From positions 1-49,302 of the forward strand of contig MFTO01000001.1 of assembly GCA_001786835.1 (NCBI GenBank): a stretch of DNA of 49,302 nt, read 5' to 3'. Under the pieces are notes generated by a model, which saw only the letters and a program-made list of their open reading frames with translations, was not told the DNA's origin and made no database searches. Made by a program: the position numbers and the translations under genes. Shown here one piece after another: positions 1 through 49,302 of the stretch. Numbering within the stretch: the first letter of the stretch is position 1; each line of letters opens with the position of its first letter. Source of the stretch: Candidatus Nomurabacteria bacterium RIFCSPHIGHO2_01_FULL_40_20 (GTDB lineage: Bacteria > Patescibacteriota > Minisyncoccia > Phycocordibacterales > UBA9973).

Positions 1-731
1 TCATTATTTTTCATAATTATAATATCCTCAAAATTATTCTCCTGCATGAGGTGAAGTATCCCTTGGCGAGAAAGCTCTAGCATTGCGAGGAATCCCACTA
101 TTATCACCACTTTTTCTTCTTTGGTTTGCGCGCTACCTGCAAATTCACGGAAGTTCATCTTGAGCGTGTTTTGAATTCGCTCGGTAAGTCGATCTATCAT
201 CTCTTCAATACTGATGACTTTTTTTACTTCCACCTCCGGCAAGGATATTTTCTTCGGCATCCTGCCCAAAACGCCCTCGGTGAAAGTCATCATAGATTCT
301 TTAGTAATCTGCTCATCCGGCAAAAATACTAAAACATCGTGTTTGCGTTCTTCGCCGGCGAAAATCATTTTCTTGCCAAAGTTCTCTTTTACATTTTGCG
401 AAAGTCGCATATACATCTCGTAGAGTCGGAGGCGATTTTCTAAACTTTTTATGTCGCCTTCTTCTTCGTCAGTGAGCATTAGGTTTGGCAAGAGAGATTT
501 GGATTTAATTAGAATGAGGGTGGAAGCAACTGTGATGAAGCTTGCGATATGCGCGGGCTCGAGGTCGCCAAGAGTGTTGATGTGCTTCAAATAATCCTCG
601 GTAACAGAGGCGAGCGAAATTTCATTGATAAAAAGCTTCCGTTCCTCTATCAAACTAAGCAACAAATTAAACGGCCCCTCAAATGAAGGGGTTTTGACCG
701 TATAAGCATTCGTCGCTGTATCCGTTTCCAC
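1..731 (-). CDS. scpA: Segregation and condensation protein A (ScpA), 3' end runs off the window
   Basis: Own reverse-strand translation from GTG at 731: VETDTATNAYTVKTPSFEGPFNLLLSLIEERKLFINEISLASVTEDYL... typical ScpA N-terminus; open to base 1. Confidence 0.82.
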   Translation of the reverse strand, partial: METDTATNAYTVKTPSFEGPFNLLLSLIEERKLFINEISLASVTEDYLKHINTLGDLEPAHIASFITVASTLILIKSKSLLPNLMLTDEEEGDIKSLENRLRLYEMYMRLSQNVKENFGKKMIFAGEERKHDVLVFLPDEQITKESMMTFTEGVLGRMPKKISLPEVEVKKVISIEEMIDRLTERIQNTLKMNFREFAGSAQTKEEKVVIIVGFLAMLELSRQGILHLMQENNFEDIIIMKNN

Positions 732-775
732 CCTTAGATATTAGCATTTTTTGTTAAAAAAGCTATACTGGACTG

Positions 776-1936
776 ATGCAAAAGAGGAAAAGGCAAAGCG
801 TTCGGCTGTCTAAAAATATTGTGCCGATAAAATATGATATCAAGCTTCATCCGGACTTGGAGAATTTTACTTTTAGAGGTGAGGAAGTCATAACCGTTGA
901 CCTAAAAAAAGAAACTAAAGAAATTACTCTCCACTCTAAAGAGATAGATATAGAAACTGCGAGAATCGGCGAAGAGTTTACTAAAAAGATTTCTTATAAT
1001 CAAAAATCTGAAACAGCTACTTTCGTATTCGCAAAAAAAATCAAAAAAGGAATGCATACGCTTACCATAACATTTCAAGGCATTCTAAACGACAAAATGC
1101 GCGGTTTTTATAAGAGTTCCTATATCTACGAGGGCAAGGTGCACCATATCGCGACCACGCAGTTTGAGGCCACAGACGCGCGCCGAGCTTTCCCTTGCTT
1201 TGACGAGCCGGCGCAGAAAGCGGTTTTCCATGTGTCGCTCGTCGTGCCGAAAGGCAAAACTGCAATCTCAAATACTCTGCCGATTTCAAAAATTGAACAT
1301 GAAGCTGGTTTTGAGGTTATAAAGTTTTCTCCCACTCCCAAAATGTCCACCTACCTTCTGGCTTTTATCGTCGGAGATTTTGAATACATTGAGAAAAAAT
1401 CAAAACGTGGTGTGCTGGTGCGAGTGTATACAACAGCCGGCAAAAAACATCAAGCAAAGTTTTCCTTGGACACGACGGTGAAAATGTTGGATTTCTATGA
1501 AAAATATTTTAATATTCCGTATCCGCTCAATACGCTCGACATGATTGCGATTCCGGATTTCTCTTCGCTCGCTATGGAAAACTGGGGCGCAATTACTTTC
1601 CGCGAAGTAGGGCTTTTGGTGGACGAAAAACACACTTCCACTGGGAGCAAGGAATTAATTGCCGAAGTCATCGCGCATGAACTCGCCCATCAATGGTTTG
1701 GGAACTTGGTTACTATGGAGTGGTGGACACACCTCTGGCTCAACGAAGGCTTCGCTTCCTATATTCCCTACCTTGCGATAGAAAAAGTTTTCCCAAAATG
1801 GAATACTACCTTCTGGCTTTTATCGTCGGAGATTTTGAATACATTGAGAAAAAATCAAAACGTGGTGTGCTGGTGCGAGTGTATACAACAGCCGGCAAAA
1901 AACATCAAGCAAAGTTTTCCTTGGACACGACGGTGA
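776..1936 (+). CDS. M1 family aminopeptidase, N-terminal fragment, frameshifted by a tandem duplication
   Basis: AMENWG and HELAHQWFGN-x18-E (M1 gluzincin) motifs; reading frame lost after 1805 at the duplication junction. Confidence 0.88.
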   Translation: MQKRKRQSVRLSKNIVPIKYDIKLHPDLENFTFRGEEVITVDLKKETKEITLHSKEIDIETARIGEEFTKKISYNQKSETATFVFAKKIKKGMHTLTITFQGILNDKMRGFYKSSYIYEGKVHHIATTQFEATDARRAFPCFDEPAQKAVFHVSLVVPKGKTAISNTLPISKIEHEAGFEVIKFSPTPKMSTYLLAFIVGDFEYIEKKSKRGVLVRVYTTAGKKHQAKFSLDTTVKMLDFYEKYFNIPYPLNTLDMIAIPDFSSLAMENWGAITFREVGLLVDEKHTSTGSKELIAEVIAHELAHQWFGNLVTMEWWTHLWLNEGFASYIPYLAIEKVFPKWNTTFWLLSSEILNTLRKNQNVVCWCECIQQPAKNIKQSFPWTRR

Positions 1937-2260
1937 AAATGTTGGATTTCTATGAAAAATATTTTAATATTCCGTATCCGCTCAATACGCTCGACATGAT
2001 TGCGATTCCGGATTTCTCTTCGCTCGCTATGGAAAACTGGGGCGCAATTACTTTCCGCGAAGTAGGGCTTTTGGTGGACGAAAAACACACTTCCACTGGG
2101 AGCAAGGAATTAATTGCCGAAGTCATCGCGCATGAACTCGCCCATCAATGGTTTGGGAACTTGGTTACTATGGAGTGGTGGACACACCTCTGGCTCAACG
2201 AAGGCTTCGCTTCCTATATTCCCTACCTTGCGATAGAAAAAGTTTTCCCAAAATGGAATA
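1351..2260 (+). repeat. Exact tandem duplication, unit 455 bp (1351-1805 and 1806-2260)
   Basis: Direct reading: both copies start ctaccttctggcttttatcg and end cccaaaatggaata; 455 is not divisible by 3. Confidence 0.95.
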
Positions 2261-3876
2261 TTTGGGAGAGATTTGTCACCAATTCCCACGGCACCGGCTC
2301 GGCGCTTCGCTTGGACTCTCTTGTCAACACCCACCCCATAGAAGTAGAAGTGTACCATCCGGACGAAATCGGAGAGATTTTTGATGAAGTTTCTTATGCT
2401 AAAGGCGCGTCCGTTATCCGTATGCTCGCCGAATACATTGGCGAGAAAAATTTCCGAGATGGCTTGCGTTATTATTTAAAAAAGCACAGTTATAAAAACA
2501 CCGAGACTGTGCACCTCTGGCAAGCTTTTGAAAAAGTCTCTGGCCTACCTGTGCAAAAAATGATGCAAAACTGGACAGGCAAAAGTGGTTATCCGCTCAT
2601 CCGCGCTTCACTCACCTCACCACTTGGTACTCCGAGTACCAAGTTGATACTTTCGCAAGAGCGATTTTTCCTGAGTCCTGTTTCTAAAGCCAAAAGTAAA
2701 GACAAAACGATTTGGCAAATACCAATAACTCTACAATTCAAAAATTCGTCTAAAAATTTAGTGCAGAAACACTTTTTGAGCCGACTTTCGCAAGCTGTCG
2801 AGCTGAGAATGAGCGATTTTTCACCAGAAAAATACGCGACGGCGAAAAAAGTTGTTTCAAACGATTTTTGTATTAAAATTAACGCAGATGAGGCCGGATT
2901 TTACAGAGTGGCATACAGCAAAGAACTTTTGGATAAGCTCCACTCCCCTGTCGCTAAAAAAATCCTCTCTCCCATAGATCGGCTCGGAATTGTGCGGGAT
3001 TTGTTTGCTCTTGCGGAAGCTGGAGAAATTGAGACTACAGAAGTTTTGCAATTTCTCTCTGCTTACAAAAATGAAGATAGCTTTATAGTTTGGACGGAAA
3101 TCGCCGGAGGAATTTCTCGCTTAGAACAATTACTCGCAAAAACATCTGCGAAAGATGATTTGAAGAAATTTATCATCAAACTTTTCTTGCCAGTTTTTAA
3201 AAGATTGGGTTGGAACAAAAAGAAAAACGAAGAACACAGCGATACCCTTCTGCGCACTATTGCCATCTCTAAATTAGGCAGAGCCGGACACTCTAGCGTT
3301 ATCAAAGAAGCTCGCAAAAGATTTGCTTCCTTGAAACGAGGAGCGCATATGAACCCTGATTTACGGAGCGTAATTTATAGGGTTGTCGCTATTAGGGGAG
3401 GTAAAAAAGAATTTGATTATTTTATTAAAAAATACAAAGAAGAAACTTTACACGAAGAAAAGAATCGCATCGGAGGCACGCTCGGAGATTTCCAAAGTGA
3501 TAAAATTCTCTGCGAGACGGCAAACTTTGCGCTCTCCCCGCATGTTCGCACGCAAGATACCCCAAGTATCCTAGCGGGTCTTGCGCTCAATCCTCTTGGG
3601 CGAATGATTTGGCTCAAATGCATAAAATACAACTGGGATACTTTCCTTTCCCGCTATGGAGATGGCGGACATACCCTTTCTCATCTAATTCAACCGATAG
3701 CTGTCTCCCCCGAGAAAAAACATCTAGAATACTTCAAAACCTTCTTCGCCTCTCGCCCTGCCCCTGGCGCCCTACGCACCATAGAGCAAGTCCTAGAACG
3801 CATGGAGAACAATGTCCTCTGGCTATCGCGGAACGGGAAAAAGATTAGTAAATACTTATATGGTAGAAAAATTTAA
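1798..3876 (+). CDS. M1 family aminopeptidase, catalytic plus C-terminal fragment (second duplicate copy in frame)
   Basis: ORF 1693..3876; from ATG 1798 (MEYYLLAFIVGDFEY...) it repeats the AMENWG/HELAHQWFGN region and continues into the M1 C-terminal domain. Confidence 0.85.
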   Translation: MEYYLLAFIVGDFEYIEKKSKRGVLVRVYTTAGKKHQAKFSLDTTVKMLDFYEKYFNIPYPLNTLDMIAIPDFSSLAMENWGAITFREVGLLVDEKHTSTGSKELIAEVIAHELAHQWFGNLVTMEWWTHLWLNEGFASYIPYLAIEKVFPKWNIWERFVTNSHGTGSALRLDSLVNTHPIEVEVYHPDEIGEIFDEVSYAKGASVIRMLAEYIGEKNFRDGLRYYLKKHSYKNTETVHLWQAFEKVSGLPVQKMMQNWTGKSGYPLIRASLTSPLGTPSTKLILSQERFFLSPVSKAKSKDKTIWQIPITLQFKNSSKNLVQKHFLSRLSQAVELRMSDFSPEKYATAKKVVSNDFCIKINADEAGFYRVAYSKELLDKLHSPVAKKILSPIDRLGIVRDLFALAEAGEIETTEVLQFLSAYKNEDSFIVWTEIAGGISRLEQLLAKTSAKDDLKKFIIKLFLPVFKRLGWNKKKNEEHSDTLLRTIAISKLGRAGHSSVIKEARKRFASLKRGAHMNPDLRSVIYRVVAIRGGKKEFDYFIKKYKEETLHEEKNRIGGTLGDFQSDKILCETANFALSPHVRTQDTPSILAGLALNPLGRMIWLKCIKYNWDTFLSRYGDGGHTLSHLIQPIAVSPEKKHLEYFKTFFASRPAPGALRTIEQVLERMENNVLWLSRNGKKISKYLYGRKI
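2622..2644. repeat. In-frame palindrome ACTTGGTACT-CCG-AGTACCAAGT in the aminopeptidase
   Basis: Perfect 10-bp arms, 3-nt loop; encodes LGTPSTK. Confidence 0.85.
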
Positions 3877-3896
3877 AATTTGTTATAATACATAGC

Positions 3897-4802
3897 ATGA
3901 TGCGAGAATTAAGAGCAGGAAAAGGAGATTCTTTCATATATGAGGAAGATGTAACGCCAGCACTCGATAGATATCTCGAAGAAATTGGTAAGATACCTCT
4001 ACTTACTTCAGATGAAGAAGTTGATTTGGCAAAAAAAATAAAACAAGGAGACCAAAAAGCTCTAGAAAAATTAGTAAAAGCTAATCTACGTTTTGTAGTA
4101 AATGTGGCCAAACAATTTAGAGGTAGGGGGTTATCTTTTCAAGATTTAATAAATGAAGGTAATGGAGGGCTAATAAAGGCCGCTGAACGTTTTGATGAAA
4201 CGAAGGGTTTTAAATTTATTTCCTACGCAGTTTCTACAATTCGCACAAAAATAAATGAAGCTGTAATGGAATTTGGACGACTTACAAGAAAGCCCACTAA
4301 TGTTAATAAGGGCTTTACAAAACTTAACGAAACAAAACTCCAAAAGGAACAGGAATTAGGACAAGAATTATCTGTATATGAATTAGCTCATCTACTAAAG
4401 GAAAATCCAGATAAATCTTATATAAAAAATTTAGACCAAACATTAGACATTAGTACTAAACATACATCAATTGATGCACCTATAGTGTTTGACGACAAAG
4501 ATTCTCCAGCTATGGTAGACAACTTGGCGGACACATCTTCAAAAAATCCAGACTACGAATTAGAACACAACGAATCTTTAAAAAAAGAAATCAATACTAT
4601 ATTAAAAACATTTCCTGAAAAACAAAAGCAAATAATAGAACTATTTTTCTTTGATCCTGAACTTGGTTCCTTAAAAAACAAAGAAGAGAAATTTAAAGCA
4701 ATAGCTACTAGAATTGGTAGCGAAGTTAAGTGGACAAAAAGAGGGTATCGTATGGCAATAGAAAAATTGAAGAACTATTCACGTTTAAGAGAATATTTTT
4801 AG
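3897..4802 (+). CDS. Divergent sigma-70 family RNA polymerase sigma factor
   Basis: LDRYLEEIGKIPLLTSDEEVDLAKKIKQGDQKALEKLVKANLRFVVNVAKQF...GLSFQDLINEGNGGLIKAAERFDETKGFKFISYAVSTIR. Confidence 0.9.
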   Translation: MMRELRAGKGDSFIYEEDVTPALDRYLEEIGKIPLLTSDEEVDLAKKIKQGDQKALEKLVKANLRFVVNVAKQFRGRGLSFQDLINEGNGGLIKAAERFDETKGFKFISYAVSTIRTKINEAVMEFGRLTRKPTNVNKGFTKLNETKLQKEQELGQELSVYELAHLLKENPDKSYIKNLDQTLDISTKHTSIDAPIVFDDKDSPAMVDNLADTSSKNPDYELEHNESLKKEINTILKTFPEKQKQIIELFFFDPELGSLKNKEEKFKAIATRIGSEVKWTKRGYRMAIEKLKNYSRLREYF

Positions 4803-4809
4803 ACGATTC

Positions 4810-5085
4810 CTAAATTCTTTTATTCGCGATTTCGTATACGACACTGCGGTGAGCGATTACAAATATTTTAACCCTTTTCCCTTCTATGCAAAAAACTACT
4901 CTATAATCCCCTACTCTCAATTTGAAATAACCTTTGAGTGATCTGCGAAGTGGTTTTCCATATAGGCTTGGCTCCGTAGTTAATTTTATTTCTATGTCTT
5001 GTTTTATACGTTTTTTATAGAAACTAGATATTTTTGGAATATCTTTCTTTACAACTTCGTCTGCGTATAATATTTCATAATTCAT
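4810..5085 (-). CDS. RelE/ParE-type toxin
   Basis: MNYEILYADEVVKKDIPKI...GKPLRRSLKGYFKLRVGDYRVVFCIEGKRVKIFVIAHR typical RelE/ParE core. Confidence 0.85.
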   Translation of the reverse strand: MNYEILYADEVVKKDIPKISSFYKKRIKQDIEIKLTTEPSLYGKPLRRSLKGYFKLRVGDYRVVFCIEGKRVKIFVIAHRSVVYEIANKRI

Positions 5086-5097
5086 ACAGTCACCGTT

Positions 5098-5319
5098 TTA
5101 CGCCCAAGCTTTTTTATGGCTATAAAAACGTGCTTTCTTATGATCACGCTTTTTTGCAATTTCACCGAGAACTATGTCTTCTTCTTGTTCCAGAGCTAAG
5201 GCTAAAAGATATACAGCTTTTGTAGCCATTGGAACACTGTCGCGCTTAGAAATACGAGATAGTAAAATATCTAAATCAGGCGACAATGAAATATTTAATC
5301 TTTTCTTTGTTGTAGGCAT
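5098..5319 (-). CDS. Ribbon-helix-helix-like antitoxin
   Basis: MPTTKKRLNISLSPDLDILLSRISKRDSVPMATKAVYLLALALEQEED directly upstream of the RelE/ParE toxin. Confidence 0.75.
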   Translation of the reverse strand: MPTTKKRLNISLSPDLDILLSRISKRDSVPMATKAVYLLALALEQEEDIVLGEIAKKRDHKKARFYSHKKAWA

Positions 5320-5392
5320 ATCCTAAGTGTATCAAAAGTGTATCACCTGTGTCAAATCCTAATCAATAAAGTTATCCACACCCGAGCTAAGG

Positions 5393-5430
5393 ACTTTAGT
5401 TGACTAAAGAACTTTAGTATGCTAAAGTCG
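5393..5430 (+). promoter_or_regulatory. Two adjacent operator-like palindromes upstream of the YerC/TrpR-like gene
   Basis: CTTTAGT-TG-ACTAAAG (5394-5409) and CTTTAG-TATG-CTAAAG (5412-5427). Confidence 0.6.
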
Positions 5431-5467
5431 TTAGGTAAGAGAGATAATACAAGAATAATACAAGAAT

Positions 5468-5836
5468 ATGAATATATACGATTTAAATAAACAAGTGAAA
5501 ATTGACTGGAAAGAGAAGAAAAACAAGCAGTTGGTGCGTTCCCTGCTTGCCCTTAAGACTCCCCTAGAAGCAGAGCGGTTTCTGCGCGACCTGATGACCG
5601 AACCGGAAATCAAAGAATTTGCTAACCGCCTAGAAGCGGCTAAATTGCTCTCCAAGAATGTCTACTACGACACCATCATCGAAGACACTGGCCTCTCTTC
5701 TGCTACCATTGCTCGCATCAAAAAGTGGCTCCTAGGGCCTCTTGGGGGCTACCGTTTAATACTTACTCGCTTATCGAACCATCACAATCCTACCAAACTT
5801 GGGAAAGGATTGTCTTTCAGTGGTGCGCCGAAGTAA
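5468..5836 (+). CDS. YerC/YecD (TrpR-like) family DNA-binding protein
   Basis: LLALKTPLEAERFLRDLMTEPEIKEFANRLEAAKLLSKNVYYDTIIEDTGLSSATIARIKKWL. Confidence 0.85.
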   Translation: MNIYDLNKQVKIDWKEKKNKQLVRSLLALKTPLEAERFLRDLMTEPEIKEFANRLEAAKLLSKNVYYDTIIEDTGLSSATIARIKKWLLGPLGGYRLILTRLSNHHNPTKLGKGLSFSGAPK

Positions 5837-5867
5837 TAAACAAAGGCGACTAGCATAATTGGAAACC

Positions 5868-5900
5868 AACCCCTTCTCAAGTTTGAGAGGGGTTTCTTTA
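5868..5900 (+). terminator. Rho-independent-like terminator
   Basis: AACCCCTTCTCAA/TTGAGAGGGGTT stem followed by TCTTTATT. Confidence 0.7.
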
Positions 5901-5980
5901 TTGTTTCCTGAACAATTAAGCGGTTGCTATATAACCGAATTAACAAAAATAGCGAATTGTACATTTAAAATTTAATACAG

Positions 5981-6460
5981 ATGGAAAATAATGTAAGATT
6001 AGGCTTCACGAAAAGGTATGCTGTGAGGTTAAAGAACACTAGTCCTGAAACTATTGAAAAAATTATAGTCAGGATGAACCAAATTGAAAAAGAGTCACTT
6101 GATGATTCCTTTGAAGTACATGAAGTTATTAAAAAAATATCTGAATTGTATTTCAAAAATGAATCAGGTAATTTTTTTAGTCTAGAGGAAGATGAGGGTA
6201 AGATAGTTTTTGCGTATCCATACTATCCTAATTACTACACATCTTTCATTACAGAAAATGAAATAAGATTGATAATTGACCAAATTATCAATAGACTTGA
6301 AGAAGTTGTGGAACTCAGAAAATTCAAGAGAAGGATGTCTTGGTTTTATCTTTGGTTTAACCTTTACTCTTATCCTATAGTTGTAGAAATTGATTTACTT
6401 TTTAACCCTTCGAAAGAATTGGGAAATCAGTATGAGGTTAAACTTCGCAATGATAAGTAA
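5981..6460 (+). CDS. Hypothetical protein
   Basis: 159-aa ORF, no recognised motif. Confidence 0.55.
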   Translation: MENNVRLGFTKRYAVRLKNTSPETIEKIIVRMNQIEKESLDDSFEVHEVIKKISELYFKNESGNFFSLEEDEGKIVFAYPYYPNYYTSFITENEIRLIIDQIINRLEEVVELRKFKRRMSWFYLWFNLYSYPIVVEIDLLFNPSKELGNQYEVKLRNDK

Positions 6461-6536
6461 AAACTTGAAAATAAAAAGGTTCATTGCTTGAGTACCTGTA
6501 AATCGAGAGCAAAAAACAATAAAAACTAAATTAAAC

Positions 6537-7661
6537 ATGAAAAAAGATCAGTTTATTTTATCAGTTGACAAACTCCTTAACTCAGGAAGAAAAGATCCTG
6601 TTTCAGGAATATCACAACCACCTTTTGCTACTAAAAAAAGACAAGGAGTTGAATATCTTGAATATATTCTAGAAAACGGAATTAACGGAAAAAAATACGG
6701 ACCCGTATATGAAGATTCTGGAGATGAAATCATAAAATACTTATCAGCAATTCTCCAGCCAAAAAGGAGATTCGACGTTTTTGTACCGACTCTGTGTCTA
6801 AAGGACTTTGTTGACAAAGTTCTTCGAGGGCATTATCCAAAAAATATATACAAAGGAGTCAGTTACAATCCGCACCTGCTTGAGTATGGGGAAAAACTTG
6901 ATAACTTAGATTTTTTTAGTTATCTGTGTGAAGTAAGAGAATTTGTGACAGGTGAATCTGTTATTTTTGATGCAAGTTGTTATCATGCTTTGAATTTAAT
7001 AGATGTCGATTGGATATCTCCCAATGTTGCACCGGCTATTTGTCAAGAATTAGTCAGAACCTTTTTTTTAAACAATGAATTAAGGGAAAATTCTCTACTT
7101 CGTAAAGAGTATCTCTTGAGAATGAATAGTTTCTCTGGCTATCAAATGAAAATAATTTCAATGGCAGATGTTTTGACTGATCCAAAGAAAATAGGAGATT
7201 TTGAAAGTAGACTCACTTCAGGGCTTGCTCATTGCGAAACTTCAGTGGAAAACTCTCGCTTAAAAATTAGAAATTTTGTGAAATACAGAAGAATCGACAC
7301 AGAATTTTCCAAACTTTACACTCCATTAGTTCTTGCTGAAAATTTATATGCAAGAGAAATACTAAAGTGCAATGTTAAATTAGGTCCAATATCTGAGGTC
7401 AGTTTTGACAGTTTTATTTCAAAAATTCAGAGAGAAAAGTCTGGTTCTATGCAGTTTATTTGGTATACACGGCCGTTTGAAAAAGGAAGTTCTCCGGAAA
7501 CAACAATCTATAGTAAAGACAAAATGGATGTTGTAAAAAAGAAACTTTCTACTAATAAAGGTTATACGGATTGGTTGGATGATATAACTTCAACATTTTT
7601 CGTAAAAACAACGCCGTTGATGGAAAGGATTGAATGCATTATCAATGTATTAGAAAATTAG
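6537..7661 (+). CDS. Hypothetical protein, 374 aa
   Basis: Long ORF ending just before a strong terminator; no confident family. Confidence 0.7.
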   Translation: MKKDQFILSVDKLLNSGRKDPVSGISQPPFATKKRQGVEYLEYILENGINGKKYGPVYEDSGDEIIKYLSAILQPKRRFDVFVPTLCLKDFVDKVLRGHYPKNIYKGVSYNPHLLEYGEKLDNLDFFSYLCEVREFVTGESVIFDASCYHALNLIDVDWISPNVAPAICQELVRTFFLNNELRENSLLRKEYLLRMNSFSGYQMKIISMADVLTDPKKIGDFESRLTSGLAHCETSVENSRLKIRNFVKYRRIDTEFSKLYTPLVLAENLYAREILKCNVKLGPISEVSFDSFISKIQREKSGSMQFIWYTRPFEKGSSPETTIYSKDKMDVVKKKLSTNKGYTDWLDDITSTFFVKTTPLMERIECIINVLEN

Positions 7662-7667
7662 GCTGAT

Positions 7668-7703
7668 AGCGACTTTAATTAACTAAAGTCGCTATTTTTT
7701 TTT
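7668..7703 (+). terminator. Palindromic terminator AGCGACTTTAATTAACTAAAGTCGCT plus T tract
   Basis: 26-bp near-perfect palindrome followed by ATTTTTTTTTATT. Confidence 0.8.
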
Positions 7704-7728
7704 ATTCCTAAAGAAATTTAAACTTTAG

Positions 7729-7753
7729 GCGCGTTGATTTTGGCGGCGAGGAT
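7729..7753. repeat. Left copy of 25-bp direct repeat flanking the Fic/Doc cassette
   Basis: gcgcgttgattttggcggcgaggat; 24/25 identity to 8536-8560. Confidence 0.9.
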
Positions 7754-8169
7754 TATTTAATATCAACCATATAAGCTTTTAAAAATGTTTCAATAGCGTC
7801 CACTGTGGACTCATTTAATTTAGCATTACTTTCAGCTACCCACTTTGCGAAATTGTATAATTCCTTTGTATCTACCTCTAACCACTTACCATTTTTGTGT
7901 AAAAAATAGAACATTGTTGTCATTGCAATGCGTTTATTTCCATTCTTAAAAGGATGATTTTTAATCATAAGGTAGAAAAGAATTGATGTTTTTTTAAGAA
8001 GCCCCGGATAAAGATCTTTGCCACCAAAAGTTTGAAACGGCGCCTCAATAGAGCGCTCAAGCGCGTTTGTATAACAAGTGCTAAAGTCTGGAATTGGTTC
8101 GGACCAAGTCATCGTCTCTTGAGCAAGACTGTGAGCTACATATTGGACATCTTTGACACTAATGCGCAT
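7753..8169 (-). CDS. Fic/Doc family protein (death-on-curing-like toxin)
   Basis: HPFKNGNKRIA Fic/Doc motif; start MRISVKDVQYVAH abuts the upstream HTH gene. Confidence 0.88.
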   Translation of the reverse strand: MRISVKDVQYVAHSLAQETMTWSEPIPDFSTCYTNALERSIEAPFQTFGGKDLYPGLLKKTSILFYLMIKNHPFKNGNKRIAMTTMFYFLHKNGKWLEVDTKELYNFAKWVAESNAKLNESTVDAIETFLKAYMVDIK

Positions 8170-8170
8170 T

Positions 8171-8449
8171 TTATTCTTTACCCAAGAGTTTGAGAGTTTC
8201 TCCATACTCCTTTATTACTTTTTCGACTACTTGCTCAATGTCTTTCTTTTTTTCTTCGGTAAGAATACCTGTGTCATGAAAGAATTTATTACGGATAAAT
8301 TCCATAGGGATAGCGTATGCACGCCCTATCTTTTCTGCCGGCACCTGCCCTTTTTTTATTTTATTAAAAACAGCAATTCTGCTAATGCCAAGCATTTTTG
8401 CCAACTCGGCAACAGACACATATTTTTCTTTTTTATCCTTATTTTTCAT
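8171..8449 (-). CDS. Helix-turn-helix protein, putative partner of the Fic/Doc protein
   Basis: YVSVAELAKMLGISRIAVFNKIKKGQVPAEKIGRAYAIP excisionase/MerR-like HTH. Confidence 0.78.
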   Translation of the reverse strand: MKNKDKKEKYVSVAELAKMLGISRIAVFNKIKKGQVPAEKIGRAYAIPMEFIRNKFFHDTGILTEEKKKDIEQVVEKVIKEYGETLKLLGKE

Positions 8450-8527
8450 AGGTTTTTCTTTGTTAATCTCTGTATGCTGTATATTAACAATTGTTAACCT
8501 ATTTGTAAAGTGGTTAACAATATAACT

Positions 8528-8860
8528 TTATTTATGCGCGTTGATTTTGGCAGCGAGGATGAAGTCGTTCTCGGAGAGTCCACCGATGGCGTGGGTGGAG
8601 AGCTCTAGTTTTACTTTATTGTAGTTTATGTGGATATCTGGATGGTGTCCTTCCATTTCCGCAATATCAGCCACGAGGTTTACAAAATTTATAGCACCGA
8701 TAAAGTCCGCGAATTTGAATTCTTTGGAAATTTGCTTCGCATCCTCGCTCATAGTCCACCCCTCCACATCCGGCAGATAATTTCTCGCTTCTTCCGGAGT
8801 AAAGGGGTCTATATCCCCTCCCTCGCATGGTATGCATTTTTTCTTTAATAAGTCGTTCAT
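8528..8860 (-). CDS. Pterin-4a-carbinolamine dehydratase
   Basis: EMEGHHPDIHINYNKVKLELSTHAIGGLSENDFILAAKI signature. Confidence 0.92.
   Translation of the reverse strand: MNDLLKKKCIPCEGGDIDPFTPEEARNYLPDVEGWTMSEDAKQISKEFKFADFIGAINFVNLVADIAEMEGHHPDIHINYNKVKLELSTHAIGGLSENDFILAAKINAHK
8536..8560. repeat. Right copy of 25-bp direct repeat (3' end of pterin dehydratase gene)
   Basis: gcgcgttgattttggcagcgaggat. Confidence 0.9.
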
Positions 8861-8872
8861 AGGGCAATTATA

Positions 8873-9598
8873 CTATTTTAACCAACGATTTACCACTTCT
8901 TCTAAATGGTCTAAATTTTCAAGTATAAATAATTTTCTATGAAATTCATGAGGACTTATATCTAAATTTCTGATTACTTTTTCATCATAAGGGACTTTAA
9001 GAACTTTTTCAGAGAAAGCATTTTGTAATTCCCCACTCGAAGACATGAGCCCAGTACCAAAAGCTTTTATTTCTCCATCTTCTTTTATCAGTCCAAACTC
9101 ATAGCCATACCAGCCAAGTTTAGCAATATGGTCTTTATTTTCCTTATTTTTTGCTTTCACTATTGCTCGTCCAAATTTTTCCAGAATTCTTGCATATTGC
9201 GGAATAGCCAAGAATGGAACATGCCCGAAAACATCATGAAAAATATCCGGCAAAGGTGTGTAGTCTAAATCTTTCTTCTTGCGGATAAAGTTTGTAATTC
9301 TGTGTTTTTTATCCGCTAAGGCTCCGACCCACTCTACATTGTTTTCATAAGTTATATCGGTCATTTCTATTTCCCAACTTGTGAGCTTCTTTAATTTTTT
9401 ATTAATTTCCAGAAAGTTAGGAATATACTCTGTGCTCATCCCGAGCGCATCCCAACCTTGTTTGTGTAATTTTGTGGCTTTACCTCTTAAATTTTTCATT
9501 TGTTTTTCGCAAAGCAATTTCCAAACCTCATTCTCTTCTTTGGAGAACTTTTTGAATGGAATTACCCCACCTCCTTGTATAATTTTTTGGTTTTTCAT
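8873..9598 (-). CDS. phhA: Aromatic amino acid hydroxylase (phenylalanine 4-monooxygenase-like)
   Basis: YTPLPDIFHDVFGHVPFL and WYGYEFGLI iron-ligand motifs; 241 aa, catalytic domain only. Confidence 0.92.
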   Translation of the reverse strand: MKNQKIIQGGGVIPFKKFSKEENEVWKLLCEKQMKNLRGKATKLHKQGWDALGMSTEYIPNFLEINKKLKKLTSWEIEMTDITYENNVEWVGALADKKHRITNFIRKKKDLDYTPLPDIFHDVFGHVPFLAIPQYARILEKFGRAIVKAKNKENKDHIAKLGWYGYEFGLIKEDGEIKAFGTGLMSSSGELQNAFSEKVLKVPYDEKVIRNLDISPHEFHRKLFILENLDHLEEVVNRWLK

Positions 9599-9621
9599 AA
9601 TTAAATAGATTAAAAATAGAT

Positions 9622-9692
9622 AATAAAAAAACGCCCAGCGGGCGGTCTTTTATGTTTAGAAATACAAACAAAAAATTACCGCTCCGCTGGGC
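9622..9692 (-). terminator. Long-loop terminator/attenuator candidate just upstream of the hydroxylase
   Basis: Minus strand GCCCAGCGG...CCGCTGGGC stem followed by GTTTTTTTATTA, about 23 nt before the phhA ATG. Confidence 0.65.
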
Positions 9693-9770
9693 AGAGATAA
9701 TAATTCTTTGAATTTACGATTCTAAATTTATTCACCATATAAATCTATACAATATATCTTCTTCTGTCAA

Positions 9771-10409
9771 TTACCTACTGACTAATACTTTTATTCCTAT
9801 GGCGACCAATACAGCGCCCATTGCTCGGTCAATTATATGCCTCCATTTAAAAATCTTTTTCTGGAACACTTTATGAGAAAATAAAAAGGAAACTATGGTA
9901 AACCAGACGAAGGTCATAAACATCATCTCCACACCATAAATTACTTTCACGAATTGAGGTGTTGCAGGGCCGACGACTTGAGTAAACAAAGCCACGAAAA
10001 ACAAAGTTGCTTTAGGATTTAAGACATTCACCAAGAATCCATTTTTTATCGCATCAAAAGGAGAGAACGAATCCGCATTTTCTTTAATTGTTATTTTTTC
10101 TAATTCTCCATCTGTTGAAGGTTGGGATTTCAGCATTTTATATCCGAGGTAAAGAAGATAAATCGCGCCAAGAACTTTTATGATATTAAATAAAACTATT
10201 GATTTGGAAATTACTAAACCCACACCTGCCAAAGAATAAAAAACATGCACGCTTATTCCAAGCGCCACACCGAGCGCTGTATAAATGCCAATTTTGCGCG
10301 AATAAGACAGACTGTTTCGGCTCACCACGATAAAATCAGGTCCCGGACTCATCACTGCTAAAAGATGAGCTATTACGACGACGGCAAATTGTGCTAAAAA
10401 TGGGGTCAT
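9771..10409 (-). CDS. LysE/RhtB family exporter
   Basis: HLLAVMSPGPDFIVVSRNSLSYSRKIGIYTALGVALGISVHVFYSLAGVG. Confidence 0.88.
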   Translation of the reverse strand: MTPFLAQFAVVVIAHLLAVMSPGPDFIVVSRNSLSYSRKIGIYTALGVALGISVHVFYSLAGVGLVISKSIVLFNIIKVLGAIYLLYLGYKMLKSQPSTDGELEKITIKENADSFSPFDAIKNGFLVNVLNPKATLFFVALFTQVVGPATPQFVKVIYGVEMMFMTFVWFTIVSFLFSHKVFQKKIFKWRHIIDRAMGAVLVAIGIKVLVSR

Positions 10410-11005
10410 AATCTCATCTTAGCATATTTTTTGCGGATATATTTCATAAACAAAAATACCAAGCCAAGCAAGATAGCCATCAGTATTATATTGCGGGCGA
10501 CGCCGATGCCGTTTAGAATGGAATCAATTCGGCTTCGGAAATACCAACCGAGCGCAAGATAAAGTGGAATGTAAATCAAAAGCGCGCCAGCGTCGAGTAG
10601 TAGGAATTTTTTAAACGGGATTTTGAGATAGCCAGCGAGGAATGGCCCGAGAAATCGAAGTTGTATTAAAAACCGGGAGCAGAAAATAACTTTGTTGATA
10701 TTTTTTTGTACCCACTCCATTCTGGACTCCACTTGTGAAGCAAAAATTCTTTTATATGCGCCTGTAATAAATCTATTCCCTCCTCGCGCTAAGAGATAAA
10801 TAGTGATATCAGACGCGATAACTCCGGTAAAAATGACCGGAAAGAGAATTAAACCGTTCAAATGCGGTCCTCCAGCGAGATACCCGAGAATAATAAAAAC
10901 ACCTTCCTCTGGAATAGGCACCAGCACATTGGCGGCAAAGGATAACAGCCATACTCCAAAATAAGAAAGCGCGCCTATTTGATTTATAATTTCTTGCGCC
11001 TCCAT
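10406..11005 (-). CDS. DedA family membrane protein
   Basis: ENVLVPIPEEGV-like N-terminus, FCSRFLIQLRFLGPFLAGYLKIPFKKFLLLDAGALLIY. Confidence 0.8.
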   Translation of the reverse strand: MEAQEIINQIGALSYFGVWLLSFAANVLVPIPEEGVFIILGYLAGGPHLNGLILFPVIFTGVIASDITIYLLARGGNRFITGAYKRIFASQVESRMEWVQKNINKVIFCSRFLIQLRFLGPFLAGYLKIPFKKFLLLDAGALLIYIPLYLALGWYFRSRIDSILNGIGVARNIILMAILLGLVFLFMKYIRKKYAKMRL

Positions 11006-11008
11006 TGT

Positions 11009-11908
11009 TTAGATATTTTCTCGCAGTTTGGCTATTTTGTAAATCGCAAAAACCAAGAGAATCGCTGCGACCCACTGCGTCGGCGCGAGCACGGTTTTAT
11101 ACAAAATCATATCTATCAAAATCGCAATAAACGGAAAAGTTAGTTCTAAGATAGTTGTGATGTGAACTGGAGTTCGCGCAAGCCCTTTGTAATAAATGAG
11201 GAGCGCTACCATGCCGGTGGATACTGCAATCAATGCAAAGAGGCCAAATTGAGGCGCTGTCGGCGCGGAAAGTGTCGCGCCTTTGCCCATAATTAAAAGA
11301 AGCGGTAGGGCTAAAAACAAAGTAAACAAAAATCGATAAAATGTGCTGACTTTCGCTTCAACTTTTGTCAAAAGCATTTTTGAAAAAGTAGTGCTAGAAC
11401 CCCACGCGAAAGCGGCGCCAAGCGCAAAGAGGGCGGCAATGATAGTGCCTTCGCCTGTCTCCCAATTCACCGCGCCATTTTTAAACGTCACAAAATAAGC
11501 AGAAACAAGCGCGAGCACAGCCCAGACTATGTATCGCCGGTCAAGTTTTTCTTTCAAGAAAATAGAAGCAGTCGTGATAGCAAAAATTGGTTGGAGTTTT
11601 TGAAGCAAAAATACAACAGAGAAAGAAATAAAATGCACTTTGAGTAGCGCGGTGGTGAAAAAAAGTGTGCCCAAAAGCCCGCTTAGAGCGGATATGAGAA
11701 TTATCAGAAACCATTCGTGTTTGGTAAGGTCTGTTTTGAATATACTTTTATAAACAAAAGGCAAGAGAATTATAAAACCAAAAAGATGTTCAAAGAATAT
11801 TATCGTGATGGGTGGGAGCGAATACAGATGTCGGCGGATTACTCCGTCTAGCGCCCAGAGTAGCGCGGCGGTAATAATAAACAGTGGTCCAGTATAATTT
11901 TTTAACAT
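11009..11908 (-). CDS. EamA/DMT family transporter
   Basis: 10-TM-like EamA sequence, two repeats, FLKEKLDRRYIVWAVLALVSAYFV. Confidence 0.85.
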   Translation of the reverse strand: MLKNYTGPLFIITAALLWALDGVIRRHLYSLPPITIIFFEHLFGFIILLPFVYKSIFKTDLTKHEWFLIILISALSGLLGTLFFTTALLKVHFISFSVVFLLQKLQPIFAITTASIFLKEKLDRRYIVWAVLALVSAYFVTFKNGAVNWETGEGTIIAALFALGAAFAWGSSTTFSKMLLTKVEAKVSTFYRFLFTLFLALPLLLIMGKGATLSAPTAPQFGLFALIAVSTGMVALLIYYKGLARTPVHITTILELTFPFIAILIDMILYKTVLAPTQWVAAILLVFAIYKIAKLRENI

Positions 11909-12231
11909 GAATCTAAATCTTTTTTTATTTGGGTAATTAATTCTTCCTCGGTGTTGAATTTTCTATATTCTCTTAAAAATTTATTTATATGAAGGACAAC
12001 TTTCTTTCCGTATGCGTTATCACGATATCCTATAAGATGAGCCTCAATTTTAGCATGAGGACCTATTACAATTCCAGCTCGATAAGTTTTTCCTTCCATC
12101 TCTGCTTTTCCGGTATAAATTCCTTCAGGGGGAAATTCACTTTCTTCTACTTCCAAATTCACTGTAGGAAACCCAATTTTTCGGCCATAACCGTCTCCTT
12201 TTATTACTTTTCCTGAAATAATGTAAGGCAT
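11902..12231 (-). CDS. Stand-alone riboflavin kinase domain
   Basis: SGKVIKGDGYGRKIGFPTVNLEVEESEFPPEGIYTGKAEMEGKTYRAGIVIG; no FAD synthetase domain. Confidence 0.85.
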   Translation of the reverse strand: MPYIISGKVIKGDGYGRKIGFPTVNLEVEESEFPPEGIYTGKAEMEGKTYRAGIVIGPHAKIEAHLIGYRDNAYGKKVVLHINKFLREYRKFNTEEELITQIKKDLDSC

Positions 12232-12233
12232 TC

Positions 12234-13583
12234 CTAATATCCATCACTTCCCAACCTTTCATCAATTCTATTCATATCGCGCGGAAACATGGAGGCTTCG
12301 CGGATATTTTTGAGTCCCAAAAGTTGCATAGTCATCCGTTCCGCGCCAAAGGCAAAGCCACCTTCGGGCGGTACTCCGTATTTGAAAGCCTCCAAAAACA
12401 TTTTTATTTTTTCCGGATCCATTTTCCATTCTTCCACATGCTTCATCAACTGATCATAATCACTAATTCTTCGGCCTCCCGAGAGCCATTCCACTCCACG
12501 GCAGAGCAAGTCCATGCCTTCATTGTATTCGGGCTCCTCGGGATTCGGATACACATAAAAGGGCTTTTTGCGCGTAGGGTACCCATAGATAAATACAAAG
12601 TCCGAGCCGGTTTCTTCTTTGATTATTTCACAAATCTGACGTTCATCTTCCGGATTGGTATCTTTCTCACCCCTGACATCGCGTTTAAATTTTTCAAAAA
12701 TTCTCTGTTGAACTTCACGCAAAGACAGAGTCGGAGTTTTTTCTATCATCACAGGTATGGTAGCGCCTAAAATTTTCAAATGCTCTTTATTTTTTTCTTC
12801 AACTTGTTTTAAAATAAACCGCACTGTTTCTTCTGCCATATCGCGCACGTCTTCCCATGAATCTATAAAACTCATTTCGGCATCAAGCGAAACAATCTCA
12901 GTCAGATGCCGAGTAGTGGAAGAAGGTTCCGCGCGAAAAATTTTATTTACAGAAAAACAGCGTTCAAAAGCAGACATGACAATTTGTTTATAAAGTTGAG
13001 GCGATTGAGTCAGATATGCTTTTTTGTCAAAATAACTCACTTGAAAAACTTCGGCCCCACCTTCGGCTGTCGCGGGAGTAATAGCTGGAGCTTGGAATTC
13101 AAAAAACATATTTTTTTTCATAAACTCTCTGAATGAATCAATAATAGTCTCTTGCACTTTGAAGACTGCTTGGATTTTCGGATGGCGCAAAACCAACGCT
13201 CTGTTATCCAGCTCTGTAGTGAGCTCTAGATTATAACCCTCAAGCGACATATCAAAAGGCAGTTCATGAGCGGGACTTAAAACCTCTATGCTCACAACTT
13301 CCAGCTCAATGTCGCCATTTTGCACATCCGGATTTATATTTTTCTCCGGTCGTTTGTTCACAATGCCTGAAACTTTTAAAACCCACTCCGGTCTGATTTC
13401 TTTTGCTTTTTCTATTGCTTCTGTGTGACTCGGCAAAACTACACACTGTACAATACCCGTCATATCTCGAAAATCGAAAAAGACCATCTTGCCCTGGTCA
13501 CGCCTAATATTTACCCAGCCCGCCAGAACAACTTCTTTGCCGATGTGTTCTTTTAAGTTTTTAATAAAAACTCTATTTCGCAT
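12234..13583 (-). CDS. aspS: Aspartate--tRNA ligase, archaeal-type (possibly non-discriminating)
   Basis: OB fold plus class II motifs: FRAEPSSTTRHLTEIVSLDAEMSFI, GMDLLCRGVEWLSGGRRISDYDQL, GFAFGAERMTMQLLGLKNIREASMFPRD. Confidence 0.9.
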   Translation of the reverse strand: MRNRVFIKNLKEHIGKEVVLAGWVNIRRDQGKMVFFDFRDMTGIVQCVVLPSHTEAIEKAKEIRPEWVLKVSGIVNKRPEKNINPDVQNGDIELEVVSIEVLSPAHELPFDMSLEGYNLELTTELDNRALVLRHPKIQAVFKVQETIIDSFREFMKKNMFFEFQAPAITPATAEGGAEVFQVSYFDKKAYLTQSPQLYKQIVMSAFERCFSVNKIFRAEPSSTTRHLTEIVSLDAEMSFIDSWEDVRDMAEETVRFILKQVEEKNKEHLKILGATIPVMIEKTPTLSLREVQQRIFEKFKRDVRGEKDTNPEDERQICEIIKEETGSDFVFIYGYPTRKKPFYVYPNPEEPEYNEGMDLLCRGVEWLSGGRRISDYDQLMKHVEEWKMDPEKIKMFLEAFKYGVPPEGGFAFGAERMTMQLLGLKNIREASMFPRDMNRIDERLGSDGY

Positions 13584-13646
13584 CCCATTAGAAATTTTAA
13601 TTTATAACTCTTATTTCCATTGCCCGCCGATTGAATTTCTAACGGG
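13584..13646 (-). promoter_or_regulatory. 63-nt leader element with 13-bp terminal inverted repeat abutting the aspS start codon
   Basis: CCCATTAGAAATT (13584-13596) and AATTTCTAACGGG (13634-13646). Confidence 0.6.
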
Positions 13647-13674
13647 ACAAGTAAAACCAGTATAGCACGGAAAT

Positions 13675-14694
13675 TTAATCTCCGTTCTTGGATAAATCAG
13701 TAACGGATTTGCCGTTATGAAGATTGTCCACCACTTTTGCTATCAATTTTGCCGTAGGCATGATTACTAAATTCTTGATAAGCTTTTGTTTCCCAGAAAA
13801 ATCACACGTATCGGAAAACCAAACTTCTTTAAAATCTACAGAATTCAGATTCTCTACTGCTTTACCGGTGAGAACTCCGTGCACGGCAGTAAAGTAAACA
13901 TCTTTGACTCCCCTTTCTTTCAAGACTTTAAAAGTTTTCACCGCAGTTCCGCATGTATCCGCTAAATCGTCCGGGATAATCGAGTGGTAGCCGGCTGGGT
14001 CGCCGATGACTTCCATCACTTCACTATGATTTACGGATTTTGGGTCGCGAAATTTATTAATCATCACAATGTTGCTCGGAATTCCGAGCGCTTGAGCGAG
14101 TTTTCGGCAAGAAGGCGCTGCCCCTAAGTCCGGCGCAACAATTTTAAATTCTTCCAGATTAAAGTTCTTAGATTTGATTTGATTAATCAAAAGGTTGCTG
14201 GTATCAACGTTTACTATCGGTATGGTAAGCGGATGCGCGTTGTAACTACTCGGATTATGCAATCTCAAAACAACAATTCTGTCCGCTCCGGCCATTTGCA
14301 GTCGCATCGGAACTTTTTGCACCAGTATCGGCTCGCGGTAATTGGAAGGTTTGTCTTGTCTGGCATACGGCAGGCACGGCATAACCACAGTGATGCGATT
14401 CGGCTCGCCTTGTTTCAAGGCGTAAACCATGGATTCACACTCATCCAAATCATAGCTAAGGGCTTCTTTGCTCCCAAACCTCGGCTGAAGTATCAGATAC
14501 ACATCGCAATCGCGAATTGATTCCGTATGGTGCGCTATAAAACTTCCGTCGCTAAATTCTTTATAAACAGAACCGTCCAACTCTGTATTTAAAAGTTGCG
14601 CAACTTCTTTGGCCAAGAAAAGGTTTGTCCCGCTCGGGCTACCAAAAAGCTTAAAGGGATAAGGGTTTAAACTTTGTTCACTTGAATGCACCAT
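13675..14694 (-). CDS. prs: Ribose-phosphate pyrophosphokinase
   Basis: FGSPSGTNLFLAKEVA..., VVMPCLPYARQDK, PDDLADTCGTAVKTFKVLKERG. Confidence 0.88.
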   Translation of the reverse strand: MVHSSEQSLNPYPFKLFGSPSGTNLFLAKEVAQLLNTELDGSVYKEFSDGSFIAHHTESIRDCDVYLILQPRFGSKEALSYDLDECESMVYALKQGEPNRITVVMPCLPYARQDKPSNYREPILVQKVPMRLQMAGADRIVVLRLHNPSSYNAHPLTIPIVNVDTSNLLINQIKSKNFNLEEFKIVAPDLGAAPSCRKLAQALGIPSNIVMINKFRDPKSVNHSEVMEVIGDPAGYHSIIPDDLADTCGTAVKTFKVLKERGVKDVYFTAVHGVLTGKAVENLNSVDFKEVWFSDTCDFSGKQKLIKNLVIMPTAKLIAKVVDNLHNGKSVTDLSKNGD

Positions 14695-14729
14695 AAATGT
14701 GAGAGTATTCTAGCATAAAAAATAATAAA

Positions 14730-15290
14730 TCAAGACTTAGACACATTGCATATATATTTATAGTAGCCGTTCTTTATTTCTCGTTCCCATTCTGGACTAC
14801 CTATTATTTTATTTTTACCTAATTCAAGGTCTCTCAATTTTTTGAACCATTTGTTAATACTCGTATTCCCACCCATAGTAAGTGGGTGTTCTGTTCTACT
14901 GGAAGGATAGAATCTATTTTGAGTAATATGCCCAAATAAATCTCTAACTTGAGATCTAAAATAAAAAATGTGTGTATTAGTTTTTCCTTCTTCTACCAAA
15001 GCATGTCCTATATACTCTATTCGAACAGTTCCTAATCCTTCTACTTTATGAACAATATAACCCAATATTGTCTCCATGTTATTTGACAGACCTACTGGAG
15101 ATGATGGTAAAGAGAAGCTAATTTTAAAAACTGGGTCCTCCGGTATTGAAAAAGTACCTTCATTACTTAGATCTCTTTTTAGATTTTCAGATTCTTCGAT
15201 TCGCATTTGCCTTGATTTATTCCCTTGTTCCTCTTTGTGTTTCCTGAATATTGTCTGGTTTTCTGGTTTTAAAAAATCTTCTTCTTTCAT
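14730..15290 (-). CDS. Hypothetical protein
   Basis: ORF; likely start MKEEDFLKPENQ at 15290 overlapping the trpS stop. Confidence 0.6.
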   Translation of the reverse strand: MKEEDFLKPENQTIFRKHKEEQGNKSRQMRIEESENLKRDLSNEGTFSIPEDPVFKISFSLPSSPVGLSNNMETILGYIVHKVEGLGTVRIEYIGHALVEEGKTNTHIFYFRSQVRDLFGHITQNRFYPSSRTEHPLTMGGNTSINKWFKKLRDLELGKNKIIGSPEWEREIKNGYYKYICNVSKS

Positions 15291-16234
15291 ATATTTATAT
15301 TTACTCCTATTTTTTCTTTTATTTCGGCCATTTTGGCGGAGGCTACTTTTTTTGCTTTTTCGCTTCCTTCTTTTAAGATTTTGAGCGCTTCCGGTAGTCT
15401 TTTTTCCCACTCCTTCCTTTTTTCTCGCATTGGCGCGATGAATTTCTCTAGGTCTTCTATTAACATTTCTTTTAACTCTTTATACTTGCCGGTTTTTTCT
15501 TCGTAAAGAGGCAAAAGTTCGGAGGCAGGTCGCAAGAGGTTGTGAATAGCATAAACATTTTTTGGAATTCCCTCGCTGGAATCGGTGACAATACTCATCA
15601 CGCATTTTTTAATTTCATCATACTCGGCAAAAAGCGGAATAGTGTTATTATAACTTTTAGACATTTTTTGTCCGTCAGTGCCGGGCACCACTGCGACATC
15701 TTTCATAATCATCGCTTCAGGAAGTTTAAAGGTTTTACCGAAAATACGATTGAATTTTTCCGCGGTATCACGCGCAATTTCTAAATGTTGTTTTTGGTCC
15801 GCTCCCACCGGCACAATATCCGGACTGTAGAGTAAAATGTCTGCCGCCATCAACATCGGATAATTAAAAGTTCCGACATCGATTTCTTTATTTTTTGCTT
15901 CCGCATCCTTGAAAGCATGAGCGCGCATGAGGTATGGCATGGTCGTAATTGTTTCAAAAATCCAAGCAAGTTCTGTGTGCTCGGCTATGTCCGACTGTTT
16001 GAAAATTATCGCTTTCTTTGGGTCAAGTCCGATAGCTAAGAAATCAAGCAAAACCGCCATAATATTTTCCTTCATTTCTTTTGGATTCTGCACAGATTTC
16101 ATAGCATGATAATCCACAATAAGCGCATAGACTTCGTATTCACTTTCTAAATCCACCAATTGCTTCATCATGCCGAAATAGTTGCCAATATGGGGTCGGC
16201 CCGAAGGCTGAATTCCTGACAACAATACTTTTTT
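15287..16234 (-). CDS. trpS: Tryptophan--tRNA ligase
   Basis: LSGIQPSGRPHIGNYFG, MAADILLYSPDIVPVGADQKQHLEIARD, DGQKMSKSYNN. Confidence 0.95.
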   Translation of the reverse strand, partial: KKVLLSGIQPSGRPHIGNYFGMMKQLVDLESEYEVYALIVDYHAMKSVQNPKEMKENIMAVLLDFLAIGLDPKKAIIFKQSDIAEHTELAWIFETITTMPYLMRAHAFKDAEAKNKEIDVGTFNYPMLMAADILLYSPDIVPVGADQKQHLEIARDTAEKFNRIFGKTFKLPEAMIMKDVAVVPGTDGQKMSKSYNNTIPLFAEYDEIKKCVMSIVTDSSEGIPKNVYAIHNLLRPASELLPLYEEKTGKYKELKEMLIEDLEKFIAPMREKRKEWEKRLPEALKILKEGSEKAKKVASAKMAEIKEKIGVNINI

Positions 16235-16354
16235 CATACCATCTATACTAACATACTTCGGCCTACTCAGCATAAATATATTTGTCCACATTTTAATAAC
16301 ATAGAACTCCCCTATTTACCTTTCTCTTTTTTTCTCTTGTGCTAGGATGAAAGT

Positions 16355-17746
16355 ATGGCTAAAAATCCTAAAAACAATCTGCGCTTGCCTCCACAAAGCC
16401 TGCCTTCTGAGCAAGCTGTGCTCGGCTCTATTATGCTTCGCAAGGACGCGATTCATGAAGTGGAAGACATTTTACGTCCTGATTCTTTTTATGCCGAAAA
16501 ACACAAAATTATTTTTCAAGCCATGCTTGACCTGTCACTTGCAAACGAGCCGATAGATATGCTTTCCCTTTCCACCAAGCTTGCTGAAAAAAAAGCACTG
16601 GAGAGAATCGGTGGCAATCAATACCTCGCAGAAATAGTGAACACTGTGCCTTCTTCTACAAATGTAAAACACTACGCGGAAATTGTGCAGAAAAAATATA
16701 TATTGCGAAGCTTGATTGAGGCCGGAGACTATGTTTCCTCTGTCGCTTTTGACGAAAACGATGACCATATAGATGATATCTTGGATATGGTTGAAAAAAA
16801 AGTTTTCGGTGTGGTTTCTTCGCCTAAAAATCAAAAATTTATAAACCTCAAAGACGCTCTGCCGGAAGCGTGGGAACGATTGGAGAGATTGCACGAACAC
16901 AAAGGCGCGCTTCGCGGACTTGCGACCGGTTTTAGAGATTTGGATACTATGCTCTCCGGACTTCAAAAATCCGACCTCATCATCCTCGCGGCTAGGCCTT
17001 CTATGGGTAAGACCACTCTGGCGCTAGACATCGCGCGACTCTCGGGAGTCGTTCATGAAAAATCTGTGTTAATCTTTTCTCTGGAAATGTCTTCCCAGCA
17101 ACTCGTAGACCGAATGCTCTCGGCGCAATCACGGGTGAATGCTTGGAACTTGCGCACCGGCCACCTTTCTTCCGACCGAGAATTTTCGCTTTTACGTGAT
17201 TCACTAGATAAACTTTCTAAAGCAAAAATATTTATTGACGACCAACCCGGAAATTCAATTGTCCGAATGAAAGCGCTCTCTCGTCGACTCAAAGCCGAGA
17301 AAGGGCTTGACCTTATCGTTGTGGACTACCTGCAACTCATGACCACGAGTAAAAATTATGATTCCATGGTAAACCAAGTGACTGAAATTTCCCGCTCGCT
17401 CAAGTCACTCGCCAAAGAGCTTGACGTCCCTGTGCTTGCGCTCTCTCAACTGTCTCGCGCGGTGGAGAGTCGTGGAGGCAAACCTCGCCTATCGGACTTG
17501 CGTGATTCGGGTTCTATTGAGCAGGATGCCGACGTGGTGATGTTTATCCACCGAGAAGATAAAGGTAAAGACGAATCAGAGAGAACCAACATCGCCGAAA
17601 TTTTAATTGAAAAACACCGCAACGGTCCGACTGGAAAAATTGAACTCTACTTTGATGAAAAAACCACGACTTTCCAGACACTGGAAAAAAGCAGTCTCTC
17701 TGAATTCTCCGCGCCAAAAATAGGTGGTGAGTTGGATGAATTCTAA
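16355..17746 (+). CDS. dnaB: Replicative DNA helicase
   Basis: LPPQSLPSEQAVLGSIML, LIILAARPSMGKTTLALDIA, VDYLQLM, LSQLSRAVESRGGKPRLSDLRDSGSIEQDADVVMF. Confidence 0.96.
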   Translation: MAKNPKNNLRLPPQSLPSEQAVLGSIMLRKDAIHEVEDILRPDSFYAEKHKIIFQAMLDLSLANEPIDMLSLSTKLAEKKALERIGGNQYLAEIVNTVPSSTNVKHYAEIVQKKYILRSLIEAGDYVSSVAFDENDDHIDDILDMVEKKVFGVVSSPKNQKFINLKDALPEAWERLERLHEHKGALRGLATGFRDLDTMLSGLQKSDLIILAARPSMGKTTLALDIARLSGVVHEKSVLIFSLEMSSQQLVDRMLSAQSRVNAWNLRTGHLSSDREFSLLRDSLDKLSKAKIFIDDQPGNSIVRMKALSRRLKAEKGLDLIVVDYLQLMTTSKNYDSMVNQVTEISRSLKSLAKELDVPVLALSQLSRAVESRGGKPRLSDLRDSGSIEQDADVVMFIHREDKGKDESERTNIAEILIEKHRNGPTGKIELYFDEKTTTFQTLEKSSLSEFSAPKIGGELDEF

Positions 17747-17752
17747 ATAAAA

Positions 17753-17787
17753 AAACGCAGTAGATATTACTATCTTACCGCGTTTAT
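17753..17787. terminator. Bidirectional hairpin between convergent genes
   Basis: AAACGC-ag-TAGATA-ttac-TATCTTA-cc-GCGTTT. Confidence 0.6.
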
Positions 17788-17807
17788 AAAACTTTAATGC
17801 TCTACTA

Positions 17808-18974
17808 TTACTTAGTGGCAAGCATTTTTTGTATTTCTCTCAAACCTCTGGCTCTTTTTTTCATTCCAAGCTTACTGGCAAGATTAGCCGCCTTACCATA
17901 AAGCTTTTGTCTCTCCAGAATTAGAATCCTCTTTTTTTGCATTGAATGGTCACCAGTTAGTTTAACGTACTGTGAAATAACTGACTCTGCACCTGAAAAA
18001 GAGGAGTCACTTTTCTCAATGCGATAATCAATTGCTTTAGCAAACCACTTTTTGACTAAACTTGGTTTTTCTGCTACCCAACACAGATGACCCATTTCTA
18101 CACAGTCATCTACGCGTTTTTTATTGCTCGACACATATTCCTCTGCTCTTAGTAGAACCTTTGGAATACTTGCCTTTGCCCCTACCAATTTTAGTGCCTT
18201 TACCAACTCCTCATAGAAACGAGGTGGTTCTAACTCCAGCCTGACGACCTCTTGATTTAAGATTTTTATAATCTCTGACTTAAAACCCAAGTACAAAGCG
18301 ACCTCAGCAAAATTATAAACCCAGTGGATATCGTCTTTCGGAAACCCTCTTGTCCAAATAATTTTAGCGATTTCTTCCTTTTTCTTTGGCAAGTAATTTT
18401 TGGCAATTCTCCATGCATCAGCGAGGTGGTAACTTTTTATGTTCGGCCCAGTAGTTAAATGTGTTATCGCACTCTCATAGGCACCTGTGTTCACTAGCTG
18501 AAAAGCAATCATGGTATCAGGTGTAACTCCTATCAAACCAAGGTTGTCAAACTTTTTCCTGTGCAGTTCAAGAACATTTTGGCACACATTTAAAGCTTTA
18601 TATGATTTGTACGCAGATTCAGCTTCTTCTTTTGAGCTTGAACGAGGAAGTTCACTAAGGAAGTATTCGACTAGCTTGTCCTGCTTCCACTCGTTAAGTC
18701 TATTTGGTATAGACCCGGCGGATATCATATATTTTAGACCCTCGTCGATATACATCTTACCGTACTTGTACACATTTCGGAGCGTATTATTCTCTATCGC
18801 AAAATCTACTTCGCTTACAAGAATTTTAGTTTCCAAGTAACCTTCGAACTCCAGGAGAAGATCAACTACTGCTTTATAGCCAGGTACATAGATGGAATAA
18901 AGGAATTCCACCTTGTTTTTCTTGAAAGAGAGGTTGTTTAAAAGCAACCTTAACTCCTTAACAGTTTTTTTCAT
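17808..18974 (-). CDS. Hypothetical helical-repeat-like protein
   Basis: 388-aa alpha-rich ORF; no catalytic motif recognised. Confidence 0.65.
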   Translation of the reverse strand: MKKTVKELRLLLNNLSFKKNKVEFLYSIYVPGYKAVVDLLLEFEGYLETKILVSEVDFAIENNTLRNVYKYGKMYIDEGLKYMISAGSIPNRLNEWKQDKLVEYFLSELPRSSSKEEAESAYKSYKALNVCQNVLELHRKKFDNLGLIGVTPDTMIAFQLVNTGAYESAITHLTTGPNIKSYHLADAWRIAKNYLPKKKEEIAKIIWTRGFPKDDIHWVYNFAEVALYLGFKSEIIKILNQEVVRLELEPPRFYEELVKALKLVGAKASIPKVLLRAEEYVSSNKKRVDDCVEMGHLCWVAEKPSLVKKWFAKAIDYRIEKSDSSFSGAESVISQYVKLTGDHSMQKKRILILERQKLYGKAANLASKLGMKKRARGLREIQKMLATK

Positions 18975-19094
18975 ATTGTTATGTTGTTTTATTTAAAGAA
19001 ATTTTATTCCAATACTATTACAACATACTTTTTAAGAAATTGCAATGAGAGTACTGGGAGTTATGGATATAAAAAGTTCTGATATAATTACCTG

Positions 19095-19706
19095 ATGGAT
19101 AACATAGACAAGCTAACTGAAATTTTCAAAGAATTCCCGGGTATCGGCGCACGGCAGGCAAAGCGTTTTGTGTATCACTTGATGATGCGCAATGGCGCTT
19201 ATTCAGAAAACCTAGCACAGCTTATAACTGAATTAAAAAAAGAAGTAACACAGTGCAAAGAATGTTTCCGATTTTATTTGAATTCCAAACAAAAAGATTT
19301 CGTTTGTGATTTATGCGCTGACCAAAATTCCGACTCAACCCTCCTTATGGTAGTAGAAAAAGATACTGATTTGGAATCTGTCCGCAAAAGCAGACTTTAT
19401 AATGGCAGATACTTTATTCTTGGTGGACTTGTCCCCATCGTTGAGAAAACAACCAAAAGCAAAGTGCGCGTAAATGAACTTTTGGAGAAGATAAAAAAGT
19501 CCTCTGCGCTCAAAGAAATAATTCTCGCCTTTTCCCTCTCGCCCCAAGGCGACCATACTGACCACTATATCCGCGGAGAAATAAATCCGCTCGCCGAGAA
19601 AATGGGAATCAAAATCTCCTCCCTCGGCCGTGGCCTCTCCACTGGCACCGAACTAGAATATTCCGACAACGACACCCTCAAAAATGCTCTAAAAAATCGG
19701 CAATAA
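19095..19706 (+). CDS. recR: Recombination protein RecR
   Basis: FPGIGARQAKRFVYHLM, CKECFRF...CDLCAD zinc finger, Toprim region. Confidence 0.93.
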   Translation: MDNIDKLTEIFKEFPGIGARQAKRFVYHLMMRNGAYSENLAQLITELKKEVTQCKECFRFYLNSKQKDFVCDLCADQNSDSTLLMVVEKDTDLESVRKSRLYNGRYFILGGLVPIVEKTTKSKVRVNELLEKIKKSSALKEIILAFSLSPQGDHTDHYIRGEINPLAEKMGIKISSLGRGLSTGTELEYSDNDTLKNALKNRQ

Positions 19707-19708
19707 AA

Positions 19709-20497
19709 ATGACAAAGGAAGACAAGAAAAATTTAATAAAAGCGACTCATGCTGGAGGTAAAATTTTAAAGAAATATTTCGGAAAAACTTTAAACCTTGT
19801 TGAGAAATCAATGATTGCAGATTTTAAAACCGAAGCTGATACTGAATCAGAAAAAACCATACTCCGAATACTTAAAAAAGAATTCAAAAACTACAACATC
19901 CATTCGGAAGAAAATGGAAAAATAAATAAGAGTTCTAAATACACAATCGTGATAGATCCCTTAGACGGCACTAATAATTTCGTCTTAGGAATTCCTAATT
20001 TTTCTATTACCATCGCAGTACTCTTTGAGGGTGAAGCTATTGCTGGAGTAATTCATCAACCTATCCTTAAGCAAACTTACTTTGCGGAAAAAGGCAAGGG
20101 CGCTTTTTTGAATAATAAAAAAATAAAGGTAAACAATAATAAAGACCCAAAAGCTTTAACCATCGCCTATAGCTGTGGCTATAAAACTTCGCATACACGC
20201 ATTGCAAATATCATCCGCTCTTTGGTTGTTTCTAAATTCTACAAACGGGTAACCTTCAATTGGTCTCCAGCTTATGACCATTGCCTCTTGGCGTCTGGAA
20301 AAATAGAAGCACTGATAACTGACGCTGGCACAGAAATATACGATTTTGGCGCCGGAAAATTAATCGCAAAAGAAGCCGGCGCCAAGATTTACACCCTAGA
20401 CGGCAAAAAAGATACTGATTTCTTAAACGATGCATTCATTATAGGTAATAGTGAAAAGGTAATAAAAAATGTCCTCAAAAGAATTCCAAATAGATAA
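19709..20497 (+). CDS. Inositol monophosphatase family protein
   Basis: VIDPLDGTNNFVLGIPNFSITIAVLFEGEAIAGVIHQP. Confidence 0.9.
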   Translation: MTKEDKKNLIKATHAGGKILKKYFGKTLNLVEKSMIADFKTEADTESEKTILRILKKEFKNYNIHSEENGKINKSSKYTIVIDPLDGTNNFVLGIPNFSITIAVLFEGEAIAGVIHQPILKQTYFAEKGKGAFLNNKKIKVNNNKDPKALTIAYSCGYKTSHTRIANIIRSLVVSKFYKRVTFNWSPAYDHCLLASGKIEALITDAGTEIYDFGAGKLIAKEAGAKIYTLDGKKDTDFLNDAFIIGNSEKVIKNVLKRIPNR

Positions 20498-20571
20498 CAA
20501 CAGAGAATTTGGTTTCAAGCTCAAAAATTATATTGGATCTAATTATAGTAAGTAAGCGATGAATTTAGAAT

Positions 20572-20874
20572 TTACTGTTCTTTTTTCCAGCGAATTTGAA
20601 AACGCTGTTGGTAAATTTTTATTACTTCATTAAAAATAGCTGACATATTATTTACTAATACTGTTTTTCTTATTTCATCTTTTTTTAGAATATCATACTG
20701 CGCAAGATAATCATCCTGTAAATCAAAATAACGCCTAGTTAAAAACTCTTTTATCCCTCCAGATGTTTCTACTAAATTTATATTATTTCCTAAATATTCA
20801 ATTAAATACCTCAAAAAATCCTGATCGATTTCTGGTTCCTTGGTTTTTTCTATATTCGAATTAAACTCACTCAT
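20572..20874 (-). CDS. Hypothetical protein
   Basis: 100-aa ORF immediately downstream of rplU. Confidence 0.5.
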   Translation of the reverse strand: MSEFNSNIEKTKEPEIDQDFLRYLIEYLGNNINLVETSGGIKEFLTRRYFDLQDDYLAQYDILKKDEIRKTVLVNNMSAIFNEVIKIYQQRFQIRWKKEQ

Positions 20875-21209
20875 TATTTTATGCTAGTTATTTTTACCTT
20901 GAAAAATGGCTGGCGGTGAGTGTTACGGCGGAGATATCGAGACTTTTGTTTGTATTTCATGACGAGAACTTTGCGAGCGCGTCCGATTTCTATTATTTCA
21001 GCATTTACTTTTGCTCCAGTAATGTAAGGAGTACCGATGGTGGTGTCTTTGCCGTCGTCCACCAAGAGCACTTTATCAAAAGAGATTTTGTCGCCTTTGG
21101 CATATTCTTTGCCAAGAGTTTTTATTTTTTCAATAGAAACAATCATCCCTTCGGAGACTTTGTATTGCTTTCCGCCTGTTTGTATGACTGCAAATTCATC
21201 CTTTTTCAT
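20874..21209 (-). CDS. rplU: 50S ribosomal protein L21
   Basis: FAVIQTGGKQYKVSEGMIVSIEKI...YKQKSRYLRRNTHRQPFFKVKI. Confidence 0.93.
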   Translation of the reverse strand: MKKDEFAVIQTGGKQYKVSEGMIVSIEKIKTLGKEYAKGDKISFDKVLLVDDGKDTTIGTPYITGAKVNAEIIEIGRARKVLVMKYKQKSRYLRRNTHRQPFFKVKITSIK

Positions 21210-21266
21210 ATTATTTGATACTAGCTCAAATTTGAGAAAATTGCAAACCTTTGCTATGATAAAAGG

Positions 21267-22292
21267 ATGCAAACCAAAATCATAGAGCGTTATTTTTTCT
21301 TTGGGCTACTCCTCGCTACTTTTATTTTTACCTTTTTTATTTTCCAGCCTTTTTGGATAGTGCTCGTTTTGAGTATTTGTTTTTCTATAGTCCTATACCC
21401 TTTTTATGAATGGTTTAGGGAAAGGAGATTGCCGAGCTGGCTCTCTAGTCTGCTCACTGTGCTTTTGTTCACATTGGTGCTCTTGGGACCTATTGCGGGC
21501 ATTGGGATATTGGTGTTTGACCAAAGTCAAGATGTTTACCGTTCGGTGGTAGAAGGACAAGGCGTCGGCACATTTATAGATTCTATTGATAACGGAGTTA
21601 ATAAATTATTGCCTCAAGGTATAACTTTTGATGTCAAAGAAAAAATCTCAGACTTTGTGCTTGTGGTTTCAAATAACATCACGAAAATATTTAGTACCAC
21701 TCTTTCCGCTTTTTTCTCTTTGACACTCATGCTTTTAGCTATTTTTTATTTTTTGAAAGACGGCGCCAAGTGGCGACAGAAATTGGTAGAGCTCTCTCCG
21801 CTTAGAGATAAAGACGACAAAAAAATAATCGTGCGTTTAGAGAAAGCGGTCAATGGGGTAATCAAGGGTTATCTCTTGATTGCGGTAATCCAAGGACTAC
21901 TCATGGGTGTTGGTTTTTCTATTTTTGGAATTCCCAACGGCGCGCTCTGGGGAGTGGTCGCGGCTATTGCGTCCTTAGTCCCGATGATAGGCACGGCTTT
22001 CGTCTCTGTGCCGGCAATTATTTTTCTTTTCGCCACCGGACACGATGTCTCGGCTTTTGGATTTATAATTTGGTCTGTAGTCGTGGTGGGCACGGTTGAT
22101 AATTTATTAAATCCGTTTATCGTGGGCAGTAAAATAAACATTCCTCCCCTTTTTATTCTCTTTGCGGTCCTCGGAGGTATTTCTATTATGGGACCCGTCG
22201 GAGTCTTGGTGGGGCCACTCGCGGTGAGCTTGCTTTATACTTTGATTTCAATTTACAAAAGTGAATTTAAACAGGACACTGTTTTACAATAA
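21267..22292 (+). CDS. AI-2E family transporter (putative permease)
   Basis: Multi-TM; LLMGVGFSIFGIPNGALWGVVAAIASLVPMIGTAFVSVPAII, GPVGVLVGPLAVSLLYTL. Confidence 0.88.
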   Translation: MQTKIIERYFFFGLLLATFIFTFFIFQPFWIVLVLSICFSIVLYPFYEWFRERRLPSWLSSLLTVLLFTLVLLGPIAGIGILVFDQSQDVYRSVVEGQGVGTFIDSIDNGVNKLLPQGITFDVKEKISDFVLVVSNNITKIFSTTLSAFFSLTLMLLAIFYFLKDGAKWRQKLVELSPLRDKDDKKIIVRLEKAVNGVIKGYLLIAVIQGLLMGVGFSIFGIPNGALWGVVAAIASLVPMIGTAFVSVPAIIFLFATGHDVSAFGFIIWSVVVVGTVDNLLNPFIVGSKINIPPLFILFAVLGGISIMGPVGVLVGPLAVSLLYTLISIYKSEFKQDTVLQ

Positions 22293-22304
22293 ATTACTTT
22301 TTTT

Positions 22305-23717
22305 ATGTCAATCCAGTTTTACAACACTCTCACGCGCCAAAAAGAAGAATTTGTGCCTATCAACGCTAGCGAAGTCAAGTTTTACAGTTGCGGGCCAACG
22401 GTTTACAACTACCCACATATTGGAAACTACCGAGCTTACACTTTTGCCGATATTTTAAAACGGGTGCTTTTATACAATGACTACAAAGTGAAGCACATCA
22501 TGAACATCACGGACATTGACGACAAAACTATTCGCGACTCACAAAAAGAAGGAAAAAGTTTGAAGGAATTCACCGAGTTTTATACGGAAGGTTTTTTGGA
22601 AGATGTAAAAAAACTAAACATTCTGCCTCCAGAAAAATTCACCAAGGCCACAGACTACGTGGATGAAATGGTGAAAATTGTGGAGACACTTCTCAAAAAA
22701 GGCATTGCTTATAAAAGTGAAGACGGGTCTATTTATTATGATATTAAAAAATTTCCAAATTACGGCAAACTCTCTCGCCTCGTTTTAGAAGAACAAAAAG
22801 AAAACGCGAGCGGTAGAATCAAGACCGACGAATACGACAAAGAAAACGCGCAAGATTTCGCTCTTTGGAAAGCGTGGGATGAAAATGATGGCGAGGTTTT
22901 CTGGACCCCGCCCTTCGCGAAGGGCGGGGGGGCAACCTCTTTAGGCAAAGGACGACCCGGCTGGCACATAGAATGCTCCGCTATGAGTATGGCAAATCTG
23001 GGTGAGCAAATAGATGTGCATACTGGTGGAGTGGACAATATATTCCCTCACCATGAAAACGAAATCGCCCAGAGTGAAGGCGCCACCGGCAAGCAATTTG
23101 TAAAGTACTGGGTGCACAACGAATGGGTCTTGGTAGATGGCAAAAAAATGGCAAAGTCTGCGCACAATTTTTATACTCTCAAAGATTTGACCGATAAAGG
23201 CATTGATCCGCTCGTTTACCGTTTTTGGCTACTGATGGCAAACTACGGCACGCGGGTAAACTTCGTCTGGGACGCGCTCAAAGCTTCCGAAGTTGCGCTC
23301 AAACGTTTACAGCGACTTTATTTGGAGCTAGGACCCTCCGACGCTAAAGCTTTGGAGGGCAAGGAAGAAGTAGGGAGAATAGATGAGAATTATAAAAAGA
23401 AATTCAAAGAGCATGTCAGTAATGATCTAGATACTCCTCGCGGACTCTCCACGCTGTGGGATTTAATAAAAGATGAAAATATCCCCGACGCCGACAAGAA
23501 GGCAACCATCCTAGACTTTGATAAAGTGCTAGGTCTCGGCTTTGCGGATTTAAAAGAAGACATAATTCCAGAAGAAATTACTAAGCTCGTAAACGAACGC
23601 GCCCTCGCTCGCCAAAATAAAGACTTTAAACTTTCTGACGACCTCCGTACGCAAATAAATTCTCTTGGCTTTGATGTGAAAGACACCGACCTAGGCCAAA
23701 AGGTTTCAAAAATCTAG
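22305..23717 (+). CDS. cysS: Cysteine--tRNA ligase, with palindrome-encoded inserts
   Basis: FYSCGPTVYNYPHIGNYRAYTFADIL, GRPGWHIECSAMSMANLG, HHENEIAQSEG, KMAKSAHNFYTL. Confidence 0.96.
   Translation: MSIQFYNTLTRQKEEFVPINASEVKFYSCGPTVYNYPHIGNYRAYTFADILKRVLLYNDYKVKHIMNITDIDDKTIRDSQKEGKSLKEFTEFYTEGFLEDVKKLNILPPEKFTKATDYVDEMVKIVETLLKKGIAYKSEDGSIYYDIKKFPNYGKLSRLVLEEQKENASGRIKTDEYDKENAQDFALWKAWDENDGEVFWTPPFAKGGGATSLGKGRPGWHIECSAMSMANLGEQIDVHTGGVDNIFPHHENEIAQSEGATGKQFVKYWVHNEWVLVDGKKMAKSAHNFYTLKDLTDKGIDPLVYRFWLLMANYGTRVNFVWDALKASEVALKRLQRLYLELGPSDAKALEGKEEVGRIDENYKKKFKEHVSNDLDTPRGLSTLWDLIKDENIPDADKKATILDFDKVLGLGFADLKEDIIPEEITKLVNERALARQNKDFKLSDDLRTQINSLGFDVKDTDLGQKVSKI
22906..22929. repeat. Perfect 24-bp palindrome CCCCGCCCTTCGCGAAGGGCGGGG inside cysS
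   Basis: Direct reading; encodes PPFAKGG in frame. Confidence 0.95.
23334..23359. repeat. 26-nt imperfect palindrome CCCTCCGACGCTAAAGCTTTGGAGGG inside cysS
   Basis: Six perfect outer pairs plus inner pairing; encodes PSDAKALEG in frame. Confidence 0.85.
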
Positions 23718-23796
23718 CCTTCCCTTTTTCTGGGTTTTGTGGTAAAAATCATATAGATAGAATCTAATTTTTTAATTTGTTCTAAAACTTAATAGC

Positions 23797-24093
23797 ATGG
23801 AAGTATTAAAAGCATTAATCGGTGTAATCATTTGCGTAATGGTTATCGCTTTTCTTTGGACACTTATTTTAAAACCTGCATTGGAGTACATAATGTATAG
23901 ACCTGGCACAGGAATAAGAATAAGGGAGACGTACAAAGAAATGGATAAAAAAGAAGATTTCCTTCTTCATTATAATATCCGAAAGAAATATAACATCAAG
24001 AATTTCTCGAGGATAGTTATGCACAGAGAGATACAAGATGAGAAAACTGAACCACCATATAGAAACTTTCAAATGGTGGTAGAATATTGGTAA
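23797..24093 (+). CDS. Small membrane-anchored hypothetical protein
   Basis: N-terminal TM helix ALIGVIICVMVIAFLWTLIL; own terminator downstream. Confidence 0.6.
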   Translation: MEVLKALIGVIICVMVIAFLWTLILKPALEYIMYRPGTGIRIRETYKEMDKKEDFLLHYNIRKKYNIKNFSRIVMHREIQDEKTEPPYRNFQMVVEYW

Positions 24094-24118
24094 TTTTTTT
24101 GTAAAGCCCCCAAACCAA

Positions 24119-24160
24119 AATAGTCAAACCTGGCAATAGTAAAGTTTGACTATTTTTATT
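24119..24160 (+). terminator. Terminator
   Basis: AATAGTCAAAC...GTTTGACTATTTTTATT. Confidence 0.75.
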
Positions 24161-24174
24161 TCAATAATAATTTT

Positions 24175-24206
24175 TCATTCTAACATTCTATAGAACATTG
24201 GAATGA
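24175..24206. repeat. 32-bp palindromic repeat, copy 1
   Basis: TCATTCTAACATTCTATAGAACATTGGAATGA, identical to 32403-32434. Confidence 0.93.
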
Positions 24207-24208
24207 CT

Positions 24209-25324
24209 TTAAAGTAGTTTTACAATATCGTGATACGTCACCACGAGCATGAGGATGATAAGGAGCGCAAAGCCGATGGTGTTGGTGATGTTAAAGATTT
24301 TTGGATTTATTCGCGAGCCTTTTATTTTTTCAATAAGGAGAAAGAGCAGTCGTCCACCGTCGAGCGCCGGAAATGGAATCAGGTTTATGATGGCGAGGTT
24401 GATAGAGATAAGCGCCGCGAAAGATAGGAGGTATACAAAACCAAACTGCGCTGCATCCCCCACGATGCCAACGATGCCAACAGGTCCAGTAACTGAATCA
24501 AAACTCCCCTCGCCTTTAATTCCGTCCGCAATCAGCGTATAGAGCCCTACTGCAGTGCCTTTAGTCACAGAGAGGTTCAGCTTCATTCCTTGCCAAAGTG
24601 AGCTAAATAAAGGCAATTTGAGCGTTCCTACTGTGTCTAGAGCCACTCCTATCAAAGGACTCCCAGTTTCAGAGTCTGTTTTCGGAACAATCTCTACGGT
24701 ATTTAATTTATTTTCTCTACCTCGCAGATAGCCAACCTCTACCCCATCCTCACCAGAATTTTCAGAAATAAATTCTTTGAATTTCTCTGGAGTTATATTC
24801 GGTGCTTCTAAAAAATTATCCTCCCTGTTTGCTAAATAAACCACTTTGTCTCCCGACTCCAGCCCTGCAATTTCTGCCGGAGAATCTTTGAGCACGGAGA
24901 CTATCAACAAATTTGTATCTTTGAGTTCATATCCCGCCGGCGCGTTTTGAAGCGACATCGGAAGCCCAGACATAAAACCAACAGAAAATAAAACCCAAGC
25001 CAACACAAAGTTCATAAACACTCCCGCGAAAAGAACAATCGCTTGTTGCCATCGAGGCTTGTTTACAAAACTTCTGTTTGCATCGGGTCCGGTAGTATTT
25101 TCTGCATCCGGATTTTCTCCGAAAATTTTTACAAATCCTCCAATCGGAAGCCAATTTAGGGTATACTCCGTGTCCCCTTTTTTAAAAAGTGTCGCCGCTT
25201 TCGGCGGAAAACCAAAACCAAATTCGTCCACCCGAATATCAAATTTCCGCGCCGTAAAAAAATGCCCCCACTCGTGGACCAAGACTAACACTAGTAAAAT
25301 TACTAAAAATATAATTACGGACAT
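24209..25324 (-). CDS. rseP: Site-2 protease RseP family zinc metalloprotease
   Basis: VHEWGHFFTARKF, PDZ region, INLIPFPALDGGRLLF. Confidence 0.92.
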   Translation of the reverse strand: MSVIIFLVILLVLVLVHEWGHFFTARKFDIRVDEFGFGFPPKAATLFKKGDTEYTLNWLPIGGFVKIFGENPDAENTTGPDANRSFVNKPRWQQAIVLFAGVFMNFVLAWVLFSVGFMSGLPMSLQNAPAGYELKDTNLLIVSVLKDSPAEIAGLESGDKVVYLANREDNFLEAPNITPEKFKEFISENSGEDGVEVGYLRGRENKLNTVEIVPKTDSETGSPLIGVALDTVGTLKLPLFSSLWQGMKLNLSVTKGTAVGLYTLIADGIKGEGSFDSVTGPVGIVGIVGDAAQFGFVYLLSFAALISINLAIINLIPFPALDGGRLLFLLIEKIKGSRINPKIFNITNTIGFALLIILMLVVTYHDIVKLL

Positions 25325-25326
25325 TA

Positions 25327-27099
25327 TTAACTCACTTCTTGTTTATAACAGTCTTCACAATACACTATTTTTTCCAGATTGTCATACGTGGTCTTAAAAG
25401 AATTTCCGCAAGGAGAATTGCCATGATAAGGATGCTCTATAGTATTTTTATATTTTTCATTTTTAGATTGCAATCCAGCGCAATCGCAATACCTCTCTCT
25501 GAGCTTGAGAGCATTCCTGTAGTCTAATCTTTTATGATGACGACAATTAGGGCAGTATCTAGGGAGTGGAATATTATTTTGTTTATAAAATATAAGTTCG
25601 TTTGGCATAATCCGGAAAGCAGTCTGACAATTATGCTCACCCTCGCCTTCGTTCATACAACCTATTACTTGCTCAGCAATATTCTCCGGTATTCCAGTAA
25701 CATCATCCGGCACGGTATGAGTATCCATTGTTGTTTTATATTCTCGCTCTTTAAGCTCTTTCCATGCATACCCAGCGCTTTCTGCTTCTTTCTTGTTTAA
25801 CGGAAAATGTTCCTGCGCCATGGATTCGTTGTAAGCAAAAGGAGAAACTTCGGGTGGGAAAAACTCACCATAGCCATATTTGCGACCGCTCTTATCAATA
25901 TATTGCATACTTTGTATATGTTCTTTAATTTTTTGAATCAATTCTTGGTATTCTTCTTTAGTGTATTGCTTGTTTAAAATACAATATTCTTTTTTCCGCA
26001 AACCAATACACCCAAAAAGATTAGAGGAAGAATCGCAATTGGAGCAATATTCTATGGAATTGCAACCATTGGAACACAGATCACTGAATTTTACATCATA
26101 ATTTTGTTTTGGAATTGCATGACACTCGTATAAAAGTTCATTTTGTATCGGAGACACAGTCACATCCATAGAATTTTTCAAGCCCATGGTAAAAAATAGA
26201 TTTTTTGAATCTTCACAATCATTGATAAAAAAGGCGTTTTCGCATTTATTGGAATTTAAAGCATAGTCCCCTGTCACATTTTCATTTTTCTTGCCATGCA
26301 TATAACGATGAGGAAACTTTTCCCACATACGGTTTACTTTTTCTTCAAAATGTGAAAAGTTCTGTCTGGAAGTAATTTTAAATTCTTTTAGCTTTGACTC
26401 GTATTTTTCCTTAGTATAAGGCTCGTTCCAAATGTAGTACTGCCTATCTTTTAACCCTACACAACCAAAACAATCCGAGCAATTATTACAATCGCGCAAA
26501 AACCAAGAATCCCGACAGGTAGTGGAGTCCACGGAAAATTTACAATTGTAACAAGAATCGCAATTGAAAGATTCATAACACCTATCACATTTGGTAATAT
26601 GGTCGCAGTCCAGACAATTTGTGCTCTCTGTTAGGTAACTCGAATACATGCAGTCTTCGTTGCCTCCAAGCGCCGTAAAACACATATAGCAATTCTTAGA
26701 ATCCACAATATAGTTTGAAGTATCAGAATTTACACTATTCACCTGCCAAAGAGCAATGCGTGGAGCTACTTTACCAAGTTCCATAAATTGTTCAAAGAAT
26801 GATTTTGAGAAATCATAATCTCTGCCATATTCCGTGCCATCCCATCCATCACCATACCAATACTCTCTAGAATAAACTGGGAAGGACACATTTTCATCAT
26901 AAAAACTGACTACTTTTTTACCGGTACCTGTGCAAAGACGTAAGCTAAGCACTCGCTCATTTCTACGCATAAGTCTCCGACGAAAACGCTCCTCGGGAGA
27001 AAAAGTCGGAAGTGGAACTCCTATTTTCTCGCAAAAAGAAGCTTCATCGTCTGTGATGATAAATTCTTTTTTTGTTGCCTGACAAATTCGTTTCTGCAT
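25327..27099 (-). CDS. Large Cys-rich double-zinc-ribbon-like protein, paralog A (degenerate N-terminal ribbon)
   Basis: Central CYESFNCDSCYNCKF...CNNCSDCFGCVGL; C-terminal PRYCPNCRHHKRLDYRN...YCEDCYKQEVS; NKQYTKEEY motif. Confidence 0.85.
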   Translation of the reverse strand: MQKRICQATKKEFIITDDEASFCEKIGVPLPTFSPEERFRRRLMRRNERVLSLRLCTGTGKKVVSFYDENVSFPVYSREYWYGDGWDGTEYGRDYDFSKSFFEQFMELGKVAPRIALWQVNSVNSDTSNYIVDSKNCYMCFTALGGNEDCMYSSYLTESTNCLDCDHITKCDRCYESFNCDSCYNCKFSVDSTTCRDSWFLRDCNNCSDCFGCVGLKDRQYYIWNEPYTKEKYESKLKEFKITSRQNFSHFEEKVNRMWEKFPHRYMHGKKNENVTGDYALNSNKCENAFFINDCEDSKNLFFTMGLKNSMDVTVSPIQNELLYECHAIPKQNYDVKFSDLCSNGCNSIEYCSNCDSSSNLFGCIGLRKKEYCILNKQYTKEEYQELIQKIKEHIQSMQYIDKSGRKYGYGEFFPPEVSPFAYNESMAQEHFPLNKKEAESAGYAWKELKEREYKTTMDTHTVPDDVTGIPENIAEQVIGCMNEGEGEHNCQTAFRIMPNELIFYKQNNIPLPRYCPNCRHHKRLDYRNALKLRERYCDCAGLQSKNEKYKNTIEHPYHGNSPCGNSFKTTYDNLEKIVYCEDCYKQEVS

Positions 27100-27105
27100 A
27101 AACTT

Positions 27106-27657
27106 CTAATTCATAGACTCCTTTTCTTTCTTGCTAAAAATTGCTTCCAGATTTTTGTTGGTTTCGTCAATAATTTTTTGTAAGTCGTCTTTGGCGCGGA
27201 ATTTTTCGTCTTCGGTCATCTTGCCAGCTTTTTCTTGTTCTTGAATATCTTCCCAAATCTCTTCGCGTAGTCGACGCACTGAAATTCTAGCTTCTTCAAG
27301 TTTCTCTTTTAATACTTTTACCAAACTCTGCCTGTTCTCGGTCGTGAGTTGCGGAAAAATAACTCTGATTCCTGCCTCGTCCACCGCAAGCGAAAGACCT
27401 AGGTTTGCGCCAGCAATTGCTTTCTCTATGCCCTTTATCTGACTCTTGTCCCAAGGCGAAATACGCAAAGTCTTCGGGTCCTCAATCGCGATAGAAGCCA
27501 CATTTTTAAGTGGAGTATACGCGCCATAAGACTCTACCGATATGCCGTCTAGCGCCATCGGCGACGCTCGGCCGATATTTAGTTGGTTGTATTCCTTACT
27601 CAAAAAATCTTCTATCTTTTTAACCTCTGCCTTAAAATTTGAAAAATTGTATTGCAT
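27106..27657 (-). CDS. frr: Ribosome recycling factor
   Basis: LNIGRASPMALDGISVESYGAYTPLKNVASIAIEDPKTLRISPWD. Confidence 0.95.
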   Translation of the reverse strand: MQYNFSNFKAEVKKIEDFLSKEYNQLNIGRASPMALDGISVESYGAYTPLKNVASIAIEDPKTLRISPWDKSQIKGIEKAIAGANLGLSLAVDEAGIRVIFPQLTTENRQSLVKVLKEKLEEARISVRRLREEIWEDIQEQEKAGKMTEDEKFRAKDDLQKIIDETNKNLEAIFSKKEKESMN

Positions 27658-27683
27658 CCCTGTATTGTAGCATATTTTTTAAA

Positions 27684-29369
27684 CTAATAAACTTCCTTGT
27701 TATAACATTGCTCACAGTAAATTATCTCTGGGCGCTCCGGCGCATAACTTGTTTCAAATTCGTTTTGACAGCCTTTATTCATACATTTTCTGTGCCAAAG
27801 TTTATTCGGATTTTGAAGTTTTATACGTTCACTAGTTCTGCAAAAGAAACACTTTCTTGGAATTGGAATTTGGTATTTTTGATAAAAAATTAATTCATTT
27901 TTCACAATTTTATAATTTCTCTCACATTTCTCACAAGCTAGTGTTTCGTTTAGAATACTGTCTCCTACGTCATTTATAGAATCTGGAATACTATCTCTGG
28001 GCATTGTTTCCTTGCCAGTAGTTTTTTGTAAGTTATCCCACCACTTAAAGCCAGCTTTTAATGCCTCATCTTTACTCAACGGAAAATACTCTTGTGCCAT
28101 AGTTTCGTTGTAGCCAAAGTTGGACATATCACTTGGAAAAAATTCCCCCCATTCTCCCGTGTTTTTCATGTGTTCAATAATTTTATCCTTTAATTTCAAA
28201 TATTCTTCTTTAGTGTATTGTTTATTTAAAATACAATACTCTCCATGTTTAATTCCAGAACAAGCAAATAGATGTTTAGATGAATGACAATTTTCTACAT
28301 AGGCAATTTCTTGATTTTTTAAAGAAAAAATTGAGAAAAGTGCTCGATAATCATGGTCAGGAGTTAAACCCTCATAGCACTCCTCACATTTTCCTGCTGG
28401 AGTCATATCGTAACTATCTTTTATATCCCCTCCTATCAACAAAAACCTTACATTTTCAGAATTTCTTGCTACAAAAGAATCTTTCACATTTTTACAATCC
28501 ATAATCAAATCTCCAGTAGAATTTATACTATTAACCACATAGGCATATCTTCTTATTTCTTTTAAAAGAAAATCTGCGAATTCTTTTTTTGCTCTTTCGT
28601 TACCGGAATAAGTTTCCAAATGATAACCTTCAACAATCTTTTCATATTCTTCCTTGGTGTATTGTTTATTTAAAATACAATACTTTTTCTGGCGTAAGTT
28701 TACGCACATAAAACAATCAGAACAACCTTTGGAGTCTACACAAAAAGAACAATCATTAAGCCCCGTGGAAGAATAGCAACTTCGGCAGTCATAACAACTC
28801 TCTAAAAATATAGAATCGTAAATAATTTGTGAATTGTAAAAGAGATTAAGAGAATCCATAACGTCCCTGGTTTCTGGCCCCGCAACAGAATAAGAATACA
28901 TCACATCTTCACTATACCAAGACATTGACACCATATAGCAATTTTTCGCAAATGTAACATTTTGCGTATACTCACAATTTACACTTCCAACACCGTCGTC
29001 ATTTATAAGTGATAATAATGGCACTTTATCTTGTAGTTCACGAAATTGTTCAAAAAACGGACGTGTGAAATCAAAATCTTTACCATAAGATTTTGGATCC
29101 CATTTGTCACCCCACCAGCATTTATTGCAATACACTGTAAGAGGTTTATCAGGATGATATAGAGAAATTATTTTCTTTTCGCACATATTACAAGTACGGT
29201 TATAAAAACTCAAATCATTCCGCCATGCTAGACGTCTTTGAAGACGACAATCTGGACAAAACGTCGGCGCCGGTACTCCTATTTTTTCATAAAACGAAAA
29301 ATCATCCGGTTCAATCACGAAATCTTTTTTGCAATTTTGGCATGTTTTGTTTTCTACTTTATACTCCAT
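27684..29369 (-). CDS. Large Cys-rich double-zinc-ribbon-like protein, paralog B
   Basis: CQNCKKDFVIEPDDFSFYEKIGVPAPTFCPDCRLQRRLAWRN; two NKQYTKEEY motifs; C-terminal YCEQCYNKEVY. Confidence 0.87.
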   Translation of the reverse strand: MEYKVENKTCQNCKKDFVIEPDDFSFYEKIGVPAPTFCPDCRLQRRLAWRNDLSFYNRTCNMCEKKIISLYHPDKPLTVYCNKCWWGDKWDPKSYGKDFDFTRPFFEQFRELQDKVPLLSLINDDGVGSVNCEYTQNVTFAKNCYMVSMSWYSEDVMYSYSVAGPETRDVMDSLNLFYNSQIIYDSIFLESCYDCRSCYSSTGLNDCSFCVDSKGCSDCFMCVNLRQKKYCILNKQYTKEEYEKIVEGYHLETYSGNERAKKEFADFLLKEIRRYAYVVNSINSTGDLIMDCKNVKDSFVARNSENVRFLLIGGDIKDSYDMTPAGKCEECYEGLTPDHDYRALFSIFSLKNQEIAYVENCHSSKHLFACSGIKHGEYCILNKQYTKEEYLKLKDKIIEHMKNTGEWGEFFPSDMSNFGYNETMAQEYFPLSKDEALKAGFKWWDNLQKTTGKETMPRDSIPDSINDVGDSILNETLACEKCERNYKIVKNELIFYQKYQIPIPRKCFFCRTSERIKLQNPNKLWHRKCMNKGCQNEFETSYAPERPEIIYCEQCYNKEVY

Positions 29370-29384
29370 ATTTTAACCATTCTC

Positions 29385-30623
29385 CTATTCGTACGAATTA
29401 GAGAATACAATTTCGCTTGTTGGTTGTCTTTTCCAAAAATGAAGAATGAAAAAGCCAGTCAGTACGAAAATAGTCAAAATACCCATAGCGAGGCGATAGG
29501 AAGATGGTTCACTACCTAGGAATAAAATGGTTCCACCCCAAGCCAGAGGCCCGACAAAAGTCGCGAACCGCTCCATTAGAGTGTAAAAAGAAAATCCGTA
29601 ACCCATATCATCTTTCGTAAGTAAAGTGCTCATATAAGCGCGAGTAACAGCCCACATCGAGCCAATTAAAAGTCCCACTGGAACAGTCAAAATAAAAAAC
29701 ATTTTAAAACTAGGCGCTAGAGCTATAGCTGGTAAAATAACCACCCAACCTAGAAGTATTATCTTTAACGTTTTAAGAGCACCTATGCGGTCAGCTATCC
29801 ACCCCCCTAAAATTCCACCTATAGCTCCAGTTAAAATTATACCCATCAGGAGGATTGATTTTGTCTTGTCCGGCACAGAAAATACACGCTCTATGTAGAT
29901 AGAATAATTATTACTCGCCGTAATCAGGGCGTCATTAAAAAAGAAAAAAGCGACGAGCATCGGAGCCGCAATAGAAATTCTGAAAAAATTAAACATCTTG
30001 CTTTTAAATATTTTGGTCTCCTCTTTCATCATCCGCAAGGAAATTCCAGACTCCATTTTTCTCTCTTCTTTAAATAAAATCATCATCGGTAAAGCCAAAA
30101 CAAAGAAAATCCCTATCGCTGGAATTAGGGGGTCCAGTCTAGAGGCAGATAGTGGAAGCGTTACCAGAAGACCACAGATTTGACCTAGAGCATTTGAGGA
30201 TTGGCCGATGCCAGAAGCGCGAGCGCGATGGCCTTCGTCAGCAATATCTGCAATCATTGGATTAAAAAATACAAACGAAAGTTGATAAAAATATTGGCCG
30301 AGCAAAAAGAAAAGAGCAACTAGAAAAATATTCGGAGTATCAGCATAAGCAAACAGTACTACTAGACTATAACTTATAAAAGTGCCAAAAGTCGCAATAT
30401 TTAAGAAAAATTTCCTTCCACCATGTTTGTCTGTATAAGCCGCGAGAGTAGGCGCGCTGAAAAGCAAGATAATAGTAGTGATAGCGAAAATAGCGTTATA
30501 CCAAAAATCCGACAGTCCTCCATCTATCACCAGCCATTGTCCGAAGTAAAGGAGAAAGTTTATTAAAACAAAGGAATTAGCGAAGTCATACAAACACCAC
30601 AGAAAAAGACGTTTCTTATTCAT
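29385..30623 (-). CDS. MFS transporter (Atg22/UMF1-like)
   Basis: LWCLYDFANSFVLINFLLYFGQWLV..., 12-TM-like organisation. Confidence 0.82.
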   Translation of the reverse strand: MNKKRLFLWCLYDFANSFVLINFLLYFGQWLVIDGGLSDFWYNAIFAITTIILLFSAPTLAAYTDKHGGRKFFLNIATFGTFISYSLVVLFAYADTPNIFLVALFFLLGQYFYQLSFVFFNPMIADIADEGHRARASGIGQSSNALGQICGLLVTLPLSASRLDPLIPAIGIFFVLALPMMILFKEERKMESGISLRMMKEETKIFKSKMFNFFRISIAAPMLVAFFFFNDALITASNNYSIYIERVFSVPDKTKSILLMGIILTGAIGGILGGWIADRIGALKTLKIILLGWVVILPAIALAPSFKMFFILTVPVGLLIGSMWAVTRAYMSTLLTKDDMGYGFSFYTLMERFATFVGPLAWGGTILFLGSEPSSYRLAMGILTIFVLTGFFILHFWKRQPTSEIVFSNSYE

Positions 30624-30641
30624 AAAATGATTTTACCATAA

Positions 30642-32396
30642 TTAATAGACTTCTTTTTGATAACATTGTTTGCAGAAAATTTTCTCGGGACGGCTAGGCG
30701 CATACATTGTCTCAAATTCATTCATGCATTTACCATCATGTTCATGTCCTGCCAAATCACACATACAATCTCGCTTGTAGAAACGAAAAGGATTTTTCCA
30801 TTTCAACCTTTGATAATATCTACAATTTGGGCAAAGTCTCGGCAACGGTAAGTTCATTTGCCTGTAAAAGGCGAGTTCGTCTCTTAAAATTCTATAAGCT
30901 GAAAGGCATTGTGTTTTAGTGTCACCTTTATTGGGACATTTTATGACTTCATCACAAATAGCATCAGAAACATCATGTATGGAATCTAGTAAATCTTCTG
31001 TAGTTACAGTCGATGAATAAGATTTTAATTCTGGCTCCTTCCATTTATAACCCAGTAAAATGGCTTCCTCTTTTGTAATCGGGTGTTCTTCAAAAGCGAT
31101 AGTTTCATTATAGGCAAAAGGTGAAATTTCTTCAGGAAAGTATTCACCATATAGGTATTTTCTGCCTATTTTATTTATATATGGCATTTCGTTCATATGT
31201 ACTTTTATTCTATCGACAAGTTCAAAATACTCATCTTTCCCATATTGCTTGTTTAAAATACAATATTGTTTTTTATTTAAACCCGCACAACCAAAACAAT
31301 CGGAACACCCTTTACACTGGTCAGAATAAAATAAATTTTTGCTTCCACCTCCACAACTAAAAGAATAAAAAACTCTACTTCCACCTCTCCCGCCGATAGC
31401 AAATTCATAACACTCTTCCACTTTACCCGTAAAAACTAAATCTTGCGAATCTTTTGTTGTATTCACTCCAAAAAATACATACTTCATATTTTCTCCATCA
31501 ACAAGCCCATAGCAGTGATATATGTTTTTTGAATTTTCTATAAAATCTCCAACCACATTTACTGAATTTTTTATATACGCATGTTTATGTATGGCTTTTT
31601 TTGCAAGTTCCGTAAATTTATCTTTTGCTTCACACTGTCCTGAATACGTATCTAATTTTAATGTAGTAATGCTATTTTCATATTCCTCTTTTGTAAGTTG
31701 TTTATTTCTGAAAACATAACTTTTATTACGTAAACTTGAAGATATACAGCAGTTATTGCAATTTGAACAGTCATATAAAAAATGAGAACTAATGCATCGA
31801 TCGCTTTCAACTAAAAAAGTCGAGTTATAATTTTGACTTGAGCGTACAAGTTCATATCCCTTTTCATTGGCTTTGATTATGAGAGAATCGAGGCAATTCT
31901 TATTATGCTTAAAAAAACATCGCGAATATTTGATGTTTTCATTGGACGGACTAACAAAAGACAAATAAATATTTTTGCTTGTATAACAAAAATTAGCATA
32001 TTCACAACCCTCTCCATTTCTCTCATTCTGGTCGAGCGCTCGATGCGGAACAACACTCTTTAACTTTTTGAATTGTTCAAAAAAGGGTTCTGAAAAATCG
32101 TAATCTCTGCCATAATCGAATGCATCCCAATTATCGCTTAAATGACATTTTACACACCAAGTAGGAATAAGGGAATCAGAACTATACATAGAAATTATAG
32201 ATTTTTTACAGTTCTCACAGTTACGCTTATATAAAGACCGCTCGTTTACAAAAGTTAATTTTCTTATAAATCTGCAATGAGGACACCAAGTCGGCGCTGG
32301 CACGCCTATTTTTTCATAAAACGAAAAATCATCCGGCTCAATCACGAAATCTTTTTTGCAATTCTGGCACCCTACATTTTTTGATTTGTATTCCAT
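30642..32396 (-). CDS. Large Cys-rich double-zinc-ribbon-like protein, paralog C
   Basis: CQNCKKDFVIEPDDFSFYEKIGVPAPTWCPHCRFIRKLTFVN; NKQYGKDEY; C-terminal FCKQCYQKEVY. Confidence 0.87.
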   Translation of the reverse strand: MEYKSKNVGCQNCKKDFVIEPDDFSFYEKIGVPAPTWCPHCRFIRKLTFVNERSLYKRNCENCKKSIISMYSSDSLIPTWCVKCHLSDNWDAFDYGRDYDFSEPFFEQFKKLKSVVPHRALDQNERNGEGCEYANFCYTSKNIYLSFVSPSNENIKYSRCFFKHNKNCLDSLIIKANEKGYELVRSSQNYNSTFLVESDRCISSHFLYDCSNCNNCCISSSLRNKSYVFRNKQLTKEEYENSITTLKLDTYSGQCEAKDKFTELAKKAIHKHAYIKNSVNVVGDFIENSKNIYHCYGLVDGENMKYVFFGVNTTKDSQDLVFTGKVEECYEFAIGGRGGSRVFYSFSCGGGSKNLFYSDQCKGCSDCFGCAGLNKKQYCILNKQYGKDEYFELVDRIKVHMNEMPYINKIGRKYLYGEYFPEEISPFAYNETIAFEEHPITKEEAILLGYKWKEPELKSYSSTVTTEDLLDSIHDVSDAICDEVIKCPNKGDTKTQCLSAYRILRDELAFYRQMNLPLPRLCPNCRYYQRLKWKNPFRFYKRDCMCDLAGHEHDGKCMNEFETMYAPSRPEKIFCKQCYQKEVY

Positions 32397-32402
32397 ATTT
32401 TT

Positions 32403-32434
32403 TCATTCTAACATTCTATAGAACATTGGAATGA
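32403..32434. repeat. 32-bp palindromic repeat, copy 2
   Basis: Identical to 24175-24206. Confidence 0.93.
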
Positions 32435-32439
32435 TATTT

Positions 32440-33141
32440 TTAGAGCTTCTCTGGTATCAAAAGCGCTACGGATTCAATCAAAGTCTTTGGAGAGGAGCCC
32501 GATTGACGGAGAAACTGCCGAGCTTTCATTATCTGCTCAAACACTCGTACACTTTCTTTACCCCATAGGAATTTCCTATGTGGGGCATGGAGGGCAAGCT
32601 CAAGAGTATTTAGAAATTTTAAGGCTTTACTCCTGATAGAGTCGTCCATTATTTCATTTTCCGGCTCTACCAGTAATTCTTTTAAAAAATCAATTCTACC
32701 TCTCAGTGAGAGTTTTATAAATTTTTCCCCCAGAGCTATATCTCCTTTTTTATCGTCCGCAGAAATAACATAGAACCTAGAAACCAAAGTCGGCAGAAGC
32801 GCGTTTACATCCGGAACAACCAGAAAAAAGTGAGTATTCTCTATCGGCTCTTCAAAGAGCTTGAGCATTGTCCCTTGCGCGTCTAGAGAAAAATTATTAG
32901 CGCAGATTATAAAAAATTTCTTCTCTCCTATTCCCCGCTCGCTACTCATGTCTTTGAGAGAGAAAGCTTCGTCAATTTTAAAATTATCAATGGCTATGTG
33001 AACCAAATCTGGGCTCGAAGGAGAAATATCAAAAATTTTCAAAAATTCCAAAATGGATTTTGTGATTTCTTCCCTCGCTCCTTCCACTAAATAAGCATGA
33101 TGTAGATTTTCTTTATCAAAATGTTTATTGATTAGGTTCAT
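32440..33141 (-). CDS. DNA polymerase III delta'-like subunit
   Basis: HHAYLVEGAREEITKSILEFL, FFIICANNFSLDAQGTMLKLFEEPIENTHFFLVVPDVNALLPTLVSRF. Confidence 0.85.
   Translation of the reverse strand: MNLINKHFDKENLHHAYLVEGAREEITKSILEFLKIFDISPSSPDLVHIAIDNFKIDEAFSLKDMSSERGIGEKKFFIICANNFSLDAQGTMLKLFEEPIENTHFFLVVPDVNALLPTLVSRFYVISADDKKGDIALGEKFIKLSLRGRIDFLKELLVEPENEIMDDSIRSKALKFLNTLELALHAPHRKFLWGKESVRVFEQIMKARQFLRQSGSSPKTLIESVALLIPEKL
32561..32585. repeat. 25-nt palindrome CCCCATAGGAATTTCCTATGTGGGG inside the delta'-like gene
   Basis: CATAGGAA/TTCCTATG stem extended by CCC/GGG with one bulge. Confidence 0.8.
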
Positions 33142-33142
33142 A

Positions 33143-33184
33143 GGTTCTAGGTTCTAGAAGCTAGTCACTAGCAACTAGTCCCTA
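33143..33184. repeat. Degenerate heptamer array GNNNCTA x6
   Basis: GGTTCTA GGTTCTA GAAGCTA GTCACTA GCAACTA GTCCCTA. Confidence 0.88.
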
Positions 33185-33187
33185 ATC

Positions 33188-35767
<2,580 letters not shown>

Positions 35768-35782
35768 AGCAAAATAAAAAAT

Positions 35783-37114
35783 ATGGATAAAGAAAAAAAG
35801 AACGGGCGCGGATTTATAGACATCCTCGTAGGGCTTCAATGGGGCGACGAGGGCAAAGGTAAAAATATTGACGACCTTCTTTTATCTAAAACATATCAAG
35901 GTGTTGCTCGCTTTCAAGGCGGAGCTAATGCGGGACACACTTTAAACTCCGCCGGAGTGAGCTTCATCGGGCACATCATCCCTTCAGGGTGTTTGCATGA
36001 AGGCATAGAACTCTACATCGGAAGTGAAGTTGTGGTAGATGTGGTTTCCTTGGTAAAAGAAATAAAAGAACTCAAAGAAAAAGGTTTTGATATTCTGCCG
36101 AGACTCTACATTTCCAATCGCGCAAAATTGGTCTCCTATATGCACCCATTTTTGGACCTTGCGGACGAAGCTTATCGCCAGGGATTCGGAGGCAAAATCG
36201 GCACGACTGCCAGGGGCATCGGTCCGGCATACAGTGATTCGCGGGCCAGACGCGGGCTTCTAGTAGGAGATGTGTTGTATGAAGATTTCAGCGATAAATC
36301 AGAAAATCTTGCCTTATTTCATAAAAACTTATTAAAACTCTACGCACAGGAGTATGGCTTTGAAATTCCAATGGAAAAAATAAAAGAGTCTAGAGAAAAT
36401 TGGTTAAACGCAATTGAAGAATTACGAAAAATGAATATTTGCGAACTTTCTAAACTCATAAACGAACGACTACAAGAAGGTAAAAATATTTTAGCCGAAG
36501 GCGCGCAAGGCATAATGCTCGACATTGATTTTGGAGATTATCCAAATGTGACGAGCTCGAACACCTTGCCTGCAAATATGTGCCTCGGACTCGGAGTGCC
36601 CCACGGCTATATCAGAAATATTTACGGCGTGATGAAAGCTTATACCACCAAAGTCGGAGGCGGACATTTCCCGGCTAGAATTTCCGACGAAAAAACAGAG
36701 AAACTTTTCCAAGACGCCGGCAATGAATTTGGCGCCACCACGGGGAGACCGCGGATGTGCGGATGGCTGGATTTGTTTGCCCTTGAATACGCAATAAGAA
36801 TTTCGGGAGTTAATAAAATTTTCATAAATAAAGCCGATATCTGTCCGACAGAAAAAGTAAAAGTCGTCACCGCCTATAAAAAAGATGGGAAAATCACGGA
36901 GGAATTCCCTCTCCGGCTCAACGACATCACCGAAGTCACCACGCAAGATTTGCCCGGCTGGGGCCAAGCGAACTTCGGCGTCAATAAAAAAGAAAACGCC
37001 TCGCCCGAACTCCTAACCTATTTAAACTATGTAAAACAAAAACTCGCCCCCTTCGGCGCCGAAATCATCTCCGTCGGCACCGGCCCCTCCCGTGAGCATT
37101 CGTTTGAGTTTTAG
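35783..37114 (+). CDS. purA: Adenylosuccinate synthetase
   Basis: VGLQWGDEGKGKNIDDL, GARFQGGANAGHT-like, GTTARGIGPAYSD. Confidence 0.95.
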   Translation: MDKEKKNGRGFIDILVGLQWGDEGKGKNIDDLLLSKTYQGVARFQGGANAGHTLNSAGVSFIGHIIPSGCLHEGIELYIGSEVVVDVVSLVKEIKELKEKGFDILPRLYISNRAKLVSYMHPFLDLADEAYRQGFGGKIGTTARGIGPAYSDSRARRGLLVGDVLYEDFSDKSENLALFHKNLLKLYAQEYGFEIPMEKIKESRENWLNAIEELRKMNICELSKLINERLQEGKNILAEGAQGIMLDIDFGDYPNVTSSNTLPANMCLGLGVPHGYIRNIYGVMKAYTTKVGGGHFPARISDEKTEKLFQDAGNEFGATTGRPRMCGWLDLFALEYAIRISGVNKIFINKADICPTEKVKVVTAYKKDGKITEEFPLRLNDITEVTTQDLPGWGQANFGVNKKENASPELLTYLNYVKQKLAPFGAEIISVGTGPSREHSFEF

Positions 37115-37128
37115 TAACAAAAAGAACA

Positions 37129-37710
37129 ATGGATAATAACACATCCTTTAATTCAACAATATATTCTTACGACAAAACAAAAGTTGGAAAAAGAATAGCA
37201 AGAAGCACAGATCGCTCTGTCTATAAATATGGAGAAAATGAGGTGATTAAATTCTCTTTCCTTGTCTTTTTTGTAAAAAAAATACGCAACAAGATGTTGA
37301 ATGATTATACAACTTGCAAAAAGTATTTAAAAGATTATTTAGTTATAACTACCGACGTAAGCAATCCTCTAAGAAGAGAACATATAGAGATTCAACCTTT
37401 CATACAAGGAGAAATTTTCTCATTAAAGCATACTAAAGATCCTAAACTGAGAATTCAATTAAAAGAAATTGTAGATATATCAGAAAAAATTATCAATGAT
37501 GGTTACAAAGAGGTAGATCTTGTAGGGCATGGCGGAATGTTTACTTTATGTTTAAGCAATATATTAGTAGACAAACAAGGAAAACTCAATATCGTTGATA
37601 TAACTTTCCTAGAAACTCGCTCTCTTGGTTTTGTGGGGTATTTTATAGCACCTTTTATTCCAATAATAAAAGCCCGCCAAAAGTATATAATTAATCGTTT
37701 TCTTAATTGA
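37129..37710 (+). CDS. Hypothetical protein with divergent kinase-like features
   Basis: SVYKYGENEVIKFS, IEIQPFIQGE, SNILVDKQGKLNIVDITFLE. Confidence 0.6.
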   Translation: MDNNTSFNSTIYSYDKTKVGKRIARSTDRSVYKYGENEVIKFSFLVFFVKKIRNKMLNDYTTCKKYLKDYLVITTDVSNPLRREHIEIQPFIQGEIFSLKHTKDPKLRIQLKEIVDISEKIINDGYKEVDLVGHGGMFTLCLSNILVDKQGKLNIVDITFLETRSLGFVGYFIAPFIPIIKARQKYIINRFLN

Positions 37711-37848
37711 GAAACTAAAAAAACTCCGTATTTAAGTATTCTCAGTAAAAGTGATTCAACCTTTTTATTTATTGTGCTTTGTGGTATAAAAATCTAGATA
37801 AAACAAGTTCTTAACGCTTAAAAAACTCCCACAGGAGGGGGCATTACT

Positions 37849-38226
37849 ATGAACACGATTGATCTTTCTCTCAGAACAGCTTCTGTATTAGTAGCTGTTC
37901 TGTTGATCTACCAACGATTCTTCAGTAAAGGAGGAAGCACTAGACACGTCGTTGGAGGAATAACTACAATGTTTCTCGGTATCCTCATCCTCATATTGGT
38001 AACAATCCGAGGCTTTGGAAAAGAAACTCCGATGACAATGGAATATGGAACACATATTGCAACAGGAACACTTTTTTTTGTTTTGTTATTCGTAACTGTC
38101 GCATTAGGCCTAAAAGCAAAACTAACGAAGAAGCATTCCCCTTTGCATCGCCCAATGGCAAATGCTACATTAGCATCTTTAGTCCTCACTCTCCTTGCAG
38201 CAGCTGTATCCATTACCTCCCATTAA
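37849..38226 (+). CDS. Small multi-TM hypothetical membrane protein
   Basis: Strong RBS (aggagggg) and four hydrophobic segments. Confidence 0.65.
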   Translation: MNTIDLSLRTASVLVAVLLIYQRFFSKGGSTRHVVGGITTMFLGILILILVTIRGFGKETPMTMEYGTHIATGTLFFVLLFVTVALGLKAKLTKKHSPLHRPMANATLASLVLTLLAAAVSITSH

Positions 38227-38230
38227 ACCA

Positions 38231-38275
38231 GCGGTTCTCTAGAAACTTAAAAACTTCTAGAGAACCGCTTTTTTT
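38231..38275 (+). terminator. Strong terminator
   Basis: GCGGTTCTCTAGAA...TTCTAGAGAACCGC followed by TTTTTTT. Confidence 0.9.
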
Positions 38276-38303
38276 ATTTACTGAAACACATTATAATTAG
38301 AAA

Positions 38304-38783
38304 ATGGAAGGTACTTTTTTACGACAGTCTGAGGAGAAAGATGAAAAGGCGGTTTATGATTTGCATGTTGCTGGACTCAAGCAATCTGAAAGTTATATTG
38401 CTGATCCGAGTTCAAGAGAAGAGCTTGATAAGGACTTAAAAAATATAAAAGAATCTTATATTGATAATGGTGGAGAATTTTTAGTACTCACAACTACTGA
38501 CAATGAAATTATCGGTATGGGTGGACTACGCAAAATTGACGACACAACGTCAGAAATAAAAAGAATGCGGGTTAATCTAGGTTTTCAAGGTAAAGGACTC
38601 GGTAGTCTAATTTTAGATAAACTCATAGAGAAAGCAAAAGAATTGGGTTATAAAAAATTAATCTTAGACACAGCACTCAAACAAAAAGTCGCTCAGCATT
38701 TGTATGAATCACGAGGATTTAAAGAATCAAACCGCGGAGAAGTCTTCGGCCAAGAAACCATATACTACGAACTAGAATTATAA
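38304..38783 (+). CDS. GNAT family N-acetyltransferase
   Basis: IIGMGGLRKIDDTTSEIKRMRVNLGFQGKGLGSLILDKLIEKAKELGYKKLILDT. Confidence 0.92.
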   Translation: MEGTFLRQSEEKDEKAVYDLHVAGLKQSESYIADPSSREELDKDLKNIKESYIDNGGEFLVLTTTDNEIIGMGGLRKIDDTTSEIKRMRVNLGFQGKGLGSLILDKLIEKAKELGYKKLILDTALKQKVAQHLYESRGFKESNRGEVFGQETIYYELEL

Positions 38784-38840
38784 ATAAAGAGACCTCCCAG
38801 TTTCATGGAAGGCCTTTTGTTCTCAGAACAACGCATTACG

Positions 38841-39152
38841 TTATCTGAAGATTTTCACGATTATTGCTTTCGCAACATGAGCATTGATCGGTCCGTCAGC
38901 CCCATCTGCAAAAACGAAGGTGGTGTCCTTTGTATACATATTTCCTTCTGCTACGTCCCAACCCTGCTCAGCTACATTCCACAGGAAGATAGTGTCCATC
39001 TCTTGCAGTTTTGCAAAGCTGTCATCTTCAACGACGACATCTGCACCCTGGTAAATGAGACGACACTTAGCAGATGGAGTATCGAGGAAGCAACCTGAGC
39101 AACTGGACAACGAAACACATGCGATCGAAAGAGAGAACAATAGCGTTTTCAT
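38841..39152 (-). CDS. Small predicted lipoprotein
   Basis: MKTLLFSLSIACVSLSSC lipobox-like signal. Confidence 0.6.
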   Translation of the reverse strand: MKTLLFSLSIACVSLSSCSGCFLDTPSAKCRLIYQGADVVVEDDSFAKLQEMDTIFLWNVAEQGWDVAEGNMYTKDTTFVFADGADGPINAHVAKAIIVKIFR

Positions 39153-39283
39153 GGCAAAAACTTTGATTTGATTATAAAAATCAGCAAAATTTACTTACTT
39201 TTATAACCAAACCAAAAGCCATTATCTGAGTAGAAGTATAGCATACAATTACCTATTTGTCAATAGTAAATTGACCAAAATGA

Positions 39284-40810
39284 CTACTCAAACTCCGTAG
39301 TTGCTGGGGGTTTGGGGGTCATGTCAAAAAATACACGAACAATGTCTTTGTGCTTGATGAGGGCGCTGGTAATTTCATCTGCAACTTCGGGTGGAAAGTG
39401 GTAACCTTTTGCAGTCATAAAGTCCACCGTCTGCACTGCACGCACAGCAAGAGAGTGGCCATATACTCGCTCGTCACCTTTAACTCCCACCGAGTTGATG
39501 CCGAGCATAGCGACGATGAGTTGAGAAATTTGTTTATCTAAATTGTGTCTCACCAAAATCTCTCTTACTTTGGCATCCGCTTCTCTCACTAGAGCCATTT
39601 TCTCTGCATCAACCGGAGTGCCGACGACACGCAGATACAACCCCGGCCCGGGGAAGGGCGCGCGGTTGTAAACACTCTCCGGCAAGCCGAGAGTTTTGCC
39701 CAGCTCTCGCACTTCGTATTTAAAAAGATGCCGGAGCGGGTGCAGGTCATCCACTTCAAAACCGAGCCCCACATTGTGGTGCGTTTTAATCATTGCCGAC
39801 TCCCCCACTTGTCCGCTCTCAATGATGTCGGTCGCTAGGGTCCCTTGCGCGATGAACTTTGCTTTGTGTTTTAAAATCTCCGCTTCAAAAACTTTTTTGT
39901 AAACTTCGCGGAATTTTTCTCGTTTTTCTTCGGCGTCAATAGTTTTGCCGATATTTTCTAAAAAATCCGCTTTGGCGTCAACGATGCTTATCTTTTTTAC
40001 TCCGGCAGACGTTACATTTTTCTTGAGCTCCTCCATTTCGCCCTCTCGCAGTCCACCAGTATCAATCGCAAGGCACACCAAACGCTCCCCGAGTGCCGGA
40101 GCGAGGATTCCTGCCAAAACCGTAGAATCCACTCCACCGGAAACTCCCAAGACCACTTTATTTTTCTCGCCAACTATCCTCTTCACTTCCTCTTCCATCT
40201 CAACAATCAAATCTTTAGGGTCCCAATCTTTTACACAATGAGCTAAATTTATAAAATTCTGCAGAATTTTTTTGCCTTCTTTGGTATCGGTCACTTCCGG
40301 ATGAAATTGCACACCCAAGACGCGATTATTTTTATCCGTCATCCCGGCTATACCCTCTGATATGGCGATAGATTCAAAACCCTCCGGAATTTTTGTCACT
40401 GTATCGCCGTGGCTCGCCCAAACTTCGGTCTCTTTTGCTACACCTATAAAAAGCGGATGCGAAGTTTTTAATTTCACTTTAGCTGGTCCATATTCGCGAT
40501 GCCCCAGTGGTCTGTCCACATTTCCACCCAAAGTATACGCCAAAAGTTGCATACCATAACAAATTCCTAAAACTACATACTTGGCGCCAGAGGTATCAAG
40601 AGAAGCCGGTAGTTTGGGAGCGTTTTCACTATAGACACTCCAATTACTTCCAGAGAGAATTACACTTTTCGGATTATTTTCTTTGAGCCAGATTTCGGCT
40701 TTCTCGGATGGTAAAATAATACTTCGCACTCCGAGCTCTCGCAGAGTCCGCCCGATAACGAGAGTGTATTGTGAGCCATAATCCACGATTAATATTTGAA
40801 TACCGTCCAT
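39284..40810 (-). CDS. guaA: GMP synthase (glutamine-hydrolysing)
   Basis: ILIVDYGSQYTLVIGRTLRELGVRS, GICYGMQLLAYTLGG, LGVSGGVDSTVLAGILAPA. Confidence 0.97.
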   Translation of the reverse strand: MDGIQILIVDYGSQYTLVIGRTLRELGVRSIILPSEKAEIWLKENNPKSVILSGSNWSVYSENAPKLPASLDTSGAKYVVLGICYGMQLLAYTLGGNVDRPLGHREYGPAKVKLKTSHPLFIGVAKETEVWASHGDTVTKIPEGFESIAISEGIAGMTDKNNRVLGVQFHPEVTDTKEGKKILQNFINLAHCVKDWDPKDLIVEMEEEVKRIVGEKNKVVLGVSGGVDSTVLAGILAPALGERLVCLAIDTGGLREGEMEELKKNVTSAGVKKISIVDAKADFLENIGKTIDAEEKREKFREVYKKVFEAEILKHKAKFIAQGTLATDIIESGQVGESAMIKTHHNVGLGFEVDDLHPLRHLFKYEVRELGKTLGLPESVYNRAPFPGPGLYLRVVGTPVDAEKMALVREADAKVREILVRHNLDKQISQLIVAMLGINSVGVKGDERVYGHSLAVRAVQTVDFMTAKGYHFPPEVADEITSALIKHKDIVRVFFDMTPKPPATTEFE

Positions 40811-40848
40811 AATGGAGTAAATATAACACATTGTGCTAGAATAAAAAA

Positions 40849-42783
40849 ATGACACCGAAAACCAAGGTTGTTACTATAATTCCTTTTAAAAAAGGGCCTT
40901 TCGGCAACAACTTGACTTATTTTTCAAATAAAGACATCAAGTCGGGAGACATCGTGGAGACTATGCTCCGCAGTAAAAAAATTCTCGGACTGGTGATTTC
41001 GGCGGAAGACGCCACTCTGCACAAGAGCGAAATCAAAAAGATGAATTTTGATTTGAAAAAAATCGTGGGGGTAAAAGAGTATTCACTTTTCGACAAAGAA
41101 TTTTTGGCTAGCTTGAGAGAAACCAGTAAATATTTTGCCATCCGCGAAAACGATGTGGCTTCCGCGCTTATCCCGTCTGTTTTGAAAGAAAATTATGACA
41201 AGATAGCGAAGTTTTCTGCTGATACGAAGAATAACAAGGAAAATTCAAAAGAAAAAACCCGAGCGGAAAAATTATTACTTCAAGAAAAGCCGGAAGATCG
41301 AATTTCTTTTTATAAAACCCTTATTCGAGGCTCTTTTGCGGAAAAAAAATCGGTGTTTATGGTATTGCCAACTCTAAAAGATATCGAGGAATTAGAAAAA
41401 GAGCTCGGTCGGGGCATAGAACAATTCACCATAAAACTCCATAGCGAAATCAGTCCTAAAAAAATTCTCTCGGGTATTGAAAAAATTTTGACCTTACCCC
41501 ATCCGGTGTTCATTTTGGGCACAGCGCCATTTTTATCCGTCCCTCGGGAAGACCTTGCTACCATTATTTTGGAGCGCGAAAATACCGGAGCTTACAGGAT
41601 GCTGGGGCACCCCTTCATTGACCTTAGGATATTTGCAGAAATTTTCGCTTCCAAAATAAACGCGAAATTTATCCTCGCCGATACACTACTTCGTTTGGAG
41701 TCTATCGCGCGAATAGAATTTGATTATTTTACGCCCATCTCCCCTTTATCTTACAGAATAAATTTTGAGGGAGAAATAGAGATTCTAGACATGGGAGAAA
41801 AATTCCAAGTGCTGAAAGGACTCGCCAAAGAAGAAATGACGGGAAGGTTAGTGAAAAAACAAAATATTTTTATTTTTACTCTCCGCAAGGGACTCGCCAC
41901 TCTGACTCTGTGTCGAGATTGTGGAGAAACACTTTTTTGCGAGAAATGTTCTGCGCCCCTGGTGCTTTATTTTTCCAAAGACGGCAAGAAAAGAATGTTC
42001 GTTTGTAATAAATGCAACACTGAAAAAAGCTCGGATACTGTTTGCCCCGATTGCGGAAGCTGGAACTTGATGCCACTCGGAATCGGAGTAGACACGGTAT
42101 ATGAGGAAATAAAAAAAGATTTTCCTAAAGCTAAAATTTTCAAACTAAGTAAGGAGTCCGTAAAAAATCAAAAAGGTGCAGAAAAAATCATCAAAGAATT
42201 TGAAGAATCTTCGGGCTCTATTTTAGTAGGCACCCAAATGGCGCTCCCATATCTCAAAGAAAAAGTGCCTCTCTCCATCATCGCTTCTTTTGATACGCTT
42301 TGGAGCATTCCGAATTTTAAGATGAGCGAGAAAATCATAGAGATCCTAATCGCTCTGGTTTCTAAAACTAAAGATAAAATAATTATTCAAACCAAAAACA
42401 CGAAAGACGATGCTCTCCTCGCGGTGAAGGGAGAAAATTTGAGCTCTTTTGTGCGCGAAGAATTAAGAATCAGAAAAAAATTGGGTTATCCGCCTTATAA
42501 AAGATTTATCAAAATTGCTTACACTGGTAATAATCTTGAAGTCTCTAGAGCTAGAGAGTTCTTGCAAAAAACATTTGCAGGGTATAGTCCGGAGATTTTT
42601 GGCGGTTTTATCACAAAAACAAAAAACAAATATTCCACAAACGCGCTTATAAAACTAGACCAAAAAGAGTGGTCTGTGCCCGCGCTTTCCTTGTCTTCCT
42701 CCGTAGACGAACGGCTCTCCTCTCTCCTTTCTTCCCTCCCGCCATCTTTCACGGTCTCTGTAGACCCGGAAAATCTGCTTTAA
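40849..42783 (+). CDS. PriA-like primosomal protein with degenerate helicase motifs
   Basis: C-terminal zinc region CRDCGETLFCEKCSAPLVLYFSKDGKKRMFVCNKCN...CPDCGSWNLMPLGIGVDTVYEEI and KLGYPPYKRFIKI; Walker A/DEEH not found. Confidence 0.85.
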   Translation: MTPKTKVVTIIPFKKGPFGNNLTYFSNKDIKSGDIVETMLRSKKILGLVISAEDATLHKSEIKKMNFDLKKIVGVKEYSLFDKEFLASLRETSKYFAIRENDVASALIPSVLKENYDKIAKFSADTKNNKENSKEKTRAEKLLLQEKPEDRISFYKTLIRGSFAEKKSVFMVLPTLKDIEELEKELGRGIEQFTIKLHSEISPKKILSGIEKILTLPHPVFILGTAPFLSVPREDLATIILERENTGAYRMLGHPFIDLRIFAEIFASKINAKFILADTLLRLESIARIEFDYFTPISPLSYRINFEGEIEILDMGEKFQVLKGLAKEEMTGRLVKKQNIFIFTLRKGLATLTLCRDCGETLFCEKCSAPLVLYFSKDGKKRMFVCNKCNTEKSSDTVCPDCGSWNLMPLGIGVDTVYEEIKKDFPKAKIFKLSKESVKNQKGAEKIIKEFEESSGSILVGTQMALPYLKEKVPLSIIASFDTLWSIPNFKMSEKIIEILIALVSKTKDKIIIQTKNTKDDALLAVKGENLSSFVREELRIRKKLGYPPYKRFIKIAYTGNNLEVSRAREFLQKTFAGYSPEIFGGFITKTKNKYSTNALIKLDQKEWSVPALSLSSSVDERLSSLLSSLPPSFTVSVDPENLL

Positions 42784-42802
42784 ATTGTGTTAAAATATTT
42801 TT

Positions 42803-43213
42803 ATGACAGCGCTTACTTTACTTTTCACACTCGCCTCAATCGGTATCAGTGAGACGGTTTACCTTATCCGCACTAGGGAAAAGGCCGAACTTCCTGTCTG
42901 CCCGATTGGTGAGGGTTGCGCTGTGGTGCTCACCAGCCGGTGGAGTAAGATTTTAATTATTCCAAATGATGTAATGGGTTTTCTGGCTTACATAGCTATT
43001 GCCTTTATGTCTGCTCTGCTCTTAATAGAAGTAGAACCCACGGCGCTCTTTAGTCTAGCGCTTAAAATTTTAGTCGGTTTCGCGTCTTTAGCTTCAATAT
43101 TTTTCACTTATCTCCAAGCTCGTGTTATCCGCGCTTGGTGCTTTTGGTGCCTAATGTCAGCTTGCACGATTTGGCTTATGGGACTTATAATAATCTTTAG
43201 TAAAACAATTTAA
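42803..43213 (+). CDS. Vitamin K epoxide reductase (VKOR) family protein
   Basis: CPIGEGCAVVLTSRWSKILIIPNDVMGFLAY and AWCFWCL redox Cys pair. Confidence 0.85.
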   Translation: MTALTLLFTLASIGISETVYLIRTREKAELPVCPIGEGCAVVLTSRWSKILIIPNDVMGFLAYIAIAFMSALLLIEVEPTALFSLALKILVGFASLASIFFTYLQARVIRAWCFWCLMSACTIWLMGLIIIFSKTI

Positions 43214-43232
43214 ACCAAAATAAACAAATAGC

Positions 43233-43625
43233 ATGAATAAAACAGCATACAATATTTTAAGAGTTGGCTTGGGAATCACTTTTCTCTGGATTGGGATAAT
43301 CATTCTCAAAGAACCGGAGGCTTGGGGAAGCTATATTCAAAATTGGGTGGTAGAGTTATTGCCACTGCCAATAAAAGACATCATGATAAGCACGGCTATT
43401 CTAGACATTATCATTGGCTTTTTATTACTTATAGATACTTGGGTGTGGATTGCCGCGATTGTCGGCGCGCTTCACTTGGTAGTGGTGCTCGTGGTAAGTG
43501 GAATTACCGAAATCACAGTGCGAGACCTAGGCATAATGGCTGGAATGTTTGCCCTGTTTGCGCAAACCCTACCTCAATCTATAATTCAAAAGTTCAAACG
43601 CAAACCTACGCCACTAGCACCGTAA
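43233..43625 (+). CDS. DoxX-like membrane protein
   Basis: Four-TM small protein ILRVGLGITFLWIGIIIL...ILDIIIGFLLLI. Confidence 0.6.
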   Translation: MNKTAYNILRVGLGITFLWIGIIILKEPEAWGSYIQNWVVELLPLPIKDIMISTAILDIIIGFLLLIDTWVWIAAIVGALHLVVVLVVSGITEITVRDLGIMAGMFALFAQTLPQSIIQKFKRKPTPLAP

Positions 43626-44277
43626 ACTCTCCTTTTTGTTTTACCGGATTTTTAGTTAGATATTCCAGCATTTCTTTTGCCGAGCCGGTTTTTATTTCTT
43701 CGTAAATTTTGGTGAGCTCGCGCGCGAGGCAGACTTTTTTGTCGGGGCAAAATTTTTGCAAAGATTCCAGAGTTTTCAAAATCCGATGTGGGGATTCGTA
43801 AAACACGACTGTGCGTTTAGACTGCGCAATTTCTTTAAACAAAGTTTCTCGGCCCTTTTTGTGTGGTAGAAATCCTAAGAATGTAAATTCATGGGTCGGA
43901 AGTCCGGACGCCGAGAGCGCAGTAATCACCGCTGTCGCTCCCGGAATCGGAATGACTTCTACATCCCTAAGCTCTGTTTTTATTTTAGACACAAGCATCG
44001 CACCGGGGTCAGATATCCCCGGAGTGCCAGCGTCTGATACCAAAGCCAAATCTTTACCACTTCGCAAGAGCTCAAAAATTTTGTCAGTTTTCCCAAGCTT
44101 ACTCTGAGCGTGATAACTCATAGTGGGCTTTTGGATGCTGTATTTTTGTAAAATTTTACCTGTCTCCCTAGTATTCTCACAAAGCACCAAATCCACGCTC
44201 TTGAGCGTTTCTATAGCCCGAAGCGTTATATCCCCCATATTTCCAATAGGCGTGGCTACTACGTAAAATTTGCTCAT
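43606..44277 (-). CDS. rsmI: 16S rRNA (cytidine(1402)-2'-O)-methyltransferase
   Basis: YVVATPIGNMGDITLRAIETLKSVDLVLCENTRETGKIL, LVSDAGTPGISDPG, FYESPHRI. Confidence 0.95.
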   Translation of the reverse strand: MSKFYVVATPIGNMGDITLRAIETLKSVDLVLCENTRETGKILQKYSIQKPTMSYHAQSKLGKTDKIFELLRSGKDLALVSDAGTPGISDPGAMLVSKIKTELRDVEVIPIPGATAVITALSASGLPTHEFTFLGFLPHKKGRETLFKEIAQSKRTVVFYESPHRILKTLESLQKFCPDKKVCLARELTKIYEEIKTGSAKEMLEYLTKNPVKQKGEFTVLVA

Positions 44278-44344
44278 TTGGAAATATTAGCATATTTTTG
44301 ACAAGAAACTACAATTATGACAATATATAAAAAACATTGAAATC

Positions 44345-44755
44345 ATGAAATGTACAACACTCGTTCTTTTGCTGACAATAATATCGGCAGGTTGTGGCAT
44401 GGAGCTAGAAATGGTTCTGCCAGAAACTGTGAATATTTTCGATGGAAAGTACTTTTCAGTCGTTTACGTTCCGAAAGGGGCAACTCACTCCTTATTGTCA
44501 GGTGGTATCGCGACTGAAAGTGGGTGGATAATTCAAAAAAAAGAGACTGCTATGAATATCGACGGATACTATTACCTCGATATGGGGCCTGAAAAAGGAA
44601 AGCGCTTAATTCCTGAATTGCATGGAAAATCCCTTGGATGGGTATTTCTATCAGTGGACAAGGAGGCTCATTCTGGTGATATGGTTGCGGTCGACGATTA
44701 CCAAGGTGACTGGCAACATATTGTATATGAGGAGGTGGCCATCTTGCGAATCTAA
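44345..44755 (+). CDS. Small predicted lipoprotein/secreted hypothetical
   Basis: MKCTTLVLLLTIISAGCGMELE signal with lipobox-like Cys. Confidence 0.6.
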   Translation: MKCTTLVLLLTIISAGCGMELEMVLPETVNIFDGKYFSVVYVPKGATHSLLSGGIATESGWIIQKKETAMNIDGYYYLDMGPEKGKRLIPELHGKSLGWVFLSVDKEAHSGDMVAVDDYQGDWQHIVYEEVAILRI

Positions 44756-44773
44756 AGATATCGGTTTTTCGGA

Positions 44774-44817
44774 TAGTGCCGGGGTTGGTCCATTGGACAA
44801 CCTCGGCTATTTTTTTA
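44774..44817 (+). terminator. Strong terminator
   Basis: GCCGGGGTTGGTCCA/TTGGACAACCTCGGC followed by TATTTTTTT. Confidence 0.85.
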
Positions 44818-44872
44818 CCTAAAAAGCCATAAAATAAGGGGTTTCTACACCGGGTTTTCCACAGTTTCAGTG

Positions 44873-44907
44873 TTGACATTGACAAAAGGGCTTAAATATG
44901 ATAGGAT
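44873..44907 (+). promoter_or_regulatory. Sigma-70-like promoter with overlapping TTGACA boxes
   Basis: TTGACATTGACA-N17-TAGGAT (second -35 at 44879, -10 at 44902). Confidence 0.55.
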
Positions 44908-44952
44908 ACTTGTGAACTCAATAAATCTTTGACAAATGTTTTCATAAGAGAG

Positions 44953-45002
44953 TTTTTGGTGACCCCAGTCCCCTATTTTTAGGAGCTTGAGGTAACCAAA
45001 AA
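44953..45002 (+). promoter_or_regulatory. Nested hairpin in a 5' leader
   Basis: TTTTTGGTGACC...GGTAACCAAAAA outer stem, CCTATTTTTAGG inner inverted repeat. Confidence 0.55.
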
Positions 45003-45011
45003 TCTCAAAAC

Positions 45012-45152
45012 GTGAAAACTACAAAAATTATTCCGAAAGAAGAAGAAATCTCAACAGGAGAAATCCTTCTGTGTATTTTTTTCTTATTTCTCGTACTTTG
45101 TCTGGTATCAAACATTATGCCAGATCCGCATTCGCCGTTATTTCAAGAATGA
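45012..45152 (+). CDS. 46-aa small membrane protein (GTG start), not in the supplied ORF track
   Basis: Own translation MKTTKIIPKEEEISTGEILLCIFFLFLVLCLVSNIMPDPHSPLFQE* with one TM helix. Confidence 0.5.
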   Translation: MKTTKIIPKEEEISTGEILLCIFFLFLVLCLVSNIMPDPHSPLFQE

Positions 45153-45182
45153 TTTCATCACCACCGAAAAATCTGAAACACA

Positions 45183-45659
45183 ATGAAACAGCTTTTTTTG
45201 CTCTTCCTTATTTGTTGTGCAATCTTTTTTCTGATTTCATGTCAGAAGGAAGAATATGCATCACCCATGTCCACCACAGAAACTAAACCTGCAGACACTC
45301 TCTGCTTCAATGTCAAGATTCTTTATCAAGACTCCAGTAGCATGGAGATAAAGATTCTAGCTGCCTACGATCCCAAAACTTTGTATTTCACAGAGTTTGA
45401 CTCCACAAAAATGATGTTGGACACGGTAGCTGTCTTCCACGCCAATTTAGTTGTGGGTTCCTACTACTGGGAAATTCAAGAGTGGGTAAACGGAATGATG
45501 GTGACAATAGAAGTACCCATTACCGTTACTTGGTGCACAGAGCCAGTAGCTTATGTCACCTTGTCGGTTCCTTGGGGAACCTGCGGAGTCATAGGTTATG
45601 TACGTGGGGAGAGGTGTAAAATACCTCTCGACGGTCCGGGATCAATAACCCCGGGATAA
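45183..45659 (+). CDS. Predicted lipoprotein
   Basis: MKQLFLLFLICCAIFFLISCQKEEYA lipobox. Confidence 0.7.
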   Translation: MKQLFLLFLICCAIFFLISCQKEEYASPMSTTETKPADTLCFNVKILYQDSSSMEIKILAAYDPKTLYFTEFDSTKMMLDTVAVFHANLVVGSYYWEIQEWVNGMMVTIEVPITVTWCTEPVAYVTLSVPWGTCGVIGYVRGERCKIPLDGPGSITPG

Positions 45660-45689
45660 AAATAAATTTTTCCAGTGCAAGCCGAAAGG

Positions 45690-45733
45690 CAAGAGAGCCT
45701 TGTTCACATTTGTGACAAGGCCTCTTTTTTTGC
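45690..45733 (+). terminator. Strong terminator
   Basis: GAGAGCCTTGTTCACA/TGTGACAAGGCCTC followed by TTTTTTT. Confidence 0.85.
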
Positions 45734-45739
45734 CCAATT

Positions 45740-46204
45740 TTAATTTTCGGGATGCTTTAGAGTATGCAAATGGGAAAGTATGCCTATCGCTATCGCGATG
45801 ATGAGAATATTTTTTATAATATATTGCCCTTCGAGAGTCGGCACCAAGAAACCATCCCATGTAAACTGCGGAAGTAAAAATAAAGGCATAATCGTAGTAA
45901 TCAAATGTAGGGCTAAGACAAAAATAGCAAGACGTTCCAAATGCGGAATGATAAATAAAATACCGATAACCATTTCAAGAAGTCCAAAAGCAACCAGAAA
46001 AGATTCTGGGCTTATCCCCGGCATCGTAGCTTTAAGGAGAGCCACAACTAAAGGGCTTGCAGGCGAGAGCGCAAAAACTTTTAATATTCCAAACCAAAAA
46101 TAAATGAGAAATATGGCAAAGCGCGAAAACGGCATCGCCCATTTTTTGGCAAAGTGAATCATTTTTTCATCCCAAGTTTTTAATTTTCCATGAATTTCGT
46201 TCAT
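45740..46204 (-). CDS. DoxX-like membrane protein
   Basis: FSRFAIFLIYFWFGILKVF...GLLEMVIGILFII; start MNEIHGK. Confidence 0.6.
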   Translation of the reverse strand: MNEIHGKLKTWDEKMIHFAKKWAMPFSRFAIFLIYFWFGILKVFALSPASPLVVALLKATMPGISPESFLVAFGLLEMVIGILFIIPHLERLAIFVLALHLITTIMPLFLLPQFTWDGFLVPTLEGQYIIKNILIIAIAIGILSHLHTLKHPEN

Positions 46205-46220
46205 ACAAATATTATAACAC

Positions 46221-46667
46221 TTACTTCCTATACTTTTTCTTACGCCACTTGTCAGCAATCTTTACTCTTGTAAGCGAGCGTTCGAGTTCGGCCTCAAAGT
46301 GTTCAAAATCAACTGTGCCTTTGTCTTCCATCATCTTGCGAAGCTCTTCGCTTTTCGCTTTAGCTTTGGCAATTGCTTCATCTGTGATATCCCCTACATG
46401 TTCGGCAAAATCCGCCAAAACTGCGACTTCGGTATTGCCGTCCGCCCCAATTTTCACTTCCACAAACCCTCCCGCCACAGCAAAAGGAATCGGCTCGCCA
46501 CCCGACATAGCTACAATGTCCCCTGACTTAAGCCCAACGATTATCGGAATATGTTCCGGCAAGACCGTAATCTCGCCTTCCAAGGTAGGCATAGTTACTT
46601 GGTCCACCATCTCCTCTAGCACCAAGCGCTCTGGGGTGACTATTTTTAAATTAATTTTCTTAATCAT
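46221..46667 (-). CDS. atpC: F1F0 ATP synthase epsilon subunit
   Basis: LKIVTPERLVLEEMVDQVTMPTLEGEITVLPEHIPIIVGLKSGDI. Confidence 0.93.
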   Translation of the reverse strand: MIKKINLKIVTPERLVLEEMVDQVTMPTLEGEITVLPEHIPIIVGLKSGDIVAMSGGEPIPFAVAGGFVEVKIGADGNTEVAVLADFAEHVGDITDEAIAKAKAKSEELRKMMEDKGTVDFEHFEAELERSLTRVKIADKWRKKKYRK

Positions 46668-46750
46668 TAGATTTAAGATTAGAGATTTTAGATTTGAGTA
46701 ATTAGATTCATTTGCATCTCACTACCAACTTTAATCTAAAATCTGCCAAC
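46667..46750. repeat. Degenerate heptamer array between atpD and atpC
   Basis: TTAGATT TAAGATT AGAGATT TTAGATT TGAGTAA TTAGATT ... TACCAAC TTTAATC TAAAATC TGCCAAC. Confidence 0.8.
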
Positions 46751-46752
46751 TA

Positions 46753-48174
<1,422 letters not shown>

Positions 48175-48537
48175 TTATTTCTTTGGTTTTAGTAATAATG
48201 ATTTTTCAAGACCGTATAACATTTTTGCACATTCTTCATATTCGTTATAAAACTCCTCAAATTCTTTCTTTTTTAAATATCCTTTCTTGGTCGCAATATC
48301 CAAATGATGCAATGTTTCTCTTAATTCCCCTTGTGATCGACTTATACATTCTGTAAAAATAGTCGTGTGTTTATTACCAAAACCTTCTGCTAAATTCGCT
48401 GGTATAGAATTAGAAGATCTTCTTAGCTGAGAACCAAGTTCGTATAATTCATATTTAGGAAATGTTAATGTTAAATCGTTCATTTTTAGTGCTAATATTG
48501 AAAGTCTTTTATAAACTTGTAAATCATTGAATTTCAT
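48175..48537 (-). CDS. Four-helix bundle protein (23S rRNA intervening-sequence protein family)
   Basis: FNDLQVYKRLSILALKMNDLTLTFPKYELYELGSQLRRSSNSIPANLAEGFG. Confidence 0.92.
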   Translation of the reverse strand: MKFNDLQVYKRLSILALKMNDLTLTFPKYELYELGSQLRRSSNSIPANLAEGFGNKHTTIFTECISRSQGELRETLHHLDIATKKGYLKKKEFEEFYNEYEECAKMLYGLEKSLLLKPKK

Positions 48538-48543
48538 CTCTAA

Positions 48544-48585
48544 TCTTATATTTTTTAATTTAATCTGTAATCTTTAATCTGCTAA
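48544..48585. repeat. Degenerate heptamer array between atpG and the four-helix protein gene
   Basis: TCTTATA TTTTTTA ATTTAAT CTGTAAT CTTTAAT CTGCTAA. Confidence 0.65.
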
Positions 48586-49302
48586 CTAATGCTGACCATT
48601 CCTGCGCTTATTTCACTTATCTCCTGTGTAATGCCTGCTTGACGGGCTTTGTTAAATACTAAAGTTAGGTCATCTATCATTTCGCCGGAAGCCTCGGATG
48701 CATTTTTCATCGCTACCATTCTCGCGGATTGCTCGGAAGCATTAGACTCCAACATCATCTGATATATCTGCATCCTAGTCAATTTCTCCGCCAAGCTCCC
48801 AATCAGCGCATTCACATCCCCTTCTAACAAATAGTTCCCCCCCTGCTCTCTCTGCGGAAGACCGTCTTCCGCAGAATTTTCGGCTAGATTCTCAATAAAT
48901 TCTTTCAGTTCAGCTTTGGAAACCGGCAAGATTTGTTTCAAATGTGGCTTTTGGAAAAGCGCAGAGACATAGTCGGTGTAAGCCACTATTACTTTATCAT
49001 AGGTGCCCTTGGTGTATTCATCAATAAGCATTTTAGAAATTGGCAAAATGTCGCGGAGAGTTATGTGGTCTGGAAGTTCTACGAAGCTTGCGATAACATT
49101 TTTGCCAATTCTGCGCATCGCCCCGTCCCCCTTCTTACCAATAGTAATAACGTCAAAGACTGTCTTTGACATGTCGGATTTTAGGAGAGTAAGGGCTTTT
49201 TTGATAACTTGCGCATTGTAAGCTCCGCAGAGTCCACGATTAGATGTTATAAGTACAAGCAGTACTTGCCCTGAGCTCGTCGAAGGATTTTTTTGAACAA
49301 AA
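48582..49302 (-). CDS. atpG: F1F0 ATP synthase gamma subunit, 5' end beyond the window
   Basis: VLLVLITSNRGLCGAYNAQVIKKAL (read past the listed ORF) and C-terminal ARMVAMKNASEASGEMIDDLTLVFNKARQAGITQEISEI. Confidence 0.93.
   Translation of the reverse strand, partial: FVQKNPSTSSGQVLLVLITSNRGLCGAYNAQVIKKALTLLKSDMSKTVFDVITIGKKGDGAMRRIGKNVIASFVELPDHITLRDILPISKMLIDEYTKGTYDKVIVAYTDYVSALFQKPHLKQILPVSKAELKEFIENLAENSAEDGLPQREQGGNYLLEGDVNALIGSLAEKLTRMQIYQMMLESNASEQSARMVAMKNASEASGEMIDDLTLVFNKARQAGITQEISEISAGMVSIS
48851..48875. repeat. 25-bp palindrome TCTGCGGAAGAC-C-GTCTTCCGCAGA inside atpG
   Basis: Perfect 12-bp arms with 1-nt centre; encodes SAEDGLPQR on the minus strand. Confidence 0.93.
49269..49286. 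repeat. CCCTGAGCTCGTCGAAGG-type repeat inside atpG
   Basis: Encodes PSTSSGQ just before the conserved LLVLITSNRGLCG. Confidence 0.7.

Follow-up and report, generated by a model that had tools for sequence, protein, structure and literature searches.

In the genome of Candidatus Nomurabacteria bacterium RIFCSPHIGHO2_01_FULL_40_20, the short gap between mreB and holB is filled by tandem heptamers, which raises the question of what kind of element they form and why they would be kept in a CPR setting of small genomes with little spare DNA. Intergenic heptamers of bacteria are so far without an accepted function or origin, and the polarity of the arrays described here, their parity at gene starts and stops, their scattered presence at one conserved junction across 70 species and the combination of matching frame with mismatching words lead to a testable structural hypothesis. 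The locus was studied in a window, i.e., the whole 49,302-nt stretch of DNA that holds mreB-holB, and in the context of its own genome (550,711 bases in 21 contigs, 78% complete).

The array in the mreB-holB gap

The initial annotation had placed six heptamers at positions 33143-33184, and these are present with exactly the letters given. In the order of the coding strand, the junction is composed of the following features.

33188..34219, minus strand: mreB, the upstream gene (Pfam MreB_Mbl, E 1e-134; the gene caller's start is at 34201)
33184..33186, minus strand: ATT cap directly past the mreB stop, a motif (ATT-AG) that recurs on the outer side of left arms
33142..33183, minus strand: six AG-NNN-CT heptamers in the mreB-holB gap
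33131..33135, minus strand: CTAAT motif capping the right arm, within holB codons 3-4 (ATG AAC CTA ATC)
32440..33141, minus strand: holB-like gene for DNA polymerase III delta', the downstream gene (Pfam DNA_pol3_delta2, E 1e-13)

The gap of 46 nt, extending from the holB start codon (CAT, 33139-33141) to the mreB stop (TTA, 33188-33190), is entirely taken by the heptamers and the flanking AATC, and across it the coding strand reads mreB TAA-G-ATT-AGGGACT-AGTTGCT-AGTGACT-AGCTTCT-AGAACCT-AGAACCT-ATG-AACCTAAT. The variable words on this strand are GGA, TTG and TGA in a left arm, CTT in the centre and AAC, AAC in a right arm, and thus what had been described as one direct array is made of two opposed arms. 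The earlier statement that the array runs up to the ATG holds in that the gap is filled to the start codon, but the end motif CTAAT continues further into the holB coding sequence. Three exact matches to CTAGN3CTAGN3CTAG are found in the window as compared to 0.00 expected from 100 dinucleotide shuffles, and the mreB-holB array is real and beyond chance. No T run is present 3' of it, and hence it does not have the make-up of an intrinsic terminator, in which a T run comes directly after a G+C-rich hairpin.

The unit is best written as AG-NNN-CT. TAG and C had initially been taken as the kept frame; immediately beyond the strict array, however, 32/34 left arms retain AG and only 21 retain TAG, and therefore what is conserved is not the stop codon. 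Since CTAG is palindromic, TAG is present on both strands. The words are drawn from a restricted set, with GTT (61), TTT (40), TGA (26), TTG (21), GTG (13), GGG (11), GGA (10) and TGG (9) making up most of the 220 words, and identical words are adjacent less often than expected (13 vs 20.5, one-sided p 0.04).

Dispersal and placement of the heptad family

The mreB-holB array is one member of a dispersed intergenic family of heptads in a family of Patescibacteria (CPR). In its own genome, 20 matches to CTAGN3CTAGN3CTAG are observed with none for the reversed-pattern control, and 83 of 148 genomes of the same taxonomic family contain at least one match, with a maximum of 63 in one genome and control matches in 3. 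In an even draw across the phylum, 42/381 genomes have matches and a comparable minority has matches to the reversed control; because reversed controls are similarly frequent at this level, the array signal is concentrated in this family of Patescibacteria. Outside the lineage, CTAGNNN arrays occur in many phyla, mostly as one or two words repeated.

The enrichment of period 7 between genes, proposed earlier as a check, is borne out by local segments in stretches of the own genome, six of seven of which were picked because they bear arrays: 13 intergenic segments have lag 7 as compared to about 1.5 at other lags, most of which have 0-3 segments each, with lag 11 (6 segments) and lag 14 (10 segments) as exceptions. 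The window alone contributes four lag-7 segments; lags 11 and 14 have three each there and every other lag has 0-1. Among relatives, 17 lag-7 segments are found in G147 (N runs excluded) and 12 in G010. This excess is confined to intergenic DNA in array-bearing genomes, and no period-7 excess was found in G069 and G129, which are without class A arrays. Aggregate autocorrelation over all intergenic DNA gives little signal, and local lag-7 segments are needed to reveal the period.

The placement of the arrays follows a strict grammar. Using a home-made gene caller on ten genomes, none of 73 arrays falls within a called gene. Neighbouring arms are in left-right order in 18 cases and in the reversed order in none, with G/T-worded arms adjoining the left gene and opposed arms the right gene regardless of gene direction, such that the G/T-worded strand points away from whichever gene it touches. 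The nearest gene is the left one for 21/27 L-type arms and the right one for 31/40 R-type arms, and the outer end of an arm is most often separated from a stop codon by 0-12 nt or from a start codon by 2-12 nt. When tandem gaps with a single arm are considered, the arm is on the stop side in 17 and on the start side in 14. Divergent gaps account for only 1 of about 47 array gaps as compared to 65/449 of all gaps, although these are small numbers. Both arms are recognisable in 13 of the 47 array-bearing gaps and most of these gaps have one arm only; about 5 of 14 single-arm gaps tested have a degenerate partner, the rest being apparently single. The flanking genes are not of one function and include rplF-rplR, nrdA-nrdB, pil genes, obg and an ABC transporter (named by eye from sequence). 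At several loci (L021, L041, L101, L106, L108 and L109), an extra strong terminator-like hairpin is located between the arms or between an arm and the opposite gene.

Three unit classes can be distinguished by their frames, AG..CT in class A, AGGC.YT in the second class (class B) and AGATT.. in the third, and all follow the same grammar of opposed arms. The only clear heptamers in G130 and G082 are of the second class. Three period-7 arrays of the AGATTNN class, at 46669, 48140 and 48560, are also present in the window, where the following arms were located.

46669..46698, plus strand: AGATTNN left arm in the gap that separates an atpC-like from an atpD-like gene
46731..46744, plus strand: opposed NNAATCT right arm in the same gap, partner of the 46669 arm
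48140..48162, plus strand: AGATTNN left arm bordering, on the left, the gap next to the atpD-like gene
48560..48580, plus strand: opposed NNAATCT right arm at the right edge of the gap holding the 48140 arm

Elsewhere in the window, positions 1351-2260 contain a 455-bp direct repeat in two 100% identical copies, overlapping the gene for an M1-type aminopeptidase (692 aa, with the domains Peptidase_M1 and ERAP1_C) as well as an ORF that overlaps this gene; the repeat may represent a recent duplication or an assembly error.

Turnover, folding and candidate explanations

Of 70 congeners, 7 have a class A array at the mreB-holB junction. Class B arrays or remnants are found there in a few congeners and unrelated perfect hairpins in several, and the gap in most measures 0-15 nt. 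Array-bearing species are scattered on the mreB tree, which is poorly resolved, requiring 4 changes against a shuffled mean of 4.1, and vertical descent alone was rejected on this ground. Fourfold sites of mreB are saturated among the array species (25-36% identity with the own genome), yet the arrays are still similar: the uncommon word CTT is found in several array-bearing congeners, the end CTATGAACCTAAT, corresponding to the first holB codons, is found in most, and most share the holB N-terminus MNLI. Such similarity past synonymous saturation fits selection or long constraint and repeated gain alike. Similar elements at other junctions (scpA-scpB, topA; named by eye) show 84-93% identity over 44-61 nt, the obg junction has arrays in few congeners, and the number of units differs between orthologous junctions. 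At one obg junction (L204 of G090), the array appears to provide the stop codon of the gene 5' of obg (...CTAGAACCTAGAACCTAA).

Two-arm elements give long regular predicted hairpins. The mean folding z against dinucleotide shuffles is -4.5 for class A (21 elements, two of them duplicate loci), with -3.2 for the own mreB-holB array, and ranges from -2.1 to -6.6 for classes B and C. Some of the pairing of class A arms follows simply from the self-complementarity of CTAG, and a fold in this class therefore does not demonstrate selection. More informative is the pairing of the variable words, which was compared in 36 non-redundant class A elements with arms swapped between elements as a control. 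Partner arms have 39% word complementarity as compared to 45-46% in swapped arms (p 0.019 in one register and 0.007 in another), and their mean MFE is -25.8 vs -29.1, with 0/60 swaps as weak; for the one free position of class B units, 1/15 cases show pairing against 30% expected (p 0.04). These statistics indicate that the frame of the arms pairs while the words tend not to, and a simple perfect hairpin was rejected because partner-arm words pair less often than swapped-arm words. The lower complementarity of partner arms is shown statistically but post hoc, since the test was applied to the very data that had suggested the rule; hence the rule needs an independent set, and the p values are modest. 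The excess of mismatches could arise if perfect palindromes are selected against, if they are lost in vivo or if short-read assembly fails where a hairpin is perfect.

What the data establish is that the arrays exist, are dispersed and lie between genes, that they have a polarity and a restricted set of words, and that they can fold and are present in some species but not in others. The best overall explanation, to which a probability of about 45% is assigned, is a dispersed heptad hairpin element of gene borders with a paired frame and mismatched words. In a typical element, two arms of 7-bp units read away from the flanking genes and are reverse complements in a fixed frame, and the whole gap, as RNA or single-stranded DNA, can fold into one long hairpin with a break about once per heptad. 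The frame may be kept because either the fold itself or a protein that recognises the hairpin matters or lets the repeat persist, and the mismatches in nearly every heptad may be kept because long inverted repeats, when perfect, would be harmful or would be destroyed through SbcCD-type cleavage, deletion or RNase III. Physiologically, this would point to a general intercistronic hairpin at gene borders, like REP/BIME punctuation, rather than to a regulator specific to mreB-holB. The element comes and goes between species, can overlap first or last codons and is probably not moved by the REP transposases of relatives.

The alternative that retains most weight, although it is doubtful, is a neutral or selfish slippage repeat that is tolerated only between genes due to its stops, with the polarity reflecting growth toward the 5' neighbour gene. 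The uniform, slippage-like CTAGNNN arrays of many phyla, the variable unit number at orthologous junctions and the high turnover agree with it, and restriction to intergenic DNA follows from stop codons in every unit. However, the deficit of identical adjacent words (13 vs 20.5, p 0.04) is the opposite of slippage, the word set is restricted, partner arms are anti-complementary and the similarity of the mreB-holB arrays outlasts synonymous saturation.

An array of operators, in which a cooperative DNA-binding protein of ribbon-helix-helix or TrpR-like type would recognise heptads in both direct and inverted order, coat the AG-NNN-CT units and mark gene borders, is rather improbable. The constant 7-bp spacing, the dyad AG..CT frame, the opposed orientation and the few words that make up most of the set would suit such a binder. 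The operator of TrpR contains CTAG, TrpR family proteins are found in 53/80 congeners, and one is encoded in the window.

5468-5836: Trp repressor family gene (Pfam PF01371, E 1e-14)

TrpR copies, however, track the arrays unconvincingly (rho 0.21, p 0.065), with no hit in 4/17 array-rich genomes, and TrpR was set aside as the array binder because of this weak correlation. Also arguing against operators are neighbour genes of no common function, three different unit classes sharing one grammar and the many complete congeners without class A arrays.

A translational stop trap or start-site element is very unlikely. It had been suggested that TAG in every frame would stop ribosomes leaving mreB; this is arithmetically true, with TAG in all three frames of both strands, but is not supported as the reason for the arrays. 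Right arms often end about 4-6 nt 5' of the ATG and arrays overlap start and stop codons, as at L204, which would suit a role in translation, but AG and not TAG is retained at the outer edge, arms are equally common on start and stop sides (14 vs 17), and most congeners' mreB-holB junctions work without any array. The lack of an obvious Shine-Dalgarno ahead of holB was correctly noticed but is not special, since a Shine-Dalgarno-like 4-mer is found upstream of only 11/154 called genes at the own-genome loci (window and L046-L051). A stop trap would further leave unexplained the strict opposed polarity (18 vs 0), the G/T-only words and the inter-arm mismatch.

Exceedingly improbable is a REP/REPIN-type element moved by a REP-associated tyrosine transposase: the correlation between the numbers of Y1_Tnp copies and of arrays across the genus (rho 0.34, p 0.002) and the presence of Y1_Tnp in 16/17 array-rich vs 16/35 array-free genomes, both uncorrected for genome kinship, looked promising, yet a CTAG heptamer pair is found in 0/20 Y1_Tnp loci of array-bearing genomes, many of which are bordered by their own, perfect hairpins, unlike heptads, and the own genome (78% complete) has no Y1_Tnp match despite its 20 array matches. 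The Y1_Tnp genes with their flanking hairpins constitute a RAYT-REP system in Patescibacteria, with perfect inverted hairpins (e.g., GGCAAGACC / GGTCTTGCC) flanking REP-associated Y1_Tnp genes of congeners at L340, L347, L348, L350 and L351. A hairpin of the Y1_Tnp type is also located between mreB and holB in G124 and G125 (junctions in L123 and L125).

Comparison with known repeats

Like REP, BIME and REPIN sequences with their RAYT proteins, the arrays are intergenic, dispersed, hairpin-forming and present or absent between species, but they are built of heptads, have no common palindrome and were not found at any of the 20 Y1_Tnp loci. Ribbon-helix-helix proteins such as omega bind heptad operators, composed of 7-bp units in direct and inverted order. 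The present arrays share with these the 7-bp units in both orientations; however, the AG..CT frame is not the omega heptad and the arrays are not promoter-specific. Integron attC sites were considered on account of the GTT/AAC ends and discarded, since the order is reversed in the arrays.

In Beggiatoaceae, TAACTGA direct repeats are intergenic, abut start codons, overlap the Shine-Dalgarno position and contain stops; nearly all are directed to start codons, with one inverted case reported, and a translational role was suggested (PMC4679880). The arrays resemble them as intergenic heptamers that adjoin start codons, cover the Shine-Dalgarno position and have stop codons inside, but instead of a fixed unit directed toward starts they have varying words and opposed arms, which are as common at stops as at starts.

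The closest relatives are the heptamers of Xanthomonas, (GGGANTN)n or GGGAATC, and of Nostoc, GGGGA(C/T)T, which are intergenic, combine fixed and free positions and usually comprise four units (PMC4692102). They are close to the ORF on their 5' side in either orientation of that ORF, with few between divergent genes, show no bias in gene function and are of unknown function; there are about 185 repeats per genome, and 70-75 opposed heptamer pairs per Xanthomonas genome (PMC4692102). The arrays share with them the tandem 7-nt unit, the fixed frame, the intergenic location, a strand that lies near the 5' neighbour ORF irrespective of direction, the opposed pairs, the absence of a gene-function bias and, with 1 of about 47 gaps and thus small numbers, the scarcity between divergent genes. 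They differ in lacking G-tracts, the words being mostly GTT, TTT, TGA and TTG, and with few G-tracts no G-quadruplex is expected; in having three unit classes, words that vary within an array and the inter-arm mismatch rule; in occurring in a different phylum; and in number, with about 20 matches in the own genome as compared to about 185 repeats per genome. Among open-licence papers, no literature on such repeats in the CPR was found.

It is unlikely, although worth considering, that the opposed heptad arrays of Patescibacteria, Xanthomonas and Nostoc form one general bacterial element class, i.e., hairpins selected for a periodic pairing frame with a mismatch per heptad, which would be read by a putative protein or made by a putative polymerase-linked process and would serve as sequence-independent marks of gene borders. 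What appears to be new is a Patescibacteria variant, with the inter-arm mismatch as a structural regularity still to be confirmed and with a putative function. Since the positional rules match closely those of the Xanthomonas and Nostoc heptamers, the present arrays are filed as a variant of that kind of repeat.
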